A DNA stretch of 64,000 nt from Alphaproteobacteria bacterium (lineage in GTDB: Bacteria > Pseudomonadota > Alphaproteobacteria > Caulobacterales > Parvularculaceae). A program made the position numbers and the translations under genes. The notes beneath the pieces are model-generated. The model had not been told where the DNA came from. It saw only the letters and a program-made list of their open reading frames with translations, and ran no database searches. Shown here piece after piece: positions 1 through 64,000 of this stretch. The stretch covers positions 186,001 through 250,000 of the forward strand of contig JAUIMC010000004.1 in NCBI GenBank assembly GCA_030433215.1, read 5' to 3'. Each line of letters starts with the position of its first letter. Within the stretch, counting starts at the first letter, position 1.

Positions 1-1
1 C

Positions 2-964
<963 letters not shown>

Positions 965-982
965 TCGGTCAGTACACGAAAA

Positions 983-1017
983 AAAACGCCCGGAGCCTTG
1001 CAGGCTCCGGGCGTTTT
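983..1017. terminator. Bidirectional intrinsic terminator between katG and a convergent gene
   Basis: An A-run, then a GC-rich perfect stem (ACGCCCGGAGCC pairing with GGCTCCGGGCGT) around the loop TTGCA, then a T-run. The A-run before and T-run after the stem let it work in both directions, fitting its place between katG (+) and the lipoprotein gene (-). Confidence 0.85.
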
Positions 1018-1052
1018 CATTGGGCGTTTGTCTACCGCGCCGGACGCCGGCT

Positions 1053-1595
1053 CTAGCCGCACGCGCCCGTGCGGCGCGCCTCGATGACGAAGCGGGCCTG
1101 TTCAAGCGCCTTCATCGCGAGCTTCATCTGGGCGTCGCTCACTTCCGCGCCGCCCGCGCCCTCTTTCAATTGCGCGTCGAGCTTCATGCGCACTTCGACC
1201 CGGGTCTTCTCCCGGCCCACGGCGCCCCGATAGACGAAACGGTTGGCGCCCGAGGCGAGCTTCGGATCGGCGGGGCACGAAATCTCTCCGGCGACGGCGT
1301 TGCCTTCGCGCGCGCCGCGCCGCGTCGTGCAGCTATAGTGCAGCTTGTAATAGTTCTCCGCCAGGAGATGCGGGAACGAGGCGCTTGCGCTTTCGCGAAG
1401 ACAATAGGTTTGCGCGGCGTCCTCGGGACCGGCATGCTTTAACAATCCGGCCCCGGAAAGGGTTATCTCGTAAAGGCCCGGCGCCGGATCGACCGGCGTT
1501 TCGCTCGCCGGGTCGGCGCGATCGGAACAGGCAGCCGCCGTCCCGCAGATGACGGCCGCGATGAAATACCGACGCCGCCTGGGAAATCCGTTCAC
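1053..1595 (-). CDS. Putative DUF3617-like lipoprotein
   Basis: Small exported protein of unknown function, about 180 residues. The frame is open further upstream to a GTG at 1616, but a GTG at 1595 is preceded by GGAGG at good spacing and gives a compact signal peptide (basic NGFPRRRRYF, then IAAVICGTAAAC), so I prefer it. The AAAC site could be a lipobox, though a weak one. The mature part contains PAPGLYEITLSG, four cysteines and a C-terminal helical stretch, resembling the DUF3617 family of small periplasmic proteins; this assignment is by general resemblance. It lies 130 bases downstream of, and in the same direction as, the TAXI-channel gene, so it may be its distal partner, though both could have separate promoters. 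Confidence 0.6.
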   Translation of the reverse strand: MNGFPRRRRYFIAAVICGTAAACSDRADPASETPVDPAPGLYEITLSGAGLLKHAGPEDAAQTYCLRESASASFPHLLAENYYKLHYSCTTRRGAREGNAVAGEISCPADPKLASGANRFVYRGAVGREKTRVEVRMKLDAQLKEGAGGAEVSDAQMKLAMKALEQARFVIEARRTGACG

Positions 1596-1728
1596 AGCGC
1601 TTGCCTCCTCCGCCACGCCCCAATGGCGAGAGACTAGCCCGTGAGCGTAAAGAGGGGATTGATGGAAAAGGGAGAATAAACAAGGCCCCTTCCCGGCCCG
1701 CCCTCACTTGGGACGGCGGCGCTCGAGC

Positions 1729-4700
1729 CTACAGGGAGGTGCTGTAGTCGATATCGTCATAGTCATCGACCGCCGCCGGCTTCGGCTTGGTCACGGCGTC
1801 GCCGTGCGCCGGCCTGTCCTCGCGCTTCAGCCAGTCGCTCTTGCGCCGGTCGAGCACGACGACAAGCTGGTCGCCAGCCTGAACATTCGTCTGGGTGATG
1901 CGTTTGCCGATGACTGTGCGGAAATGATAATCGAAATCGCCGGTCTGATTTTTCAGCGCCTTGCGTTGCGTGACCGGCAGCCAGCCGATCAGCCGGAAGC
2001 CTTCGATCCGCGATTTCAGGATCGCCGCATAGGGCTGCCCGCAAATGCCGTCCGTTTCCTGCACTTCAAAAGAATAAAGATGAACGCGGTCGGTCACGTT
2101 CAACAAGGCGACCACATAATCGAGGATCTGGCTTTTCTCGTAAATCTCCTTGGTCAAGAACCGTTCAACCAGCGTGAGGCTGCAAATAATCCCGGTTGCG
2201 CCAGCGGTTTTGAACATTTCCCGGTTCTTGGCATTCAGCGCTTCGACGGTGATCTGAACCGGGTGATCCGGCTGGCGTTGCTGGAAATATTTCTTGAGAA
2301 GGCGCGTGTTCAAGATCGTCGTCGCGTCAATCTCGTTCAGATCAACATCATTGCTGCACGAACTGCGCTGTTCCTTGTTGGTGAGGAGAATGATGTGGCT
2401 GTAAATCACGTCCGGGTTCAGGCAAGCGGTAATCTCCTGATGGGTCATCAGCCGCGTTGGGGCCGGGTGTCCGTCGAGATGGGTCTGATCGTTCAGGACA
2501 TTGAGGCCTTCGTGGATGGTGGGAAACTCCTCTTCGCCGAACAGTAAAATGCCGGCAGGTTTTTTCCGGTGAATGCGGATGTCGTCCGCCGTGACTTCCT
2601 TGCATTGCTCAATCGCGGAAATGTCGCGGCGCTGCTCAATCGCGTTTCTGTTTCTGGCGCTGAAGATCAGGACATTGTCTTTTTCGAGAACAGTCGACCG
2701 CCCTTTCAGCGTCGTGAGCGGCAGGAAGAACGGCTTGTCTTCGCCCTCGCCCGCCGCGCCGCCGCCGAAGGATGAATCGAAAAGCCCCCGCTCCCGGTCC
2801 TGGCCGAGAACAAGGCCGATGAGATTGGCGCCGCGGCGGATGAGGTGCTGATGGGCCTTATAGGCCTCCTCGCCGGCGATCTTTTCGCCCGTCTTCTTTT
2901 CAACATTCTCAACGGACTCCGCTATGAACTGGTCCTGCGAGTTATAAGTCAGCACATCGAAGATAAAATCGACCAGCAGCGGGCTCACGGTCGACAGCAC
3001 GGCCATTCTCGCAATCAGCTTGTCGGGCGATATCAGCGTATTGCATCCGCAGGCGACGAAATGCGCGATGTTCTTGTCGAACGCCAGCTCGGCGCAGATA
3101 TGCATGTCCTCGCGGATTGTGCGCAAATTCATCACGGTCAGAACGCCGGTGAGATTGCCTTTTTCCCTATGCTTGCAATCGCACAGCACGATGGCGGTTT
3201 TCGCCTTCTGCGCGTTGGCGCTTTTCAGGCTGTCGCGGTCGGAGCTGTCGCCCTGGCAATAATGCACGAAACGCTGGTCGAAATTGTATTTTTCAACCGG
3301 CGATTCATCGCCGCAATCGGCGATGATGGTGATGTCCCGCTTTGCGTCCACATCCTCGCCGGTCAGATTGAAGATGATGCCCGGCGCCTTTTCGTTCCAT
3401 CCGCAGATCAGCACATGCTCGCTTTGCGTTGAGCAGGTTTCGCCCTTCATGCGTTTTTCACGCTGGCGGTTGCTCTGCGCGATCAGGAAAAAGATAAAGG
3501 TGATCGGCCCCATAATGCCGACCAGCGCCATGAAGTTGGCGATCAGCAGGCCCCATGTGCTTTGCGGCAGCGTATCCTGCAAGGTCAGACCGCTGACCAC
3601 GAAGGAGAACAGCCACAACGCGCCGTCCCACAAATTCATGCCGATGAATTCGTTGTCGATATTGTAGGTTTGCGAATAGGCGGCCTCGGTCAGCTGCACC
3701 AGCCAGAAAGAGATGATGAGCGTGATGACGGCGGCGCTGATGGCGATAATGCCCGGCGCGATCCTGGCGACGAAATCGACCGCTCTTTGGCTCAGGCTCA
3801 ATTCGCCGCGCGCGGCCGTCTCCCCAAGGCGGTTATAGGTGGTGCGATACCGCACCGCGAGATAACAGACGAAAAGAATGGCGAACCAGGCCAGCAGCGA
3901 TAGGCTGATCAGAGCCCTTATGGGCCACATCGCTTCCAGATAGCCGGCTCTTGCGAGCTCGGCGGGAACGGCGTTGTGATAAGGGATCGGATGGGACACC
4001 AGCGCCGTTTCCAGATCGCCCAAGCTCGGCCATTTCTCCTTTAATTGCGGCCAGGCGGCGATGATCTCGCGCGTGATGGCGACCGCATCGTTCCGCGACA
4101 CGCTGTCCGCAATCACAAGATAGGCCGTCACGCTCAGATGCGGGTTGCTGACGTCATCGGGGCCGACGACGGTTGTCGGCTTGTAATAGGGGTATTGTTC
4201 CGACAGCGACTGGATCACGCGCAGCGGCAGAAAGAGGCGGCGAACAATGTCGTCCTCATTCAGCGCCACCAGCTGTCCCGTCATGAAAGCCGCGTCAATG
4301 TCTCCGCTGCGCAACTGGGCGAGGCTTTCGGCCTGCGCAAGATATCTGGAGTTGAAATCGACGCCTTCGGTAAGCCCCGCCTCGTCAAGAATATGCGCCG
4401 CATTGTAATAGGTGCCGGAGCTTCGCGGACCGACGCTCACTTTCTTCCCGCGCAAATCGCCAAGCAAACTGATGCCGGCGTCGGCCCGTACGACAACCTG
4501 GACATATTCCTCGAAAAGCGGAAGGAGGCTCTGAAAATCGGAAAAGCGCGTCAGGCCGTTCTCACCGCGATAGACATAATGCGCCAGGTCATTCTGGACG
4601 ATCGCCGCGTCGACCTCGCCGCTGGAGAGTTTGTTGAGATTGTCGAGCGTGCCGCTGGTTTCGACGACCGCGATCGGCGCATTGAGTTCCGCCGCCAGAT

Positions 4701-4824
4701 CGCCCGCAAGCGCATGATAAGCCCCGCCCGGCTGCCCGGACCCGAGCCTCAAGGACCCGCCGCCTGATTGCGCGTGGGCTGTTGGCGCGGCAAATAAAAG
4801 CGCCAACAGGAAAATAATGCGCAA
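1729..4824 (-). CDS. TAXI-type periplasmic receptor fused to a pore-loop ion channel with two RCK domains
   Basis: 1031-residue membrane protein that reads as a ligand-gated ion channel. Residues 1-18 are a signal peptide. Residues 22-295 match the TAXI family of TRAP-transporter binding proteins (LRLGSGQPGGAYHALAGDLA, GKKVSVGPRSSGTYYNAAHI, DIDAAFMTGQ). One membrane helix follows (about 303-325), a short basic cytoplasmic loop, then a helix-pore loop-helix unit: helix 350-376, pore region 395-424, helix 425-449. The pore region aligns without gaps to K+ channels (ALW...D..P...WG), but the filter position reads GLTLQD instead of TVGYGD. RCK1 starts at 469 (HVLICGWNEKA) and RCK2 at about 755 (AGILLFGEEEF), with a TrkA-C-like end near 920-995. 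The topology is self-consistent: receptor outside, RCKs inside. The start is TTG; no in-frame ATG or GTG exists before the upstream stop. Ligand and ion are unknown; some TAXI proteins bind glutamate. Confidence 0.88.
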   Translation of the reverse strand: MRIIFLLALLFAAPTAHAQSGGGSLRLGSGQPGGAYHALAGDLAAELNAPIAVVETSGTLDNLNKLSSGEVDAAIVQNDLAHYVYRGENGLTRFSDFQSLLPLFEEYVQVVVRADAGISLLGDLRGKKVSVGPRSSGTYYNAAHILDEAGLTEGVDFNSRYLAQAESLAQLRSGDIDAAFMTGQLVALNEDDIVRRLFLPLRVIQSLSEQYPYYKPTTVVGPDDVSNPHLSVTAYLVIADSVSRNDAVAITREIIAAWPQLKEKWPSLGDLETALVSHPIPYHNAVPAELARAGYLEAMWPIRALISLSLLAWFAILFVCYLAVRYRTTYNRLGETAARGELSLSQRAVDFVARIAPGIIAISAAVITLIISFWLVQLTEAAYSQTYNIDNEFIGMNLWDGALWLFSFVVSGLTLQDTLPQSTWGLLIANFMALVGIMGPITFIFFLIAQSNRQREKRMKGETCSTQSEHVLICGWNEKAPGIIFNLTGEDVDAKRDITIIADCGDESPVEKYNFDQRFVHYCQGDSSDRDSLKSANAQKAKTAIVLCDCKHREKGNLTGVLTVMNLRTIREDMHICAELAFDKNIAHFVACGCNTLISPDKLIARMAVLSTVSPLLVDFIFDVLTYNSQDQFIAESVENVEKKTGEKIAGEEAYKAHQHLIRRGANLIGLVLGQDRERGLFDSSFGGGAAGEGEDKPFFLPLTTLKGRSTVLEKDNVLIFSARNRNAIEQRRDISAIEQCKEVTADDIRIHRKKPAGILLFGEEEFPTIHEGLNVLNDQTHLDGHPAPTRLMTHQEITACLNPDVIYSHIILLTNKEQRSSCSNDVDLNEIDATTILNTRLLKKYFQQRQPDHPVQITVEALNAKNREMFKTAGATGIICSLTLVERFLTKEIYEKSQILDYVVALLNVTDRVHLYSFEVQETDGICGQPYAAILKSRIEGFRLIGWLPVTQRKALKNQTGDFDYHFRTVIGKRITQTNVQAGDQLVVVLDRRKSDWLKREDRPAHGDAVTKPKPAAVDDYDDIDYSTSL

Positions 4825-4936
4825 GGCCTTTTCTAGTGTAGCAATGGTCCCCGCCCCCGTTAGTCAAGGAGAAGACTAGCCCCATGAGATCAATAGAGGC
4901 AAGCCGCGGCGGATTTACTAGCCTTCAGGCGGCTTT

Positions 4937-5006
4937 TTAGTTGTCGAGGACGCTTCTGAGCTTCCGCAGGCGGCTCGGGCGCTTCAGTTTCCGGAACGCC
5001 TTTTTC
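4937..5006 (-). pseudogene. Duplicated fragment of the rpoD 3' end
   Basis: About 70 bases nearly identical to the last 70 bases of rpoD (8443-8512), on the same strand and starting exactly at the stop codon. Translated, it ends KLKRPSRLRKLRSVLDN where RpoD ends [17 protein letters not shown]. Upstream of this the similarity stops and no start is available, so it is a remnant, not a gene. Together with the next entry it shows that DNA around the rpoD end was duplicated or shuffled. The substitutions indicate the event is not recent. Confidence 0.8.
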
Positions 5007-5040
5007 AGGGAACGCCCCCCGCACTGACCGCCCTTTCTTT

Positions 5041-5239
5041 TCACTGGCGCCGGCGCAAGAGCCCCATGCTGGCGAGGCCGCTCAGCAACAGCCAGCCCGC
5101 CGCCGGGAGCGGGACTTCCGAAGGAGGCTCCCAGCCGTCGATCCGCGACAGCTCATAATCGAGCGTCAGCTGCGCGACGCTGCGATCGAAAAACCCTTCC
5201 AGCACCAGCAGAATTCCAATGGAATAAGAAAAACCTCGA
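5041..5239 (-). pseudogene. C-terminal remnant of a VPLPA-CTERM (exosortase-substrate) protein
   Basis: Open stretch of 65 codons with no start, preceded by an in-frame TGA. It encodes a perfect VPLPA-type sorting tail: SEVPLPAAGWLLLSGLASMG followed by LLRRRQ and a stop, i.e. the VPLPA motif, a hydrophobic helix and a basic end. The preceding residues (FFDRSVAQLTLDYELSRIDG) look like the end of a secreted domain. The tail motif SEVPLP is shared with the intact gene at 5465, which lies on the opposite strand. I read this as the surviving 3' end of a second exosortase substrate once located here. Nothing else coding is visible between 4825 and 5464. Confidence 0.75.
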
Positions 5240-5384
5240 TTTCAGGAATTGTTGGCGCCGGCTTCAGTCAAACCCGGCGTTTCCAAACTATTCCACTCAC
5301 GCTCTGCTTGAACCCGCTGCGCAAACATTGTCGTGAATTAGACATTCACACCGCAAAGTGCAAAAGTCCTCTTGCAACAGCTTG

Positions 5385-5402
5385 CTTGTGAATATTCGCA
5401 AG
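5385..5402. promoter_or_regulatory. Candidate operator upstream of the VPLPA-CTERM gene
   Basis: Imperfect 18-base palindrome CTTGTGAATATTCGCAAG (one mismatched pair) 62 bases before the start at 5465. A TTGCAA lies at 5373-5378, but spacing to a -10 is not convincing. The symmetry suggests a dimeric regulator site; no regulator is identified. Confidence 0.3.
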
Positions 5403-5464
5403 CCTCGCCGGGGTGGTTCAGGGGCGGCGAATGAGCAGGCCAGGTTATCGGCGGGGGAATCGAT

Positions 5465-8374
5465 ATGACTTGTCTCAAAAGGGAAAAGGACAGGCTCGGC
5501 GCAACTGCGGAGCGAACGCCGCGCCGGGACACGCGCCTTCTAAGCGTTTCCTTGACGGCTCTGGCGGCCGCCATTCTTAACCCGGGCCACGCTTTAGCGG
5601 ACTGCACCGGCAACAACACGGATATCGTCATCTGTGACGGAACCGACAGCGCCGCCATCGCCGACGGATCGACCCCGCCCGGCGAGACCGGCAACCGGCC
5701 TTTTTTGATCAATCTGCTTCCGGGCGCTGATGTGGGTGTTGTCAGAGGCATTCTTCAATCGGGCAGCCCCAGCCTCAACCTTTCGACGCTTGGCGAAAAG
5801 CCGCCGGGGGTCGGCCAAATCAATATCGGGACGGGCGCCCATGCCGGCTTTATCGCGGTAGAAGGCCCGGGCGAAATCACGATATCCAACCAAGGCGAAT
5901 TATCCGATAGCGGAAGCATCTTTTTCGACCCCGGCCAGGCGAAACTTTCCGACGGGTACGGATTTATCAAAGCCTCGGTCACCAACGGAACTGACGCCGT
6001 CCTCGCCGGGGGGATCGGCGGCGGGGGGCCGGTGCTGGTCTCTTTCACCAATTTTGGCGAGGCCTCCGGCGCGACCCAAGTCACACAATTCACCAACAAA
6101 GCCGGCGGCGTTTTCAATGGCGAAGTCAGAAGCGGGTTTGCCGAATATCTGAGTCTTGTCGGGGCCGAGACCGTAAATTTTATCGACGGCATGCCGGTCG
6201 TCGATATCATTCCCGTTTCATTTCATAACGAGGAAGGCGCGACCATTAACGAAGCCGGCGGCGGAGTTTTCCCGACCGATGCGGTCGTGTTCGAGGATTT
6301 CACATTGCTGAATGCAGGGGGAGCCCGGCGCTCCGTCGCGCTGGAACAGACGGCGATCAATGACGGGCTGATCGCCGGCTCGGTTCGCATCATGAACGGC
6401 TCAAACGCCGATCTTGACAATGACGGCGAGGCGGACCCGTTTTACATTCGCGAAGAGGGGCTGTTCACCTTCGTCAACAATGGCGACGTGACCGAAGGGA
6501 TATCCGGTCTCGACACTGTCCTGAGCATTGAGAGCAAGGGCGATATTCGTATCGAAAACAACGGCGCCATCGGCGCCGTCGCGCCAGACAATGCGTTCGA
6601 AACGAACGGCATCGTTCTTGGCGGCGGCAACGACACGGTGATCAATGGCGGGACCATTATTGGCGATGTAAGGCTCGGCGGCGGCGACGACAAATTCCTG
6701 CTCGATCTCGATGCTGACGGCACGCCCATGGTGGACGGCAATATCGACGGGGGCGCCGGCAACGACGCCTTCGGGGTTATCAGCACCAGAGGCGACAAGA
6801 CGGCGATCATTGGCCCGACGCCGGGATCGTTCGAAAAAATCGCGGCGGAGGCTAAAGGCGACGGCGTAAGGCTCACTCTGAACGCGCTAAATCCGGGTCA
6901 GGTGATGACGGAAACCCTCGTGGCTTCGGGCGACGGCTCCATTTTCAGCAATCTTGACTTCAACGTCACGGGAAAACCACTTCTGGAGATCGAAGATTCC
7001 GGCACATATGTTCAATTGAATGGCGCCGGCGTCGTAACCAACGGTTCAGTTGCACGTTTTGGGGACGCGGGGCAGAGCCTTGTCATTGGCGGACCGCTGC
7101 ATCATGAGGGCGAAACAGGCTCGGTGTTTGAATTCGAGAGCCCCGGCTTATCGGAAATTCTTCTCATCGGCGGTGTTTTGACCACCTCCAGCCTGACACC
7201 CATCGAAAGAATTGGCGCGCCGGCGACCGACGGCCTGGTCGTCAGACTCACCGGTGGAGAAATCAGAAGCGGAGGAACAACGGCGATTTCTTCAAATGTA
7301 GCGTCGAACATCCACAATGTTAGCGGAAAAATTATCGGAAACATTCAGCTCCTGAACGCGTCAGCCCTGGGGTCGGGCGACTTCATGAATGAGGTCAGTT
7401 CTGTTTCAGGCGAGATATTCGGCGACATTACCTTTGGCGGACGCAGCCGGTTAGAACTCTTTGGCAGCAGCGTCGCCGGCGATATCGACTTCACCGCCAA
7501 CCAGTCGGATGTCGTCTTGCTCACGAGCGCACAGATCAACGGCAACATTCAACTGCGCGGCGCCAATGACTTTCTCGCAATTGATGGCGTTGGGTTTGAA
7601 TCCGGTGACGTTCAGATCGGCGGGGTCGTCGACGCCGGCGCCGGCGTCGACACGTTTCGTTTCTTCGCCCCTAGCTTCGGTGGAGCTGCCACATCCACTA
7701 TCAACAACGCAGATCAGTTCCAGAACTTCGAATTCTTTGAAAAAACCGGCGATGGAAAACTGATTGTCGCGGACGGCGATTTAAAATTCATAGACGGGAT
7801 CATCAGAGAAGGCTCAATGTCCCTTGCCAAGGACGCCAACAGCACCTTCAACTTTCTGATTATCCAGAGCGGCGCCAGCTTCGCCGGCAACGGCAAGCAG
7901 ACAGGCACGGTTAGGACGCAAAAGGGCGGAACCTACACGGCCGGGGACTCCATCGGATCGAACACGCTGATCGGCGATCTCCTCATTGAGGAAGGCGGCT
8001 TCCTCGAGGTCGAGTTCGAGCTCACCCCCGACGGCGCTATTTCGGACGAAATCAATATCGACGGCGATCTTTTCCTCGACGGCTTTCTGAAACTCGTCTT
8101 TCTCGACGGCCTGTCGCCGGACGCGGACTTTTCGTTCGACTTCCTGAATGTCAGCGGCGGCGTGACGCTCGGCGACAGTTTCGACATCATCGTCGAGGGA
8201 CTGATGGATGTCGCCTTCGGTCTCGACTTCGACCCTGTGACGGGACGGATCGCCTTCAGCGGCATTGGCGACCCTACGCCCTCGGAAGTGCCGCTGCCCC
8301 CCGCCCTGTTCCTGTTTCTCGGCGGCGCCGGCCTGCTGGCGGGCGTCCGGCGGAAAAAGCGCCTGGCGCCCTGA
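5465..8374 (+). CDS. VPLPA-CTERM sorting-domain surface protein with beta-helix-like repeats
   Basis: 969-residue secreted protein. The N-terminus has a long basic region (KREKDRLG...RTPRRDTRLL) and a hydrophobic core ending near AAILNPGHALA, an extended signal peptide. The body is Gly/Asn/Asp-rich with recurring short strands of the type NNGAIG, GGGNDTVINGGTIIGDVRLGG and GNIDGGAGNDAFG, as in right-handed parallel beta-helices of adhesins and autotransporters. No C-terminal beta-barrel is present. Instead it ends SEVPLPPALFLFLGGAGLLA plus GVRRKKRLAP, a VPLPA-CTERM tail (motif, membrane helix, basic end) of the kind cut by exosortases. Likely exported and anchored or released at the surface with exopolysaccharide; no exosortase gene is in the window. 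It runs convergently into rpoD with a shared terminator. The flanking remnants suggest local gene shuffling. Confidence 0.85.
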   Translation: MTCLKREKDRLGATAERTPRRDTRLLSVSLTALAAAILNPGHALADCTGNNTDIVICDGTDSAAIADGSTPPGETGNRPFLINLLPGADVGVVRGILQSGSPSLNLSTLGEKPPGVGQINIGTGAHAGFIAVEGPGEITISNQGELSDSGSIFFDPGQAKLSDGYGFIKASVTNGTDAVLAGGIGGGGPVLVSFTNFGEASGATQVTQFTNKAGGVFNGEVRSGFAEYLSLVGAETVNFIDGMPVVDIIPVSFHNEEGATINEAGGGVFPTDAVVFEDFTLLNAGGARRSVALEQTAINDGLIAGSVRIMNGSNADLDNDGEADPFYIREEGLFTFVNNGDVTEGISGLDTVLSIESKGDIRIENNGAIGAVAPDNAFETNGIVLGGGNDTVINGGTIIGDVRLGGGDDKFLLDLDADGTPMVDGNIDGGAGNDAFGVISTRGDKTAIIGPTPGSFEKIAAEAKGDGVRLTLNALNPGQVMTETLVASGDGSIFSNLDFNVTGKPLLEIEDSGTYVQLNGAGVVTNGSVARFGDAGQSLVIGGPLHHEGETGSVFEFESPGLSEILLIGGVLTTSSLTPIERIGAPATDGLVVRLTGGEIRSGGTTAISSNVASNIHNVSGKIIGNIQLLNASALGSGDFMNEVSSVSGEIFGDITFGGRSRLELFGSSVAGDIDFTANQSDVVLLTSAQINGNIQLRGANDFLAIDGVGFESGDVQIGGVVDAGAGVDTFRFFAPSFGGAATSTINNADQFQNFEFFEKTGDGKLIVADGDLKFIDGIIREGSMSLAKDANSTFNFLIIQSGASFAGNGKQTGTVRTQKGGTYTAGDSIGSNTLIGDLLIEEGGFLEVEFELTPDGAISDEINIDGDLFLDGFLKLVFLDGLSPDADFSFDFLNVSGGVTLGDSFDIIVEGLMDVAFGLDFDPVTGRIAFSGIGDPTPSEVPLPPALFLFLGGAGLLAGVRRKKRLAP

Positions 8375-8409
8375 GCGGTCTTCGCCAAGAATGGGCGGCC
8401 TTCGCCAAG

Positions 8410-8440
8410 AAAAAGCCCCGGACATTGCCGGGGCTTTTTT
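8410..8440. terminator. Bidirectional terminator between the VPLPA-CTERM gene and rpoD
   Basis: Perfect stem AAAAAGCCCCGG / CCGGGGCTTTTT with a short ACATTG loop, A-run before and T-run after. Just upstream, the segment CTTCGCCAAGAA is present twice as a direct repeat (8382-8411). Confidence 0.88.
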
Positions 8441-8442
8441 GA

Positions 8443-10443
<2,001 letters not shown>

Positions 10444-10455
10444 GTTGAAATACCT

Positions 10456-12450
10456 CTACCGACCGAATTTTTTGTCCACGGTCTGTTTCATTCTTTCAAG
10501 CGCGTCGGTGAGCCGTCTGGGGGAATCGCCCTCGTCCCCTTCGGCCTCCTCGGGCTTGCTCGAATTGATCAACTCCTCGCGCGCCGCCGCCGCGGCTTTC
10601 CACGCGCCATCGCCTTCCGTGAATATCTGAGATGCGGATCGCGCGACCTCCTGTTTGAGGGTCGATTCAAACAGATGATGCGCCAAGGCGTTCTGGAACC
10701 CCAGCTCGACCTCGCCAATCTCAGCCTCGGGGCGCAGGCGCCAGTGTTTCTTGAGCTGGGGATCCTGTGTCACCCGCTCCAATATGCCTGCCGCGCCGGT
10801 CTGGCTCAGATGGCTTTTAAGCCCCGCACTGTCAAGGGTTGGGTCTGTGGAAATCGCCGCCAGGATCTCGCCCAGAAGGGCTTTCAGGCCCGGATCGGCC
10901 AGCTCCAGCCCGAAAAAGGCGTCCTCATGGCGCTCCACGATGGCCGGATGGTTGACGGCGGCGAGGATAAAGCTCGCCTCCCGGGCCCATTGGGAGGGCC
11001 CTTTGAGCCCCGGGGTCGGCCGCGCCGGGGCCGCATAGCGGAACCCCTGGCCTTTCTGGTTCGGCCCTTTCTGGCCGCGCCAGCCGGCCTGTCCCCCCGG
11101 CCCGCCGCCCCGGAACGGATTGCCGCCCTGCCGGGCGCCCTCGCCATAGGCCGGGCGGCGCTCGGGCGGGCGGAATTCCGCATCGAGCCGGCGGGAGAGC
11201 TCCTCGCCATAGGCGCCGCGCACATCCTTGTCGGCGATCTCTTTGACGAGCCCGCGCAGGTGCGAGCGCAGGGCCGCCCGGCGCTCCGGCGTGTCGAGGG
11301 GGCGGATGGAGATTTCGCGCGACCACAGGACGTCGACCAGCGGACGCGCCTTGCCCAGCACCTCGGTCATGGCGGCGGCGCCTTCGGCCCGGATCAGGTC
11401 ATCCGGATCCTGACCTTCCGGCAGAAAAGCAAAGTTCAGGGACTTGCCGGGTTTCAGCATAGGCAGCGCCCGGTCGACGGAGCGATGGGCGGCGCTGACC
11501 CCGGCGCTGTCGCCGTCGAAGCACAGGATCGGCTCGTCGGAGGAGCGCCAGAGCAGCGCCAGCTGGTCCTCGGTGAGCGCGGTGCCGAGCGGCGCGACCC
11601 CTCGTTTGATCCCCGCCCCCCACAGCGCGATCACGTCCATATAGCCTTCGCAGACGATCAGCGGCTGTTTGTCTTCCGCCGAGGCGGCCCGCGCGGCGTT
11701 GAAATTGTAGAGCACCGAGCCCTTGTGAAAGAGCGGGGTTTCCGGGGAATTGAGATATTTCGCCCGCGCATTGGGATCGAGCGCCCGCCCGCCGAAGGCG
11801 ATGACCCGGTCGCGGCCCCCGAGGATCGGGAACATGATGCGGTTGCGGAAGCGGTCGTAGCTGGCGCCGCCGTCCTCCGGCTTGATGAGCAGCCCCGCAT
11901 CCACCAGCACGTCTTCGGGGAAGTCCTTGTTGAGAAGATAGTCTTTCAGCGCGTTGCGGCCCGAAGGCGCGAAGCCGATGGCGAAGGCCTCGATCTGCGC
12001 ATCGGTGATCTCGCGGCCGCGCAGATAGTCCATGGCCTCGCGCCCGTCCGCCCGGTGCAACATCGCTTGATAGAATTTCGCCGCCGCCGCGCAGGCTTCG
12101 GCGAGGCCCTTGGCCTTTTCCGCGCGCGCCGCCGCCTCGGGGTTTTCCGCCGGCAGCTCCAGCCCCGCATCGGCGGCGAGCCGCTCCACCGCTTCGGGAA
12201 AAGTCATCCCCTGGGTCTCGATCAGGAAGGTGATGATGTCGCCATGGTTCTGGGTCGAAAAGCAGTGATAGGTGCCGCGCCGGTCATCCACGGAGAAAGA
12301 CGGGGTCTTTTCCGGCTTGAAGGGCGACAGGCCCCACCAGGCGTTTCCCCGTTTTTTCAGCTTCACAAAGCGCCCGATGACGTCGGACGGCCTCAGCCGC
12401 GACTTCAGCTCATCGAGAAATTCCGGGGTGAAACGGGGCATAGGGCTCAT
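10456..12450 (-). CDS. dnaG: DNA primase DnaG
   Basis: 664-residue primase that lays RNA primers for the replisome and works with DnaB (encoded at 39153). The N-terminal zinc-binding domain is recognisable (residues 35-80) but three of the four usual ligands are replaced: the Cys-His-Cys-Cys positions read Ser42, Lys45, Cys63 and Thr66, so zinc is probably not bound in the usual way. The catalytic core and TOPRIM fold are intact (PLIVCEGYMDVIALWGAGIK, ILCFDGDSAGVSAA, PEGQDPDDLI). A Gly/Pro/Gln-rich linker precedes the C-terminal helicase-binding domain. The start could be the ATG at 12450 or the fourth codon (MPRFTPEF). It is upstream of rpoD in the same operon and divergent from typA across 120 bases. 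Confidence 0.98.
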   Translation of the reverse strand: MSPMPRFTPEFLDELKSRLRPSDVIGRFVKLKKRGNAWWGLSPFKPEKTPSFSVDDRRGTYHCFSTQNHGDIITFLIETQGMTFPEAVERLAADAGLELPAENPEAAARAEKAKGLAEACAAAAKFYQAMLHRADGREAMDYLRGREITDAQIEAFAIGFAPSGRNALKDYLLNKDFPEDVLVDAGLLIKPEDGGASYDRFRNRIMFPILGGRDRVIAFGGRALDPNARAKYLNSPETPLFHKGSVLYNFNAARAASAEDKQPLIVCEGYMDVIALWGAGIKRGVAPLGTALTEDQLALLWRSSDEPILCFDGDSAGVSAAHRSVDRALPMLKPGKSLNFAFLPEGQDPDDLIRAEGAAAMTEVLGKARPLVDVLWSREISIRPLDTPERRAALRSHLRGLVKEIADKDVRGAYGEELSRRLDAEFRPPERRPAYGEGARQGGNPFRGGGPGGQAGWRGQKGPNQKGQGFRYAAPARPTPGLKGPSQWAREASFILAAVNHPAIVERHEDAFFGLELADPGLKALLGEILAAISTDPTLDSAGLKSHLSQTGAAGILERVTQDPQLKKHWRLRPEAEIGEVELGFQNALAHHLFESTLKQEVARSASQIFTEGDGAWKAAAAAREELINSSKPEEAEGDEGDSPRRLTDALERMKQTVDKKFGR

Positions 12451-12570
12451 ATAGAAAGGGCGGCCCCGAGATATAAGCGCATCCCCCGCAAGCGCATAGC
12501 GTCCCTATTAACCCCTTTTCCCCATCTGCCCCCTTGCCAAGACCAAAGAAAGCGCGCACTTGCCGCCCCC

Positions 12571-14421
12571 ATGACGCAACGCAATATGAACCTCCGCAAC
12601 ATCGCCATCATCGCTCACGTCGACCATGGCAAAACGACGCTCGTCGACGAGATGCTGCGCCAGTCCGGCGCCATCCGCGACAACGCCGAAATGGCCGAGC
12701 GCGCCATGGATTCCAACGACATTGAGCGCGAGCGGGGGATCACCATCCTCGCCAAATGCACCAGCGTCGTCTGGGAGAAAAGCGACCCGCCGGTGCGACT
12801 CAATATTGTCGACACGCCGGGCCACGCCGATTTCGGCGGCGAGGTGGAGCGCATCCTCTCCATGGTCGACGGCTGCCTGCTTCTCATCGACGCCGCCGAG
12901 GGGCCGATGCCCCAGACCAAATTCGTGCTCTCAAAGGCGCTGGCGCTGGGCCTTAAGCCCATCGTCGTCCTCAACAAGGTCGACCGGCCGAGCGCCGATC
13001 CGGACGCGGCCCTCGACGCGGCCTTCGACCTTTTCGCCGCGCTCGGCGCCTCAGACGAACAGCTCGACTTCCCCGTCCTCTATGCGGCGGGACGCGACGG
13101 CTGGGCCGATGCGAGCCTCGAAGGCCCGCGCGAAAATCTCGACGCGCTGTTCGAAACCATCCTCGCCCACGTCCCCGCGCCGGACATTGCGGCCGAGGCG
13201 GCGGACGCGCCGTTCCGGATGCTGGCGACAACTCTCGAGGCCGATCCGTTCCTCGGGCGCATTCTGACGGGGCGCGTGATCTCCGGCGTCGCCAAGCCTG
13301 GCGTCACCATGAAAGCGCTGTCGCGCGACGGCGGCGTGATTGAACAGGCGCGCGTTTCCAAGGTGCTCGCTTTCCGGGGCCTGAAACGCCAGCCGGTCGA
13401 AGAAGCCTATCCCGGCGACATCGTCGCCATCGCCGGCTTTTCGAAAGCCTCCGTCTCAGACACGCTCTGCGATCTCGCCGCGACCGAGGCCCTGCCCTCG
13501 CAGCCGATCGATCCGCCGACCCTGTCCGTTACCATTGCGCCGAACGATTCCCCGCTGGCGGGCCGCGAAGGCGACAAGGTGCAGTCCCGCGTCATCCGCG
13601 AGCGCCTTATGCGTCAGGCGGAGGGCGATGTGGCGATTTCCGTGACCGAGACCGAAAGCAAGGATGCGTTCGAAGTCGCGGGCCGCGGCGAGTTGCAGCT
13701 CGGCGTCCTCATCGAGAATATGCGCCGCGAAGGGTTCGAGCTCGCCGTTTCGCGCCCGCGCGTCGTCATCCGCACCGGCGAGAATGGCGAACCGCTCGAG
13801 CCCATCGAGGAAGTGGTGATCGACGTCGATGACGATTATTCCGGCGTCGTCATCGAAAAGCTGTCCCAGAAAAAAGCCGAGCTTGCCGAGATGAAGCCGG
13901 CGGGCGCAGGGAAAACCCGCCTGATCATGCATGTCCCCTCGCGCGCGCTGATCGGCTATCACGGCGAATTCCTGACCGACACGCGCGGCACCGGCGTCAT
14001 GAACCGGTCTTATCTCGAACACGCCCCGCACAAGGGCGCGATCGAGGGCCGGCGCAACGGCGTCCTCATCGCCAATGGCGACGGCACCGCGGTGCCTTAC
14101 GCCCTGTGGAACCTCGAAGAGCGCGGCGTCATGTTCATCGAGCCGGGCGAAGCGGTCTATGAGGGCATGATCATCGGCGAGAACGCCAAGCCGGACGATC
14201 TCGACGTCAATCCCCTGAAAGCCAAACAGCTCACCAACATGCGCGCCTCCGGCAAGGATGAAGCGGTGAAGCTGACGCCGCCGCGCCGGCTGACGCTGGA
14301 AACGGCGATCTCCTATATCGGCGACGACGAACTGGTCGAGGTGACCCCGAAATCCATCCGCCTGCGGAAGATTGCGCTGAAGCCGCATCTGCGCAAGAAG
14401 CGCGCGAAAGAAACGGCTTAA
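12571..14421 (+). CDS. typA: Ribosome-associated GTPase TypA/BipA
   Basis: 616-residue translational GTPase of the EF-G family that binds ribosomes and helps large-subunit assembly under stress. The frame is open far upstream, antisense to dnaG, but the protein starts at the ATG at 12571 ([20 protein letters not shown]); a second ATG at 12586 is also possible. G1 is AHVDHGKTT, the switch region is [10 protein letters not shown]3 is [11 protein letters not shown] and G4 is NKVDRPSA. The EF-G-like domains follow ([20 protein letters not shown]) and the BipA-specific C-terminal domain contains [20 protein letters not shown]. The usual family length is about 605-615. It is a single gene, divergent from dnaG. 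Confidence 0.98.
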
Positions 14422-14446
14422 ACTTTCTCCCCGCGCCGGAAACCAG

Positions 14447-15667
14447 CTAATCCGGCGAGAGTTTTTCGAGCGGATCGCCTAGCGTGCCCGCGACCATGGA
14501 CGCCAGCAGCTTCGGCATGAACCAGAAAGACGACAGCGGTTCGGCGAAGCGGTCGCGGATCGCCGGCAGCAGCTTCGAATCCGACTGATAGACCGGCGTG
14601 AAAAGACGGCTCATCGTCTGATAAAGCTTCACATGCCGCCCGCGCATCAGAGCGAAAGCGTCGAGCGCGTCGGCAATCTCATCATGGCGCTCCAGCGCGC
14701 GCGCCAGCGCCCAGGCGTCGAGCAGCGCCATATTCGCCCCCTGCCCCAATTGCGGGCTCGCGGCATGCCAGGCGTCGCCAATATGCACAACGGGGCTTTC
14801 CACCGGCCGCGGCGCGGTGTGATGGGCGTAATGGGCGAAAACGAACTGATCGTGATGAGTGAAATGCTCCAGCACGGGCGCCGCTTCCGGCCACAGCTTC
14901 AAAACCCTGTCTTTCCAGCGCTGGAGCGGCGTCATCCGCCAGGCGTCCACATGGTCGGCGCGCAAGGTCCAGAAAAAAGCCGCGAGCGGCGGCCCGCCGT
15001 CACGCATGGTTCCGATCGGCATCACCCCGGCCGAAACCTCCGCGCCGCGATAGCGCTGAGAGAGCACGTCTTCTGAAAAGTCGCTGCCGAACGGAAAAGG
15101 CGCATTCGCCCACAAGGCGCCGTAGTTCAGGAACGCATTGCTCCGCTCGATGAAGGGCGAGCGCACGCCGAGCGCATCGATAACAAGGCTGAAAGGTCCG
15201 GCGGCGGGCGCGCCGTCAAAGGTCAGGCCCGCGCGCCCGCCCGCCGCTTCGACGCCCGCCACAGCATGGCCGTAGCAGAACTTCACCCCGGCTTCCTTCG
15301 CGGCGTCATGCAATATGTCGAAAAGCGCCGCGCGATGAACGGCGAGACCGTAAACATCCGGCCCCAGCGCGTCGTAATGAACGTCGAGAACCTTGCGCCC
15401 GCCATCTTCGAGGCGTCCGTCAAGACGTTTCAACCGCGCGCCGCGTTGCGCAAGAACATCCGCAAGACCGAGCGCATGCAGCGCCGCCTGCCCCGTCGGC
15501 TGAAGGATAAGTCCGGACCCGACGGGCGCGGGCTTTCCCGCCTTGTCGTAAACCGTAACAGAATGACCTGCGCGGCTAAAAAAAATGGCTGCGGCAAGAC
15601 CAGCCACGCCGGCGCCGGCGATTGCAATATTATGATGATGATTGATGGCCGGCGTCCCGAGATGCAA
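14447..15667 (-). CDS. FAD-dependent monooxygenase (salicylate hydroxylase/UbiH type)
   Basis: 406-residue flavoprotein hydroxylase. The N-terminal Rossmann motif is NIAIAGAGVAGLAAAIFFSR, followed by an acidic residue in VTVYDKAG, the PAPVGSGLILQPTG segment, and the second FAD motif HIGDAWHAASPQLGQGANMA in the C-terminal half. This is the class A layout, in which NAD(P)H reduces FAD and O2 is used to hydroxylate an aromatic or related substrate. The substrate cannot be named. The start is TTG at 15667: no ATG lies between the in-frame TAG upstream and the GAGVAG motif, and no good ribosome site is seen, so the start is uncertain. It converges on typA, and an inverted repeat (CGCCGGA/TCCGGCG) spans the junction at about 14434-14457. 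Confidence 0.85.
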   Translation of the reverse strand: MHLGTPAINHHHNIAIAGAGVAGLAAAIFFSRAGHSVTVYDKAGKPAPVGSGLILQPTGQAALHALGLADVLAQRGARLKRLDGRLEDGGRKVLDVHYDALGPDVYGLAVHRAALFDILHDAAKEAGVKFCYGHAVAGVEAAGGRAGLTFDGAPAAGPFSLVIDALGVRSPFIERSNAFLNYGALWANAPFPFGSDFSEDVLSQRYRGAEVSAGVMPIGTMRDGGPPLAAFFWTLRADHVDAWRMTPLQRWKDRVLKLWPEAAPVLEHFTHHDQFVFAHYAHHTAPRPVESPVVHIGDAWHAASPQLGQGANMALLDAWALARALERHDEIADALDAFALMRGRHVKLYQTMSRLFTPVYQSDSKLLPAIRDRFAEPLSSFWFMPKLLASMVAGTLGDPLEKLSPD

Positions 15668-16041
15668 CTGCGATAGACAAGTCCAATTTGCGACCGCCGT
15701 CTAGCGCGCGATAACGGAACTCGTTTTTTATGTCGTTGAAGACCGGGTCACCATAATCAATATGAATTAGACTGCAACGTTCCATGAGCCGTAAATCATC
15801 CTTATGCGGTCATTGTCGTCAAAACGACAAACAACGCCAACCCAGACATTATCATGCGAGATGATAAGAAATGTCGTGAATCCGACTCTTGCGGGATGGC
15901 CGGCCAGGCAGGCGCAGCCAGCGCGCCGGATCTATCGAGAATCAAAAATACCGTGGTAAAACCGCCCCCTAGATTGCAGCCTTCAGACGAGGCGCACGCC
16001 GCAAGGCCCGCCAGCTGGCCAGCTTGACATCATCAAAGAAC
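15668..16041. other. Intergenic region without recognisable genes
   Basis: Divergent spacer between the monooxygenase and the glycosyltransferase operon. I see no coding sequence, tRNA or repeat shared with the rest of the window. It is somewhat AT-richer than its surroundings and contains a small hairpin, GTCGTCAAAACGAC, near 15816-15829. Promoters for both flanking genes presumably lie here. Confidence 0.5.
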
Positions 16042-16065
16042 ATGACGGAATGTTATATCCGTCAT
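16042..16065. promoter_or_regulatory. Candidate operator before the GT2/GtrA pair
   Basis: Perfect inverted repeat ATGACGGA-N8-TCCGTCAT, with TTATAT in the spacer, 17 bases before the glycosyltransferase start. A TTGACA lies at 16024-16029 but the spacing to TTATAT (23) is too long for a normal promoter. It could be a regulator-binding site or an mRNA hairpin over the start region. Confidence 0.35.
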
Positions 16066-16082
16066 AACCGCGATCCGGCTGC

Positions 16083-17012
16083 ATGCTCATTTCGATCATC
16101 ACGCCTTTTTATAATGAGCAGGAAAGCGTCAAACCGCTGTTCAATGCGCTTTTGCCGATTCTCGAAAGCCTTGACGCAGATTATGAACTCATCTGGATCG
16201 ACGATGGCAGCCGCGATGAAACCTGGCGCGAGGTCGAAGCCTGCTGCGCCGCGGAGCCGCGCCTGCGCGCCCTGCGGCTGAGCCGGAATTTCGGCAAGGA
16301 GGCGGCGCTTTCGGCGGGGATCGATCACGCCAATGGCGACGCGCTGGTCTTGATGGACGGCGACCTTCAACATCCGCCGAAGCTCATTCCCGACCTGCTC
16401 CGGCGGCTCCGCGAAGGGTACGACATGGTTTACGCGGTGCGCGACAGCCGCAAGACCGACGGGCCGGCGCGCGCTTTGTTCAGCCGCCTGTTCTACCTCA
16501 TGTGGGACCGTTTCGCGGATACGAAAATCCCCCGGGACGCGGGCGACTTTCGCATCATGAACCGCAAGACCGCGAACGCCCTGAAGCAGCTTCGCGAACG
16601 CAACCGATTCATGAAAGGGCTATATTCCTGGATCGGCTTCCGCCAGACCAGCATTTCCTATGAAGTCGCGCCCCGCAGCGCCAGCAAAAGCTCCTTCTCC
16701 CTGCGCAAGCTCATGTCCTACGCGCGCCTCGCCTTCATTTCCTTCAGCGCTATCCCTTTGCGGATATGGACGAGCATCGGCGCGATTATTGCGCTCCTTT
16801 CCTTAACCTATGCGGCCTATATCGTCATTGAAACCATGATCGCCGGCCGCGACGTGCCGGGCTATGCAACCATCATCACGGCGATTTTCTTCCTGGGGGG
16901 CGTTCAATTGTTCAGCATCGGCGTGCTCGGCGAATATCTCGCAAGCGTTTTCGATGAAGTGAAGGCGCGCCCCATCTACATCGTCAGCGAGGAACGCGGA
17001 GCGCTGCCCTGA
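16083..17012 (+). CDS. Family 2 glycosyltransferase, polyprenyl-phosphate glycosyltransferase type (GtrB/DPM1-like)
   Basis: 309-residue inner-membrane enzyme expected to transfer a sugar from a nucleotide donor to polyprenyl phosphate on the cytoplasmic face. The GT-A domain fills residues 1-210: ISIITPFYNEQESV, IWIDDGSRDETW, the DxD-type motif LVLMDGDLQHPP, and GDFRIMNRKT. Two C-terminal membrane helices (about 228-252 and 262-288) anchor it, as in GtrB/ArnC-like proteins. It overlaps the next gene by one base (TGATG), so translation of the two is probably coupled. The pairing with a GtrA domain suggests the lipid-linked sugar is flipped by the neighbour for surface glycan decoration. Confidence 0.9.
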   Translation: MLISIITPFYNEQESVKPLFNALLPILESLDADYELIWIDDGSRDETWREVEACCAAEPRLRALRLSRNFGKEAALSAGIDHANGDALVLMDGDLQHPPKLIPDLLRRLREGYDMVYAVRDSRKTDGPARALFSRLFYLMWDRFADTKIPRDAGDFRIMNRKTANALKQLRERNRFMKGLYSWIGFRQTSISYEVAPRSASKSSFSLRKLMSYARLAFISFSAIPLRIWTSIGAIIALLSLTYAAYIVIETMIAGRDVPGYATIITAIFFLGGVQLFSIGVLGEYLASVFDEVKARPIYIVSEERGALP

Positions 17013-18829
17013 TGCCTTTTGCAGCCGCGGGGCCGGTTCGCGCTTTCCTTGAAGAGCGCCGCCCATTCATCACGCGCCTTATGCGCTTCGGCCTTGTCGG
17101 CGTCGCGGCGACGCTGGTGCATGGCGGCGTGCTCGCGGCGCTGGTGGAAATCGCGGGCATCCATCCGACTCTCGGCAATATCGGCGCCTATCTGACGGCC
17201 TTCCTCGTCTCCTATATGGGGCATTTCTACGTCACCTTCCGATCGCGGGAGACGCATCTGCGCGCCGCGCCGCGCTATTTTCTCGTCGCCTGCACCGGGC
17301 TGGCGGCAAATACGGTGATCTTCTTCCTTGTCGTCAACATCTTGAAGCTGCACTACACCCTCGCTTTCGTCGCGGCGATCGCGACAACGCCATGGCTTGT
17401 CTATTTCCTCTCGCATCGCTTCGCCTATGCGCCGGACACCGACAAACCCGCGCCGCAATTACAGGCGGTGCTGCGCGATTACGGACACTTCGCGCCCGCG
17501 CTCGTCTTTTTCGCCATCGCCGCCGTTTACGGGCTGATGTTTCACTACGCCGCGCCGCTGACCGACCATTGGCATCTCGTCACGCTTTATATGCAGATGG
17601 AAAAGGGCGTGCTCAGCTTTCAAGAGCTCTTTCGGCTGCACGGCGCGCATTTCCACGCCAGCGCTTATGCGGTGCTGTTGCCGCTGGCGAAACTGACCGG
17701 GATGAATCACGGCGCCGAAGTCATCGCCTCGCTGCTGTTCAGCGTCGCCGGCTTTGCAGGTCTCGCACTCATGCTTTCCCGCGGCGCCAAGGAACTCAAC
17801 ACGCCGACCGCGCTCCGGTTTTGGGCCTTCGCCCTGGCCGCTTTTTTCTGGTGGTCGCTTGATCAGTCGACAAACTGGCTATGGGGCTGGCAGGTCGCGG
17901 TTTTCATCAATACGGCCGGCGCGGCCTGGTGCATCCTGCTGTTGAGCGCCCCGGCGCTCACCTGGATGCGGCTTGCCGGCGCCTGGATCGCCGCAACCCT
18001 CGCGCTCCTCGGTTTCGCCACCGGCGCCGCACTGTTTCCCGTCGGCGCCGGGCTGCTTGTCCTAAGGGTTTTTGCAGCAGACCGGCCGGCGCGCCGGCGC
18101 GCGCTTGTCTTCACCGGCGCCTGGTGCGCCCTTTCCGCGCTCGCACTCGGCTATTTTCTGTATGCGAATTATCGCGGCGGCGACACCTATGCGAGCGAAA
18201 CGGCGGGCATCGAACTCAGCATCGGCTATCTCTGGCAGACGCTGGTCTTCACCCTGAACTTCCTCGCCAGTCCCCTGACGCGGTTTGCCTCCGACATCGC
18301 CATTCCCGTTCTGTTTCTGGGCATCGCCGCCCTGGCCATGCTTTTGCGGCGGCGCGGGATTTCCCGGCGAATGCTTTCGCTTTATGCGCCGTTTTTCGCC
18401 TTCATGGCCTATGGCGTTGGGGCCGGCCTTCTCACGGCGCTCGGACGCAGCGGGGCCTTCGGCACGGACCAGGCCTTTGTCGGGCGCTATATCAGTTTCG
18501 GCAATTTCTTCTGGATCGGGCTTTTGTGCCTCATGCTACTGCTGTTGCGGCCGGCGCATATGCGCGCCTCCCGCCGCTATGCCGCGGCGGGCTTTTTCGC
18601 GCTGACCGTGGTTTTGAAAATCGGCAACAGCATCAATGTCGCCAACGATTTCATAGAAAACTATCCGGCCCGCCGGCAAGCCGCCGCAACGCTGCGCGAG
18701 GCATGGCCGCGCATCGACGAAGACGCGCTCGCCCATTACGCAGCGCCGCAACAGAATGTGAAAGCCAGACTGGATTTTCTCGCGGAAAACCGGCTCAGCC
18801 TTTTCGCAGGGAAAAGCGAGGCGCCCTGA
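17012..18829 (+). CDS. GtrA-domain flippase fused to a large polytopic membrane domain
   Basis: 605-residue integral membrane protein. The first 140 residues form a four-helix GtrA domain (TRLMRFGLVGVAATLVHGGV, the conserved NIGAYLTAFLVSYMGHFYVTF, FLSHRFAY), the putative flippase for undecaprenyl-phosphate sugars. From about 160 to 560 is a second membrane region with roughly eight to ten hydrophobic helices and periplasmic loops, ending in a soluble tail; its HFHASAYAVLLPLAKLTGMN loop recalls GtrC/GT-C type glycosyltransferases, but I cannot assign a family. If so, one polypeptide would flip the lipid-linked sugar and attach it. The start ATG shares one base with the stop of the preceding glycosyltransferase gene. 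The acceptor polymer is unknown. Confidence 0.75.
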   Translation: MPFAAAGPVRAFLEERRPFITRLMRFGLVGVAATLVHGGVLAALVEIAGIHPTLGNIGAYLTAFLVSYMGHFYVTFRSRETHLRAAPRYFLVACTGLAANTVIFFLVVNILKLHYTLAFVAAIATTPWLVYFLSHRFAYAPDTDKPAPQLQAVLRDYGHFAPALVFFAIAAVYGLMFHYAAPLTDHWHLVTLYMQMEKGVLSFQELFRLHGAHFHASAYAVLLPLAKLTGMNHGAEVIASLLFSVAGFAGLALMLSRGAKELNTPTALRFWAFALAAFFWWSLDQSTNWLWGWQVAVFINTAGAAWCILLLSAPALTWMRLAGAWIAATLALLGFATGAALFPVGAGLLVLRVFAADRPARRRALVFTGAWCALSALALGYFLYANYRGGDTYASETAGIELSIGYLWQTLVFTLNFLASPLTRFASDIAIPVLFLGIAALAMLLRRRGISRRMLSLYAPFFAFMAYGVGAGLLTALGRSGAFGTDQAFVGRYISFGNFFWIGLLCLMLLLLRPAHMRASRRYAAAGFFALTVVLKIGNSINVANDFIENYPARRQAAATLREAWPRIDEDALAHYAAPQQNVKARLDFLAENRLSLFAGKSEAP

Positions 18830-18847
18830 CGGCGCCTTCCGCAAAAC

Positions 18848-19306
18848 CTAGATCAGCTGCTCTTTCATGAGCTTGCCGGCCTTGCCGAAATCCATGGCGC
18901 CGTTGAAGCGCTCTTTAAGCGCGCCCATGCAGCGTCCCATGTCTTTCAGGCCGTCGGCGTCATATTCCTCGATGACGTCGGAAACAGCGGTTTTGATTTC
19001 CTCGTCCGAAAGCTGGCGCGGCAGAAATTCGCTGATGACCTCGATCTCCGCGCGCTCCTGTTCCGCAAGCTCGGGGCGCCCGCCAGCCTCGAAAGCCTGG
19101 GCGCTCTCTTCGCGCTGCTTCACCATCTTGGTGAGGATCGCGAGTATCTCTTCGTCCGTCGCGCCCTCGCAGCGATCTTCCGCCCGGGCCGCAATGTCGC
19201 GGTCCTTGATGGCGGCGTTGATCAGCCGCAAGGTCGTCACGCGCACTTTGGCGTCGCCGGCCTTCATGGCCGTTTTCAGCGCCGTATTGATCTGCTCTTT
19301 GAGCAT
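18848..19306 (-). CDS. GatB/YqeY domain protein
   Basis: 152-residue cytoplasmic helical protein of the YqeY family, related to the tail domain of the amidotransferase subunit GatB and thought to act around tRNA or translation; its exact role is not established. The sequence begins MLKEQINTALKTAMKAGDAK with VRVTTLRLINAAIKDRDIAA, has ILTKMVKQREESAQAFEAGG and PELAEQERAEIEVISEFLPR, and ends with MGRCMGALKERFNGAMDFGK. The length matches the family (about 150). It is divergent from carA, an arrangement common in Alphaproteobacteria, across 239 bases that hold both promoters. Confidence 0.92.
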   Translation of the reverse strand: MLKEQINTALKTAMKAGDAKVRVTTLRLINAAIKDRDIAARAEDRCEGATDEEILAILTKMVKQREESAQAFEAGGRPELAEQERAEIEVISEFLPRQLSDEEIKTAVSDVIEEYDADGLKDMGRCMGALKERFNGAMDFGKAGKLMKEQLI

Positions 19307-19545
19307 CTGATTCTCCGTTGCGGGCGGCCGCAGAGATTCAAAATCCGCGCCGTCCTGTTCAGCCTACCTTAGATAACTGATTTCGCTGGATAATTCCTGG
19401 CTTATCCGTTATTGACCCTTCAGGTCCCTTCGCATAGCTTCCGGCCAATTTGCGCGCGGCCGGACCCTTTCACAAACGGGGCCGCAATCGCCAGCGCCGC
19501 CGCGCAATCTTGCAATGCAACAAGGCCGCGAAGAGATAGTTATCA

Positions 19546-20721
19546 ATGAAGATTAGTCAAGCGCCCGCCCCCCGCCCCACCGCGGTTCTGGTTTTGGCAG
19601 ATGGAACAAGCATTTACGGGCAAGGGCTCGGCGCCGCGGGCGAGGCCGTGGGCGAGGTCTGCTTTAATACGGCGATGTCGGGCTACCAGGAAATCCTGAC
19701 CGACCCGTCCTATGCCGGTCAGCTGATCACCTTCACCTTCCCCCATATCGGGAATGTCGGGGTCAATTCCGACGACGTCGAAAACGCTTCACCGGCGGCG
19801 TCGACCGCAGCGCGCGGCGCTATCTTCCGCGCCGATGTGACGAGCCCGGCGAACTACCGCGCGCAGCTCGACCTTTCCGCCTGGATGCGCCGGCGCGGCA
19901 TTGTCGGCATCGCCGGCGTCGATACGCGCGCCCTGACGGCGCGCATCCGCGAAAACGGCATGCCCCACGGCGTCATCGCCTACAGCCCGTCGGGCAGTTT
20001 CGACATCGAGGCGCTGCAAAAACGCGCCGCCGACTGGGCCGGGCTCGAAGGCCGCGATCTCGCGAAAGACGTCACCACCCTGCAAAGCTATCCGCATACG
20101 GAAAAAGGCTGGGAATGGGACAAGGGCTATCTCCAGCATGACGGCTCGGGCCCGCATATCGTCGTCATCGACTATGGCGTAAAGCGCAACATCCTGCGCC
20201 GCCTGGCGAGCGAAGGCTGCCGCATCACCGTCGTCTCGGCGCAGTCGAGCTATGAAGACATCATGGAGAAAAATCCTGACGGGGTGGTGCTCTCCAACGG
20301 GCCGGGCGACCCGGCGGCGACGGGCGAATACGCCGTGCCGGTGATCCGCCAGCTCATCGACCACAAGGTGCCGACTCTCGGCATTTGTCTCGGCCACCAG
20401 ATGCTGGCGCTCGCCGCCGGCGCCAAGACCAAGAAAATGCCCCAGGGCCATCACGGCGCGAACCACCCCGTAAAAGACCTCTCCACGGGCAAGGTCGAGA
20501 TCGTCTCCATGAATCACGGCTTCACCGTTGACAGCGACAACCTGCCCGGGAACGTCACGGAGACCCATGTCTCGCTCTTCGACGGCTCGAACACCGGCAT
20601 TGCGCTGAAAGACGCCCCGGCCTTTTCCGTGCAGTACCACCCGGAAGCCTCGCCGGGCCCGGAAGACAGCTTTTATATCTTCAAGCGCTTCCTTGAGAGC
20701 GTTCGGCCGAAGGCGGCGTAA
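19546..20721 (+). CDS. carA: Carbamoyl-phosphate synthase small (glutaminase) subunit
   Basis: 391-residue glutamine amidotransferase subunit of carbamoyl-phosphate synthase. It hydrolyses glutamine and channels ammonia to CarB for arginine and pyrimidine synthesis. The N-terminal CarA domain carries VCFNTAMSGYQEILTDPSYA. The class I glutaminase domain has VLSNGPGDP, the nucleophile Cys281 in LGICLGHQM, and the His365/Glu367 pair in VQYHPEA. It starts with ATG at 19546. Unusually, the next gene downstream is not carB but an AT-rich unknown gene that starts on the last base of the carA stop codon (TAATG); carB follows about 5 kb later. Confidence 0.99.
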   Translation: MKISQAPAPRPTAVLVLADGTSIYGQGLGAAGEAVGEVCFNTAMSGYQEILTDPSYAGQLITFTFPHIGNVGVNSDDVENASPAASTAARGAIFRADVTSPANYRAQLDLSAWMRRRGIVGIAGVDTRALTARIRENGMPHGVIAYSPSGSFDIEALQKRAADWAGLEGRDLAKDVTTLQSYPHTEKGWEWDKGYLQHDGSGPHIVVIDYGVKRNILRRLASEGCRITVVSAQSSYEDIMEKNPDGVVLSNGPGDPAATGEYAVPVIRQLIDHKVPTLGICLGHQMLALAAGAKTKKMPQGHHGANHPVKDLSTGKVEIVSMNHGFTVDSDNLPGNVTETHVSLFDGSNTGIALKDAPAFSVQYHPEASPGPEDSFYIFKRFLESVRPKAA

Positions 20722-21329
20722 TGGGCTTAGAATTAAGCACGAGTGAATTGGAAGTGCTTGCCACGCTTACTGAGTTCGGAATTACAAACAGCGAATCTCT
20801 CGATCTTGATCAAATTTATGAGCTATGTGGCCAAAAATACAGGAAACATACAATCATACTAATAGTTGGAAAACTATATGGTTTGGAGCTTCTAGACAGA
20901 GATTCTTTAGTAAATGGAAAATGGGTTTATTACATTAATGAACAAGGGATGATCCACACAGCCACCCAAACCAATAACACTAATTTCAGCTTACAAATTC
21001 CTGCTTCCGATCGATATGTTAGTATCAAAGACAACCAAAAACCGTTTGACAGAGTAGAAAAGTCTTTAGATGAAATCGTCGCAGAGTTTGCCAAAGCCCA
21101 CAACAAGCACAACTCTTCGCAAAGTGATGAAGCCCATTTCCTTAGAGCCTCGATAGCAGCCTTTAAAGCCCAACTCCGGGAGGGTTATGTATCAATAAAA
21201 TTGCTGAAAGAAGATCTTTTGGAACGACTTAAAGCGTCTCAAGGTTTCTTCTCCTCTCTTCCAGGCATCAAGTTATTGATAGACGAAGCAATAAAAGCTT
21301 TGCGAGCACTACTCGAGCTGCTGGGTTAA
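20721..21329 (+). CDS. AT-rich hypothetical protein overlapping the carA stop codon
   Basis: 202-residue protein that I do not recognise. The first 75 residues (LSTSELEVLATLTEFGITNS, LDQIYELCGQKYRKHTIILI, LLDRDSLVNGKWVYYINEQG) read like a winged-helix fold with a recognition helix and beta wing. The middle is a polar linker, and the end (FFSSLPGIKLLIDEAIKALR) is amphipathic helical. Base composition departs sharply from neighbours: 24 of 60 bases are G/C in 20761-20820, against well over 60% nearby, and codons such as ATA, TTA and AGA are common. Its ATG shares one base with the carA TAA, so it would be translated by coupling to carA. I infer recent horizontal acquisition into the car operon. 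Confidence 0.75.
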   Translation: MGLELSTSELEVLATLTEFGITNSESLDLDQIYELCGQKYRKHTIILIVGKLYGLELLDRDSLVNGKWVYYINEQGMIHTATQTNNTNFSLQIPASDRYVSIKDNQKPFDRVEKSLDEIVAEFAKAHNKHNSSQSDEAHFLRASIAAFKAQLREGYVSIKLLKEDLLERLKASQGFFSSLPGIKLLIDEAIKALRALLELLG

Positions 21330-21403
21330 GACCTCATAGACTGGCGTCTCTGGAACTCCGCCCCTTTTCCCGTGTTCTCCCTCCAAAATAAGGAGGCGAG
21401 ACA

Positions 21404-21886
21404 ATGGATATTTTCGAGCGGATCAAGAAAGATCACGACGACGCGCGCGCGCTCATGAAAGAGCTCAAGGACACCACTGCGCGCGCCGAAAAAACCCGGC
21501 GCAAGCTCTTCGATGAATTCAAGCTCGACATGTGGGCGCATCACAAGGTCGAGGAAGCGGTGTTCTATTCTTATCTCCGCGACGACACCAAGATGAGCAA
21601 GGACTCCTACGAGGCGCTGAACGAGCACCATGTGGGCAACGGCCTTCTCGAAGAACTCGACACCTTCCCCGTGGGGAGCGAGGAATGGGGCGTCAAATTC
21701 GGCGCGCTCTCCGAACTGATCGAGCACCACATGGACGAGGAGGAAGAGGAGTTCTTCCCCAAAGCCAAGAAGCTGCTCTCGAAAGATCAGGCGACGCTCA
21801 TGGGCGAGCGCTTCGACGCCCGCAAGAAAGTCGTGCTGGCGGCTCTGAAGCCGCTCAAAGAGAGCGAAATCGAGGCGGCGGCTTAA
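21404..21886 (+). CDS. Hemerythrin HHE cation-binding domain protein
   Basis: 160-residue cytoplasmic four-helix protein of the HHE hemerythrin-like family, which binds a di-iron or similar metal site and is linked to oxygen, NO or iron-stress sensing. The metal ligands expected are visible as His residues in IKKDHDDARALM, HHKVEEAVFYS, NEHHVGNGLLEE and IEHHMDEEEEEFFP, each with adjacent carboxylates. A strong ribosome site (AAGGAGGCGAGACA) precedes the ATG at 21404. It stands 74 bases after the AT-rich gene and 10 bases before a small membrane protein, with which it may be co-transcribed. Confidence 0.9.
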   Translation: MDIFERIKKDHDDARALMKELKDTTARAEKTRRKLFDEFKLDMWAHHKVEEAVFYSYLRDDTKMSKDSYEALNEHHVGNGLLEELDTFPVGSEEWGVKFGALSELIEHHMDEEEEEFFPKAKKLLSKDQATLMGERFDARKKVVLAALKPLKESEIEAAA

Positions 21887-21896
21887 AGCGCCGGCC

Positions 21897-22139
21897 ATGA
21901 TCGATGTCATTCAGTGGGCGGCGAGCCTGTTTGCGATTGTCGCCGCGAGCCTCATCGCCGCCCATATCAGCCAGAAAGTGACGGGGATCGCCTTCGTCAT
22001 CTTCACGGTCTCGTCCGTGATGTGGGTCTATTTCGGCGCCGTTGAAAACGACCACGGCCTGCTCGTCCAGAATGCCGTTCTGACGGCGATCAACCTGCTC
22101 GGCATTTACCGCTATCTGATCCGCAGCAAGCCGGCCTGA
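21897..22139 (+). CDS. Small membrane protein with three predicted helices
   Basis: 80-residue protein made almost entirely of hydrophobic helices: about residues 5-24 (IQWAASLFAIVAASLIAAHI), 28-47 and 55-74 (LVQNAVLTAINLLGIYRYLI). The helix-rich layout and the QNAVLTAINLLGIYR end recall YgjV-like small inner-membrane proteins, but this is only a resemblance. It begins 10 bases after the hemerythrin gene on the same strand, so co-expression is likely. Function unknown. Confidence 0.7.
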   Translation: MIDVIQWAASLFAIVAASLIAAHISQKVTGIAFVIFTVSSVMWVYFGAVENDHGLLVQNAVLTAINLLGIYRYLIRSKPA

Positions 22140-22211
22140 CCGGGCGACGAAAAGCAGCTTCGACTGCGCATGACGCTGGCGCAGGGATGAACGCCCGGCT
22201 AGCGTTTCGCC

Positions 22212-22631
22212 ATGCGCCAGGACCTTCGCGACACATTCGAGCATTTGACCACCGCCCGCGGCTTCACCAAGGAGTCGGGCTTTCGGGTGCGCGATTTCGA
22301 GGAAGGCTATGTGGCGCTCGAGGTCGCGCCGAAGGAGTCCCTCGTCCAGTTCATGGGCTATGTTCATGCTGGCGTCGTAACCGGCCTCGCCGATCACGCC
22401 GCCGGCGCCTGCTACGCCTCGGTGCTGCCGGAGGGCAAGGCGTGCCTGACGATCGAGCTCAAGATCAATTTCATGAAGCCGGCGCAAGGCGACATGCTGG
22501 TCGCGGAAGCCACCGCGCTTTCCCGCGGCGCCTCCATCGGCGTCGTGCGCTCCGACGTATGGGCGGAAAAGGACGGCGCGCGCGTGATGGTCGCGACGGC
22601 GCTCGTCACGCTGAAATCCATCTCCCTTTAA
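22212..22631 (+). CDS. PaaI-type hotdog-fold thioesterase
   Basis: 139-residue cytoplasmic protein of the hotdog thioesterase superfamily, expected to hydrolyse acyl-CoA thioesters. Family marks are QFMGYVHAGVVTGLADHAAG, with the HAG loop and the catalytic-type Asp, then CLTIELKINFMKPAQGDML and a final strand region ARVMVATALVTLKS. The length is typical. It follows the small membrane protein by 72 bases on the same strand and precedes the MBL-fold hydrolase by 55 bases; the set may form a loose operon. The acyl substrate cannot be inferred. Confidence 0.9.
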   Translation: MRQDLRDTFEHLTTARGFTKESGFRVRDFEEGYVALEVAPKESLVQFMGYVHAGVVTGLADHAAGACYASVLPEGKACLTIELKINFMKPAQGDMLVAEATALSRGASIGVVRSDVWAEKDGARVMVATALVTLKSISL

Positions 22632-22686
22632 CCCCACCAGTCTTAGCCCCTTGGCAAGCCGCCCCTCGCGCGCTTAGGTAGGCGTC

Positions 22687-23418
22687 ATGAGCCAAGCACA
22701 AGCACAACCGCCCTTTTCCGTGCGCGTCGTTCCGGTGACGCCGTTCCAGCAGAACTGCTCAATCATTCGCGCGCCCTCCGGCAAGGCGGCGGTGGTCGAT
22801 CCCGGCGGCGAGCCGGAAAAGATTATCCAGGCCGCGAAAGACTTCGACGCGACCATCGAACAGATCTGGCTGACCCACGGCCATCTCGACCATGCGGGCG
22901 GCGCCGAGGCGGTGAAACGCGAAACCGGCGCGCCGATCATCGGGCCCCATGAAGAAGATACGTTCTGGCTCGACGACATCGCCAGCCACTGGGCGCAATA
23001 CGGCCATCCCGGCATGGGCGAGGACTGCAAGCCGGACAAATGGCTGCATGACGGCGACGAGCTCGATCTCGACGGGATCAAGTTTCAGGTCGTCTATACG
23101 CCCGGCCACACGCCGGGCCATGTGGTGATCTACAACAAGGACGCGAATATCGCTTTCGTCGGCGACGTCTTGTTCGCAGGCTCGGTGGGGCGCACGGACT
23201 TTCCCCGCGGCGACCAGCAGACGCTGGTCAATTCCATCACGCAAAAACTATGGCCCTTGGGCGACGTGCAGTTCGTGCCCGGTCACGGGCCGACCTCGAG
23301 CTTCGGGCGCGAGCGCCAGTCGAATCCCTTCGTCGCCGACAAGATCACCGGCTATCAGGGGGCCGAGACGCAAGCGCCCAACGCCATGGACCAGAAGCTT
23401 TCGAAGCGCTGGCAGTAA
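22687..23418 (+). CDS. MBL-fold metallo-hydrolase (glyoxalase II-like)
   Basis: 243-residue zinc or iron hydrolase of the metallo-beta-lactamase fold, glyoxalase II/YcbL type. The core motif is THGHLDHAGGAEAV. Further metal ligands are expected in the His of VVYTPGHTPGHVVIYN, the Asp of FVGDVLFAGSVGRTDFP, and the C-terminal VPGHGPTSSFGRER. It probably cleaves a thioester such as S-lactoylglutathione or a related substrate. The full glyoxalase II C-terminal domain is absent, so it belongs to the short single-domain group. It is last in the plus-strand run; facing repeats follow, then an opposing gene. Confidence 0.9.
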   Translation: MSQAQAQPPFSVRVVPVTPFQQNCSIIRAPSGKAAVVDPGGEPEKIIQAAKDFDATIEQIWLTHGHLDHAGGAEAVKRETGAPIIGPHEEDTFWLDDIASHWAQYGHPGMGEDCKPDKWLHDGDELDLDGIKFQVVYTPGHTPGHVVIYNKDANIAFVGDVLFAGSVGRTDFPRGDQQTLVNSITQKLWPLGDVQFVPGHGPTSSFGRERQSNPFVADKITGYQGAETQAPNAMDQKLSKRWQ

Positions 23419-23477
23419 TCGCTGACCGGTCCAACCGTTATGATCTTGCGGTAATCGCCTGAACAGTTCCCACAAGT

Positions 23478-23563
23478 GTCATCACCGGGCTTGTCGCGGT
23501 GATCCAGTTTTCCGGAAGTGATACAACTTTTCTGGATGCCCGGGACACGCCCGGGCATGACAC
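23478..23563. repeat. Facing pair of REP-like palindromes
   Basis: Two units between convergent genes. Unit 1 (23478-23507) is a palindrome with arms ATCACCG/CGGTGAT followed by CCAG. Unit 2 (23532-23563) begins CTGG and has arms ATGCCCGGG/CCCGGGCAT around ACACG. The CCAG...CTGG ends face each other. The same layout recurs at 29975, 51533 and 58984. Confidence 0.75.
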
Positions 23564-23600
23564 TCCAAATTGAATTGACTGTGCCTGTTCTCCGCAGCGC

Positions 23601-24608
23601 CTAATCCATCATCGGCGGCTCGACCACGGCGCGACCCACATAATTGGTGTCCGTGCCGAACCAGATCGCGCCTGCGGGCTGATAATAATGCATGTGGCGG
23701 ATCGTGCCGCCGCCGGACGGAACATCGGTCGCGGAGAAGAATTCCTCCGTTTCCGGATCGAATCCTAAAAAGACGTTGGGATCGACGCCGGTGGCGACCA
23801 TCCAGATCCGGTCCTGGCTGTCCACGGCCATGCCATAAGGGCGCGCGCGTTCGCCCTGGGGCATGTCCCATTCCTTGAAGGTCTTCTGATCGGGATCGTA
23901 CACGCCGAGGACACCCTTGATGTAGTCGCCATACCAGACGCGCCCGTCGCTGGTGATTTCAAGACGGCGGGGCAGCGCGCCTTCGCGCGGCAGATCGATT
24001 TCCGTCAGTTCCAGCGTCTCGGGGTTGATATGGGCGAGCTTGTACGTGCCGAACAGCGCGACCCAGATCGACCCGTCCGGCGCCATCTTGATCCCGTAGG
24101 GGCGCGAGCGCTCGGTCTTTGACGGGATGAGGTCCACATCGCGGCTTTCGATATTGAGCCGGCCCATGAAATTGCCGCCCTGCACCGTGAACCAGATGTT
24201 CTCTTCGCCTTCGTCGAAGATCAGCGTGTGCGGATCGCGCGCCGCTTCGTCGGGCATCGGGATTTCCTCGATCTCTTTCGTCTTCGGATCGAAGCGGCCG
24301 ATGACGCCGGTGCGGTTGCCGGCATACCAGACAATCCCGTCCTTGCCGACGATCAGGTTATGCGGTCCCTCGCCATCGGGCAGATCGTATTTGACGATCT
24401 CGCCGGTCTGTGTATCGAGATGACCGACATAGCCGCCGACCTGGCCCACAAACCAGACGGACGTCGCGCTTTGCGCAAAGGGATCGCGCGGCCGGGTGTT
24501 CTCGTAAGGCACTTTCCATTCGCGGATGTCGACCGTCTCTTCGGCGAACGCCGATGCGGCCGTCATCATGCCTGCAAGAATCGCAGCCCCGATAATCCTC
24601 ATGTCCAT
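23601..24608 (-). CDS. Secreted virginiamycin B lyase-like beta-propeller protein
   Basis: 335-residue exported protein. A signal peptide occupies residues 1-22 (ending ASAFA). The rest is repeated propeller blades with recurring patterns such as PHNLIVGKDGIVWYAGNRTG, RPYGIKMAPDGSIWVALFGT and RPYGMAVDSQDRIWMVATGV, as in the Vgb/SMP-30 streptogramin-lyase family. Members range from true antibiotic lyases to proteins of unknown role; the export signal argues against a classic cytoplasmic resistance enzyme. An ATG two codons in (MRIIGAA) is an alternative start. The gene stands alone on the minus strand; no resistance genes are nearby. Confidence 0.82.
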   Translation of the reverse strand: MDMRIIGAAILAGMMTAASAFAEETVDIREWKVPYENTRPRDPFAQSATSVWFVGQVGGYVGHLDTQTGEIVKYDLPDGEGPHNLIVGKDGIVWYAGNRTGVIGRFDPKTKEIEEIPMPDEAARDPHTLIFDEGEENIWFTVQGGNFMGRLNIESRDVDLIPSKTERSRPYGIKMAPDGSIWVALFGTYKLAHINPETLELTEIDLPREGALPRRLEITSDGRVWYGDYIKGVLGVYDPDQKTFKEWDMPQGERARPYGMAVDSQDRIWMVATGVDPNVFLGFDPETEEFFSATDVPSGGGTIRHMHYYQPAGAIWFGTDTNYVGRAVVEPPMMD

Positions 24609-24730
24609 CTTTCCTTATCCATCCTCCGGCGGCGCGCGGGCGCCACAGTCCTCGCCGCCAAGAGCTACTATAGCCGCGCCGGCGCCGCATCGGACAGAAG
24701 ATTAAAGATCGGACATCGCTGCAGCGCAGC

Positions 24731-24761
24731 AAAGGCGGACATGCGCATTCTGTCCGCCTTT
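24731..24761. terminator. Hairpin terminator downstream of the AHSA1-ArsR pair
   Basis: Perfect 11-bp stem AAAGGCGGACA / TGTCCGCCTTT with a 9-base loop, 16 bases beyond the stop codon of the AHSA1 gene. The T-run is short, so strength is uncertain. Confidence 0.55.
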
Positions 24762-24777
24762 ATCTGGGCGAAAGCGC

Positions 24778-25200
24778 TTACCCCGCCACGCGCCGCAGGC
24801 GCGAGAAATGCTCGTCCCAGCCTTTGTCATGGTTGGACGCCATGCCGAAGGGATCGTCTTCGTATTTCTCCCAGCCGTCATGGACGAGCGTCAGGATGGT
24901 GCCGCCCTTCACCGCTTCCAGCGTCCAGGTGCAGGTGGTCTCGGCGCCGTTCAGGAAATTATGGGTGAAGGTGTGCACCAGCCGTTCCGGCTTTTTCATC
25001 TCGATGACCTTGCCCCAGCACATGCGCTCGCCGTCCTTGCCGTAGCTGTTGGTCTCGAGAACATAATCGCCGCCCTCTTCCAGCTTTGCGCCGCCGCGGT
25101 GAAACCACAGCGCAAGCTGGTCGGGTTCGGTGAGAAACTTCCAGACATGCTCCGGCGGCGCCTTCAGAAACAGGGTCTTCACGATCTGCATCTTGCTCAT
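24778..25200 (-). CDS. SRPBCC/AHSA1-domain protein
   Basis: 140-residue cytoplasmic protein of the Bet v1-like AHSA1 group, a small helix-grip fold with a hydrophobic cavity. Landmarks are the opening VKTLFLKAPPEHVWKFLTEP, LALWFHRGGAKLEEGG, GKVIEMKKPERLVHTFTHNF, the Trp-rich strand CTWTLEAV, and TLVHDGWEKY. Its start overlaps the stop of the upstream ArsR-type regulator by four bases (ATGA), a pairing seen widely in bacteria in which regulator and AHSA1 protein are co-expressed. The ligand or reaction is unknown. Confidence 0.9.
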   Translation of the reverse strand: MSKMQIVKTLFLKAPPEHVWKFLTEPDQLALWFHRGGAKLEEGGDYVLETNSYGKDGERMCWGKVIEMKKPERLVHTFTHNFLNGAETTCTWTLEAVKGGTILTLVHDGWEKYEDDPFGMASNHDKGWDEHFSRLRRVAG

Positions 25201-25532
25201 GATGTTTTCTCCACAACGTCTTTGAGGCTGGCGAGGCGCGCATCCCAGAACCGGTCGAAATAGCTGAGCCAGTCGGCGGCGGTCTTGAGCGCGTCAGGGT
25301 TAAGGCGGTTGATCCGTTCACGTCCCTTTGCTTCCACGGCGATGACCCCGCCCTCCTTCAGGATGGCGAGATGCTTGGCGACAGCGGGGCGCGTCATGTC
25401 GAAGGCCGAGGCGATCTCGGCGATGGGCCGGGGACCGTCCGCCAGCATGGAAATGATCGCCCGCCGGGTCGGATCGGCGAGCGCCCGGAAGACAGGCTGG
25501 GCGGGATCTGCGGAGGGGGGCGGCAGGGACAT
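25197..25532 (-). CDS. ArsR-family transcriptional regulator
   Basis: 111-residue winged-helix repressor. The helix-turn-helix is PIAEIASAFDMTRPAVAKHL with the wing in GVIAVEAKGRERINRLNPDA; the opening PVFRALADPTRRAIISMLAD is the classic ArsR/SmtB helix. No metal-binding Cys pair is present, so it belongs to the non-metal ArsR branch that accompanies AHSA1 proteins. It overlaps the AHSA1 gene by ATGA. Two tandem AAACC-TTTT-GG sites lie just upstream of its start and are the likely autoregulatory operators. Confidence 0.92.
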   Translation of the reverse strand: MSLPPPSADPAQPVFRALADPTRRAIISMLADGPRPIAEIASAFDMTRPAVAKHLAILKEGGVIAVEAKGRERINRLNPDALKTAADWLSYFDRFWDARLASLKDVVEKTS

Positions 25533-25548
25533 GGGGGATCTCTACATA

Positions 25549-25587
25549 AAACCTTTTGGTTTCTTTTTATATGAAACCTTTTGGTAT
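25549..25587. promoter_or_regulatory. Tandem operator candidates for the ArsR regulator
   Basis: Two copies of an imperfect palindrome: AAACCTTTTGGTTT at 25549-25562 and AAACCTTTTGGTAT at 25574-25587, 25 bases apart, beginning 17 bases before the ArsR start. The AT-rich stretch between them could carry the -10/-35 elements. Position, symmetry and duplication suggest autorepression. Confidence 0.55.
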
Positions 25588-25766
25588 TATGTCAAGCGCG
25601 ACAATGAATCCCGCCGAACTTGAAAACTCTTTGCCTTGAGGTCTTTCGCTTGCCGGTCTCATCCCCTAAGACAACGCTTTAATCGACAATTGATTCTTCG
25701 CCTCTCCGCGTGTGTGCGGCCGCCTTCACGGCCTGCCTGCCCGGCGAGGCTGCGCGCGAGTAAGTG

Positions 25767-28700
25767 ATGCCTAAACGCACAGATATTTCCTCCATTCTCA
25801 TCATCGGCGCCGGGCCCATCATCATCGGGCAAGCCTGCGAATTCGATTATTCCGGGGTCCAGGCGGTGAAAGCCCTGAAGGAGGAAGGCTACCGCGTCAT
25901 CCTCGTCAATTCGAACCCGGCGACGATCATGACCGACCCGGAGCTGGCCGACGCCACCTATGTGGAGCCGATCAGCCCGGAATTCGTGGAGAAGGTCATC
26001 GCGCGCGAGCGCCCGGACGCGCTCCTGCCCACCATGGGCGGCCAGACGGCCTTGAACTGCGCCCTCGATCTCGAACAGTCGGGCGTTCTCGAAAAATACG
26101 GCGTCCAGATGATCGGCGCCCGCGCCGACGTCATCGAAAAGGCCGAAGACCGCGAGAAGTTCCGCGTCGCCATGGAAAAGATCGGGCTTGAAAACCCGCG
26201 CTCGGCGATCGCCTCTTCTCCCGCCATCAAGAACGATCAGGGCCGCACCGTCGGTTATGACCGCGCGTCGGGCGTTTCCAACGCCATGGCCTATCTCGAG
26301 GACATCGGCCTGCCCGCGATCATCCGGCCGGCCTTCACCCTCGGCGGCACCGGCGGCGGCGTCGCCTATAACCGCGAGGAGTTCGAACATTATGTCCGCT
26401 CCGGCATCGAAGCCTCGCCGGTCGGACAGGTGCTGATCGATGAGAGCCTTCTCGGCTGGAAGGAATATGAGATGGAGGTCGTCCGCGACAAGGCGGACAA
26501 CTGCATCATCGTCTGCTCCATCGAAAACGTCGATCCCATGGGCGTTCACACCGGCGACTCGATCACCGTCGCCCCGTCGCTGACGCTCACCGACAAGGAA
26601 TTCCAGATCATGCGCAACGCGTCGATCGCGGTGATGCGCGAGATCGGCGTCGAAACCGGCGGGTCCAACGTGCAGTTCGCGGTCAATCCGGAGACGGGAC
26701 GCCTCGTCGTCATCGAGATGAACCCGCGCGTGTCGCGCTCTTCCGCCCTCGCCTCGAAGGCGACGGGCTTTCCCATCGCCCGCATCGCTGCAAAGCTCGC
26801 GGTCGGCTACACCCTCGACGAGCTCGACAACGACATCACCGGCGCGACGCCCGCTTCCTTCGAGCCGACCATCGACTATGTCGTGACAAAGATCCCGCGT
26901 TTCGCCTTCGAGAAATTCCCCGGCGCGGAGCCGACCCTGTCGACCGCCATGAAATCCGTGGGCGAGGCCATGGCCATCGGCCGCTCGTTCAAGGAATCCA
27001 TGCAAAAAGCCATGCGCTCCCTCGAGACCGGGCTTTGCGGCCTCGATCCCATCGAGATTCCGGGCCTCGGCGAAGGCGACGACGCGAATGCGTTCAGAGC
27101 AGCGCTCGCCGCGCCGACGCCGGACCGCCTGCGCGTCACCGCCGAAGCCTTCCGCCACGAATTGCCGCTGGAGCAGATCCGCTCCATCACCCAGTACGAT
27201 CCGTGGTTCCTCGAACAGCTTTCGGAAATCGTCGAGACCGAGAAGCAAATCGCGCGCGACGGCCTCCCCGATGATCCCGACGCCCTGCGCGCGCTGAAAG
27301 CCATGGGCTTTTCAGACAAGCGCCTCGCGCAATTATGCGAAGGGACTGAAAAGCAAGTCCGCGAACACCGGCGCACGCGCGGCGTGCGCCCCGTCTTCAA
27401 GCGCATCGACACCTGCGCGGCGGAGTTCGAGGCCAAAACCCCATACATGTATTCCGCCTACGAACCGTCTTTCGCCGGCGCGCCGGCCTGCGAATCGCAG
27501 CCTTCCGACCGCAAGAAAGTGATCATTCTCGGCGGCGGGCCGAACCGCATCGGCCAGGGAATTGAGTTCGACTATTGCTGCTGTCACGCGGCCTTCGCGC
27601 TCGCCGATATCGGCGTCGAGTCGATCATGGTGAACTGCAACCCGGAAACGGTCTCCACCGATTACGACACGTCCGACCGGCTTTATTTCGAACCGCTGAC
27701 CGCCGAGGACGTCCTCGAGATCGTCGCCAAGGAGCGCGAACAGGGCGAGCTTCTCGGGGTCATCGTGCAGTTTGGCGGGCAGACGCCGCTGAAACTGGCG
27801 CGCACGCTCGAAGAGGAAGGCGTCCCCCTCCTCGGCACGCCCTATGACGCCATCGACCTCGCCGAAGACCGCGAGCGCTTCCAGAAACTCGTTCAGAAAC
27901 TCGGCCTCAAACAGCCGAAAAACGCCACGGCGCCGAGCCGCGAGGCGGCCCCCGCCATCGCCGAAGAGGTGGGCTATCCGCTGGTGACGCGCCCCTCTTA
28001 CGTCCTCGGCGGGCGCGCCATGGAGATCGTGCGCGACAAGGCTTCGCTCAACCAGTATCTGGCGACAGCGCAGATCGAGATCAACGAAGACGAACCGCTC
28101 CTCCTCGACCATTATCTGCAAAACGCCGTCGAGGTGGATGTAGACGCGATCTCGGACGGAAAGGACGTCTTCATCGCCGGCGTCATGGAGCATATCGAGG
28201 AAGCCGGGGTTCATTCCGGCGACAGCGCCTGCTCCCTGCCGCCCTACACGCTGTCCGAAGAGATCATTGAAGAGCTGAAGAAAGAAACCCGGCGCATGGC
28301 GCTGGAGCTTGGCGTCGTCGGGCTGATGAATGTTCAGTATGCGATCAAGGACAACGATATCTACATCATCGAGGTCAATCCGCGCGCCTCGCGCACCGTG
28401 CCTTTCGTGGCGAAGGCCGTGGGCCTTCCCGTCGCGCGCATCGCCGCGAAAGTGATGGCCGGCCACAAGATCAAGGATCTCGATCTGAAATGGCCGGCGC
28501 TCGATCATGTGGCGGTGAAGGAAGTCGTCTTCCCCTTCGCGCGCTTCCCCGGCGTCGACACCGTGCTGGGACCGGAAATGCGCTCCACCGGCGAAGTCAT
28601 GGGCATCGACGTCAATTTCGAGAAGGCGCGCGCGAAAAGCCTCATTGCGGCGGGCGCGCGCATTCCCATGAAAGGCTGCGTCTTCATCTCGCTTAAAGAC

Positions 28701-29072
28701 AGCGACAAGGAGCACATGGTCGGCGCCGCGCAAAAGCTGCTCGATATGGGCTTTACGATCATCGCCACGGGCGGCACGGCGGACTATCTGAAAGGCCAGG
28801 GCCTCGACGTCGCCAAGGTCAACAAGGTCCTCGAAGGCCGCCCGCATATCGTCGACGCCTTGAAGAACGGCGAGGTGCAGATGGTCTTCAACACCACCGA
28901 AGGCGCCCAGTCGATCAAGGACTCGCGCTCCATCCGGACAACGGCGCTGGCCCAGAAAATCCCCTGCATCACCACCGCGGCGGGCGCCCGGGCGGCGGTC
29001 CGGGCCATTGAGGCCATGCGGGCCGGCGACCTCGAGGTCGCCCCGCTCCAGGCTTACTTCGCGGTTAATTAG
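25767..29072 (+). CDS. carB: Carbamoyl-phosphate synthase large subunit
   Basis: 1101-residue synthetase that makes carbamoyl phosphate from bicarbonate, two ATP and ammonia delivered by CarA. Two homologous ATP-grasp halves are visible. The first begins [20 protein letters not shown] and the second [20 protein letters not shown] near residue 590. Both contain the expected loops ([32 protein letters not shown]) and metal-site NPR motifs ([19 protein letters not shown]). The C-terminal MGS-like allosteric domain starts near 960 ([12 protein letters not shown]). A GTG lies one codon upstream, but ATG at 25767 gives the usual MPKRTD start. It is far from carA and needs its own promoter, probably in 25533-25766. 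Confidence 0.99.
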
Positions 29073-29171
29073 GAAAACTCATTCGTTTCCAAAGGATTAT
29101 GGGGATAGATCGGGTCCGCCCGGTCTTGAAATTCCGGCGCGCGCTGATTAAATATCCGGCTGGCAAATCAG

Positions 29172-29212
29172 CGACGGCCCGACGCAAAGGCGCGGGCCGC
29201 GTTATTTTTTTA
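29172..29212 (+). terminator. Terminator after carB
   Basis: GC-rich inverted repeat (ACGGCCCG pairing with CGGGCCG) followed by GTTATTTTTTT, about 100 bases past the carB stop and 90 bases before greA. It separates the two transcription units; the arms are imperfect. Confidence 0.55.
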
Positions 29213-29300
29213 GCTTGAGAGTCCGAAACGCGACCCGAGAGCGTGCAGGAAGGGGCGGCCAATCCGGGCCGGTCCCGTCGCCAGGAGAAAGGGCGGACCC

Positions 29301-29774
29301 ATGGAGAAATTTCCGATGACCCTCGCCGGCTATCAGAAGCTGGAAGAGGATTTGAAAAAGCTCAAAAACGAGGAGCGCCCGGCGGTGATCCAGGCGATCG
29401 CCGAAGCGCGCGCTCATGGCGACCTCTCCGAAAACGCCGAATATCACGCCGCCAAGGAGCGCCAGGGCTGGATCGAAAGCCAGATCCTCGACCTGGAAGA
29501 CAAGTACAATCGCGCGGACGTCATCGACGTGGCCAAGCTGAATGGCGACACGGTGAAGTTCGGCGCCACCGTCACGCTGATCGACGAGGACACCGAAGAG
29601 GAAAAAGTCTGGCAGATCGTCGGCGATCTCGAAGCCGATGTGAAACAGCGCCGGATATCCATCTCCTCGCCCATCGCCCGCGCGCTCATCGGCAAGTCCG
29701 TCGGCGACTCGGTCGAGGTGCAGGCGCCCGGCGGCGCGCGCTCCTATGAGATCGAGAAAGTGGTCTACAAGTAA
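29301..29774 (+). CDS. greA: Transcription elongation factor GreA
   Basis: 157-residue factor that rescues backtracked RNA polymerase by stimulating cleavage of the transcript's 3' end. The N-terminal coiled coil ([40 protein letters not shown]) carries the acidic tip residues in GDLSENAEY. The C-terminal FKBP-like domain contains [20 protein letters not shown] and [20 protein letters not shown]. The ATG at 29301 gives the standard MEKFPMT start. It has its own unit after carB and is followed by a REP palindrome and a strong terminator. Confidence 0.98.
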
Positions 29775-29795
29775 AGGTATTTTCAGCCGCCGCCT

Positions 29796-29816
29796 CCCCA
29801 CGCTTTAAGCGTGGGG
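29796..29816. repeat. Single REP-like palindrome
   Basis: Palindrome CCCCACGC-N5-GCGTGGGG (loop TTTAA), identical in the arms to those at 51583 and 63535. The CGCCT just before it is shared with the copy at 63535. No facing partner is seen here, and the CCAG tail is degenerate. Confidence 0.8.
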
Positions 29817-29864
29817 TCCCCCCTGCAAAGCACAAGCAGATCTTGGGGCGGCTCAGAAGTATAG

Positions 29865-29895
29865 AACGCGCCTTTCGAAAGAGAGGCGCGTTTTT
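29865..29895 (+). terminator. Intrinsic terminator after greA
   Basis: Stem AACGCGCC / GGCGCGTT with an inner TTTC-GAAA pairing, followed by TTTTT. It lies 90 bases past the greA stop, beyond the REP palindrome. Confidence 0.8.
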
Positions 29896-29974
29896 GTATA
29901 ATAATATCTATTTTGATCCTTCTGCCCGCCCACATTGGCGAAAACCGATATCCAACAAGATTGCCCTATGCTCT

Positions 29975-30050
29975 GTGTCACGCCCGAGCTTGTCCCGGGC
30001 ATCCAGACCGGAAGACTACCGGATCGCCGTCATAAAGCCGGCGATGACAC
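29975..30050. repeat. Facing pair of REP-like palindromes between greA and gmk
   Basis: Unit 1 (29975-30006) has imperfect arms around GCCCGAGCTTGTCCCGGGC and ends ATCCAG. Unit 2 (30019-30050) starts CCGGAT and ends GATGACAC. They face each other across 12 bases, as at 23478. The rest of the 29775-30092 spacer is the terminator and single palindrome listed separately. Confidence 0.65.
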
Positions 30051-30092
30051 AAGGGACGCCGCCTTCTTCGGAATGAACTAAATATTTTGGCT

Positions 30093-30737
30093 TCACTCCC
30101 CGCGCACCATCTCTTTCACAATCGCGGATAGGCCGATCTGGCGGCGGCGTTTTAGGCGTTCGGCAAACAAAATCGAGCGCAGGAGTTCTTCGGATTCGTC
30201 GAGGTCGTAATTGACGATGACATAGTCGTATTCAGCCCAGTGGGACATTTCAGCGTCGGCTTTCGCCATGCGCCGCTGCACCACGTCTTCGGGGTCTTGC
30301 GCGCGCTGGCGCAGGCGCCGTTCAAGCTCCTCGCGCGAGGGCGGCAGGATGAAAACCTTGACCACGTCCTCGCCCGCGACCTCGTCGAGCTGCTGCGCGC
30401 CCTGCCAGTCGATGTCGAAGAGAACGTCCTTGCCCTGACGAAGCACGTCTTCGACGAGCGAGCGCGGCGTGCCGTAATAATGGCCGAAGACATTCGCCCA
30501 TTCGAGGAATTCGCCGTCATCGCGCATGCGGGTGAATTCGTCTTCCGAGACGAAATAATAATCCTTGCCGTGGGCCTCGCCCGGGCGGCGCTGGCGCGTC
30601 GTCGCGGAGATCGACAGCACCATTTCATCGTCTTTGGTGAGAAGGCGGTCGGCGAGCGTCGTCTTGCCGGCCCCCGAGGGGCTCGAGAGAATGAACATCA
30701 GGCCCCTTCGGGCCACTTTGAGATCGCCGCCGATCAT
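30093..30737 (-). CDS. gmk: Guanylate kinase
   Basis: 214-residue cytoplasmic enzyme that phosphorylates GMP to GDP with ATP. The P-loop is SSPSGAGKTTLADRLL. GMP-binding residues lie in SISATTRQRRPGEAHGKDYY and the stretch EFLEWANVFGHYYGTPR; DVLFDIDWQGAQQL and the lid ERRLRQRAQDPEDVVQRRM follow. A GTG lies one codon upstream of the ATG chosen (30737), and a later ATG (MFILSSPSG) is possible. It is the last gene of the fabD-to-gmk minus-strand run, 9 bases after yicC, an order found in many Alphaproteobacteria. Confidence 0.97.
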   Translation of the reverse strand: MIGGDLKVARRGLMFILSSPSGAGKTTLADRLLTKDDEMVLSISATTRQRRPGEAHGKDYYFVSEDEFTRMRDDGEFLEWANVFGHYYGTPRSLVEDVLRQGKDVLFDIDWQGAQQLDEVAGEDVVKVFILPPSREELERRLRQRAQDPEDVVQRRMAKADAEMSHWAEYDYVIVNYDLDESEELLRSILFAERLKRRRQIGLSAIVKEMVRGE

Positions 30738-30746
30738 CACGCCTGC

Positions 30747-31634
30747 CTATTCGATATTCTGCACCTGTTCGCGCAGCTGGTCGATCACCCGTTTAAGCTC
30801 AAGGCCGATACGCTTCAACTCCATATCCTGCGCTTTCGAGCATAAGGTGTTGGCTTCGCGGTTAAATTCCTGCGTCAGGAAGTCCAGATCGCGGCCCACG
30901 GGCCCCTCCCGGGCGATCAGCGCCCGGCCCGCCGCCACATGGGACGAGAGCCGGTCGAGCTCTTCCCTGACATCGGCCTTGATGGCCAGCAGCGAGGCTT
31001 CCTGGGCGAGACGCTCTTCCGGCACGGCGCCGTCGAGCAGCTCTTTCAGTTGCGCCGAAATCCGGTCGCGGATCGCGGCGGGCATGGCGGCGGCGTTCGC
31101 GGCGGCGTCGGCGGTCAGTTTCTCGATGGTCTCGAAATGCCCGGCGATCACCGCGCCCATGGCCGCGCCTTCGGAGCGCCGCGCGGCGACCAGCGCGTCG
31201 AGCGCTTCGCCGAAAGTTTTGAGGAGCGCCGCGAACAGCGCCGCGCGCGCCTCCTCGCTCAATTCTTCGTCCGCCTGTTCGATGACGCCGCGGAGGTTCA
31301 GCAAGCCGTCGGCGCTCGGCGGCGCGCATTCCACATTGAGGCGCAGCTTGTTGATCATCGAGACCGCCTCGGCGAGCATCGCTTCATTGATGCGATAGCC
31401 GGACTCCGTCTTGTCCGAACTCAGGGTCAGCGCGATATTCAGCGAGCCGCGAGAGAGTTTCTTCTTCGCAAGCTTGCGCATCTCCGGATCGAGGGCGTCA
31501 TAGCCGGAGGGCATGCGCGCGCGCCATTCGAGCCCGCGGCCGTTGACCGAGCGCACTTCCCAGACGAACCGCCAGCCTTCATGCGCGCCTTCCGCGCGCG
31601 CAAAGCCGGTCATGGAGGAGAGCGCCGCCGTCAT
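30747..31634 (-). CDS. yicC: YicC family protein
   Basis: 295-residue cytoplasmic protein of the YicC/YloC family, whose E. coli member is linked to RNA turnover as an endoribonuclease. Family marks are the opening SSMTGFARAEG, WEVRSVNGRGLEWRARMPSG, SRGSLNIALTL, and the C-terminal DLDFLTQEFNREANTLCSKA. The frame is open a further 12 codons upstream, but an ATG at 31634 overlaps the mltG stop as ATGA and places MTAALSSMTGF at the N-terminus, so I take it as the start. It sits between mltG and gmk; yicC-gmk adjacency is common. Confidence 0.95.
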   Translation of the reverse strand: MTAALSSMTGFARAEGAHEGWRFVWEVRSVNGRGLEWRARMPSGYDALDPEMRKLAKKKLSRGSLNIALTLSSDKTESGYRINEAMLAEAVSMINKLRLNVECAPPSADGLLNLRGVIEQADEELSEEARAALFAALLKTFGEALDALVAARRSEGAAMGAVIAGHFETIEKLTADAAANAAAMPAAIRDRISAQLKELLDGAVPEERLAQEASLLAIKADVREELDRLSSHVAAGRALIAREGPVGRDLDFLTQEFNREANTLCSKAQDMELKRIGLELKRVIDQLREQVQNIE

Positions 31635-32689
31635 TGCGCGCCGTTTCGCTGGCGTTCGATGGTCCGCCATTTCGCGACATTGGCGTTATGTTCGCGCAGG
31701 GTTTTGGCGAAGACATGCCCGCCTGTGCCGTCGGCGACGAAAAAGAGATCTTCCGTTTCTTCGGGGTTGAGAACGGCCCGGATCGACGCCTCGCCGGGAT
31801 TGGCGATGGGCGTCGGCGGCAGGCCGCGGATGATATAGGTGTTGTAAGGGGTTTCCTTGCGCAATTCGCTGACCCGGAGGCCGCGCCCCAGGGGCTCGCC
31901 CTCCGTCAGGCCGTAAATGATGGTCGGATCGCTCTCGAGGCGCATGCCGCGTTTGAGGCGGTTCACGAACACCGAGGCGATGCGCGCGCGTTCTTCGGGG
32001 ACGCCGGTCTCTTTCTCGACGATGGAGGCGAGAATGATCGCCTCTTCGCGCGTCGAGAAAGGAAGTTCGATGGCGCGGTCGTCCCAGATGGCGTCGAGAA
32101 GCGCGTCCTGATCCTTCATCATCCGCCTGAGGAGCGCGTCGCGGGTCTCGCCGCGGGTGAAGGCGAAAGTTTCAGGCAAAAGCTCGCCCTCGCCCGCCTC
32201 GACGGTGACCTCGCCTTCGAGCACTTCATCGGCGATCAGCAGGCGGACGATCTGCGCCGTGGTCAGGCCTTCCGGCGCGGTGAAGTAATGGAGAATGCTC
32301 TTGCCTTCGCGCAGCTGGTCGATGATTTCCATGACGCTGGAGCGCGCGGCAACCTCGTATTCGCCCGCCTTGATCTCGCCCTGCACGCCGCGAATGCGCA
32401 CCGCCGCAATGAACACTTCCGGATGCTTGATGACGCCTTCGTCTTCGAGCTGACGGGCGATGGTCGACACCGCGCTGCCGGGCGGCAGGAGAACGATGGT
32501 GTCTTCAGCGGCGGGGCCGGGTTCGGTCGCGGCGCGATAGCCGAGCCAGGCGCCGACGCCGATGGCCGCCGCCGCCAAGAGCGCAAGCCCCGTCATGAAC
32601 AGAAGGAAGGATTTCACCGCCCCGCCCCGCTGGCCGGCGCGCCGCTTCTGGCGCCTTGATTTCAATGCGTTTTGTTCGCCGCCCGTCAT
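31631..32689 (-). CDS. mltG: Endolytic murein transglycosylase MltG
   Basis: 352-residue inner-membrane enzyme that cleaves nascent glycan strands inside the peptidoglycan polymer and sets chain length. One N-terminal membrane helix (AVKSFLLFMTGLALLAAAAI) follows a basic cytoplasmic stretch. A LysM-like subdomain contains PPGSAVSTIARQLEDEGVIK. The catalytic YceG domain has ILASIVEKETGVPEERARIA with the expected catalytic Glu, then RLKRGMRLESDPTIIYGL and YNTYIIRGLPPTPIANPGEA. The frame also opens upstream at a TTG inside fabF, but ATG at 32689 is better. It overlaps yicC by ATGA and follows fabF on the same strand. Confidence 0.96.
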   Translation of the reverse strand: MTGGEQNALKSRRQKRRAGQRGGAVKSFLLFMTGLALLAAAAIGVGAWLGYRAATEPGPAAEDTIVLLPPGSAVSTIARQLEDEGVIKHPEVFIAAVRIRGVQGEIKAGEYEVAARSSVMEIIDQLREGKSILHYFTAPEGLTTAQIVRLLIADEVLEGEVTVEAGEGELLPETFAFTRGETRDALLRRMMKDQDALLDAIWDDRAIELPFSTREEAIILASIVEKETGVPEERARIASVFVNRLKRGMRLESDPTIIYGLTEGEPLGRGLRVSELRKETPYNTYIIRGLPPTPIANPGEASIRAVLNPEETEDLFFVADGTGGHVFAKTLREHNANVAKWRTIERQRNGAQ

Positions 32690-32726
32690 GCCTCTCGCTC
32701 GCCCTGCCCGCCGATTCCGGGGCAGT

Positions 32727-34013
32727 CTAGCCGTCAACGCGCCGCATCACCAGAGAGGCGTTGGTGCCGCCGAAGCCGAAGGAATTGGAAAGCGCGACAT
32801 TGATCGGCTTTTTAACGGCTTTCTTGGCGGCGAGATTGATCGGCGTTTCCACCGACGGGTTGTCGAGATTGAGCGTCGGCGGGATGACGCCGTCGCGCAT
32901 GGCGAGTAGGCAGAAGATCGCCTCCACCGCGCCGGCGGCGCCGAGCAAATGGCCGATAGAGGATTTCGTCGAGGACATGACGAGCCCGTCCGCCGCGTCG
33001 CCGAACAGCCGCTCCACGGCTTTCAGTTCGATCTCGTCGCCCACCGGCGTCGAGGTGCCGTGGGCGTTCACATAATCGATGTCTTTGGGCGCAAGGCCGG
33101 CGCGCTTCAGCGCCATTTCCATGGAGCGATAGCCGCCATTGCCGTCTTCGGCGGGCGAGGTGATGTGATAGGCGTCGCCCGATAATCCGTATCCGACGAT
33201 TTCGCCGTAGATCTTGGCGCCGCGCGCTTTCGCACGCTCATATTCCTCGAGCATGACGAAGCCCGAGCCCTCGCCCATGAGAAACCCGTCGCGGTCCTTG
33301 TCGTAAGGGCGCGAGGCCTTTTCAGGCGTGTCGTTGAAATGCGTGGTCAGCGCCTTGCAGGCGGAAAAGCCGGAAATGCCGATGGGGCAGATCGCGGCTT
33401 CCGCGCCGCCCGCCAGCATCACGTCGGCGTCGTCGAGGGCGATCAGCCGCGCCGCGTCGCCGATGGCGTGGGCGCCCGACGAACAGGCCGTCACCACCGC
33501 GTGGTTCGGACCCTTCATGCCGAGCCGGATCGACACCTGGCCGGAGACGAGATTGATGAGATTGCCGGTGATGAAGAAGGGCGACACGCGGCGCGGGCCC
33601 TTTTCATTCAAGACCAGCACTTCGTGCTCGATCCCCGAAAGCCCGCCAATGCCGGAACCGGTCATGACGCCGGCGCGGTCGCGTTCTTCTTCGGTTTTGA
33701 GTTCAAGTCCGGAATCGTCGAACGCCATCTGCGCGGCGGCGATTCCGAAAATGATGAATTCGTTGAGGCGGCGCTGTTCGCGCGGCTCGATGAAGTCGTC
33801 CGCGTTGAACGCGGCGTCGCCCGCCTTATCGCCGCCGCGCGTCCCGTCCGTGCGCGGCACCGACGCGGCGATGCGGCAGGGAAGGTTCGAGGCGTCGAAC
33901 TGTTCGATGGGCCCGGCGCCGGACTCGCCATTGATGAGCCGGCGCCATACGGGCTCGAGCCCCGCCCCGAGGGGCGTGACCAATCCCATTCCAGTAACGA
34001 CGACGCGGCGCAT
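32727..34013 (-). CDS. fabF: 3-oxoacyl-[acyl-carrier-protein] synthase II
   Basis: 428-residue condensing enzyme that elongates acyl-ACP with malonyl-ACP in fatty-acid synthesis. The catalytic triad is visible: the Cys in VVTACSSGAHAIG, the first His in NAHGTSTPVGDEIE, the second His in SSIGHLLGAAGAVEA. The end has SNSFGFGGTNASLV, typical of the thiolase-fold family. I start at 34013 (MRRVVVTGMGLVTPLG) because GGAG lies eight bases upstream; an ATG six codons earlier contains that site. It is downstream of acpP and upstream of mltG in the fab cluster. Confidence 0.98.
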   Translation of the reverse strand: MRRVVVTGMGLVTPLGAGLEPVWRRLINGESGAGPIEQFDASNLPCRIAASVPRTDGTRGGDKAGDAAFNADDFIEPREQRRLNEFIIFGIAAAQMAFDDSGLELKTEEERDRAGVMTGSGIGGLSGIEHEVLVLNEKGPRRVSPFFITGNLINLVSGQVSIRLGMKGPNHAVVTACSSGAHAIGDAARLIALDDADVMLAGGAEAAICPIGISGFSACKALTTHFNDTPEKASRPYDKDRDGFLMGEGSGFVMLEEYERAKARGAKIYGEIVGYGLSGDAYHITSPAEDGNGGYRSMEMALKRAGLAPKDIDYVNAHGTSTPVGDEIELKAVERLFGDAADGLVMSSTKSSIGHLLGAAGAVEAIFCLLAMRDGVIPPTLNLDNPSVETPINLAAKKAVKKPINVALSNSFGFGGTNASLVMRRVDG

Positions 34014-34145
34014 CAGACCAACTCCGGACATCTGGGGAGCCGCAGCTTTCGCCCGGAAACCGGCCGGCGCCGATGCGGTTTTTTAAACCCGTCAAACAGC
34101 GCCGCCGGGAATCCCATGCGGCTCGTTATCGGGAAGAACAGCGGT

Positions 34146-34382
34146 TTAAGACTTTTGTTCTTCGATAAACTTGATGGCGTCGCCGACCGTCTGAATGGTC
34201 TCGGCGGCGTCGTCGGGGATCTCAACGTCGAATTCTTCTTCGAACGCCATCACGAGCTCGACGATGTCGAGGCTGTCCGCGCCCAGATCGTCGATGAAGC
34301 TCGCCTTCGGCTCAACCTTGGCCGCATCCACGTCGAGATGTTCGACAACAATTTTTTTCACGCGTTCTGCAAGATCAGACAT
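34146..34382 (-). CDS. acpP: Acyl carrier protein
   Basis: 78-residue acidic carrier that holds growing acyl chains on a phosphopantetheine arm. The attachment serine is in [20 protein letters not shown]; four helices and the acidic helix II are typical. It sits between fabG and fabF, the standard order, with 183 bases upstream to fabG that may contain its own promoter, as is common for the abundantly expressed acpP. Confidence 0.99.
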
Positions 34383-34565
34383 TCAACGCTCCTTGGTAAA
34401 AACAGTTCTTTACGATTTTCTGCCGGCGCCAGAAAGACGGGTTCCCGGCGGGGGTTAAACGGGGCCGCTAAACAGCGGGTTCGGGGCGCAATTACGGCAT
34501 ATTGCAGATTGTTGCAACGTCAAAACCGGACAGTGTGCGCTCCTGCCTGCAAGGCCTTGCGCGAC

Positions 34566-35303
34566 CTAAACCATCGCCATCCCGCCATTCACGTGCAGGG
34601 TCTGGCCAGTGACATAGCGCGCCTCCCCCGAGGCGAGATAGACCGCCGCCGCCGCAATATCCTCAGGCGCGCCCATGGCGCCAGCGGGAATCTTGCCGAG
34701 AATCGCCTCTTTCTGCTGATCGTTCAAGGCGTCCGTCATCGCCGTGGCGATAAAGCCCGGCGCGATGCAATTGACGGTGACATTGCGGCCCGCGACTTCC
34801 GCCGCCAGCGATTTCGACATGCCGATCATCCCGGCCTTGGAGGCGGCGTAGTTCGCCTGGCCGGCATTGCCGGTGACGCCGACAATCGAGGTCACGCCGA
34901 TGATGCGCCCGTAGCGCTGCTTGGTCATGCCTCTGAGCGACGCCTTGGCGAGCCGGAAATAGGCGGTGAGATTGATCTTCAGGACCTCGTCCCACATGTC
35001 GGGCTTCATCATCATCATCAGCGTGTCGCGGGTGACGCCCGCATTCGAGACGACAATGTCGAGCCCGCCCATGGCTTCCGAGGCGGTTTTCGGCAGCGCG
35101 TCAACGGCTTCGAGATCGGACAGGTTGCAAGGCGTTACATGAACGCGCTCTTTCAGATCGCCGGCCAGCGCTTCGAGCTTTTCAGCGCGCGTGCCGGAAA
35201 TCGCGACGCTCGCGCCTTGCGCGTGCAGCGCCCTGGCGACGGCTTCGCCTATGCCGCCCGTGGCGCCGGTGACAAGCGCGCGCTTGCCCGTGAGATCAAA
35301 CAT
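34566..35303 (-). CDS. fabG: 3-oxoacyl-[acyl-carrier-protein] reductase
   Basis: 245-residue NADPH-dependent ketoreductase of fatty-acid synthesis, SDR fold. The cofactor loop is VTGATGGIGEAVARAL. NAG appears in DIVVSNAGVTRDTLM, and the catalytic Ser-Tyr-Lys in VTSIVGVTGNAGQANYAASK. The C-terminal GEARYVTGQTLHVNGGMAMV is the classical FabG end. It follows fabD by 48 bases and precedes acpP, as expected for a fab operon. Confidence 0.98.
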   Translation of the reverse strand: MFDLTGKRALVTGATGGIGEAVARALHAQGASVAISGTRAEKLEALAGDLKERVHVTPCNLSDLEAVDALPKTASEAMGGLDIVVSNAGVTRDTLMMMMKPDMWDEVLKINLTAYFRLAKASLRGMTKQRYGRIIGVTSIVGVTGNAGQANYAASKAGMIGMSKSLAAEVAGRNVTVNCIAPGFIATAMTDALNDQQKEAILGKIPAGAMGAPEDIAAAAVYLASGEARYVTGQTLHVNGGMAMV

Positions 35304-35351
35304 GAAGCATCCTTTCCTTCAGCGGCGAAGACATTGCGTCTCTTGCGCGTC

Positions 35352-36287
35352 TTACGCCTTGGCGAAAGCGTCGATGTCGCCGGGCTCGCCCACATTCACG
35401 GTCTGCACATCGCGGTTGATGCGCTTGACGAGGCCGGACAGCACTTTGCCGGCGCCGACTTCCACAAACAATTCGCAGCCTTCTTTGGTCATGTGCGTGA
35501 CGCTTTCGGTCCAGCGCACGCGGCCCGTCACCTGACGCACGAGAAGATCGCGGATCGAGGCCGGATTGGCGACGTCTTTGGCGGTGACATTGGCGACCAG
35601 CGTCGTCGCCGGCGCGACAATTTTCGTTTCAGCGAGCGCTTCTTTCATGCGCTCGGCGGCGGGCGCCATCAGCGAGGAGTGAAACGGGGCCGAAACCGGC
35701 AGCAATTTCGCGATCTTGGCGCCGAATTCTTTGGCGCCGGCGCAGACCGCCTCGACGCGCGCCTTCTCACCGGAGATCACTACCTGGCCCGGCGCGTTGT
35801 CATTGGCGATTTCGCACACGCCCTCGCCTTCGGCGGCGTCGATGGCCTGTTGCGCGCCTTCCAGATCGACGCCGATCAGCGCCGCCATGGCGCCTTCGCC
35901 CACGGGAACCGCCGCCTGCATCGCTTCGCCGCGAATGCGAAGGAGCCGCGCCGTATCGGAAAGGCTGATGGCGCGCGCGGCGCACAGCGCTGAATATTCG
36001 CCAAGCGAGTGGCCGGCGACGAACATGGCGTTGGAGATGTCGGCGCCCGCTTCCGCTTCGAGGACGCGCATGGCCGCGATGGAATGGGCCATCAGCGCCG
36101 GCTGGGCGTTGGCCGTGAGCGTCAGCTCCTCCATGGGGCCGTCGCGCATCAGCTTCGACAGCTTCTGGCCGAGCGCCTCGTCGACTTCCTCGAAAACCTC
36201 GCGCGCAGCGGGAAAGGCGTCGGCAAGCGCCGCGCCCATGCCCACGGCCTGGCTGCCCTGCCCCGGAAAGATATAAGCCCGCGTCAT
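35352..36287 (-). CDS. fabD: Malonyl-CoA:ACP transacylase
   Basis: 311-residue enzyme that loads malonyl groups from CoA onto ACP. It has YIFPGQGSQAVGMG at the N-terminus, the nucleophile Ser in FVAGHSLGEYSALCAA, the catalytic-type His in LPVSAPFHSSLMAPAAERM, and the family QVVISGEKARVEAV block. The frame extends seven codons further to an ATG at 36308, but that one has no ribosome site; ATG at 36287 has GGAG about 12 bases upstream and gives the familiar MTRAYIFPGQGSQ. It is the first gene of the minus-strand fab cluster. Confidence 0.97.
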   Translation of the reverse strand: MTRAYIFPGQGSQAVGMGAALADAFPAAREVFEEVDEALGQKLSKLMRDGPMEELTLTANAQPALMAHSIAAMRVLEAEAGADISNAMFVAGHSLGEYSALCAARAISLSDTARLLRIRGEAMQAAVPVGEGAMAALIGVDLEGAQQAIDAAEGEGVCEIANDNAPGQVVISGEKARVEAVCAGAKEFGAKIAKLLPVSAPFHSSLMAPAAERMKEALAETKIVAPATTLVANVTAKDVANPASIRDLLVRQVTGRVRWTESVTHMTKEGCELFVEVGAGKVLSGLVKRINRDVQTVNVGEPGDIDAFAKA

Positions 36288-36536
36288 CGGCCGGCGGCGC
36301 TCCTTCATGATTAATCTGGCCCGCGGACATAGCGAGGCCCGCCCGTCAGGGCAAGGCGGAGAAAATAACTTCCTGCGCCCTTTCTGGGGAAGCGCCGAAG
36401 CGGCTGACGGCGGCGATTTTTTTCCAAACCGCCGCTTCGCCCAAAAGGGTCAGCCAGATGCGGCTGGACACCCGCCCCGCAAACGGGAGAAGAGAGGTGA
36501 AATCGCCAGATTGACGAGACCCAGATTGCCGAGATC

Positions 36537-37562
36537 ATGACCGAGCCGCCGATCCGCATCGCCAGCATTTCCAACAATCCACGGCCCGGCTGGGCCTGGA
36601 TTCGCGACCTCATGGGACCGGATTTCACGGTTGCGGGCCGGCCTCTCGACTGGCGGATCTATTCCATGCGCGGGGCGTCCCGCCCGGAGGCCCTCAATCG
36701 CTGGCGCGCCGCGCGCGCCCTCGCCCGGGACGCCGCGGCCGAGCCCTTCGATCTCGTGGTCAGCCACGGCCCCTGGGCCACGGCCTGGACCGAATGGGTC
36801 GCCAGCCCGAAAAAAACAGGCGCGCGCCACTTCGCCTTCGCGCTCAATTTTACCGACCTGCCCACCGGCCCCCGCAAGGCCATGATGGCCCGCGCCTTCA
36901 GGCAAGCTGACGCCCTGGCCGTATTTACTGATGCAGAACAAAGGCTTTACGCCGATTATTTCAAGCTCCGGCCCGAGACGCTCATCCGCGCGCCCTGGGG
37001 CGTCGCGCCGCCGGTTTCCGCCGAACAGCCCCGTCTGATCGAGGGGCCCTATTTCGCCGCCCTCGGGGGCGAGGCCCGCGATTACGCCGTCCTCTGCGAA
37101 GCCGCCCGGGCCCTGCCGGACACGCGCTTTGTCGCCGTAGCCCGGCCCCACAGCTTCGAGGGGCTCGATCCCCCGGCCAATCTCGAGGTGCGCTTCAATC
37201 TGCCCTTTGACGAGGCCTGGGGCGTCGTCCAGCACGCGACGGCCGCCCTGGTTCCCTTGCGCTCGCGCGAGACCCCTTGCGGGCTGGTCACGCTGGTCGG
37301 CGCCATGCATCTCGGCAAGGCGCAGATCGTCACCGACGCCGCCGGGGCGGCCGACTACCTCAAGGACGGGGAAACCGGCCTTCTCGTCCCGCCGGGAGAC
37401 GCCGGAGCGCTCGCCGCCGCCATTGGCCGCCTGCAAGCCGATCCGGCCCTGGCCGCCCGCCTCGGCGCAGCCGCCAAGGCCGAGGCCAGCGCCCATTGCA
37501 GCGAGGCCGCGACGGTCGATTTCTTCGCCGGGCTCCTGGCCCGCTGGTTCGGCGAAAAATAA
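36537..37562 (+). CDS. GT-B fold glycosyltransferase (family 4-like)
   Basis: 341-residue cytoplasmic glycosyltransferase. The C-terminal Rossmann domain ends with the GT4-type donor site: [40 protein letters not shown], and [19 protein letters not shown], where the [13 protein letters not shown] segment holds the sugar-nucleotide-binding Glu motif. The N-terminal half ([15 protein letters not shown]) would bind the acceptor. It lies between the divergent fab cluster and rpsF and is not part of either. Donor and acceptor are unknown; a cell-envelope glycan role is the usual assumption. Confidence 0.82.
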
Positions 37563-37761
37563 GGCTTTTCGGCTTGCCACAGCCGCGTCAGTCGGTTATG
37601 TCCGCCGCCTTCACGAGCGACGGTCAGACGCGCCGGCCCGGAATTCAGGTTCGGGGTCCGGTTTAAGGGATGGTCCCTTAGCGTCTCGAGCCGAAGGCGT
37701 TTCCCGGTCGCCAGCAGACAGGGATCAGCGTCTCCGTCGCCCAGACGAGGAGCTGGCTTCA

Positions 37762-38184
37762 ATGCCGCTATACGAACATATTTTTATCGCGCGTCAGGAC
37801 ATCTCGCCCGCGCAGGTCGAGGGTCTGACCGAAACGCTCGCCAAGGTCGTCACCGACCATGGCGGCAAGATCGAGAAATCCGAATATTGGGGGCTTCGCA
37901 ACCTCCAGTACAAGATCAAGAAAAACCGCAAAGGCCACTACAGCCTTTTCAATATCGACGGCCCCGCCGACGCGGTGCACGAGCTTGAGCGCCAGGAACG
38001 CATCAATGACGACGTTCTGCGCTGCCTGACCGTGCGCGTCGACGAGCTGGACGCCGAGCCCTCGCCGGTTCTCTCGCGCCGCGACCGCAATGATCGCGGC
38101 GACAGGGGCGACCGCCGCGACAGAGGCGACCGGGGCGATCGCGGCGACCGTGGTGATCGCGGCGACCGCGGCGACCGGCGCTAA
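37762..38184 (+). CDS. rpsF: Small-subunit ribosomal protein bS6 with Arg-Gly-Asp repeat tail
   Basis: 140-residue ribosomal protein that pairs with bS18 on the 30S platform. Residues 1-97 are the bS6 domain ([60 protein letters not shown]). Residues 107-140 are a low-complexity tail of Asp-Arg-Gly repeats encoded by near-identical 9-base units. Variable charged tails are common in bS6, but such a long regular one is striking. The frame is open far upstream, overlapping the glycosyltransferase gene, but the ATG at 37762 is the bS6 start. The 199-base leader contains a hairpin (AAGGGATGGTCCCTT, 37668-37682) that might take part in autogenous control by S6:S18; that is a guess. Confidence 0.97.
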
Positions 38185-38202
38185 CGAGGAAAGGGATAAA
38201 TC

Positions 38203-38427
38203 ATGGCCAAACCGTTTTTCAGACGCCGCAAGACCTGCCCGTTCTCCGGCGAGAACGCGCCGAAGATCGATTACAAGGATCCCAAGCTCTTACAGCGTTT
38301 CGTGTCCGAGCGCGGCAAGATCGTGCCGTCGCGGATTTCCGCCGTCTCTCACAAGAAGCAGCGTGAACTTGCGCGCGCCATCAAGCGCGCCCGCACTCTT
38401 GCGCTTCTTCCCTACGTTTCGGAGTAA
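38203..38427 (+). CDS. rpsR: Small-subunit ribosomal protein bS18
   Basis: 74-residue ribosomal protein that binds bS6 and 16S rRNA. Diagnostic features are the basic [20 protein letters not shown] start, [20 protein letters not shown], and the C-terminal [20 protein letters not shown]. It is preceded by AGGAAAGGG and lies 18 bases after rpsF and 5 bases before rplI, forming one operon. Confidence 0.99.
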
Positions 38428-38432
38428 GCCCG

Positions 38433-39050
38433 ATGGAAGTCATCCTTCTCGAAAGGGTCGAAAATCTCGGCCAGATGGGCGACGTTGTGAAAGTGCGCGC
38501 CGGCTATGCGCGCAACTTCCTTCTGCCCCGCAAAATGGCGCTGCGCGCCAATGACGACAACAAAAAGGTGTTCGAAGCCCAGCGCGCCGACCTCGAAGCG
38601 CGCAACCTCGAGCGCAAGAACGAAGCCGAAGACGCGGCGAAAAAGATCAACGGCGCGTCTTTCGTGCTGATCCGCCAGTCTTCCGAAATGGGCGTGCTTT
38701 ACGGCTCGGTCTCCACCCGCGACATCGCAGAAGCGGCGTCGGAAGGCGGCGTGAAGATCGAACGCAGCCAGGTTCGTCTCGACAAACCGTTGAAGTCGCT
38801 TGGCGTTTTCAACATTCGCCTGATGCTGCACCCGGAAGTCGACACCCGGATCAACATCAACATCGCGCGTTCCGAAGACGAGGCCGAACGCCAGGCCCGC
38901 GGCGAGAACGTCCTCGCGAGCCCTGAGGAACAGGAAGCCGCAGAAGAAGCCGAAGCGGAAACGCCGGAATTCTTCGACGAAGGCGCCGGCGCCGCTGTCG
39001 CTTCCGACGAAGAAGCGGCAAGCGAAGAAGACGCGAACAAGACCGAATAA
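38433..39050 (+). CDS. rplI: Large-subunit ribosomal protein bL9
   Basis: 205-residue ribosomal protein of the L1-stalk base. The N-terminal domain reads [20 protein letters not shown] and [21 protein letters not shown] long central helix follows, then the C-terminal domain ([40 protein letters not shown]). Beyond about residue 150 is an acidic Glu/Ala-rich tail, a common alphaproteobacterial extension of the usual 150-residue protein. It is last in the rpsF-rpsR-rplI operon, followed by a strong terminator. Confidence 0.99.
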
Positions 39051-39103
39051 CAAAAGCGATTTTGCAACCGCTAAGTCGCTTTCCCCTTACGGGGGAAAAA
39101 TTA

Positions 39104-39138
39104 ACGCGCCGGCTGACTTCTCAGCCGGCGTTTTTTTT
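39104..39138 (+). terminator. Intrinsic terminator after rplI
   Basis: Stem CGCCGGCTGA / TCAGCCGGCG with loop CTTC and an eight-T tail, 54 bases past rplI and before dnaB. A weaker TTCCCC/GGGGAA hairpin precedes it at about 39081-39096. Confidence 0.9.
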
Positions 39139-39152
39139 GATCTAAGAGCCTG

Positions 39153-40646
39153 ATGGCAGACGGCGCAACCAATGCACGCCCCGACAATCAGGGTACGGAG
39201 GAGAAGCTCCCCGTCAGCCTTGACTCAGAACAGGCGCTTCTGGGCGCGATGCTGTTCGACAACGAGATCTATTACCGCGTCTCGACCTTTTTAAAGCCGG
39301 AACATTTTTTCGATCCCGTTCACCAGCTTATCTATGAAGCGGCGGGCGATCTCATCAGTTCCGGTCGGCTCGGCTCGCCGGTGACCATCGACACCTATCT
39401 CGCCAACAAGCAGGGTTACGCTGACGCAGGCGGCAAGCGCTATCTCGAACAGCTTGCGGCGAATGTGCCGACGACGGCGGGCGCCAGCGACTACGCCAAG
39501 ATCGTTTTCGATCTGTCGGTGTGCCGCGGCCTTATCAATATCGGTTCCGAAATGTCGGACCGCGCGAAGGTCGCGACGCTCGACGACTCGCCGGCGGAAC
39601 AATTGCAGGACGCCGAACAGGCTCTCTACAAGCTTGCGGAAACCGGCAAGTACGGCGGCGGGTTCAAAACTTTCCGCTCGGCCATCACCGAAGCCATCGA
39701 GCTGGCGAACGCCGCCGTCAAACGCGACGGCGGGCTTGCGGGCGTGTCGTCGGGCTTGCGCGATTTCGACCGCATGCTCGGCGGGCTTCACCCGTCGGAC
39801 CTGATCATCCTCGCCGGGCGTCCCTCCATGGGCAAAACCTCGCTCGCCACCAATATCGCGGTGAACGCGGCGAAGGCGCACAAGACCGAAAAACAGGCCG
39901 ACGGCAAGATGAAGACGGTCGAAGGCGCCGTGGTCGGCTTTTTCTCGCTGGAAATGTCCGCCGAACAGCTCGCCACCCGCATCATTTCCGAAGTGGCGGA
40001 GGTGTCCTCCTCGGCGATCCGCCGCGGCGAAGTCACCCAGGACGAGTTCGACAAGGTCTACCACGCCGCGCGCGAGCTCGAAAAACTGCCGCTCTATATC
40101 GATGACACCGGCGGCCTCTCCATCGCGCAGGTGGCCGCGCGCGCGCGCCGCCTCAAGCGCCAGCACGGGCTTGGCCTTCTGGTCGTCGACTATCTGCAGC
40201 TTCTCACCGGCTCCTCGCGCCGTAATGACGGCCGCGTGCAGGAGATCACGGAAATCTCGCAAGGGCTGAAGACGCTGGCGAAGGAACTCGACGTGCCGGT
40301 CATCGCCCTGTCGCAGCTCTCGCGCCAGGTCGAGGCGCGCGACGACAAGCGCCCGCAGCTTTCAGACCTTCGCGAGTCCGGCTCCATCGAACAGGACGCC
40401 GACGTCGTGCTCTTCGTTTACCGCGAGAAATATTATCTCTCCCGGGCCGAGCCGCGCGAAGGCACCGAAGAGCACATGAAATGGCTCGCCCGTCTCGAGG
40501 AAGTCGGCGACACGGCGGAAGTCATCGTCGGCAAGCAGCGCCACGGCCCCATCGGCAAGGTCGACCTCCACTTCGAAGAGAAATTCACGAAGTTCTCGAA
40601 CCTCGTCGACGACCGCTATGGCGGGGGCGGAGGCGGCGGCTATTAG
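39153..40646 (+). CDS. dnaB: Replicative DNA helicase DnaB
   Basis: 497-residue hexameric helicase that unwinds DNA 5' to 3' at the fork and recruits DnaG. The N-terminal collar domain has PVSLDSEQALLGAMLFDNEI and FFDPVHQLIYEAAGDLI. The RecA-like motor has Walker A GRPSMGKTSLATNIAV, Walker B LLVVDYLQLL, and LSQLSRQVEARDDKRPQLSD with SGSIEQDADVVLFVYR. It ends in a Gly-rich stretch (YGGGGGGGY). There is no intein. It follows the ribosomal protein operon after a terminator, an order conserved in Alphaproteobacteria. Confidence 0.99.
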   Translation: MADGATNARPDNQGTEEKLPVSLDSEQALLGAMLFDNEIYYRVSTFLKPEHFFDPVHQLIYEAAGDLISSGRLGSPVTIDTYLANKQGYADAGGKRYLEQLAANVPTTAGASDYAKIVFDLSVCRGLINIGSEMSDRAKVATLDDSPAEQLQDAEQALYKLAETGKYGGGFKTFRSAITEAIELANAAVKRDGGLAGVSSGLRDFDRMLGGLHPSDLIILAGRPSMGKTSLATNIAVNAAKAHKTEKQADGKMKTVEGAVVGFFSLEMSAEQLATRIISEVAEVSSSAIRRGEVTQDEFDKVYHAARELEKLPLYIDDTGGLSIAQVAARARRLKRQHGLGLLVVDYLQLLTGSSRRNDGRVQEITEISQGLKTLAKELDVPVIALSQLSRQVEARDDKRPQLSDLRESGSIEQDADVVLFVYREKYYLSRAEPREGTEEHMKWLARLEEVGDTAEVIVGKQRHGPIGKVDLHFEEKFTKFSNLVDDRYGGGGGGGY

Positions 40647-40660
40647 AGCGGAACGCCGCC

Positions 40661-41080
40661 CTAGGCTTTCACCGCCGCCGTCGCTTCGATCTCGATCATC
40701 ATCTCCGGCAGGGCAAGCTGCGTCACGGGAATGAGCGTCGCCGCCGGGCGGTGCTCCCCGAAGGCGTCATATTGGACGCCATGATAGGCGCGCATGCGCG
40801 CCTCGTCATATCCGACGATGAAAACCGTCAGCCTGACCACGTCTTCGATGGCCGCGCCGGCGCTTTCAAGCGCGATCTCGATATTGCGGAAGACCTGGCG
40901 CGCCTGGACCTCGAAATCGGCGGGCAATTCCCCGTCCCCGTCGAAACCGCCCTGCCCGGCCAGAAAAATCATGCGCGCGCCGGGCTCGACCACCGCCATT
41001 TGCGAGAAATGATAATGTGTCGGGTCGATGAGCCCCGGGGGATTGGAAAAACGCGCGGCGCGCGATGCATTGGCGGACAT
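40661..41080 (-). CDS. RidA/YjgF family protein
   Basis: 139-residue protein of the RidA family, small trimeric enzymes that hydrolyse reactive enamines and imines or act in catabolic pathways. Marks are MIFLAGQGGFDGDGELPADF, FEVQARQVFRNIEIALESAG, EDVVRLTVFIVGYDE, and the C-terminal RPAATLIPVTQLALPEMMIE. The arginine that binds substrate carboxylates in true RidA would fall in RPAATLIPV, so the carboxylate site seems kept. The start at 41080 has GGGGAG seven bases upstream; the frame extends upstream without support. Its stop lies 15 bases from the convergent dnaB stop. Confidence 0.9.
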   Translation of the reverse strand: MSANASRAARFSNPPGLIDPTHYHFSQMAVVEPGARMIFLAGQGGFDGDGELPADFEVQARQVFRNIEIALESAGAAIEDVVRLTVFIVGYDEARMRAYHGVQYDAFGEHRPAATLIPVTQLALPEMMIEIEATAAVKA

Positions 41081-41180
41081 GGACGGCTCCCCTTTGATTT
41101 CTTGGTTTCGGCCGCAAGCCACGGCGGCCGGCACGCTATCATGAAACCAGGGCCATGAAACCAAAGCGCGGGAGAAACGC

Positions 41181-42647
41181 CTACTCGGGAAAGGGCGAGG
41201 CCCATTTCTGATCGGCGTAGAGCGCCGTTCCGCCCAGCGTCAGGAGAAACGCCTCGAGCTGGGTCTTCTCCTGCTCGGTAAGATTGAGCTGTTGCGGAAC
41301 GCCGCCGGTCTGGAGCCGCGGGTCAAGCGCCGCCATGAACTCCACGGGATCGGCGTGCGTCGTGATCTGGAGATCGTCATAATGATCGATGATCGACCGC
41401 AAGGTCTCGAAGGCGCCGTCATGCATATAGGGCCCGTTAAGATCGCCGTCGCTGCTGGCGAGGTCTCTCAAGGACGGCGCGCGGGTGTTTTCGTAATCGA
41501 AGGAAAAATCGTCGTCGAGCACCGTCACGACGCCGTTGTGGCGCACGTCCGGATCGATGTCGAATTCCGGCGGCCGGTGGCAGGCGGCGCAGCCCGCGCC
41601 CCCTTCCGCCGGGGTGCGCATGAACAGCGTCTTGCCGGCGTTTTCATCTGCCGTGAAATTCGGAAACGGCGCGTCGTCGGAGGCGACCTGCGCGCGGCCC
41701 GCATCCCAGCGCGAGTCGAAAGAGACGATGGAGCGCATGAACTGGCCGATCGCGATCTGCAACCGCTCTTCCGTAATGGCCGGATCGAGAAACACGAAGC
41801 GGAAAAGCTCGTCGTAATAGTCGATGCCTTCCAGCCGCGCGACCAGATCCTCGAAATCGGGCTGGCCGAGGCGCCCGCTGAAGCCGAGCTCGTTCGGGTG
41901 ATGAATGGGTTCGCTGACCTGTTCCTCAAGAGAGGCGACGCGTTCGTTCCAGAAGAAATTCGTCTCTTCCGCATATTGCATGTTCATGAGGCGCGGCGTG
42001 TGTCGCTGCAACTCGCCGGCGACGCCGAAGGTGTAGTCGACATTGTCGCCGAAGGCGAGCTCCTGCCGGTGGCAGAAGCCGCAGGAGAACTCGTTATTGT
42101 GGGAGAGATTGTTGTCGTAGAAGAGGACGCGCCCGAGCGTTGCGGCGGCGTCTGTCACGCTGTTGCCGCCCTGGAATTTCGTGATGTAGGCCGGGATGTC
42201 GGGATCGGCGTAATTGGCGAGCTCGGAAAGATTGACCGCGCCGTCAAAAGCCAGAAGAACCGCATCCTGATCGATTCCGATGTCGATAGTGAATTCATCG
42301 CTCGCCGTGTTTCCGGCGCTGTCCCGCGCCGTCACCGTGATGGTCAGCTCGCCCGTGCCTTCAGGCACGCCTGAAATGACGCCGCCCGACGCAGAAAGAC
42401 CGCGGCCGTCGGGCTCGAAGACGAAAGAATAGGTCAGCGCGTCGCCGTCCGGGTCGGAGAATGTCGCGCCGGTCTGCGTCGTGTCATACTCGAACTCATA
42501 GCCGACAAAAGCGGACTGGTTTGCGTTGGCCGACGCGAGCGTGGGCGCGCTGTTCGCGCCGCCGCCGGCCTCGTCCCCGCCCGCGGCGCCGCAAGCGGCG
42601 AGAAACACGAAACCAAGAAGCGGAAAGCTTTTCTTTAAAATTATCAC
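41181..42647 (-). CDS. Di-haem cytochrome c peroxidase-like lipoprotein with N-terminal cadherin-like domain
   Basis: 488-residue exported protein. A GTG start gives a lipoprotein signal with lipobox FVFLAAC (Cys19). Residues about 35-125 form an Ig/cadherin-like (dystroglycan-type) domain with SDPDGDALTYSFVFEP and GTGELTITVTARDSAGNTAS. From about 130 on is the MauG/CcpA di-haem peroxidase fold, with haem motif CGFCH (in NEFSCGFCHRQELAFGD) and CAACH (in GGAGCAACHRPPEFDID), plus PYMHDGAFETLRSIIDHYD near the end. Such enzymes reduce H2O2 or oxidise proteins in the periplasm. The Ig-like domain fused in front is unusual and may anchor it to a partner or envelope polymer. It lies upstream of RidA on the same strand. 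Confidence 0.88.
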   Translation of the reverse strand: MIILKKSFPLLGFVFLAACGAAGGDEAGGGANSAPTLASANANQSAFVGYEFEYDTTQTGATFSDPDGDALTYSFVFEPDGRGLSASGGVISGVPEGTGELTITVTARDSAGNTASDEFTIDIGIDQDAVLLAFDGAVNLSELANYADPDIPAYITKFQGGNSVTDAAATLGRVLFYDNNLSHNNEFSCGFCHRQELAFGDNVDYTFGVAGELQRHTPRLMNMQYAEETNFFWNERVASLEEQVSEPIHHPNELGFSGRLGQPDFEDLVARLEGIDYYDELFRFVFLDPAITEERLQIAIGQFMRSIVSFDSRWDAGRAQVASDDAPFPNFTADENAGKTLFMRTPAEGGAGCAACHRPPEFDIDPDVRHNGVVTVLDDDFSFDYENTRAPSLRDLASSDGDLNGPYMHDGAFETLRSIIDHYDDLQITTHADPVEFMAALDPRLQTGGVPQQLNLTEQEKTQLEAFLLTLGGTALYADQKWASPFPE

Positions 42648-42807
42648 AACCCAACCCGTGCAAACACGCCTTTAGAAGAAAGCGAGCCATGGGAATGATC
42701 GTGGCGAAAACTGATTAATTTACTATTTTGGACACGGTTCAATCTGTGCGTTAACGCCGCCCTGACCATTACATTTAGGTGAATGTCACGCCTTGAGACG
42801 CGAAACC

Positions 42808-42880
42808 GGCGGCGGGCGCCAGGATAAAGCCAAACCGGCGCCGGGGGATAAAATTTCATATATGAAATTTCGTCCCCGCC
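42808..42880 (+). repeat. Dispersed repeat with 34-bp palindrome, copy A
   Basis: About 73 bases matching 51653-51724 in opposite orientation. The core at 42844-42877 is a palindrome with outer GGGG/CCCC, a two-base imperfection, and a perfect inner AAATTTCATA/TATGAAATTT. The left flank (GGCGGGCGCCA...CCGGCGCC) is also shared between copies. It lies in the 474-base gap between the di-haem lipoprotein gene and alr, in which I see no gene. Confidence 0.8.
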
Positions 42881-42936
42881 CTTTCCCGCAGCTTTATGAT
42901 TGCGCAAACCAGAAGACCGAAACGGAGCCCCTAACT

Positions 42937-43041
42937 CCCGTGAAACATTTTACGCAAATGGCGCCAAACTCGCCTGAAAGCCAGAAAAGACGCCAGGGAA
43001 AGACATCGCGGGATGAGGTTTACGCAAAATTGTTTCACGGG
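42937..43041 (+). repeat. MITE-like element with parS half-site ends, copy A
   Basis: About 105 bases with terminal inverted repeats: CCCGTGAAACA at the left, TGTTTCACGGG at the right. It shares its first half (for example GGCGCCAAACTC) and its final AAATTGTTTCACGGG with the reverse complement of 51381-51484. It encodes nothing. The terminal GTGAAACA and TGTTTCAC equal the two halves of the consensus parS site. Confidence 0.65.
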
Positions 43042-43121
43042 GGACGCGACCGGGAGAAAGAACGCAAAGGCTGGCGCCCGCGCCCTTCCCCCGCCCCTGA
43101 AACCCGCTTAAGGCTGACCTG

Positions 43122-44237
43122 ATGAGCGACCGACAAATGGAAACACCAGAGCAAGCGCCGGGACATAACCCGATCGCACAAGGCCCCCGGGTTGATATCG
43201 ACCTTGGCGCCCTCGCCGCCAATTTCGCCATGCTGGCCGAAACGGCGCCGGGCGTTCCCCTCGCCCCGGCGGTGAAATGCAACGCCTACGGCCTCGGCGC
43301 GGGCCCCATCGCCCGCGCGCTTCGCGACCGCGCCGGGGCGCGCGCGTTTTTCGTCGTTTATCCGGAGGAAGGCGCCGCCCTGCGCGAAAGTCTGAACGAC
43401 GCCGAAACGGCGATCTATTGTTTCGGCGGCCCGTCCGAAGAAACCCTGCCGCTTTTCGAGAGCGCAAAGCTGACGCCTGTCCTCAACACGCTCGACCAGG
43501 CGCGGCTGTGGGCGGCGCGTCATCCGGGCGCGGCGTCCGCGCTGCATGTGGATACGGGGTTCAACCGGCTCGGGGCGCCGTCAAGCGCGCTCGCCGACAT
43601 CGCGGCGGTGAAGGGCCTTGCCGTCACGCTTGTCATGAGCCACCTCGCCTGCGCCGCGACGCCGGACCACAAAATGAATGGGGAGCAGCGCGCGCGTTTC
43701 ATCGAGGCCGCGCAGCATTTCCCCGGCGCGCAGCTGTCGCTTGCGGCGTCCGGCGGCGCGCTCATGGGCAAGGCGTATCATTTCGATCTTATCCGTCCGG
43801 GGATCGCGCTTTACGGCGGCACCCCTTTTGCGCAAGACGATGCCCGTATCAAAACCGTCGCCGCCTTCCGCGCGCCGGTCCTCCAGATCCGCCACCTCGC
43901 GCCGGGCGAAACCGTCGGCTATGACGCTGCCTTCACCGCCGACCGCCCGACCCGAATCGCCACGGTGGGCGCCGGCTATGGCGACGGATACCCACGCGCC
44001 GGGACCGGCCGCGGCGCCGCAATCATCCATGACGAACGCGTGCGCATCATCGGCAAGGTTTCCATGGATTTCATCACGCTTGATGTGACGGATATGAAAA
44101 AACCGGCAGAACCCGGTGATATTGTTGAATTTTTCGGGCCGGCGTTACGGCTTTTCGAGGCCGCCGCAGCCGCCGACCGCACCGCCTATGACTTCCTGAC
44201 AGGGCTTGGCGCGCGGGCCCATCGCCGTTACCTCTAG
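43122..44237 (+). CDS. alr: Alanine racemase
   Basis: 371-residue PLP enzyme that converts L-alanine to D-alanine for peptidoglycan. The PLP lysine lies in LAPAVKCNAYGLGAGPIARA. The barrel contains HVDTGFNRLGAP and MSHLACAATPDH. The catalytic Tyr region is VGAGYGDGYPRAGTGRG, then KVSMDFITLDVTD, where the Met-Asp segment shapes the active site. The length is typical. The N-terminal 20 residues before VDIDLGALAANFAML are poorly conserved, so an internal start is possible but none is better placed. It starts 25 bases upstream of an Mla-type ABC permease gene on the same strand and may be co-transcribed with it. Confidence 0.97.
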   Translation: MSDRQMETPEQAPGHNPIAQGPRVDIDLGALAANFAMLAETAPGVPLAPAVKCNAYGLGAGPIARALRDRAGARAFFVVYPEEGAALRESLNDAETAIYCFGGPSEETLPLFESAKLTPVLNTLDQARLWAARHPGAASALHVDTGFNRLGAPSSALADIAAVKGLAVTLVMSHLACAATPDHKMNGEQRARFIEAAQHFPGAQLSLAASGGALMGKAYHFDLIRPGIALYGGTPFAQDDARIKTVAAFRAPVLQIRHLAPGETVGYDAAFTADRPTRIATVGAGYGDGYPRAGTGRGAAIIHDERVRIIGKVSMDFITLDVTDMKKPAEPGDIVEFFGPALRLFEAAAAADRTAYDFLTGLGARAHRRYL

Positions 44238-44261
44238 GGTTCAGAAGGGGATCGGACGCGC

Positions 44262-45035
44262 ATGAACATCTTCGCCCTCACCGGCAGCCTCACCATCGAG
44301 GGCCTGCGCGAGACCGGCCGCATGGCGAACTTCGCCGGCCGCGGCGCGCTCTCCGGCATTCTCGGTCCGTTTTACTGGCGCGCCTTCTTTTCCTCGCTGA
44401 TGCGCATCGGCTTCACCTCGCTGCCGGTGGTGGGCCTCACCGCCGTCTTCACCGGCGCCGCGCTGGCGCTCAACATCTATGACGGCTCCCTGCGCTTCAA
44501 CGCGGAAACCTTCCTGCCGCAGATTTTGAGCGTCTCGATCGTGCGCGAACTCGGCCCCGTGCTCGCCGCGCTGATGGTCGCCGGGCGCTGCGCCTCGGCC
44601 ATGGCGGCGGAGATCGGCACCATGCGCGTCACCGAACAGATCGACGCCATGTCGACGCTCGCCGTCGACCCTTACAAATATCTGATCGCGCCGCGCATCG
44701 CCGCGACGACGCTCGCCCTGCCGATCCTTGTCCTGATCGCCGACATTATCGGCATTTACGGGGGCTATCTGGTCGCCGTTTACGGGCTCGACTTTTCCGG
44801 GCCGGTTTTCATCCGCAATATCGCCGAGTTCATCGAGAACCGCGACACCATCAGCGGGCTGATCAAAGCGGCGGTGTTTGGTTTCCTGATCGCGGTGATG
44901 GGCTGTTATTACGGCTTTCGCAGCCGCGGTGGCGCGCAAGGCGTCGGCGCCGCGACCCGCACCGCCGTCGTCGCCGCCGCAGTCGCCATTCTCGCCTCGA
45001 ACTATGTCATGACCTCTTTCATGGTGGAGTTTTAA
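44262..45035 (+). CDS. mlaE: MlaE-type ABC transporter permease
   Basis: 257-residue inner-membrane permease of the Mla/Mce lipid-transport family, which moves phospholipids between inner and outer membranes. The family signature is strong: SLPVVGLTAVFTGAALALNI, VRELGPVLAALMVAGRCASA, MAAEIGTMRVTEQIDAMSTL, and DPYKYLIAPRIAATTLALPI. Five or six helices are predicted. It is followed by the matching ATPase gene after 6 bases. No MlaD substrate-binding gene follows in this window; the next gene is a FkbM methyltransferase, so the other subunits must lie elsewhere. Confidence 0.96.
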   Translation: MNIFALTGSLTIEGLRETGRMANFAGRGALSGILGPFYWRAFFSSLMRIGFTSLPVVGLTAVFTGAALALNIYDGSLRFNAETFLPQILSVSIVRELGPVLAALMVAGRCASAMAAEIGTMRVTEQIDAMSTLAVDPYKYLIAPRIAATTLALPILVLIADIIGIYGGYLVAVYGLDFSGPVFIRNIAEFIENRDTISGLIKAAVFGFLIAVMGCYYGFRSRGGAQGVGAATRTAVVAAAVAILASNYVMTSFMVEF

Positions 45036-45041
45036 GCGCGC

Positions 45042-45821
45042 ATGACCGAGACGACCCCGGCGATATCCGTGCGCGATCTGCACAAGGGATTCGACAGCAA
45101 TCAGGTGCTGCGCGGCGTCGATCTCGACGTCAATACGGGCCGGTCGCTCGTGGTGATCGGCGGCTCGGGAACCGGCAAGTCCGTGCTGCTGAAATGCATC
45201 ATCGGCCTCATGCGCCCCGACCGCGGAACCATCGAGGTCGACGGCCGCAACATTTCAAGGCACACCGAAAGCGACCGGCGCTATATGACGCGCATGACCG
45301 GCATGCTGTTTCAGGGCTCGGCCTTGTTTGACAGCTTGAAAGTCTGGGAGAACGTCGCCTTCCGGCTTCTCAACGCCGAAAAGAAATCGCGCAAGGCGGC
45401 CCGCGAAAAAGCCATTGAATGTCTCGGCCAGGTCGGCCTATCGCCGGAAGTGGGCGATCTACAGCCAGCCGCGCTCTCCGGGGGCATGCAAAAGCGCGTC
45501 AGTCTCGCGCGCGCCATCGCTTCCGATCCGCAGATCCTGTTCTTCGACGAACCGACGACGGGTCTCGACCCGATCATGGCCGACGTCATCAACAACCTCA
45601 TTGTCGACCGGGTGAAAGCGCTCGGCGCCACGGCGGTGTCGATCACCCACGACATGGCCTCGGCGCGCAAGATCGCCGATGAGATCGCCATGCTTTACCA
45701 GGGCCGCATCATCTGGCGCGGCGCGCCCGACGAGATCGAAAATTCCGGCAACCCCATGGTCGACCAGTTCGTTCACGGCCGCGCCGAAGGTCCGATCAAG
45801 ATGGCGGTGCGCAAGAGTTAG
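45042..45821 (+). CDS. mlaF: MlaF-type ABC transporter ATP-binding protein
   Basis: 259-residue ATPase that powers the MlaE permease. Walker A is VVIGGSGTGKSVLLKCIIGL, the signature is ALSGGMQKRVSLARAIA, Walker B is QILFFDEPTTGLDPIMADVI, and the switch His lies in AVSITHDMASARKIAD. The Q-loop region reads MLFQGSALFDSLKVWENVAF, which is characteristic of the Mla family. The start is 6 bases after mlaE. Confidence 0.97.
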   Translation: MTETTPAISVRDLHKGFDSNQVLRGVDLDVNTGRSLVVIGGSGTGKSVLLKCIIGLMRPDRGTIEVDGRNISRHTESDRRYMTRMTGMLFQGSALFDSLKVWENVAFRLLNAEKKSRKAAREKAIECLGQVGLSPEVGDLQPAALSGGMQKRVSLARAIASDPQILFFDEPTTGLDPIMADVINNLIVDRVKALGATAVSITHDMASARKIADEIAMLYQGRIIWRGAPDEIENSGNPMVDQFVHGRAEGPIKMAVRKS

Positions 45822-45830
45822 GCGGAAATC

Positions 45831-46664
45831 ATGGGCTCCGACCTGCCCCCGAAACAGCGGCTGAAACTTGTCCGCCAGTCGCTCTATGCGGCCTTTTCCT
45901 TTCGCGGCCATGTGCCGGTGAAGATCCGGGACCACCCGCTCGGCGCGGTTATCGGCGTCTCGGGCAGGCGGATCTATGTTCCCTCGGCCTTGCGCTGGAA
46001 GCTTTATAAAAAAGGCTGGGCCGCGCGCCTCGATCAGCTCGAACGCGAATATGGCGTCGGCCGGCATATCGATTTGCAGCGCGGCGATGTCATCGTCGAT
46101 ATCGGCGCGAACGCCGGGGAGTTCGCCCATGTCGCCGCTCGCTACGGCGCTAGCATCCATTGCCTCGAACCCGACCCGCGCGTCTTCGCCTGCTTGCTGG
46201 CGAATATCGAAGGCCTGCCGGACGTTTCCGCCCATGACGCCCTGATCTGGAAGGAGAATGCGGAAATCAGTTTCTATTCCGCGCCCGAACGCGCCGACAG
46301 TTCGGTTTTCAATGAAGGTCAGGGCCCGGAAAACCGGAAGCAGGCCGTCACGCTGGAAAGCTTTTGCGCCGACAAAGCCATCACGCATATCGACCTGCTG
46401 AAATGCGATGCGGAAGGCGCCGAACCGGAAGTGCTTGAGGGGATCGGCGCGATGTTTGCGCATATCCGCGTCATCGCGCTCGACACCGGCGCCGAGCGAA
46501 ACGGCGAGAGAACTCATGAGGCGTGCCGCGCGCTCCTCGAAGCCAACAATTTCGAAGTCTTCGATGAAACTGTCGGCAAGAGACTGATGACCTATGGCGT
46601 GAACCGCCATGACTTGGAGAAAAACGAAACCGTTCCGGACAATAGCGCAGCTTTTCCCAAATAG
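45831..46664 (+). CDS. FkbM family methyltransferase
   Basis: 277-residue SAM-dependent methyltransferase of the FkbM type. The SAM-binding segment is DVIVDIGANAGEFAHVAARY with the acidic residue in IHCLEPDPRVFACLLANI. The family core follows (AHDALIWKENAEISFYSAPE, VTLESFCADKAITHIDLLKC, DAEGAEPEVLEGIGAMFAHI). The start is ATG at 45831, 9 bases after mlaF, so it appears to be part of the alr-mlaE-mlaF unit. FkbM enzymes methylate hydroxyl groups of sugars, lipids or polyketides; the acceptor here is unknown, and the operon context hints at an envelope lipid or glycan. Confidence 0.92.
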   Translation: MGSDLPPKQRLKLVRQSLYAAFSFRGHVPVKIRDHPLGAVIGVSGRRIYVPSALRWKLYKKGWAARLDQLEREYGVGRHIDLQRGDVIVDIGANAGEFAHVAARYGASIHCLEPDPRVFACLLANIEGLPDVSAHDALIWKENAEISFYSAPERADSSVFNEGQGPENRKQAVTLESFCADKAITHIDLLKCDAEGAEPEVLEGIGAMFAHIRVIALDTGAERNGERTHEACRALLEANNFEVFDETVGKRLMTYGVNRHDLEKNETVPDNSAAFPK

Positions 46665-46744
46665 CCGCTTCTGGGTTACTGTCCGGAGGCGCAGCGCAGG
46701 CGCGCACCCTATGAACTGGCGAAAAGCAAAACAGGGCGGAAACA

Positions 46745-47356
46745 ATGAACAAGTTCGAACAGGCCGTTTACAACTGCATGGATGCGACCGACGCGCTTTA
46801 CCAGCGCACGGAAAACCCCTTGCACAAGGCGATGCTCCTGAATTTCTGGCGGCATGTGCATCTGGAAGGCTCCGCCCAATATGACAAGATCGTCGCGAGC
46901 GACATGATGGCCGACCATCCGGTCTATCGCGTGACCTGGGGCAGCAATCCGGCCGTCATCGAAGGCAAACAGGGCGTTCTCGACTTCTATAACTCGGTCG
47001 GCGAGATCGTCCTGTGGAACTCCGACGACAAGCTCGCCGTCAGCGACGACGGCATCTTCGACGAGCTGACTTTCCACCTCATGGCGGAAGGCGCGGGTCT
47101 TCAGGCCATGGGTTATGACGCCAAAGACCCGGACAAGATCTATCACGTCTCGAGCCGTCAGGCGTTTATCTGGCCCTATGATGACAAGGCGCGGCTCGCC
47201 GGCGAGCATCTTTACGAGGACGTGACCAGCGTCAAGATCGAGGAAGTCGACCCCGCTGAAGCCATCACGCCGGCGCGCGTGCGCGAAATCCAGAAGGATT
47301 GCCTCGCCGCTCTCGACGAACGGTTCGGACCAAACTACTGGGTCTATAAGGGCTGA
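46745..47356 (+). CDS. NTF2-like superfamily protein
   Basis: 203-residue cytoplasmic protein with no signal peptide. The pattern LLNFWRHVHLEGSAQYDKIV, HPVYRVTWGSNPAVIEGKQG and VLDFYNSVGEIVLWNSDDKL fits the SnoaL/NTF2-like cone fold, with a strand-rich second half (EHLYEDVTSVKIEEVDPAEA). Members include isomerases, hydrolases and binding proteins, often in polyketide, steroid or aromatic metabolism; no activity can be assigned. A second NTF2-like protein, this one exported, follows 137 bases downstream on the same strand, so the two may have arisen as functionally linked neighbours. Confidence 0.65.
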   Translation: MNKFEQAVYNCMDATDALYQRTENPLHKAMLLNFWRHVHLEGSAQYDKIVASDMMADHPVYRVTWGSNPAVIEGKQGVLDFYNSVGEIVLWNSDDKLAVSDDGIFDELTFHLMAEGAGLQAMGYDAKDPDKIYHVSSRQAFIWPYDDKARLAGEHLYEDVTSVKIEEVDPAEAITPARVREIQKDCLAALDERFGPNYWVYKG

Positions 47357-47493
47357 CAGCCCCCCTTTCCCGTTTTTCATCCGGCGTTCACGGGACGCAA
47401 TAAGCGTCATTACGTTTCGCAACTCGACTGTGCAGCGCTTCCCGGTAGGATTGACCGATCAAAAAACCAATCCGGAACCGGGAGGACCAGGAC

Positions 47494-48063
47494 ATGACAA
47501 CGAAATTGAAGGGCGCGCTCATCGCGCTGATGGCGGGCGCGTCGGCGCTTACGATGAGTGCGGCGACAAGCACCGCCGCGGCGCGCCCGCCCAGCATCAG
47601 CCAGGATCACATGCTCGATCACTTGCAGATCCAGCAGATGATCATCGATTATTATCAGGAGCTCGGCTCCGGCGCGCATTCCGATCTCAGCGAATATTTT
47701 ACCGAGGACGCACTCTTCATCGTCAACGGCAAGCGCTATAAAGGCCGCAAGGCGATCGACGACATCTATGCCGAGCTCGGCGAAGGCGGCACCGAGCTTT
47801 ACGATGGCAAAACCCACATGCTCATGACCAATCTCAGCGTTCAATTCGAGGACGCCAACACGGCGACGGCGCGCGTCATCTGGACCGGCGTCAAGAACGA
47901 CACGCTGAAAGGCCCGCCGCGCCTCTTCGAACAGGGCCGCGAATATGACACGCTCAAGAAAATCGACGGCGTCTGGTATTTCAGCAAGCGCAACATCGTC
48001 AGCGACAGCGCCATGGCGAACCAGTATGACGACACCTATATGAAAGACCGGCCGGAACACTAA
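47494..48063 (+). CDS. Exported SnoaL/NTF2-like protein
   Basis: 189-residue protein with a Sec signal peptide (MTTKLKGALIALMAGASALT, cleavage near TSTAAA). The mature domain opens LDHLQIQQMIIDYYQELGSG and contains LSEYFTEDALFIVNGKRYKG and RKAIDDIYAELGEGG, the SnoaL-like helical opening and pocket, then FEDANTATARVIWTGVKNDT and YDTLKKIDGVWYFSKRNIVS, the terminal sheet. A good ribosome site (GGGAGGACC) precedes the ATG. Periplasmic NTF2-like proteins may bind small hydrophobic molecules; no catalytic residues can be identified with confidence. It converges on the RNA-ligase-like gene with a terminator hairpin between them. Confidence 0.78.
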   Translation: MTTKLKGALIALMAGASALTMSAATSTAAARPPSISQDHMLDHLQIQQMIIDYYQELGSGAHSDLSEYFTEDALFIVNGKRYKGRKAIDDIYAELGEGGTELYDGKTHMLMTNLSVQFEDANTATARVIWTGVKNDTLKGPPRLFEQGREYDTLKKIDGVWYFSKRNIVSDSAMANQYDDTYMKDRPEH

Positions 48064-48070
48064 GGCCAAA

Positions 48071-48100
48071 GCGTTGGCCGGGCGCGGGTCCGGCCAACGC
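48071..48100. terminator. Hairpin terminator between convergent genes
   Basis: Perfect 11-bp stem GCGTTGGCCGG / CCGGCCAACGC with an 8-base loop directly after the stop of the NTF2-like gene and just before the end of the opposing gene. No long T-run, so it may act on both strands with modest efficiency. Confidence 0.6.
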
Positions 48101-48101
48101 C

Positions 48102-48668
48102 TTACTTATCGCCGCCGCGCAACGGCCATTCGCCGAGCGGTTCGTAAAACGTCTTGCCGACATGGCTCTTGATGAGCGCGAAGCTTTTCACTTCCCAGCC
48201 TATGGGCGGGACTATGGGATAGCCTTCGGGCAAGCGGACCTGATCGTAAAGCAGGGTAACATGGGGCGTAAAACCGGAAAGCCGCCGCTGGCGCAAGCCG
48301 GCTTTTCTGAGGGATACGATCAGGCGCCGGCGAAGCTCTTTCAATTGAACAAGATCGTCATCGCTTACAAGCACTAGGGGGCTTTTGACCGCGCCCTTTC
48401 TTTCAAAGCTCTCCACCCGATTGAACTTTACCGCGAACGGTTGCGCCGTCACGTCCTGCGCCGCCCGTTTTGCTTTTTCGGTGACGCCGTTCAGGGGGCG
48501 GCCATCGGGCTCCAGACCGCACAGCGAAACATGAAAGCGGTCGGTCTTTTGCAGCCTGCCTTTTAAGCCATGATGCCTGCGCTGGCTTGCGGCGAGATCC
48601 CTGATCCGAAGCGCGGCTTTCAAGTCCGGCAGGATCGCGAAGAACAGGTTGAAGCGGTCTTCGCTCAT
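48102..48668 (-). CDS. thpR: 2'-5' RNA ligase/2H phosphoesterase family protein
   Basis: 188-residue protein of the 2H phosphoesterase superfamily, related to RNA 2',3'-cyclic phosphodiesterase ThpR. The two HxT/S motifs are present: HVSLCGL (in KTDRFHVSLCGLEPDGRPL) and HVTLLYD (in SGFTPHVTLLYDQVRLPEG). The N-terminal LFFAILPD is also typical. These enzymes open or join 2'-5' and cyclic phosphodiester bonds in RNA ends, with an uncertain in vivo role. It lies 22 bases downstream of the O-methyltransferase on the same strand. Confidence 0.88.
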   Translation of the reverse strand: MSEDRFNLFFAILPDLKAALRIRDLAASQRRHHGLKGRLQKTDRFHVSLCGLEPDGRPLNGVTEKAKRAAQDVTAQPFAVKFNRVESFERKGAVKSPLVLVSDDDLVQLKELRRRLIVSLRKAGLRQRRLSGFTPHVTLLYDQVRLPEGYPIVPPIGWEVKSFALIKSHVGKTFYEPLGEWPLRGGDK

Positions 48669-48690
48669 AATGAGCCCAATCCAAAATGGA

Positions 48691-49293
48691 TTACGAAAGC
48701 CGGGTGACCTCGAGCCCCGTGCCGACGGGAAGCAAAACGCTTTGAACGCCCGGCTTTGCGCGTACAGCTTTCCCGTAGCGCTCGACGCTCTCGCCGCCGG
48801 GATAGATCATGTTGTCCGCGACAATAATCGCGCCCGGATTGAGCTTCGGAAAGAACGCTTCGAGACAGGGCGTATACATATCCTTCCAGAGATCGAGCAG
48901 CACGAAATCAACGCCCGGAGAAAGCGCGCCGATGAGCTCCTCGGCGTCACCCACCTGAAACTCGATATAGTCCGCAAGCCCCGCTTTTTCGGCCATCTCT
49001 TTCGCGTGCGCAGATTTCGCCGGGTCGATCTCGAGGGTCGTGACGCGCCCGCTGGCGGCGCGCGCCGCCTCGGCGAGCCAGACGCCGGAATAGCCGAAAG
49101 ACGTGCCGATCTCTAGAATATGCGGCGCGTCCATGCTGCGCGCGATCAGATTGATAAACGGCCCCGTGTCCGGCCCCACAGACAGCATATGCCGGTCATG
49201 AAACTCGGCGCTGTTCTTGCCTTCGCGCTCCTTGCGCTCGCGCTGCATGCGCGTGTGATACGCCGCGAGAACAGCTTCCACCTTGTCATCCAT
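48691..49293 (-). CDS. O-methyltransferase (class I SAM-dependent)
   Basis: 200-residue methyltransferase of the catechol-O-methyltransferase-like MTF3 family. The SAM site is APHILEIGTSFGYSGVWLAE with the acidic residue in VTTLEIDPAKSAHAK. The metal-type segment is VDFVLLDLWKDMYTPCLEAF, then IIVADNMIYPGGESV, matching the D...DN pattern of cation-dependent members. ATG at 49293 has GGAG seven bases upstream; an in-frame ATG five codons earlier overlaps that site. The substrate is unknown. It lies 22 bases upstream of the 2H phosphoesterase gene on the same strand. Confidence 0.88.
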   Translation of the reverse strand: MDDKVEAVLAAYHTRMQRERKEREGKNSAEFHDRHMLSVGPDTGPFINLIARSMDAPHILEIGTSFGYSGVWLAEAARAASGRVTTLEIDPAKSAHAKEMAEKAGLADYIEFQVGDAEELIGALSPGVDFVLLDLWKDMYTPCLEAFFPKLNPGAIIVADNMIYPGGESVERYGKAVRAKPGVQSVLLPVGTGLEVTRLS

Positions 49294-49398
49294 GAGCTTA
49301 CTCCTCATTTGGCGCGCCTCATGTTTGCCTGTCGCACGCGCATTTGTTAGTCGTCTCTTCCGGGATAAATATGTACTCTCTTGGGGCCGAAAGAGAAA

Positions 49399-49698
49399 AT
49401 GGGATCAATGCTCAAAGCCGGTATCAAGAAAATCGCCTGGGCTGTCGGAATCGCCTTGATGGCGATTCTGGCGGTTTTTGTATTCAGCGTGTGGGGCTTG
49501 GTCGGATCGCTGGCGCTGCTCGCTGTCTGGCTGCTCCTCTATATAGGCTCCATGTTTGTCATGCGGCGCAACCAGCAAAAGCTCAGAAATATGTTTGCGA
49601 AAATGAGCGAGGAACAGCGCCAGGCGACGCTCGCCGCCTTGAGCGAAAGCGATCGCGCCGAAGTTCTTGAAGCGCTCAAGACGAGAGAGCGAAGCTAA
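49399..49698 (+). CDS. Small membrane protein of unknown function
   Basis: 99-residue protein with two adjacent hydrophobic helices (IAWAVGIALMAILAVFVFSV and WGLVGSLALLAVWLLLYIGS) and a polar helical tail rich in Gln, Glu and Arg (MSEEQRQATLAALSESDRAE). The upstream in-frame TTG at 49381 is a poorer start than the ATG at 49399, and an ATG at 49408 is also possible. I do not recognise the family. It ends two bases from the convergent guaA stop. Confidence 0.6.
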   Translation: MGSMLKAGIKKIAWAVGIALMAILAVFVFSVWGLVGSLALLAVWLLLYIGSMFVMRRNQQKLRNMFAKMSEEQRQATLAALSESDRAEVLEALKTRERS

Positions 49699-49700
49699 CC

Positions 49701-51278
49701 CTACTCCCACTCAATCGTGCCGGGCGGCTTCGAGGTCACGTCATAGACGACGCGGTTGACGCCGCGGACTTCGTTGATGATGCGCGTGGCGCAAGCCCCG
49801 AGAAAGTCGTGCGGGAACGGGTAATAATCCGCGGTCATGCCGTCGGTCGAGGTGACAGCGCGCAGCGCCAGCACATGATCGTAGGTGCGCTCGTCGCCCA
49901 TGACGCCGACCGTCCGTACAGGGAGCAAGACGGCGAAAGCTTGCCAGATGGCGTCGTAAAGGCCGGCCTTGCGGATCTCGTCGAGATAGATCGCGTCGGC
50001 CTTGCGCAGGATGTCTGCCTTCTCTTTCGTGACTTCGCCCGGAATGCGGATCGCAAGGCCCGGCCCCGGGAAGGGATGGCGCCCGACGAAATGCTCGGGC
50101 AGCCCCAGCTCCTGGCCGAGCGCGCGCACTTCGTCCTTGAAAAGCTCGCGCAAGGGCTCGACCAGTTTCAAATTCATGCGCTCGGGAAGCCCGCCCACAT
50201 TGTGGTGCGACTTGATCGTCACCGAAGGCCCGCCGTCGAAGGAAACGCTTTCGATGACGTCCGGGTAGAGCGTCCCCTGCGCCAGGAAAGACGCGTTCTC
50301 GATCTGCGAGGCTTCCTTGTCGAAGACATCGATAAAGAGCGAGCCGATGATCTTGCGCTTTTTCTCCGGATCGTCGACGCCGGCGAGCTTGCCGAGGAAC
50401 AAATCCTCCGCCTCCACATGGATCAGCGGAATGTTGTAGCTGTCGCGGAAGAGGCGCACGACCTCCTCGCCCTCGCCGGCGCGCATCAACCCCGTGTCGA
50501 CAAAGACGCAAGTCAGCTGCTCGCCGATGGCCTCGTGGATCAGCACCGCCGCAACGGAGGAATCGACGCCGCCCGACAGCCCGCAGATGACGCGCGCGTC
50601 GCCCACCTGCTCGCGGATCTTGGCGATCGCTTCGTCGCGGAAGGCGGCCATGGTCCAGTCGCCGGAAAGCCCGGCGATCTTGTGCGTGAAGTTCTTCAGG
50701 AGCTTCGCCCCGTCCGGCGTGTGCATCACCTCCGGGTGAAACTGTACGGCGTAGATGTTGCGCGTCTCGTCAGCGATGGCGGCAAAGGGCGCGCCGTCGG
50801 ATTTGGCGATGATCTCGAACCCGTCTGGAATGGCGTTGACGCGGTCGCCATGGCTCATCCACACCTGATGGCGCGAGCCCGGCTCCCACACGCCTTCGAA
50901 AAGGCGGCTCGCCTTCACGACATCGACCATGGCGCGGCCGAATTCGCGATGGTCGGAGCTTTCCACATCGCCGCCGAGCTGGGCGCAGATCATCTGTTCG
51001 CCGTAACAGATGCCAAGCACCGGCACGTCCTGTTCGTAAATCGCCGGGTCCGCCTTGGGGCTCGTGTCGATCTTGACGCTGGCCGGCCCGCCGGAAAGGA
51101 CGATGGCGCGCGGGGAGAAGTCTTGAAGGAAGCCCTTGTCGACGCGGTTGAAGGGGTGGATTTCGCAATAAACCCCGTTCTCGCGAAGGCGGCGGGCGAT
51201 GAGCTGCGTCACCTGGCTGCCGAAATCGACAATCAGGACGCGGTCGTGCACTTGGGCGTGGTGAGAATCGAGCTGCAT
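49701..51278 (-). CDS. guaA: GMP synthase (glutamine-hydrolysing)
   Basis: 525-residue enzyme that aminates XMP to GMP. The N-terminal class I glutaminase domain has [18 protein letters not shown], the nucleophile in [20 protein letters not shown], and the His/Glu of [13 protein letters not shown]. The ATP-pyrophosphatase domain has the P-loop [20 protein letters not shown], and the C-terminal dimerisation domain ends [16 protein letters not shown]. The length matches the family. A 537-base repeat-rich spacer lies upstream. Confidence 0.99.
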
Positions 51279-51380
51279 GTTGAGCCTTTAGCCGACTCGC
51301 GCCCGCGCGTCACGCCCCGATTTCGCACATGCGAGCAGGTGCCTGCGCCGCCGCCCGGACGCCCGTTCCCACATGCCGGC

Positions 51381-51484
51381 CCCGTGAAACAATTTGTCGT
51401 CATTCAATCGCGCGGCTCGTTTCATTGGCTTATTTCCTGGGTTTCAGCGGAGTTTGGCGCCTTTTACGTAGAATGTTTCACGGG
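51381..51484 (-). repeat. MITE-like element with parS half-site ends, copy B
   Basis: Inverted copy of the element at 42937-43041, 104 bases, with the same ends CCCGTGAAACA and TGTTTCACGGG. Reverse-complemented, its first 55 bases agree with copy A at most positions and its last 15 bases are identical. It encodes nothing. It begins about 100 bases upstream of the guaA start. Confidence 0.65.
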
Positions 51485-51532
51485 GGCTCAGGCGCAGGCT
51501 CAGTCACGTCTCCGGCCTCTCCGTCAGCGATA

Positions 51533-51603
51533 CGCCACGATTTAATCGTGGCGTCCAGCCATGACAAAAACTCGGAACTGGCCCCCACGCTTAAAGCGTG
51601 GGG
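51533..51603. repeat. Facing pair of REP-like 8-5-8 palindromes
   Basis: Unit 1 (51533-51553) is CGCCACGA-N5-TCGTGGCG followed by TCCAG. Unit 2 (51583-51603) is CCCCACGC-N5-GCGTGGGG preceded by CTGG. The CCAG and CTGG tails face each other across about 20 bases. Confidence 0.8.
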
Positions 51604-51652
51604 AATCGGCGCGGATAAGCCAGATACGCCATATCCTAACCCCGCCGCCGGA

Positions 51653-51724
51653 GGCGGGGACGAAATTTCATATATGAAATTTTATCCCCGGGCGCCGGTC
51701 TGGCCTTATCATGGCGCCCGCCGC
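51653..51724 (-). repeat. Dispersed repeat with 34-bp palindrome, copy B
   Basis: Inverted copy of 42808-42880. The palindrome core is at 51656-51689, with the same outer GGGG/CCCC, the same two imperfect pairs and the perfect inner ten-base arms. The flank GGCGCCGG...GGCGCCCGCC is shared too. Together with the MITE-like and REP units it fills the 51279-51815 spacer, in which I find no gene. Confidence 0.8.
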
Positions 51725-51750
51725 CACCCCCATCCCCGGCTTCGCCGGGA

Positions 51751-51772
51751 CTTCCCCCGCAAGCGGGGGAAG
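51751..51772. repeat. Short perfect palindrome shared with the accB-accC spacer
   Basis: 22-base perfect palindrome, arms CTTCCCCCGCA and its complement, found again at 57365-57386. It follows a smaller CCCCGGC/GCCGGG hairpin at 51734-51750. Confidence 0.75.
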
Positions 51773-51815
51773 AGGGACAAGCCGTGATGACGCGGGAAAA
51801 TGGAGGCCAGCGCGT

Positions 51816-52604
51816 TTAGCTGCGCATGATCCCGAGAAGGCCGCCATCGACGGCGAGCGACTGCGCGTTGATATAGGCCGCGGCGTCGGAGAGCAGGAAG
51901 GCGGCGAGCCAGCCAGCCTCTTCGGGTTTGCCGATCCGCCGTTGCGGGACCATGGCGTCGAGAATCTCCAGCGTCTTGTCCATATCGCCGCCGGCGACAT
52001 GCTCCGCCAGCGGCTCAAGGAGCGGCGTATTGATGACGCCCGGCAGGAGACAGTTGACGCGGATATTGAGTTTCGCAACTTCCGAGGCCGCCGCGCGCAC
52101 AAGCCCGACAATGGCGTGTTTCGACATCACATAAGCGGGGGTCATCGGCGCCCCGCGCTCCGACGCGATGGAGCCGGTGCACACGATCGAGCCCGAGCCC
52201 TGTTCGATCATCCCCGGCAGGACACGCTGAATGAGAATGAACATCGACTTCAGATTGACGTTCATGACCTCGTCATAGGCCTCGAGCGGATAATCCTGGA
52301 TCGGCGCGGCAAGCCCCGAGATGCCGGCATTCGCAAAGACGCCGTCGACGCCGCCCCAGAGCGATTTCGCCTTGTCGACCAGCGCGAGGATATCGTCTTC
52401 CTTACCCATATCGGCGGCGAGGTAATGGCCCTCCCCGCCGGCCTTGGTGACGCTTTCCGCGACTTTCTTCAGCTTGTCTTCGGACCGCGCGGCGACCAGC
52501 ACTTTCGCGCCGAGGGAGCCCATGATTTCCGCCGCCGCCGCGCCGATGCCGGTCGAAGCGCCAGTGACGATGATGCGTTTGTCTTTCAGGGAGAGCGCGC
52601 TCAT
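51816..52604 (-). CDS. Short-chain dehydrogenase/reductase
   Basis: 262-residue NAD(P)-dependent oxidoreductase. The cofactor motif is VTGASTGIGAAAAEIMGSLG, the structural NAG is in GVFANAGISG, and the catalytic Ser-Tyr-Lys is in GSIASERGAPMTPAYVMSKH. The adenine-site Asp lies in LAADMGKEDD. It is the last gene of the eight-gene carboxylation operon and its ATG overlaps the stop of the amidohydrolase gene by four bases, so it is probably made with it. It would oxidise an alcohol or reduce a ketone of the pathway intermediate; the substrate is unknown. Confidence 0.92.
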   Translation of the reverse strand: MSALSLKDKRIIVTGASTGIGAAAAEIMGSLGAKVLVAARSEDKLKKVAESVTKAGGEGHYLAADMGKEDDILALVDKAKSLWGGVDGVFANAGISGLAAPIQDYPLEAYDEVMNVNLKSMFILIQRVLPGMIEQGSGSIVCTGSIASERGAPMTPAYVMSKHAIVGLVRAAASEVAKLNIRVNCLLPGVINTPLLEPLAEHVAGGDMDKTLEILDAMVPQRRIGKPEEAGWLAAFLLSDAAAYINAQSLAVDGGLLGIMRS

Positions 52605-53470
52605 CTCAGCCCCAGGAGTTTCGCCGCGTTCTCCTTCATGATCAACGGCATCACTTCATCGCGGAAGCCGGCGGTCTTCGCCGCCTCCATCCACTTGTCC
52701 GGTTTGATCAGCGGGAAGTCGGAGCCGAACAGCATCTTGTGCTTCAGCCGCGAATTGGCGTCGGCGATCACCTGTTTCGGGAAATATTTCGGCGACCAGC
52801 CGGAAAGGTCGATGTAAACATTCTCCTTATGGAGCGCCATGGACAGCGATTCATCCGTCCACGGCCATGACGGGTGGGCGAGAATGATCTTCATGTCGGG
52901 GAAGTCCACCGCGACATCGTCCACCATCATGGGCTGGCCGTATTTCAACCGGATGCCGCCGCCGCCCTTCATGCCCGTGCCCATGCCCGAATGGCCCGTA
53001 TGGAAAATGGCGGGCAGGCCGTATTCGGCGATCACTTCATAGATCGGCCAGGCCATGGGGTCGTTGGGGTGGAAGTTCTGGATCGGCGGGTGGAACTTGA
53101 AGCCCTTGACGCCGTAATCCTCGATCATGCGCCGCGCCTCGATGGCGCCGAATTTCGACTTGTGCGGATCGATGGAGGCGAAGGCCATCATGATGTCGCT
53201 GTTGTCGGCGGCGAACTGCGCCACTTCCTCGTTGCGGATGCGTTTGATGCCGGTGCCGGCCTCCATGTCGACGGTGAACATCACGAAGGCGATGTTCTTT
53301 TCGCGGTAATAGTCAATCGTCTCGGGGATCGTCGGGCGCTGGCGGTCGGCCTTGAAGTAAACGCTCGCCGCATCGAGGAACTTGCCCATGATCGGGTCTT
53401 CCGGGTCGTTGCACGACACCTCCGCATGGGTGTGAATGTCGATGGCCTGAACTTTATCTACGTCGATCAT
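52601..53470 (-). CDS. Amidohydrolase-2 family protein (ACMSD/decarboxylase-like)
   Basis: 289-residue metal-dependent TIM-barrel enzyme. The first metal pair is DIHTHAEV, further ligands are likely in IFHTGHSGMGTG and IILAHPSWPW, and the closing Asp is in MLFGSDFPLIKPDKW. This layout matches the amidohydrolase-2 group, which includes 2-amino-3-carboxymuconate semialdehyde decarboxylase, gamma-resorcylate decarboxylase and lactone or C-C hydrolases. In an operon that also encodes a carboxylase, a non-oxidative decarboxylase or a C-C bond hydrolase is a reasonable guess. It overlaps the SDR gene by ATGA. Confidence 0.9.
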   Translation of the reverse strand: MIDVDKVQAIDIHTHAEVSCNDPEDPIMGKFLDAASVYFKADRQRPTIPETIDYYREKNIAFVMFTVDMEAGTGIKRIRNEEVAQFAADNSDIMMAFASIDPHKSKFGAIEARRMIEDYGVKGFKFHPPIQNFHPNDPMAWPIYEVIAEYGLPAIFHTGHSGMGTGMKGGGGIRLKYGQPMMVDDVAVDFPDMKIILAHPSWPWTDESLSMALHKENVYIDLSGWSPKYFPKQVIADANSRLKHKMLFGSDFPLIKPDKWMEAAKTAGFRDEVMPLIMKENAAKLLGLR

Positions 53471-53542
53471 GAGAAATCCTTTCCGCGCGGGGTCCTTTCT
53501 AGGACAAACCGGCGGGTCAGGGACAGCCTATCGTGCAGACTT

Positions 53543-54394
53543 TCACGCCCCTTCGCGAAGGAGCTCATAGAGCTTGTCGACGCCGGAAAGCAGGAGTTCG
53601 GGCAGTTCCTGCGGGTCCTCGCGGTCCTTGAAGTCGTCCGCGCCGTAAATCCCGGTGGTCACCGCCACCGAATAGGCGCCGCCCATATTGGCCATTTTCG
53701 GCTCAAGCTGGGGATCGTCGCCGACGACGACGATTTTCGCGTCGGGGGCGAGCCCCATGCGCGCTTTCGCGACGGCGAGCGCATCGACAGACGGCTTGCC
53801 GAGGACATGCGCCGACACGCCGGTCAGCGCCTTCAGCATGGCGTTGATCGCAAAGCTCGTCCCGATGCCGCGCTTGTCGGCGCCAGCGGCCGCGAAGAAC
53901 GGGACGTCCGAAGCGGTCGTCAACGGCGCGCCCGCCCAGATGGCGTGGGTCGCGGCCTCGAGATCGGGAAAGGTGAACTCGCGGAACCAGCCCACATAGA
54001 TCGCATCGTAAGGCCCGCCGTCGCCGGGCGACTCGATGGTTTCAAGGCCGAGATCGGCGAGCGGCTTCCACACCGGCTCCTTGCCGAGCACCAGAATGCG
54101 CTTGGCGCCTTTGTCCTTCAGATAATGCGCCGCGGCGGTCGAGGGCGTCATGAACTCCTCGTCGCGCACGTCGAGCCCGGTCTCGCGCATGGCGTTGGCG
54201 TACCATTCGGGCGTGCGCGCCGTGCCGTTGGTGAAAAGCTGATAGGGAACGCCGCGTTCGCGCAGGAGCGCCAGCGTTTCAACGGCGCCCGGCAGCGCCT
54301 TCTGGCCGGCGCTCGTCTTGTCGCCGAGGACCAGCGTTCCGTCCATGTCGAAGACAAAGCCTTCGGCTTCTTTCAGTTTCTGTACCGGCGTCAT
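53543..54394 (-). CDS. HAD-superfamily class IIA hydrolase
   Basis: 283-residue phosphatase of the HAD class IIA (NagD-like) group. Motif I is FVFDMDGTLVLGDK, motif II lies in YQLFTNGTARTPEWYANAM, the class IIA cap follows, and the final motif is KIVVVGDDPQLEPKMANMGG. The nucleophile Asp and acid-base Asp are both in DMDGT. Its start overlaps the carboxyltransferase stop by four bases. In this operon it could remove a phosphate from an intermediate made by the dikinase-like pair, or correct side products; neither is proven. Confidence 0.9.
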   Translation of the reverse strand: MTPVQKLKEAEGFVFDMDGTLVLGDKTSAGQKALPGAVETLALLRERGVPYQLFTNGTARTPEWYANAMRETGLDVRDEEFMTPSTAAAHYLKDKGAKRILVLGKEPVWKPLADLGLETIESPGDGGPYDAIYVGWFREFTFPDLEAATHAIWAGAPLTTASDVPFFAAAGADKRGIGTSFAINAMLKALTGVSAHVLGKPSVDALAVAKARMGLAPDAKIVVVGDDPQLEPKMANMGGAYSVAVTTGIYGADDFKDREDPQELPELLLSGVDKLYELLREGA

Positions 54395-55872
54395 GAGGCG
54401 AGGCCCGCTCCCTTGTAAAGCGCCATGCGGAAGCCCTTGCGCTCCACGGCGATGTCAGGCGCATCAGGACGCGCCGCGAGGTCTTTCAGCAATTTCATGA
54501 TCGGCGCGGCTTCGGGCGTGTAGCTGTCGCGGCTCCTGCCCGTGGCAAGCATCGCGTCCACCTGTTCTTCCGGCATCACCGCGCGGAACAGGAACTCCTC
54601 GTCGTCCATGTCCTCGCCGAACTGCTTGCGCAAGTCTTTATAGGCCGGGAACATGGGTTCGTTCTCGAGTTCCTTGACGCGCGGGCGGTCGAGAATGACC
54701 TGCTTGATGTCTTCCTGGATGGGGCTCGTGGGGCGTCCGAACTTGCCCATGACATAGCGGATCACCTGGTCGGAAACCTGCGCGTAGCGCTTCGTGCCGA
54801 TAACATTAAACAGCGCCTGGCTCATCACCATCTGCGGGAACGGCGTCACCATGATCGGATAGCCGAGTTCGGCGCGCACGCGCTCGGTCTCCTCGACCAC
54901 CTCGTCGAATTTGTGTTCGAGATTGAGCTCCTGAAGCTGGCGGCGCGTCGTCGTCATGACGCCGCCGGCGATCTGGTGCCTGAGGAAGCTCGCGTCGAAG
55001 CTCTGCGGCTTGCCGGGCGGCAGACCTTCGGCTTTCGCAAGCTTCGTCCAGTAGCCTTTGACTTCGGCGAGCGCGGCGTCGTTGATGTTCACCGTGTGCC
55101 CCGCCTCACGCAAATTCGCGACCATGCGCGTCGCCTCCGGCAGCGATGAGCCGTCGCCAAGCGGGCCGACGCCCACATGCACCGCGTCGATAATGCCGAG
55201 ATCCGCCGCCGTGAGCGAGGTCAGCGGCCCGTAGCCGATGGTGCAGTGCGCGTGAATCTCGAGGGGCTTGGCGCCGATGGCGGCTTTCACCGCCGGGGCG
55301 AGCGTTTTCACCCGGTCCGGGGACATCAGACCGCTCGGGTCTTTGAGATAGAAAAGGTCGATGTGATTGCTCTTCGCAAGCCGCCCTGCGAAGTCGGCGT
55401 AAAATTTGTCGGTGTGAATGTCGGAGAGCGTGAAGGTGAGCGCGCCCATGACGTCGGCGTCGCCCTCTTCCTTGATGATGCGCGCCGCCTCGATCACCGC
55501 GTCCGGGTCGTGCATGGGATCGAGGACGATGAAGCGGCGAATGCCCGCCATCTGCAAGCGGCGATAGGCGAGCCGCATGAATTCCGGGTCCGCCTGCTGC
55601 CACGCCACGAAACGAAGGCCCGTCGTGATGAACTGCAACGGCGTTCGCGGCATCGCCGCGCGCATGCGCTTGATCCGCTCCCAGGGATTGTTCTGGAAAT
55701 AACGGATCGCCACCGCCATGGTCGTCGACGACGTGAAATCGCAGGCGTGAAAACCGACGCGGTCCATGGCCCCGGCGATACCGAGGATCTGCGCGGTGTT
55801 CAGCCCCGTGGCGCCCCAGAGCGACTGATTGCCGTCGCGGATCGAGACATCGACAAGTTTGATTTCAGCCAT
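54391..55872 (-). CDS. Oxaloacetate decarboxylase/pyruvate carboxylase-type carboxyltransferase
   Basis: 493-residue HMGL-like TIM-barrel carboxyltransferase with the conserved PYC/OADA C-terminal domain (AELGYPIMVTPFPQMVMSQA) but no biotinyl domain of its own. It would move CO2 between carboxybiotin on the neighbouring BCCP and an organic acceptor. Metal ligands are kept: Asp13 (SIRDGNQSL), Lys177 (FYLKDPSGLM) and His207/His209 (EIHAHCTIGYG). The surroundings differ from the usual forms: HTHDTSG-like becomes HAHCTIG, and KDMAG becomes KDPSG. I take this as a sign that the acceptor is not pyruvate or oxaloacetate. ATG at 55872 gives the natural MAEIKLVDVSIRDG start. It overlaps the biotin carboxylase stop by 8 bases. 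Confidence 0.9.
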   Translation of the reverse strand: MAEIKLVDVSIRDGNQSLWGATGLNTAQILGIAGAMDRVGFHACDFTSSTTMAVAIRYFQNNPWERIKRMRAAMPRTPLQFITTGLRFVAWQQADPEFMRLAYRRLQMAGIRRFIVLDPMHDPDAVIEAARIIKEEGDADVMGALTFTLSDIHTDKFYADFAGRLAKSNHIDLFYLKDPSGLMSPDRVKTLAPAVKAAIGAKPLEIHAHCTIGYGPLTSLTAADLGIIDAVHVGVGPLGDGSSLPEATRMVANLREAGHTVNINDAALAEVKGYWTKLAKAEGLPPGKPQSFDASFLRHQIAGGVMTTTRRQLQELNLEHKFDEVVEETERVRAELGYPIMVTPFPQMVMSQALFNVIGTKRYAQVSDQVIRYVMGKFGRPTSPIQEDIKQVILDRPRVKELENEPMFPAYKDLRKQFGEDMDDEEFLFRAVMPEEQVDAMLATGRSRDSYTPEAAPIMKLLKDLAARPDAPDIAVERKGFRMALYKGAGLAS

Positions 55873-57223
55873 CTTGCAGTCCTTCAAAAAAGCGCGTGTC
55901 GACGCCCCCCTTTTTGAACCGCGCGTCGTCCATGATCCGCGCATGCAGGGGCGCGGTGGTTTTCACCCCCTCGACATTGAGCGTTGCGAGCGCCGCGGCG
56001 GCGCGCGCCACCGCCTCCTCACGGGTCGCGCCATGGACGATGAGCTTGCCGATCAGCGAGTCGTAAGTCGGCGGAATGGAATCGCCCGAACGGATATGTG
56101 AATCGACACGCACGCCAGCCCCCGCCGGCCATTCGGCCTTTTGAACGAGCCCCGGCGACGGCCGGAAATCGGCGTCCGGGTCTTCGGCGTTGATGCGCAC
56201 CTCGATGGCCGCGCCCTGAATCTCGATGTCGCGCTGTTCGTAGCCGAGCGGCGCGCCGTCGGCGATCAGCAATTGCTGCTCGACAATGTCGACGCCGGTG
56301 ACTTCTTCCGTCACCGGGTGCTCCACCTGAATGCGCGCATTCATTTCGAGGAAGAAGAAATCGAAGGTCTCGGCGTCGACGAGAAACTCCACCGTCCCGG
56401 CGCCCTTATAATGAAGATGCTCGGCGATTTTCACCGCCGCGTCTTCGATGGCGCGGTGCTTGGCGTCAGGGATGTTCGGCGCCGGCGCCTCTTCCACCAG
56501 TTTCTGGAAGCGCCGCTGGATCGAGCAGTCGCGGGTGCCCAAATGAATGGCGCGCGTCCCGTCGCCGATTACCTGCACTTCAACATGGCGCCCGCTTGCA
56601 ATGAACCGCTCCACATAGATGCGGCCGTCGCCGAAAGCGGCTTCGGCTTCCGACATGGCGTAGCCGATCTGGCTCTTGAGTTCGTCCGCCTTGTCGACGC
56701 GCTTCATGCCGCGCCCGCCGCCGCCGGACACGGCTTTTATGAGAAGCGGATAGCCGGTCTCTTCGGCGATTTTCGCGGCCTCTTCCGCCGTCTCCGCCTC
56801 GCCGCCGGGCACAACCGGCAAACCGGCTTCAATCGCCACGGCCCGCGCCTTCAGCTTGTCGCCCATGGCTTCGAGCGCTTGCGGGTCGGGCCCCACAAAA
56901 ACCATGCCGGCCTCAGCCACGGCGCGGGCAAAGTTGATGTTCTCCGAGAGGAACCCGTAACCCGGATGCACCGCATCGGCGCCCGCCTCTTTCGCGGCGG
57001 CGACGACTTTCTCGATATTAAGATAGGATTGCGCGGACGGCGCGGGGCCGAGCCGGATGACATGATCAGCTTCCGCCGCCGCGCGCGAGCCCGCATCCGC
57101 ATCGGAGACGCCGAGCGCGGTTTTGAGCCCGAGCTTTTTCGCCGTGCGGATGATGCGCAGCGCAATCTCGCCGCGATTGGCGATGAACAGCGTGTTGATG
57201 TTGTTGCGCACTATTGAAGTCAT
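55865..57223 (-). CDS. accC: Biotin carboxylase (AccC-type)
   Basis: 452-residue ATP-grasp enzyme that carboxylates biotin on the carrier protein using bicarbonate and ATP. Landmarks are the N-terminal FIANRGEIALRIIRTAKKLG, DAVHPGYGFLSENI, the glycine loop LLIKAVSGGGGRGMKRV, HVEVQVIGDGTRAIHLGTRD, and the catalytic block EMNARIQVEHPVTEEVTGVD. The open frame extends 59 codons upstream through a repeat, but ATG at 57223 has GGGAG eight bases before it and gives a normal N-terminus. The accC symbol refers to the family only; this copy is probably dedicated to the operon's own carboxylase and not to acetyl-CoA carboxylase. Confidence 0.93.
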   Translation of the reverse strand: MTSIVRNNINTLFIANRGEIALRIIRTAKKLGLKTALGVSDADAGSRAAAEADHVIRLGPAPSAQSYLNIEKVVAAAKEAGADAVHPGYGFLSENINFARAVAEAGMVFVGPDPQALEAMGDKLKARAVAIEAGLPVVPGGEAETAEEAAKIAEETGYPLLIKAVSGGGGRGMKRVDKADELKSQIGYAMSEAEAAFGDGRIYVERFIASGRHVEVQVIGDGTRAIHLGTRDCSIQRRFQKLVEEAPAPNIPDAKHRAIEDAAVKIAEHLHYKGAGTVEFLVDAETFDFFFLEMNARIQVEHPVTEEVTGVDIVEQQLLIADGAPLGYEQRDIEIQGAAIEVRINAEDPDADFRPSPGLVQKAEWPAGAGVRVDSHIRSGDSIPPTYDSLIGKLIVHGATREEAVARAAAALATLNVEGVKTTAPLHARIMDDARFKKGGVDTRFFEGLQDG

Positions 57224-57236
57224 CAGCGCGCTCCCT

Positions 57237-57390
57237 TCTCCTCCCCTGCGCTTGCGCGGGGGAGGTGTCGGACCGGGCGCAAGGCGACCGGAACGACGGA
57301 GGGGGTGTGCTTGTAACTTAGCGCAAAACCAACCCCCATCGCCTCGCCCTTCCGGGGCTCGGCACTTCCCCCGCAAGCGGGGGAAGAGAA
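57237..57390. repeat. Roughly 150-bp dispersed element between accB and accC
   Basis: Spacer bounded by two palindromes: CTCCCC...GGGGAG at 57241-57264 and a perfect 22-base one at 57365-57386 that is identical to 51751-51772. Between them are stretches such as GGAGGGGGTGTG and AACCCCCATCG. This looks like the common alphaproteobacterial intergenic repeat with palindromic ends. It enlarges the gap within an otherwise tight operon. Confidence 0.6.
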
Positions 57391-57410
57391 GGCGCCGCAA
57401 GCAACAAAAT

Positions 57411-57869
57411 TCATGCCGGCTTCACTTTCATGAGCACCGTCGTCGCCTCGATGGGCTCGGCGTTTTCGGGGACGATCTCCACGATCTCGCCTTCGACGCC
57501 CGCATGAACGGGGTTCATCAGCTTCATGGTTTCGATGATCGCGACGACCGTGTCGGGCTTCACCTTATCGCCGACCTGGACGAAGGGCGGCGCGCCGGGC
57601 TGCGGCGCGCGATAGAATGTGCCCGGCAAAGGCGGCTTGATCACGAGAAGCCCGTCTTCTTCCGCCGCGACTTCCGGCTCGACCGCCGAGGCGACTTCTT
57701 TCGCCTCGCCGCCGATCGGCGTCCATTCCTGGGTGAAGCCCTCGCCGGCGCGCTTCACCCGCAGGCGGAAGCGCGCGGTCTCGATGTCGAGGACGTCATA
57801 AGACGACTTGGAAAGAATCGAGGTGATTTCCTCGATATCTTCGGGGGTTAGGGGAAGATCATCAGCCAT
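57411..57869 (-). CDS. accB: Biotin carboxyl carrier protein
   Basis: 152-residue carrier with an N-terminal helical part (LTPEDIEEITSILSKSSYDV), a Pro/Ala/Glu linker and a C-terminal biotinyl domain. The biotinylated residue is Lys116 in AIIETMKLMNPVHAG, and the domain ends ATTVLMKVKPA. It has the AccB-like two-part layout. It lies 9 bases after the dikinase-like N-domain gene and upstream of biotin carboxylase, so it presumably shuttles carboxybiotin between that enzyme and the operon's carboxyltransferase. As with accC, the symbol is by family. Confidence 0.93.
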   Translation of the reverse strand: MADDLPLTPEDIEEITSILSKSSYDVLDIETARFRLRVKRAGEGFTQEWTPIGGEAKEVASAVEPEVAAEEDGLLVIKPPLPGTFYRAPQPGAPPFVQVGDKVKPDTVVAIIETMKLMNPVHAGVEGEIVEIVPENAEPIEATTVLMKVKPA

Positions 57870-57878
57870 TTTTCAAAC

Positions 57879-58928
57879 TCAACGCCGGCCGCCGAAAATG
57901 CTCATAACGTGCTTTTTCGCGTCCGTTTCGGGCTTCGCGACGGGGGCCGCATCCTTCGCGGACCAAACCGTTTCGGGCCGGCTCTGGAGCAGGAAAATGC
58001 TCCCGTCTTTATCGACCGCCCATTCAATGTCCTGAGGCCGTCCGTAATGCTTTTCGGCCTTGCGCCCCACATCGCGGAGCTTTTGCAACTCTTCGTCGCT
58101 GAGGCTCGCCGCCGTCTGTTCTTCTTCGGGCAGCTCCACATCTTCAATGCCGCCGTCGGCTTTCGGCGACTGGCGGATATGTTTCTTGGAGATATCGCGC
58201 GTAGTGATTTCGCCGGTCAGCTTGGCGATCACCCAGCGGTCGGGCGTCACCTCGCCGGAGACGACGGCGGAGCCGAGGCCCCAGGCGCCTTCGATGGTAA
58301 TCACCGACCGGTCGCCCGTGGTGGGGCTGCGGGTGAACATGACGCCCGCCGTCCTCGCATCGACCATGCGCTGGACGACGACGCCCATGGCGACCCCTGC
58401 TTCGGGAAAATCCTGGCGGCGGCGATAGCAAACGGACTCAACCGAATAGAGGCTCGCCCAGCAGCGGCGCACCATCTGCAAGGTTTCCTCCGCGCCGAGC
58501 ACCCAGAGATAGGTGTCCTGAAGACCGGCGAAAGATGCGTCTTCGGCGTCTTCCGTGGTGGCGGAGGAGCGCACCGCCACCGGCGCTTTCGCGTCGCCTT
58601 CGCATAGCTCCGCATAAGCCGCCGTGATTTCAGCCTCGACCTCGGCGGGAAGCGGTTCTTTTTCGATGCGCTCGCGGATCGCCGCGGTCACCTTGCCGAC
58701 ATTGTCGTAATCGTCGGGATCGAGCGCTTCGATAAGCGCGCGCAAGGGTTCTTCCTTGTCGAGTTTTTGAATGAAGCGTTCGAAGCCTTCGGTCCTCACG
58801 ACGAAGCCCGGCGGCACGTCGATGCCGGCTTTCATGAGCTCGCCGAGGCTGCCGCCCTTGCCGCCAACGGTCGGGCGGTCGGAAAGACCAATGTCGGAGA
58901 ACCAGGAGATGTTTTCTGTTTCAGTCAT
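57879..58928 (-). CDS. PEP-synthase-like ATP-binding subunit (PpsB-type)
   Basis: 349-residue protein equal to the nucleotide-binding N-terminal domain of PEP synthase/PPDK as a free-standing unit. It has FSDIGLSDRPTVGGKGGSLG, DVPPGFVVRTEGFERFI, VAVRSSATTEDAEDASFAGL, and MVDARTAGVMFTRSPTTGD. A GAWGLGSAVVSGEVTPDRWV stretch follows and the ATP-grasp end is DIEWAVDKDGSIFLLQSRPE. It would use ATP to phosphorylate the histidine of the partner encoded at 59114-60928. Phenylphosphate synthase of anaerobic phenol degraders is built from two such separate proteins, one of similar size to this. It is the second gene of the operon. Confidence 0.88.
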   Translation of the reverse strand: MTETENISWFSDIGLSDRPTVGGKGGSLGELMKAGIDVPPGFVVRTEGFERFIQKLDKEEPLRALIEALDPDDYDNVGKVTAAIRERIEKEPLPAEVEAEITAAYAELCEGDAKAPVAVRSSATTEDAEDASFAGLQDTYLWVLGAEETLQMVRRCWASLYSVESVCYRRRQDFPEAGVAMGVVVQRMVDARTAGVMFTRSPTTGDRSVITIEGAWGLGSAVVSGEVTPDRWVIAKLTGEITTRDISKKHIRQSPKADGGIEDVELPEEEQTAASLSDEELQKLRDVGRKAEKHYGRPQDIEWAVDKDGSIFLLQSRPETVWSAKDAAPVAKPETDAKKHVMSIFGGRR

Positions 58929-58983
58929 AAATTTTCTGTCGCTTATGCTGATCGTTCAAGTCGTTTTCCCTGTTTCCTTCCCC

Positions 58984-59085
58984 GCTCATCCCGGCGCAGG
59001 CCGGGATCCAGTCAAAACAAATGACGGGCGAAGCCCGACTTTATTACTTGTGCTGGGCCCCGGCTTTCGCCGGGGTGAACGGGGT
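58984..59085. repeat. Facing pair of REP-like palindromes inside the operon
   Basis: Unit 1 (58984-59011) has arms ATCCCGGC/GCCGGGAT followed by CCAG. Unit 2 starts CTGG at 59053 with arms CCCCGGC/GCCGGGG. A third small palindrome (GGGCGAAGCCC) lies between. The pair sits in the 185-base gap between the two dikinase-like genes and may stabilise or attenuate the message. Confidence 0.7.
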
Positions 59086-59113
59086 TGGGACATATGAGGT
59101 CCTGCCTCGTCAT

Positions 59114-60928
59114 CTACAACAACGTAACGACGCCGCGCGCGCCGTCGACGCGCACGCGCTGGCCGTCTTCGATGCGCGACGTCGCCTGCCCCGTGCCGAC
59201 CACGGCGGGCAGCCCGTATTCGCGCGCGACGATGGCCGCGTGGCTCATCGAGCCGCCAATATCGGAAACGGCGGCGGAGATTTTCTGGAAGACCGGCGCC
59301 CAGGTCGGGTTCGTCACCTGACAGACGAGAATGTCGCCCTCTTTCAGCCGGTCGATCTCCTTGACGGATTTGATGACCCGGGCCGTGCCCTCGACAACGC
59401 CGGAGGACGCCGCGAAGCCTCGGATCTCGTTGCCGTCGGCGTCGGAGGGACCCTTCATCCAGATATCGAGATTTTCGCGCGTGATGCCCCAGAGCATGAC
59501 GATGGCCGGATCGTCGATAATGTCGGGCACGGGGCCGAGCGCCGGGGGCGTGTCGAGCTCCGCCCATTTGTCGATGGCCTGTTTGCGCTCGGCGATCATC
59601 CCCTTGAAGTGCGCGCCGCCGCGGGTCGGCGAACCGGCGGACCAGCTCGTCATCACGTCGATGATCGCCTGCTCCACTTCGTAACGGGAAAGATGGAAAA
59701 CGTCTTCGGCGTCGTCCATCAGCCCGTATTCGACGAAGAGCGCGCCATATTCGCGGATCTTGTTGAAGAAGAGATTGGTGTACCAGTGCTCGCAATAGAA
59801 TTTGTGGCCTTCCACATAAGGGAAGACGCGGCAGGCGAGTTCGATCATCTGGTCGTAGGCCGCGCGCTCTTCATCCGTGGACAGAAGCTCGCGATAGCCG
59901 TCGATCAGCTCCTGGCGTTCTTCCTGGAGCTGATCCATGGGGCGCTCGATATTCTCGCCCGCCTTGATCTTGGAAATGTAACCGGGAAGCGCCGAGAACG
60001 GCAGTGAAAGATCGTCGTTCCAGGAACGGTGATAATGATAAAAGCCGTCGCCCACATTGACGTTGAACCAGGGGTTGCGAGACTTTTCGAGTTCGTCGAG
60101 CCACTCCTTGCCCGGCGCGCCCATCTGCTCGAGCGAGGCCATAAGATCATCGGCGGAAACGCCGTCTACGAACTTGCCCTCGACGCCGAGCTCCACGGCT
60201 TTCCTCGCAAGGCGTTTCACCTCCTCATCCGGCCGGAAGATTTCGGCCTCGAAGCCCGCCACCATGCGCGCAATGGTCTGGTCGGTGATTTCCGGGAAAG
60301 CTTTCTTGCAGAAGTCGAAGAAGACCATATAGGCGCCGTATCCGAGCAGTAGAAACTCGAAATGGTGGTGCCACATGCGGAAATAGCCCTCGAGCGTTTT
60401 CTGATAGGTTGTCAGAAGCTCGTGGTTCGAGGCGACGCCCTTGCCCGCATGGACATTCTCAAGCGGCTCGAATTCGGGAAGCGCCGGTTTGGGAAGCTCT
60501 TGCGCGTCGGCAATGAGCGTCTTCATCTTGTCTTTCCACTGATCGTAAAGACGCTCCCAGTTTTCGTAATAGTAAAACGCGCGCTGTTCGAATTCCTTGG
60601 TGCGCCGCTCGATCTCGTCCGGGTCCGTCACCGCATTGCCGCCGATATAAACCCGGCCGTTGATGATGCGGTAATCGATGCCGAGCGTCGTCGGCAGGCA
60701 GTGAACGCGCGTGTTGGAAGAGCCGAGCGCGCAATAGGCCGCTTCCGCCGTCACCATGTCGAAAGTGTGCATGGGTTCGGGGAAGTGCATGGAATTGTAG
60801 AACCAGAAGCGCTCGTCGTCGTCCGGCGAAAACTGCATGTAATAGGGATAGGCGGCCTGGGCGCCTTCGGTGCCTTCAGCGACTTTCAAGGAACTGGGTT
60901 TCGGAAAACCGGCGGGCTTGTCTAGCAT
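59114..60928 (-). CDS. PEP-utilising mobile-domain protein (PpsA-type phosphotransferase subunit)
   Basis: 604-residue protein ending in a phosphohistidine swivel domain. The His of GGSMSHAAIVAREYGLPAVV is residue 563, and the protein stops about 40 residues later. The PEP/pyruvate TIM barrel of true PEP synthase and PPDK is therefore missing. Residues 1-480 are a largely helical region (WFYNSMHFPEPMHTFDMVTA, MWHHHFEFLLLGYGAYMVFF) that presumably binds the acceptor substrate. Size, order and partner match the larger subunit of phenylphosphate synthase, in which His-phosphate is passed to phenol. It is first in the operon, divergent from a LysR regulator. Confidence 0.85.
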   Translation of the reverse strand: MLDKPAGFPKPSSLKVAEGTEGAQAAYPYYMQFSPDDDERFWFYNSMHFPEPMHTFDMVTAEAAYCALGSSNTRVHCLPTTLGIDYRIINGRVYIGGNAVTDPDEIERRTKEFEQRAFYYYENWERLYDQWKDKMKTLIADAQELPKPALPEFEPLENVHAGKGVASNHELLTTYQKTLEGYFRMWHHHFEFLLLGYGAYMVFFDFCKKAFPEITDQTIARMVAGFEAEIFRPDEEVKRLARKAVELGVEGKFVDGVSADDLMASLEQMGAPGKEWLDELEKSRNPWFNVNVGDGFYHYHRSWNDDLSLPFSALPGYISKIKAGENIERPMDQLQEERQELIDGYRELLSTDEERAAYDQMIELACRVFPYVEGHKFYCEHWYTNLFFNKIREYGALFVEYGLMDDAEDVFHLSRYEVEQAIIDVMTSWSAGSPTRGGAHFKGMIAERKQAIDKWAELDTPPALGPVPDIIDDPAIVMLWGITRENLDIWMKGPSDADGNEIRGFAASSGVVEGTARVIKSVKEIDRLKEGDILVCQVTNPTWAPVFQKISAAVSDIGGSMSHAAIVAREYGLPAVVGTGQATSRIEDGQRVRVDGARGVVTLL

Positions 60929-61074
60929 GAGATCCTCGTTTCCTCCCGATATCGACCGATAGAGCCGATACCGTCATGGGGGCGCAGCCTCTTGGCGGGC
61001 GTTTCGCCGTCATGGCGCGCCGCGGCTGGGTTTCCGCCGGGTCTGCGCTCACTGGACAGAAGCATACAGCCCCC

Positions 61075-61098
61075 ATATCTTCTCGAAAAGCGGAATAT
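61075..61098. promoter_or_regulatory. Candidate LysR-type operator in the divergent spacer
   Basis: Imperfect inverted repeat with ATAT at both ends and inner CTT-CTCGAA-AAG, 27 bases before the LysR start. It resembles the loose T-N11-A sites of LysR regulators. It lies in the 196-base region between the regulator and the first operon gene. Weak evidence. Confidence 0.3.
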
Positions 61099-61124
61099 TT
61101 AGATCACGTCATTCGATTTTTATT

Positions 61125-62063
61125 ATGAGCATCGGGACCCGGGATTTCAAATTGCTGACCGTTCTCGCGAACGAATTGCACTTCGGGCGCGCCGCGGACG
61201 CGCTCGGCATGCGCCAGCCGCAATTGTCGACGCGCCTTGCGCAGATCGAGCGCGCCCTCGGCGTCGATCTCTTTGTGCGCCGCCCGCGCGTGGCGCTGAC
61301 CCCGGCGGGCCGGATGATCGTCGACGCCGCCCGGCGCGCCTTCAGCGAGTTTGACGCCGCCGTGGAGCAGGCGCGCCGGGTCGAGCGCGGCGAAGTGGGC
61401 TCCATCGTCACCGCCATCGGCTCAAGCGTGATGCTGTCCAGCATCCCCCTGTCGATCCAGAATTTCCGCAAGAACTATCCCGAGATCGGGCTGACCTTGC
61501 GCGACATGCATTCGGCGCAGCAGGGCGAGGCCTTGCGCAACGGGCTGATCGACGTGTCGATCACGCGCGAAATCATAGACGGCAAGGCGATCCGCAGCGA
61601 AATTCTCGGCCATCAGCGCTTCATCGCGCTCATGCCCGACGGACACCGGCTTGCCGGCCGCAAGAAAGTCGCCTTGCGCGACCTTTCAAGCGAGCCTTTC
61701 GTCCTCTTCCAGCACGCCATCGCGCCGAGCCTCCACCACCAGATCAACGCCCTTTGCATCCGCAACGGCTTTACGCCGAAAATCGTGCAGGAGGCGGACG
61801 AATGGTACACGGTGCTGGGCTTCGTGCGGGCCGGCTTCGGGGTCACCGTCTCCCTCGACATGGAAGGCGCGCCGGACTGGCCGGGGGTTCACGCGGCCCT
61901 GCTCGATGAAAAAGACGCCGTGGCGCCGATCTTTCTGTGCTGGGACGAGGACCGCCAGTCGCCCTCGCGCGATCTCCTCCTCGACTGGCTGCGCCAGGAT
62001 TCCAAACTGCTGCGTAAAAAGTCAGGCAGGCCCGTGAAGCCCCGCGCGCCGGCGAACGCCTGA
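61125..62063 (+). CDS. LysR-family transcriptional regulator
   Basis: 312-residue regulator. The winged HTH is at residues 5-62 (FKLLTVLANELHFGRAADAL, GMRQPQLSTRLAQIERALGV, VALTPAGRMIV). The substrate-binding domain follows (VMLSSIPLSIQNFRKNYPEI, DVSITREIIDGKAIRSEILG, FVRAGFGVTVSLDME). It is transcribed away from the carboxylation operon, the usual place for a LysR activator of the adjacent genes, and is followed by an oxidoreductase on its own strand. The inducer is unknown but likely to be the operon's substrate or an intermediate. The ribosome site is weak, so expression may be low. Confidence 0.93.
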   Translation: MSIGTRDFKLLTVLANELHFGRAADALGMRQPQLSTRLAQIERALGVDLFVRRPRVALTPAGRMIVDAARRAFSEFDAAVEQARRVERGEVGSIVTAIGSSVMLSSIPLSIQNFRKNYPEIGLTLRDMHSAQQGEALRNGLIDVSITREIIDGKAIRSEILGHQRFIALMPDGHRLAGRKKVALRDLSSEPFVLFQHAIAPSLHHQINALCIRNGFTPKIVQEADEWYTVLGFVRAGFGVTVSLDMEGAPDWPGVHAALLDEKDAVAPIFLCWDEDRQSPSRDLLLDWLRQDSKLLRKKSGRPVKPRAPANA

Positions 62064-62192
62064 GCGCGCCCGACTGCATCAAAGTTTTGCTGAAAGCGAA
62101 CTCGCGCCTCTTTGATCGATTCCGGCGCATTATCCCGTTATGATGACGCGCAACGGACATCGTTAGGGCAACACGGGAGCGGACGGCATCTC

Positions 62193-63206
62193 ATGAAAAA
62201 ATATGTTTTGAAAGCGGGCTCGACCTCGCTCGACAGCCTTGTCAGCATCGAATGCGACACCCCGCAGGTGAAAGCCCATGATGTGCTGATCCGGGTTCAC
62301 GCCTGCTCCTTGAACTTCCGCGACCAGGCGGTCGTCACCGGCAATTATTTCGGCGGCGTCCTCACCGAAGACACGGTGCCGCTCTCCGACGGCGCCGGCG
62401 AAGTGGTCGCGGTCGGCGACGAAGTATCGGAATTCAAGGTCGGCGACCGCGTTGCGGGCCTGTTCTTCCAGAACTGGCATGACGGCCCCCCGAACCCTAC
62501 CGCCGGACCGGCGCTCGGCGCGTCCGGCTGCGACGGCATGCTCGCCGAATATGTCTGCCTGCATGAAAAAGGCGTCACCAAGATCCCCGACAGCCTCACC
62601 TATGAAGAAGCCTCGACCCTGCCTTGCGCGGGCGTCACGGCCTGGAACGCGCTGATGTGCGGGCGCAACCCGATCAGGGCGGGCGATTGCGTCTGCGTCC
62701 TCGGCACCGGCGGCGTCTCGATGATCGGGCTCGGCATCGCGCACGCCGCGGGCGCCCATGTGGTTGTCACGTCGTCGTCCGACGAAAAGCTCGAGCGCGC
62801 GAAAAAGCTCGGCGCGGCGGCGGGCGTCAATTACAAGTCGACGCCGGAATGGGGCCCGGCGGTCGCAGCGGCGAGCAATCGCGGCGGCGCCGATGTCGTG
62901 GTCGAGGTCGGCGGCGCCGGCACGCTCGCCCAGTCCATGCAGGCGGTGAATTTCAACGGCGAGATCGCGCTTATCGGCGTCTTGACGCGCGACGGCGATA
63001 CAACCCCGCATCCCCTGATGCTGAAAGGCGCAAGCATTCGCGGCATCTTCGTCGGCAACAAGGCGATGACGCAGGATTTGGCAGCCGCCATCGACGTCAA
63101 CGGCGTGAAGCCGCCCATCGACAAGGTCTTCCCCTATGAAGACGCCGCCGAAGCCTTCCGCCATCAGCAGACGGGCGCCTTCGGGAAAGTGGTGATTAAG
63201 CTTTAG
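62193..63206 (+). CDS. Zinc-type alcohol dehydrogenase/quinone oxidoreductase family protein
   Basis: 337-residue MDR-superfamily oxidoreductase. The GroES-like domain has VRVHACSLNFRDQAVVTGNY and VPLSDGAGEVVAVGDEVSEF. The NAD(P) motif is GTGGVSMIGLGIAHAAGAHV. NFRDQAV replaces the catalytic-zinc Cys motif, and the structural-zinc Cys cluster is absent, so it is of the zinc-independent quinone-oxidoreductase type. The open frame starts earlier at a TTG, but ATG at 62193 is the normal start (MKKYVLKAGS). It follows the LysR gene on the same strand and may belong to the same catabolic locus, reducing an enone or oxidising an alcohol. Confidence 0.9.
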   Translation: MKKYVLKAGSTSLDSLVSIECDTPQVKAHDVLIRVHACSLNFRDQAVVTGNYFGGVLTEDTVPLSDGAGEVVAVGDEVSEFKVGDRVAGLFFQNWHDGPPNPTAGPALGASGCDGMLAEYVCLHEKGVTKIPDSLTYEEASTLPCAGVTAWNALMCGRNPIRAGDCVCVLGTGGVSMIGLGIAHAAGAHVVVTSSSDEKLERAKKLGAAAGVNYKSTPEWGPAVAAASNRGGADVVVEVGGAGTLAQSMQAVNFNGEIALIGVLTRDGDTTPHPLMLKGASIRGIFVGNKAMTQDLAAAIDVNGVKPPIDKVFPYEDAAEAFRHQQTGAFGKVVIKL

Positions 63207-63241
63207 GGCGCGTACACATTAATATGATGGTCGTACGAGCC

Positions 63242-63514
63242 TCATTCGTTTGAGGGTGAACTAGGCGTGTCTGGAATTTCGGTGGCAGCGGGTAATCGTT
63301 TTTTGGCTATTGAAATCGCCCATTCAAGTAATTCAACCGGGATGTCCTGTTTGAATGCGTTAAGCGACATTTTTTGGGTGAGGTCAGAATAGAAAAATTC
63401 AAAAAGTGCGTTTTTATCGCCTGGCTTCTCAGCCACTTCTAGATACATGCCATCACGATCAACATCACTGCCAACAGTATAAACGTATTCGACCCCATTA
63501 AGCTTGAATGGCAT
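63242..63514 (-). CDS. Low-G+C hypothetical protein
   Basis: 90-residue protein that I do not recognise. It is strand-rich at first (MPFKLNGVEYVYTVGSDVDR) and helical after (LLEWAISIAKKRLPAATEIP). Composition is unlike the surroundings: 21 of 60 bases are G/C in 63361-63420. No ribosome site is clearly better than the ATG used. A REP pair lies just upstream. Likely a recent insertion; expression is not certain. Confidence 0.5.
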   Translation of the reverse strand: MPFKLNGVEYVYTVGSDVDRDGMYLEVAEKPGDKNALFEFFYSDLTQKMSLNAFKQDIPVELLEWAISIAKKRLPAATEIPDTPSSPSNE

Positions 63515-63534
63515 CTATTGTCCTTTCGTCGCCT

Positions 63535-63631
63535 CCCCACGCTTTAAGCGTGGGGCCCAGCTCCCAACCTTACCGCAACTCCAGCGCGTAAAGACCATTC
63601 AGGAGATGGGCGCCACGGTCGAGCCGTGGCG
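63535..63631. repeat. Pair of REP-like palindromes
   Basis: Unit 1 (63535-63555) is CCCCACGC-N5-GCGTGGGG followed by CCCAG. Unit 2 (63611-63631) is CGCCACGG-N5-CCGTGGCG, preceded by ATGGG where CTGG would be expected. The arms of unit 1 equal those at 29796 and 51583. Confidence 0.75.
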
Positions 63632-63657
63632 AGTCGCAAGTTGCAAGCGTTGAGCGC

Positions 63658-64000
63658 CTAATTCACTGACCTGCCCGCGCCGCCCCAGAACGGTTCGCGC
63701 AGTTTCTTCTTGTCCATCTTGCCCACGGGCGTCCTCGGAATGGCGTCGATGAAATGCACGGCCTTGGGCGCTTTCACCGAGCCGATGCGCGCCTTGGCGT
63801 GGGCGATGATCGTCTCCGCGTCGATCTCGGCGCCGTCGCGCTTAACCACCATGGCCGTCACCTGCTCGCCCCATTTCTCGTGCGGCACGCCGATGACCGC
63901 GCATTCGGCGACTTCGGCGAGCTCCATCACCGCATCTTCGACTTCAGCCGAGAAAACGTTGAAACCGCCGGAGACGATCATGTCCTTCTTGCGGTCGACA
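63658..64000 (-). CDS. AMP-dependent acyl-CoA ligase, C-terminal part (5' end outside window)
   Basis: The C-terminal domain of an acyl/aryl-CoA synthetase, open to the window edge. DRKKDMIVSGGFNVFSAEVE is the hinge and A8-like motif. VAECAVIGVPHEKWGEQVTA, KAPKAVHFIDAIPRTPVGKM and the catalytic A10 Lys in PVGKMDKKKLREPF follow. These enzymes activate a carboxylate with ATP to the CoA thioester. The N-terminal part lies beyond base 64000. It is near the carboxylation locus but on the opposite strand to the oxidoreductase; it could act on a carboxylated product of that pathway, by inference only. Confidence 0.93.
   Translation of the reverse strand, partial: VDRKKDMIVSGGFNVFSAEVEDAVMELAEVAECAVIGVPHEKWGEQVTAMVVKRDGAEIDAETIIAHAKARIGSVKAPKAVHFIDAIPRTPVGKMDKKKLREPFWGGAGRSVN

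Follow-up and report, generated by a model that had tools for sequence, protein, structure and literature searches.

Can a solute-binding domain of the TAXI family act as the receptor of an ion channel? This question is raised by a single reading frame close to the start of the analysed window, a stretch of 64,000 nucleotides from an alphaproteobacterial genome of the Parvularculaceae. A preliminary description of this DNA had placed a receptor-channel fusion at 1729..4824. These limits were retained, whereas the strand had to be corrected: the gene lies on the minus strand and is read from 4824 to 1729. As the surrounding open frame (1044 codons) exceeds the ORF by just 13 codons, the start of the channel is uncertain by little. 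The signal peptide was assigned by eye as MRIIFLLALLFAAPTAHA, followed by Q. All features are listed in Table 1.

Table 1. Features of the channel gene, with residues of the encoded protein and positions in the window.
Feature	Residues	Position	Strand	Basis
Whole coding frame, 1031 aa + stop		1729..4824	-	TTG start
Signal peptide	1-18	4771..4824	-	by eye; hydrophobic stretch 3-21 (hydropathy)
TAXI solute-binding domain	23-295	3940..4758	-	TIGR02122, NMT1_3, alignment to 8S4J and 1us4
Extra helix TM0	298-326	3847..3933	-	hydropathy
Putative cytosolic linker	327-354	3763..3846	-	7/28 columns invariant, n=8 sequences
TM1	355-378	3691..3762	-	hydropathy
Putative pore helix and filter	398-424	3553..3633	-	MthK profile match; filter columns; pore-only profile below significance
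TM2	425-452	3469..3552	-	hydropathy; MthK profile match
RCK1	466-640	2905..3429	-	TrkA_N 7e-9; MthK; POLLUX-like profile 96.3% for residues 464-749
RCK2 (predicted)	753-1000	1825..2568	-	POLLUX-like profile 86.0%, E 5.1e-6; reversed control 0.3%

The anatomy that had been noted in one frame, with signal peptide, TAXI domain, extra helix, helix/pore-loop/helix, RCK1 and RCK2 in this order, is conserved in eight genomes. Hydropathy analysis revealed the N-terminal stretch and the long helices TM0, TM1 and TM2 in 8/8 homologues, along with weak extra stretches inside RCK1 (window protein and L011) and near the pore helix (L074 and L076). Seven residues of the linker are invariant among the eight sequences (Y330, R332, G334, Q346, A348, D350 and A353). 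The domain search that the preliminary description had called for gave TIGR02122 above its cut-off as well as matches to NMT1_3 and TrkA_N (NCBIfam, Pfam). Judged from the sequence, the assignments of the TAXI domain and RCK1 can be taken as certain, and those of the pore and RCK2 are supported less strongly.

In order to see how far this architecture extends, we followed the survey across genomes that had been proposed at the outset, which gave seven further genes with the same domain order and thus eight co-linear members, including the window gene, in two families, aligned from end to end. Based on a five-sequence profile, full-length members occur in 2/62 genomes of the window's own family (window included; any match in 4/62) and in 6/137 genomes of one other family, f5 (any match in 10/137). 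Identity between the members of the two families amounts to 33-35%. A two-sequence profile matched 76 of 299 genomes of the order, five of these matches being full length. One of 40 relatives is a close copy with 80% identity (G021); the only relative among 26 pattern stretches of a genome-contig scan, found in a Parvularculaceae MAG, stems from the same genome and was counted once.

Outside the order, the full architecture was not seen in the samples of class and phylum genomes scanned with channel-part and full profiles. The channel part matched 6 of 385 class genomes, comprising, besides the window's own, five further RCK proteins (1.6e-5 to 5e-4), and 12 of 398 phylum genomes, with a full match for the window's own and G021 only. 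The full profile matched 174 of 318 class genomes at 1e-10; apart from the window's own, every match listed ends at or before model position 324, in the TAXI part. At most two candidates per genome were scored in the latter scan, where any full-length relative would come first, and the class samples of 385 and 318 genomes overlap. Four scans of viral contigs returned no relative, and 0/174 and 0/139 matching plasmid records contained a place covering 80% of the query; a TAXI annotation was carried by 17/20 and 3/5 of the plasmid matches listed.

These relatives also bear on the integrity of the frame. Because they are co-linear and keep the same order, the fusion is no frame-fusion artefact, and a sequencing or assembly error that merged two genes can be excluded: the seven other frames, of 1016-1041 aa, have the same domain order without internal stops, nothing was found in favour of such an error, and its probability is vanishingly small. 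Likewise, the architecture is not a product of chance, since seven further genes share the order and the comparison of the window gene with L011 gave a low dN (0.07-0.18 by region), with dS saturated or close to it (2.06 for the TAXI part, full saturation in the other regions).

Other TAXI proteins were observed as well. In L003, L005, L007 and L069, the open frame spans ~440-530 codons, with one helix at the N-terminus and another, plus a tail, at the C-terminus; most TAXI matches listed for the order sample have frames of this length. A 692-codon open frame (L085) apparently contains two TAXI-related sequences in tandem.

The genomic neighbourhood was compared by all-against-all blastp of ORFs of at least 100 aa, using the initial 14 kb of the window plus seven further stretches, one of which (L061) is a contig of 5.2 kb only. 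No neighbour was common to all eight regions. The window and its sister genome have rpoD and dnaG near the channel gene in common, and the close pairs L072/L061 and L074/L076 share flanks. One gene, lolA by Pfam, is located ~1.8 kb upstream on the same strand in L073 and L074/L076, that is, in three f5 members from two genera; here, the channels of L073 and of L074/L076 are 47% identical. None of these shared genes points to what the channel does.

In the window, a 969-aa ORF (5465-8374, plus strand) without a Pfam match at E 0.01 is found between the channel gene and rpoD. Its C-terminal tail, VPLPPALFLFLGGAGLLAGVRRKKR, presumably represents something akin to a PEP-CTERM/VPLPA sorting signal. 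No ORF matching it was found in the sister genome (L071), where 110 bases lie between the channel gene and rpoD. Furthermore, positions 146-964 (plus strand) encode a Peroxidase domain (PF00141, 2e-31), which we take to be the end of a KatG-type gene, and a 187-aa ORF downstream of the channel gene (1053-1616, minus strand) matched DUF3617 with 2.7e-5, just above the cut-off.

What could the outer part recognise? TIGR02122 was matched with an E value of 3.2e-44 (151.1 bits versus a cut-off of 84.35) over residues 5-285, spanning positions 7-311 of 320 in the profile, and Pfam NMT1_3 with 1.5e-26 (residues 28-284). The closest solved relatives of the N-terminal part are TAXI proteins, including 1us4, deposited as 'putative GluR0 ligand binding core', and a TAXI profile of all eight members matched 1us4 (TtGluBP) with 2.1e-39 and VcGluP (8S4J) with 6.3e-30. 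According to the accessible part of PMC11574862, glutamate is contacted in VcGluP by Y45, S75, Q93, E125, Y200 and M201. The first four of these align with Y36, T59, Q77 and E106 of the window protein; all eight members retain the Tyr, Gln and Glu of the putative ligand site, and the fourth position is T or S. At the positions of Y200 and M201, which differ in most members, F or I and M or V are found, respectively. The same part of that paper gives affinity losses of 213-fold for the Tyr, 990-fold for the Gln, 14-fold for S75 and only 1.3-fold for E125, and lists Tyr in 78% and Gln in 54% of an alignment of 59 TAXI proteins (PMC11574862). As Tyr and Gln are this common among TAXI proteins, the ligand residues do not single out glutamate. 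The conserved site is in agreement with an amino-acid ligand, which is not proof, and an amino acid such as glutamate or glutamine appears most likely as the outside ligand.

In 8/8 genomes, the channel harbours the sole TAXI domain above the TIGR02122 cut-off; the window genome encodes two weaker TAXI relatives below it. A TAXI-type TRAP permease above the TIGR02123 cut-off was detected in 0/8 channel genomes and 2/14 control genomes, where two of the eight are only 65-69% complete and weaker matches to the permease model occur in 7/8. It could be assumed that the TAXI domain has become a mere anchor or assembly part and that gating proceeds from the inside by the RCK domains alone. The domain is less conserved than RCK1, with 35% versus 43% mean identity between the window protein and the f5 members and 74% versus 89% between the window protein and L011. 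However, the retention of the ligand-site Tyr, Gln and Glu in all eight members across ~35% identity and a dN/dS of 0.085 in the TAXI part argue against this, and we consider a purely structural role quite unlikely.

Next, we analysed the pore. An eight-sequence profile of residues 296-700 aligned with MthK 38-292 in one stretch leading from the pore helix through TM2 to RCK1 (3.9e-12), and more weakly with BK channels. The best solved relatives of residues 393-661 are likewise MthK, and CASTOR matches residues 460-632 (5.9e-4). The pore region alone gave no significant match in the profile search (best E 0.83), reached 1.7% against the POLLUX-like profile described below, and was assigned to no Pfam family in the three members examined. 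Among the sequences listed for this region, 7/9 are K+ channels aligned at the filter, namely KcsA (twice), KCNQ2 (four times) and Lmo2059, which we take to be the channel KvLm; the other two are a GPCR.

A pore that on its own remains below significance would also fit a protein other than a channel, either a membrane receptor with a closed pore-like anchor and signalling by way of the RCK domains or a transporter that depends on a binding protein; indeed, a TAXI domain fused to the transporter GltS is on record in the available text of PMC12344293. Against both variants stands the MthK match, which continues unbroken through pore loop, TM2 and RCK1. To our knowledge, three membrane helices are moreover too few for the transporter families considered here, and we estimate a non-channel function to be very unlikely.

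In the register of the MthK and KcsA alignments, the filter region of the window protein reads VVSGLTLQD (residues 409-417). The K+ signature TVGYG is absent in 8/8 members: TVGYGD is replaced by GLTLQD in the window's family and by GFTEND, once GFTENN, in the other, and both GYG glycines are lost throughout. With TVGYG missing, K+ selectivity cannot be taken for granted, and the missing canonical filter also means that conduction is not guaranteed. The same receptor-channel might nevertheless be K+ selective despite its changed filter, in which case a nutrient on the outside would open a pathway for K+, as in GluR0. Among solved structures, K+ channels are the nearest relatives of the pore loop and RCK1, and both the Asp behind the filter and the Pro three positions further on have aligned counterparts in KcsA and MthK. 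On the other hand, both glycines are replaced in all members, and CASTOR, an RCK-type channel without TVGYG, is described as a Ca2+ channel in the accessible part of PMC6697748; a K+-selective pore thus appears unlikely. Regarding topology, the Lys and Arg charges (4 in the TM0-TM1 loop, 0 in the TM1-P loop and 5 after TM2) fit an arrangement with TAXI outside, RCK inside and the pore loop entering from the outside.

RCK1 was identified by Pfam as TrkA_N at residues 471-600. With a set of four POLLUX-like proteins from bacteria, the channel part could be aligned over 471 columns (98.6%, E 5.1e-16). This set consisted of L009, L010, L014 and L016, leaving out L013, L015, L019 and L027, which by eye resemble single-RCK channels or antiporters. 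Cut apart, both RCK1 (96.3%) and RCK2 (86.0%) matched the POLLUX-like profile, compared to 0.1% and 0.3% for their reversed controls and 1.3% for the TAXI domain as an unrelated control. The comparison of RCK2 with the family's own RCK1 was not significant (6.7%). Castor_Poll_mid (PF06241), a domain characteristic of CASTOR and POLLUX, is present in L009 and L010 and was not found in 8/8 members at E 0.01. Based on the tandem-RCK match without PF06241, we regard the channel family as related to CASTOR/POLLUX and do not file it as a member.

Tandem-RCK channels with more helices are found in a further family, f189 (L018, L020-L022, L024 and L026). Their frames of 891-963 aa encode many helices and RCK1-like domains, and TVGYG is replaced by a TDPGN-type filter; L018 has no Pfam match at E 0.01. 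The tandem-RCK profile built from these six sequences, of which L020 runs into a contig end, and leaving out L023 and L025 (contig end as well), matched the channel in RCK1 (89.6%) but not in RCK2 (0.3%) or the pore (1.0%). A scan of 78 genomes of the class concerned gave nothing at 1e-8.

Overall, three findings support a receptor-channel: eight genomes share the architecture, the residues of the putative ligand site are retained, and none of these genomes has a TAXI-type TRAP permease above the cut-off. The protein is probably a ligand-gated cation channel of the pore-loop/RCK type, with an amino-acid-like ligand outside and RCK modulation inside. The anatomy and the receptor-channel reading of the preliminary description are hence supported; an assumption of K+ selectivity is not. 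What we infer for the tetramer, orientation, gating, ligand and ion of the channel can be pictured as follows. Four subunits would form the pore, each with an intact periplasmic TAXI lobe whose C-terminus is tied to TM0, from where the chain would continue through the conserved cytosolic linker into TM1. With the extra helix TM0, the chain would have the arrangement of K+ channels, with a pore loop on the outer side and a cytosolic C-terminus. When the lobe closes around its ligand, this movement may be transmitted via TM0 and the linker to TM1 and the pore, and the tandem RCK domains may form a cytosolic ring that sets the opening or its threshold by an internal ligand or ion.

More tentatively, we propose as a possible, still speculative extension that amino-acid-gated receptor channels arose here by a separate origin. 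Such a channel would combine an intact glutamate-type TAXI lobe outside, a tandem RCK ring inside and a cation pore without K+ selectivity, being either non-selective or permeable to Ca2+. Coupled by a single tether and an added helix, in contrast to GluR0 and animal glutamate receptors, it would detect the coincidence of an external nutrient with an internal signal.

The author of the preliminary description knew of no described TAXI-gated channel, and our literature search, in which subscription papers and preprints were mostly outside the scope, likewise brought up none. The searches of the PDB and the literature turned up no homologue described as an ordinary channel. For bacterial channels gated by a binding lobe, one design is known, GluR0; if our reading is true, the TAXI channel family would be the second, in which an undivided lobe from a different family is combined with an additional helix and an RCK ring on the inside, and one chain could read outside and inside signals. 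It would allow a direct test of how a binding lobe can drive a pore when only one tether connects them, and of the ion conducted by a GFTEND-type filter. The lobe of GluR0 is of the SBP_bac_3 type, which was not among the nine Pfam families found at E 1 in the window protein.

Comparing the protein to known systems, it shares with the TAXI binding proteins of TRAP transporters (VcGluP, TtGluBP 1us4) the whole-length binding domain and the site formed by Tyr, Gln, Glu and Ser/Thr; while the latter occur in soluble or lipid-anchored form and supply TRAP permeases, the domain in the window is fused to a pore-loop/RCK module. With MthK and RCK-gated K+ channels it has the order of pore loop, TM2 and RCK1 in common, in one profile match, and differs in the lack of TVGYG, a second RCK in the chain, the extra helix and the receptor domain. 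CASTOR/POLLUX (DMI1) and their bacterial relatives also show a pore followed by tandem RCK domains, alignable over 471 columns, and neither side has TVGYG; in contrast to them, the window channel gave no PF06241 match at E 0.01, has a different filter and carries the added receptor domain. The known TAXI fusions, as far as the available text of PMC12344293 goes, are to GltS, a Na+/glutamate symporter, and thus also place a TAXI lobe on a non-TRAP membrane protein; the partner differs, being a pore-loop/RCK module in the window.

Finally, GluR0 and the prokaryotic ionotropic glutamate receptors, as presented in the accessible part of PMC2950845, likewise join an outside binding-protein lobe to a pore-loop channel. 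Their binding domain consists of two segments flanking the pore helices, whereas the TAXI domain is whole at residues 23-295, precedes all helices and is connected by one tether, with TM0 and RCK domains in addition. In ionotropic glutamate receptors, the pore loop enters from the inside (PMC2950845, same part); in the TAXI channel its orientation would be the opposite, because the added helix turns the loop over.
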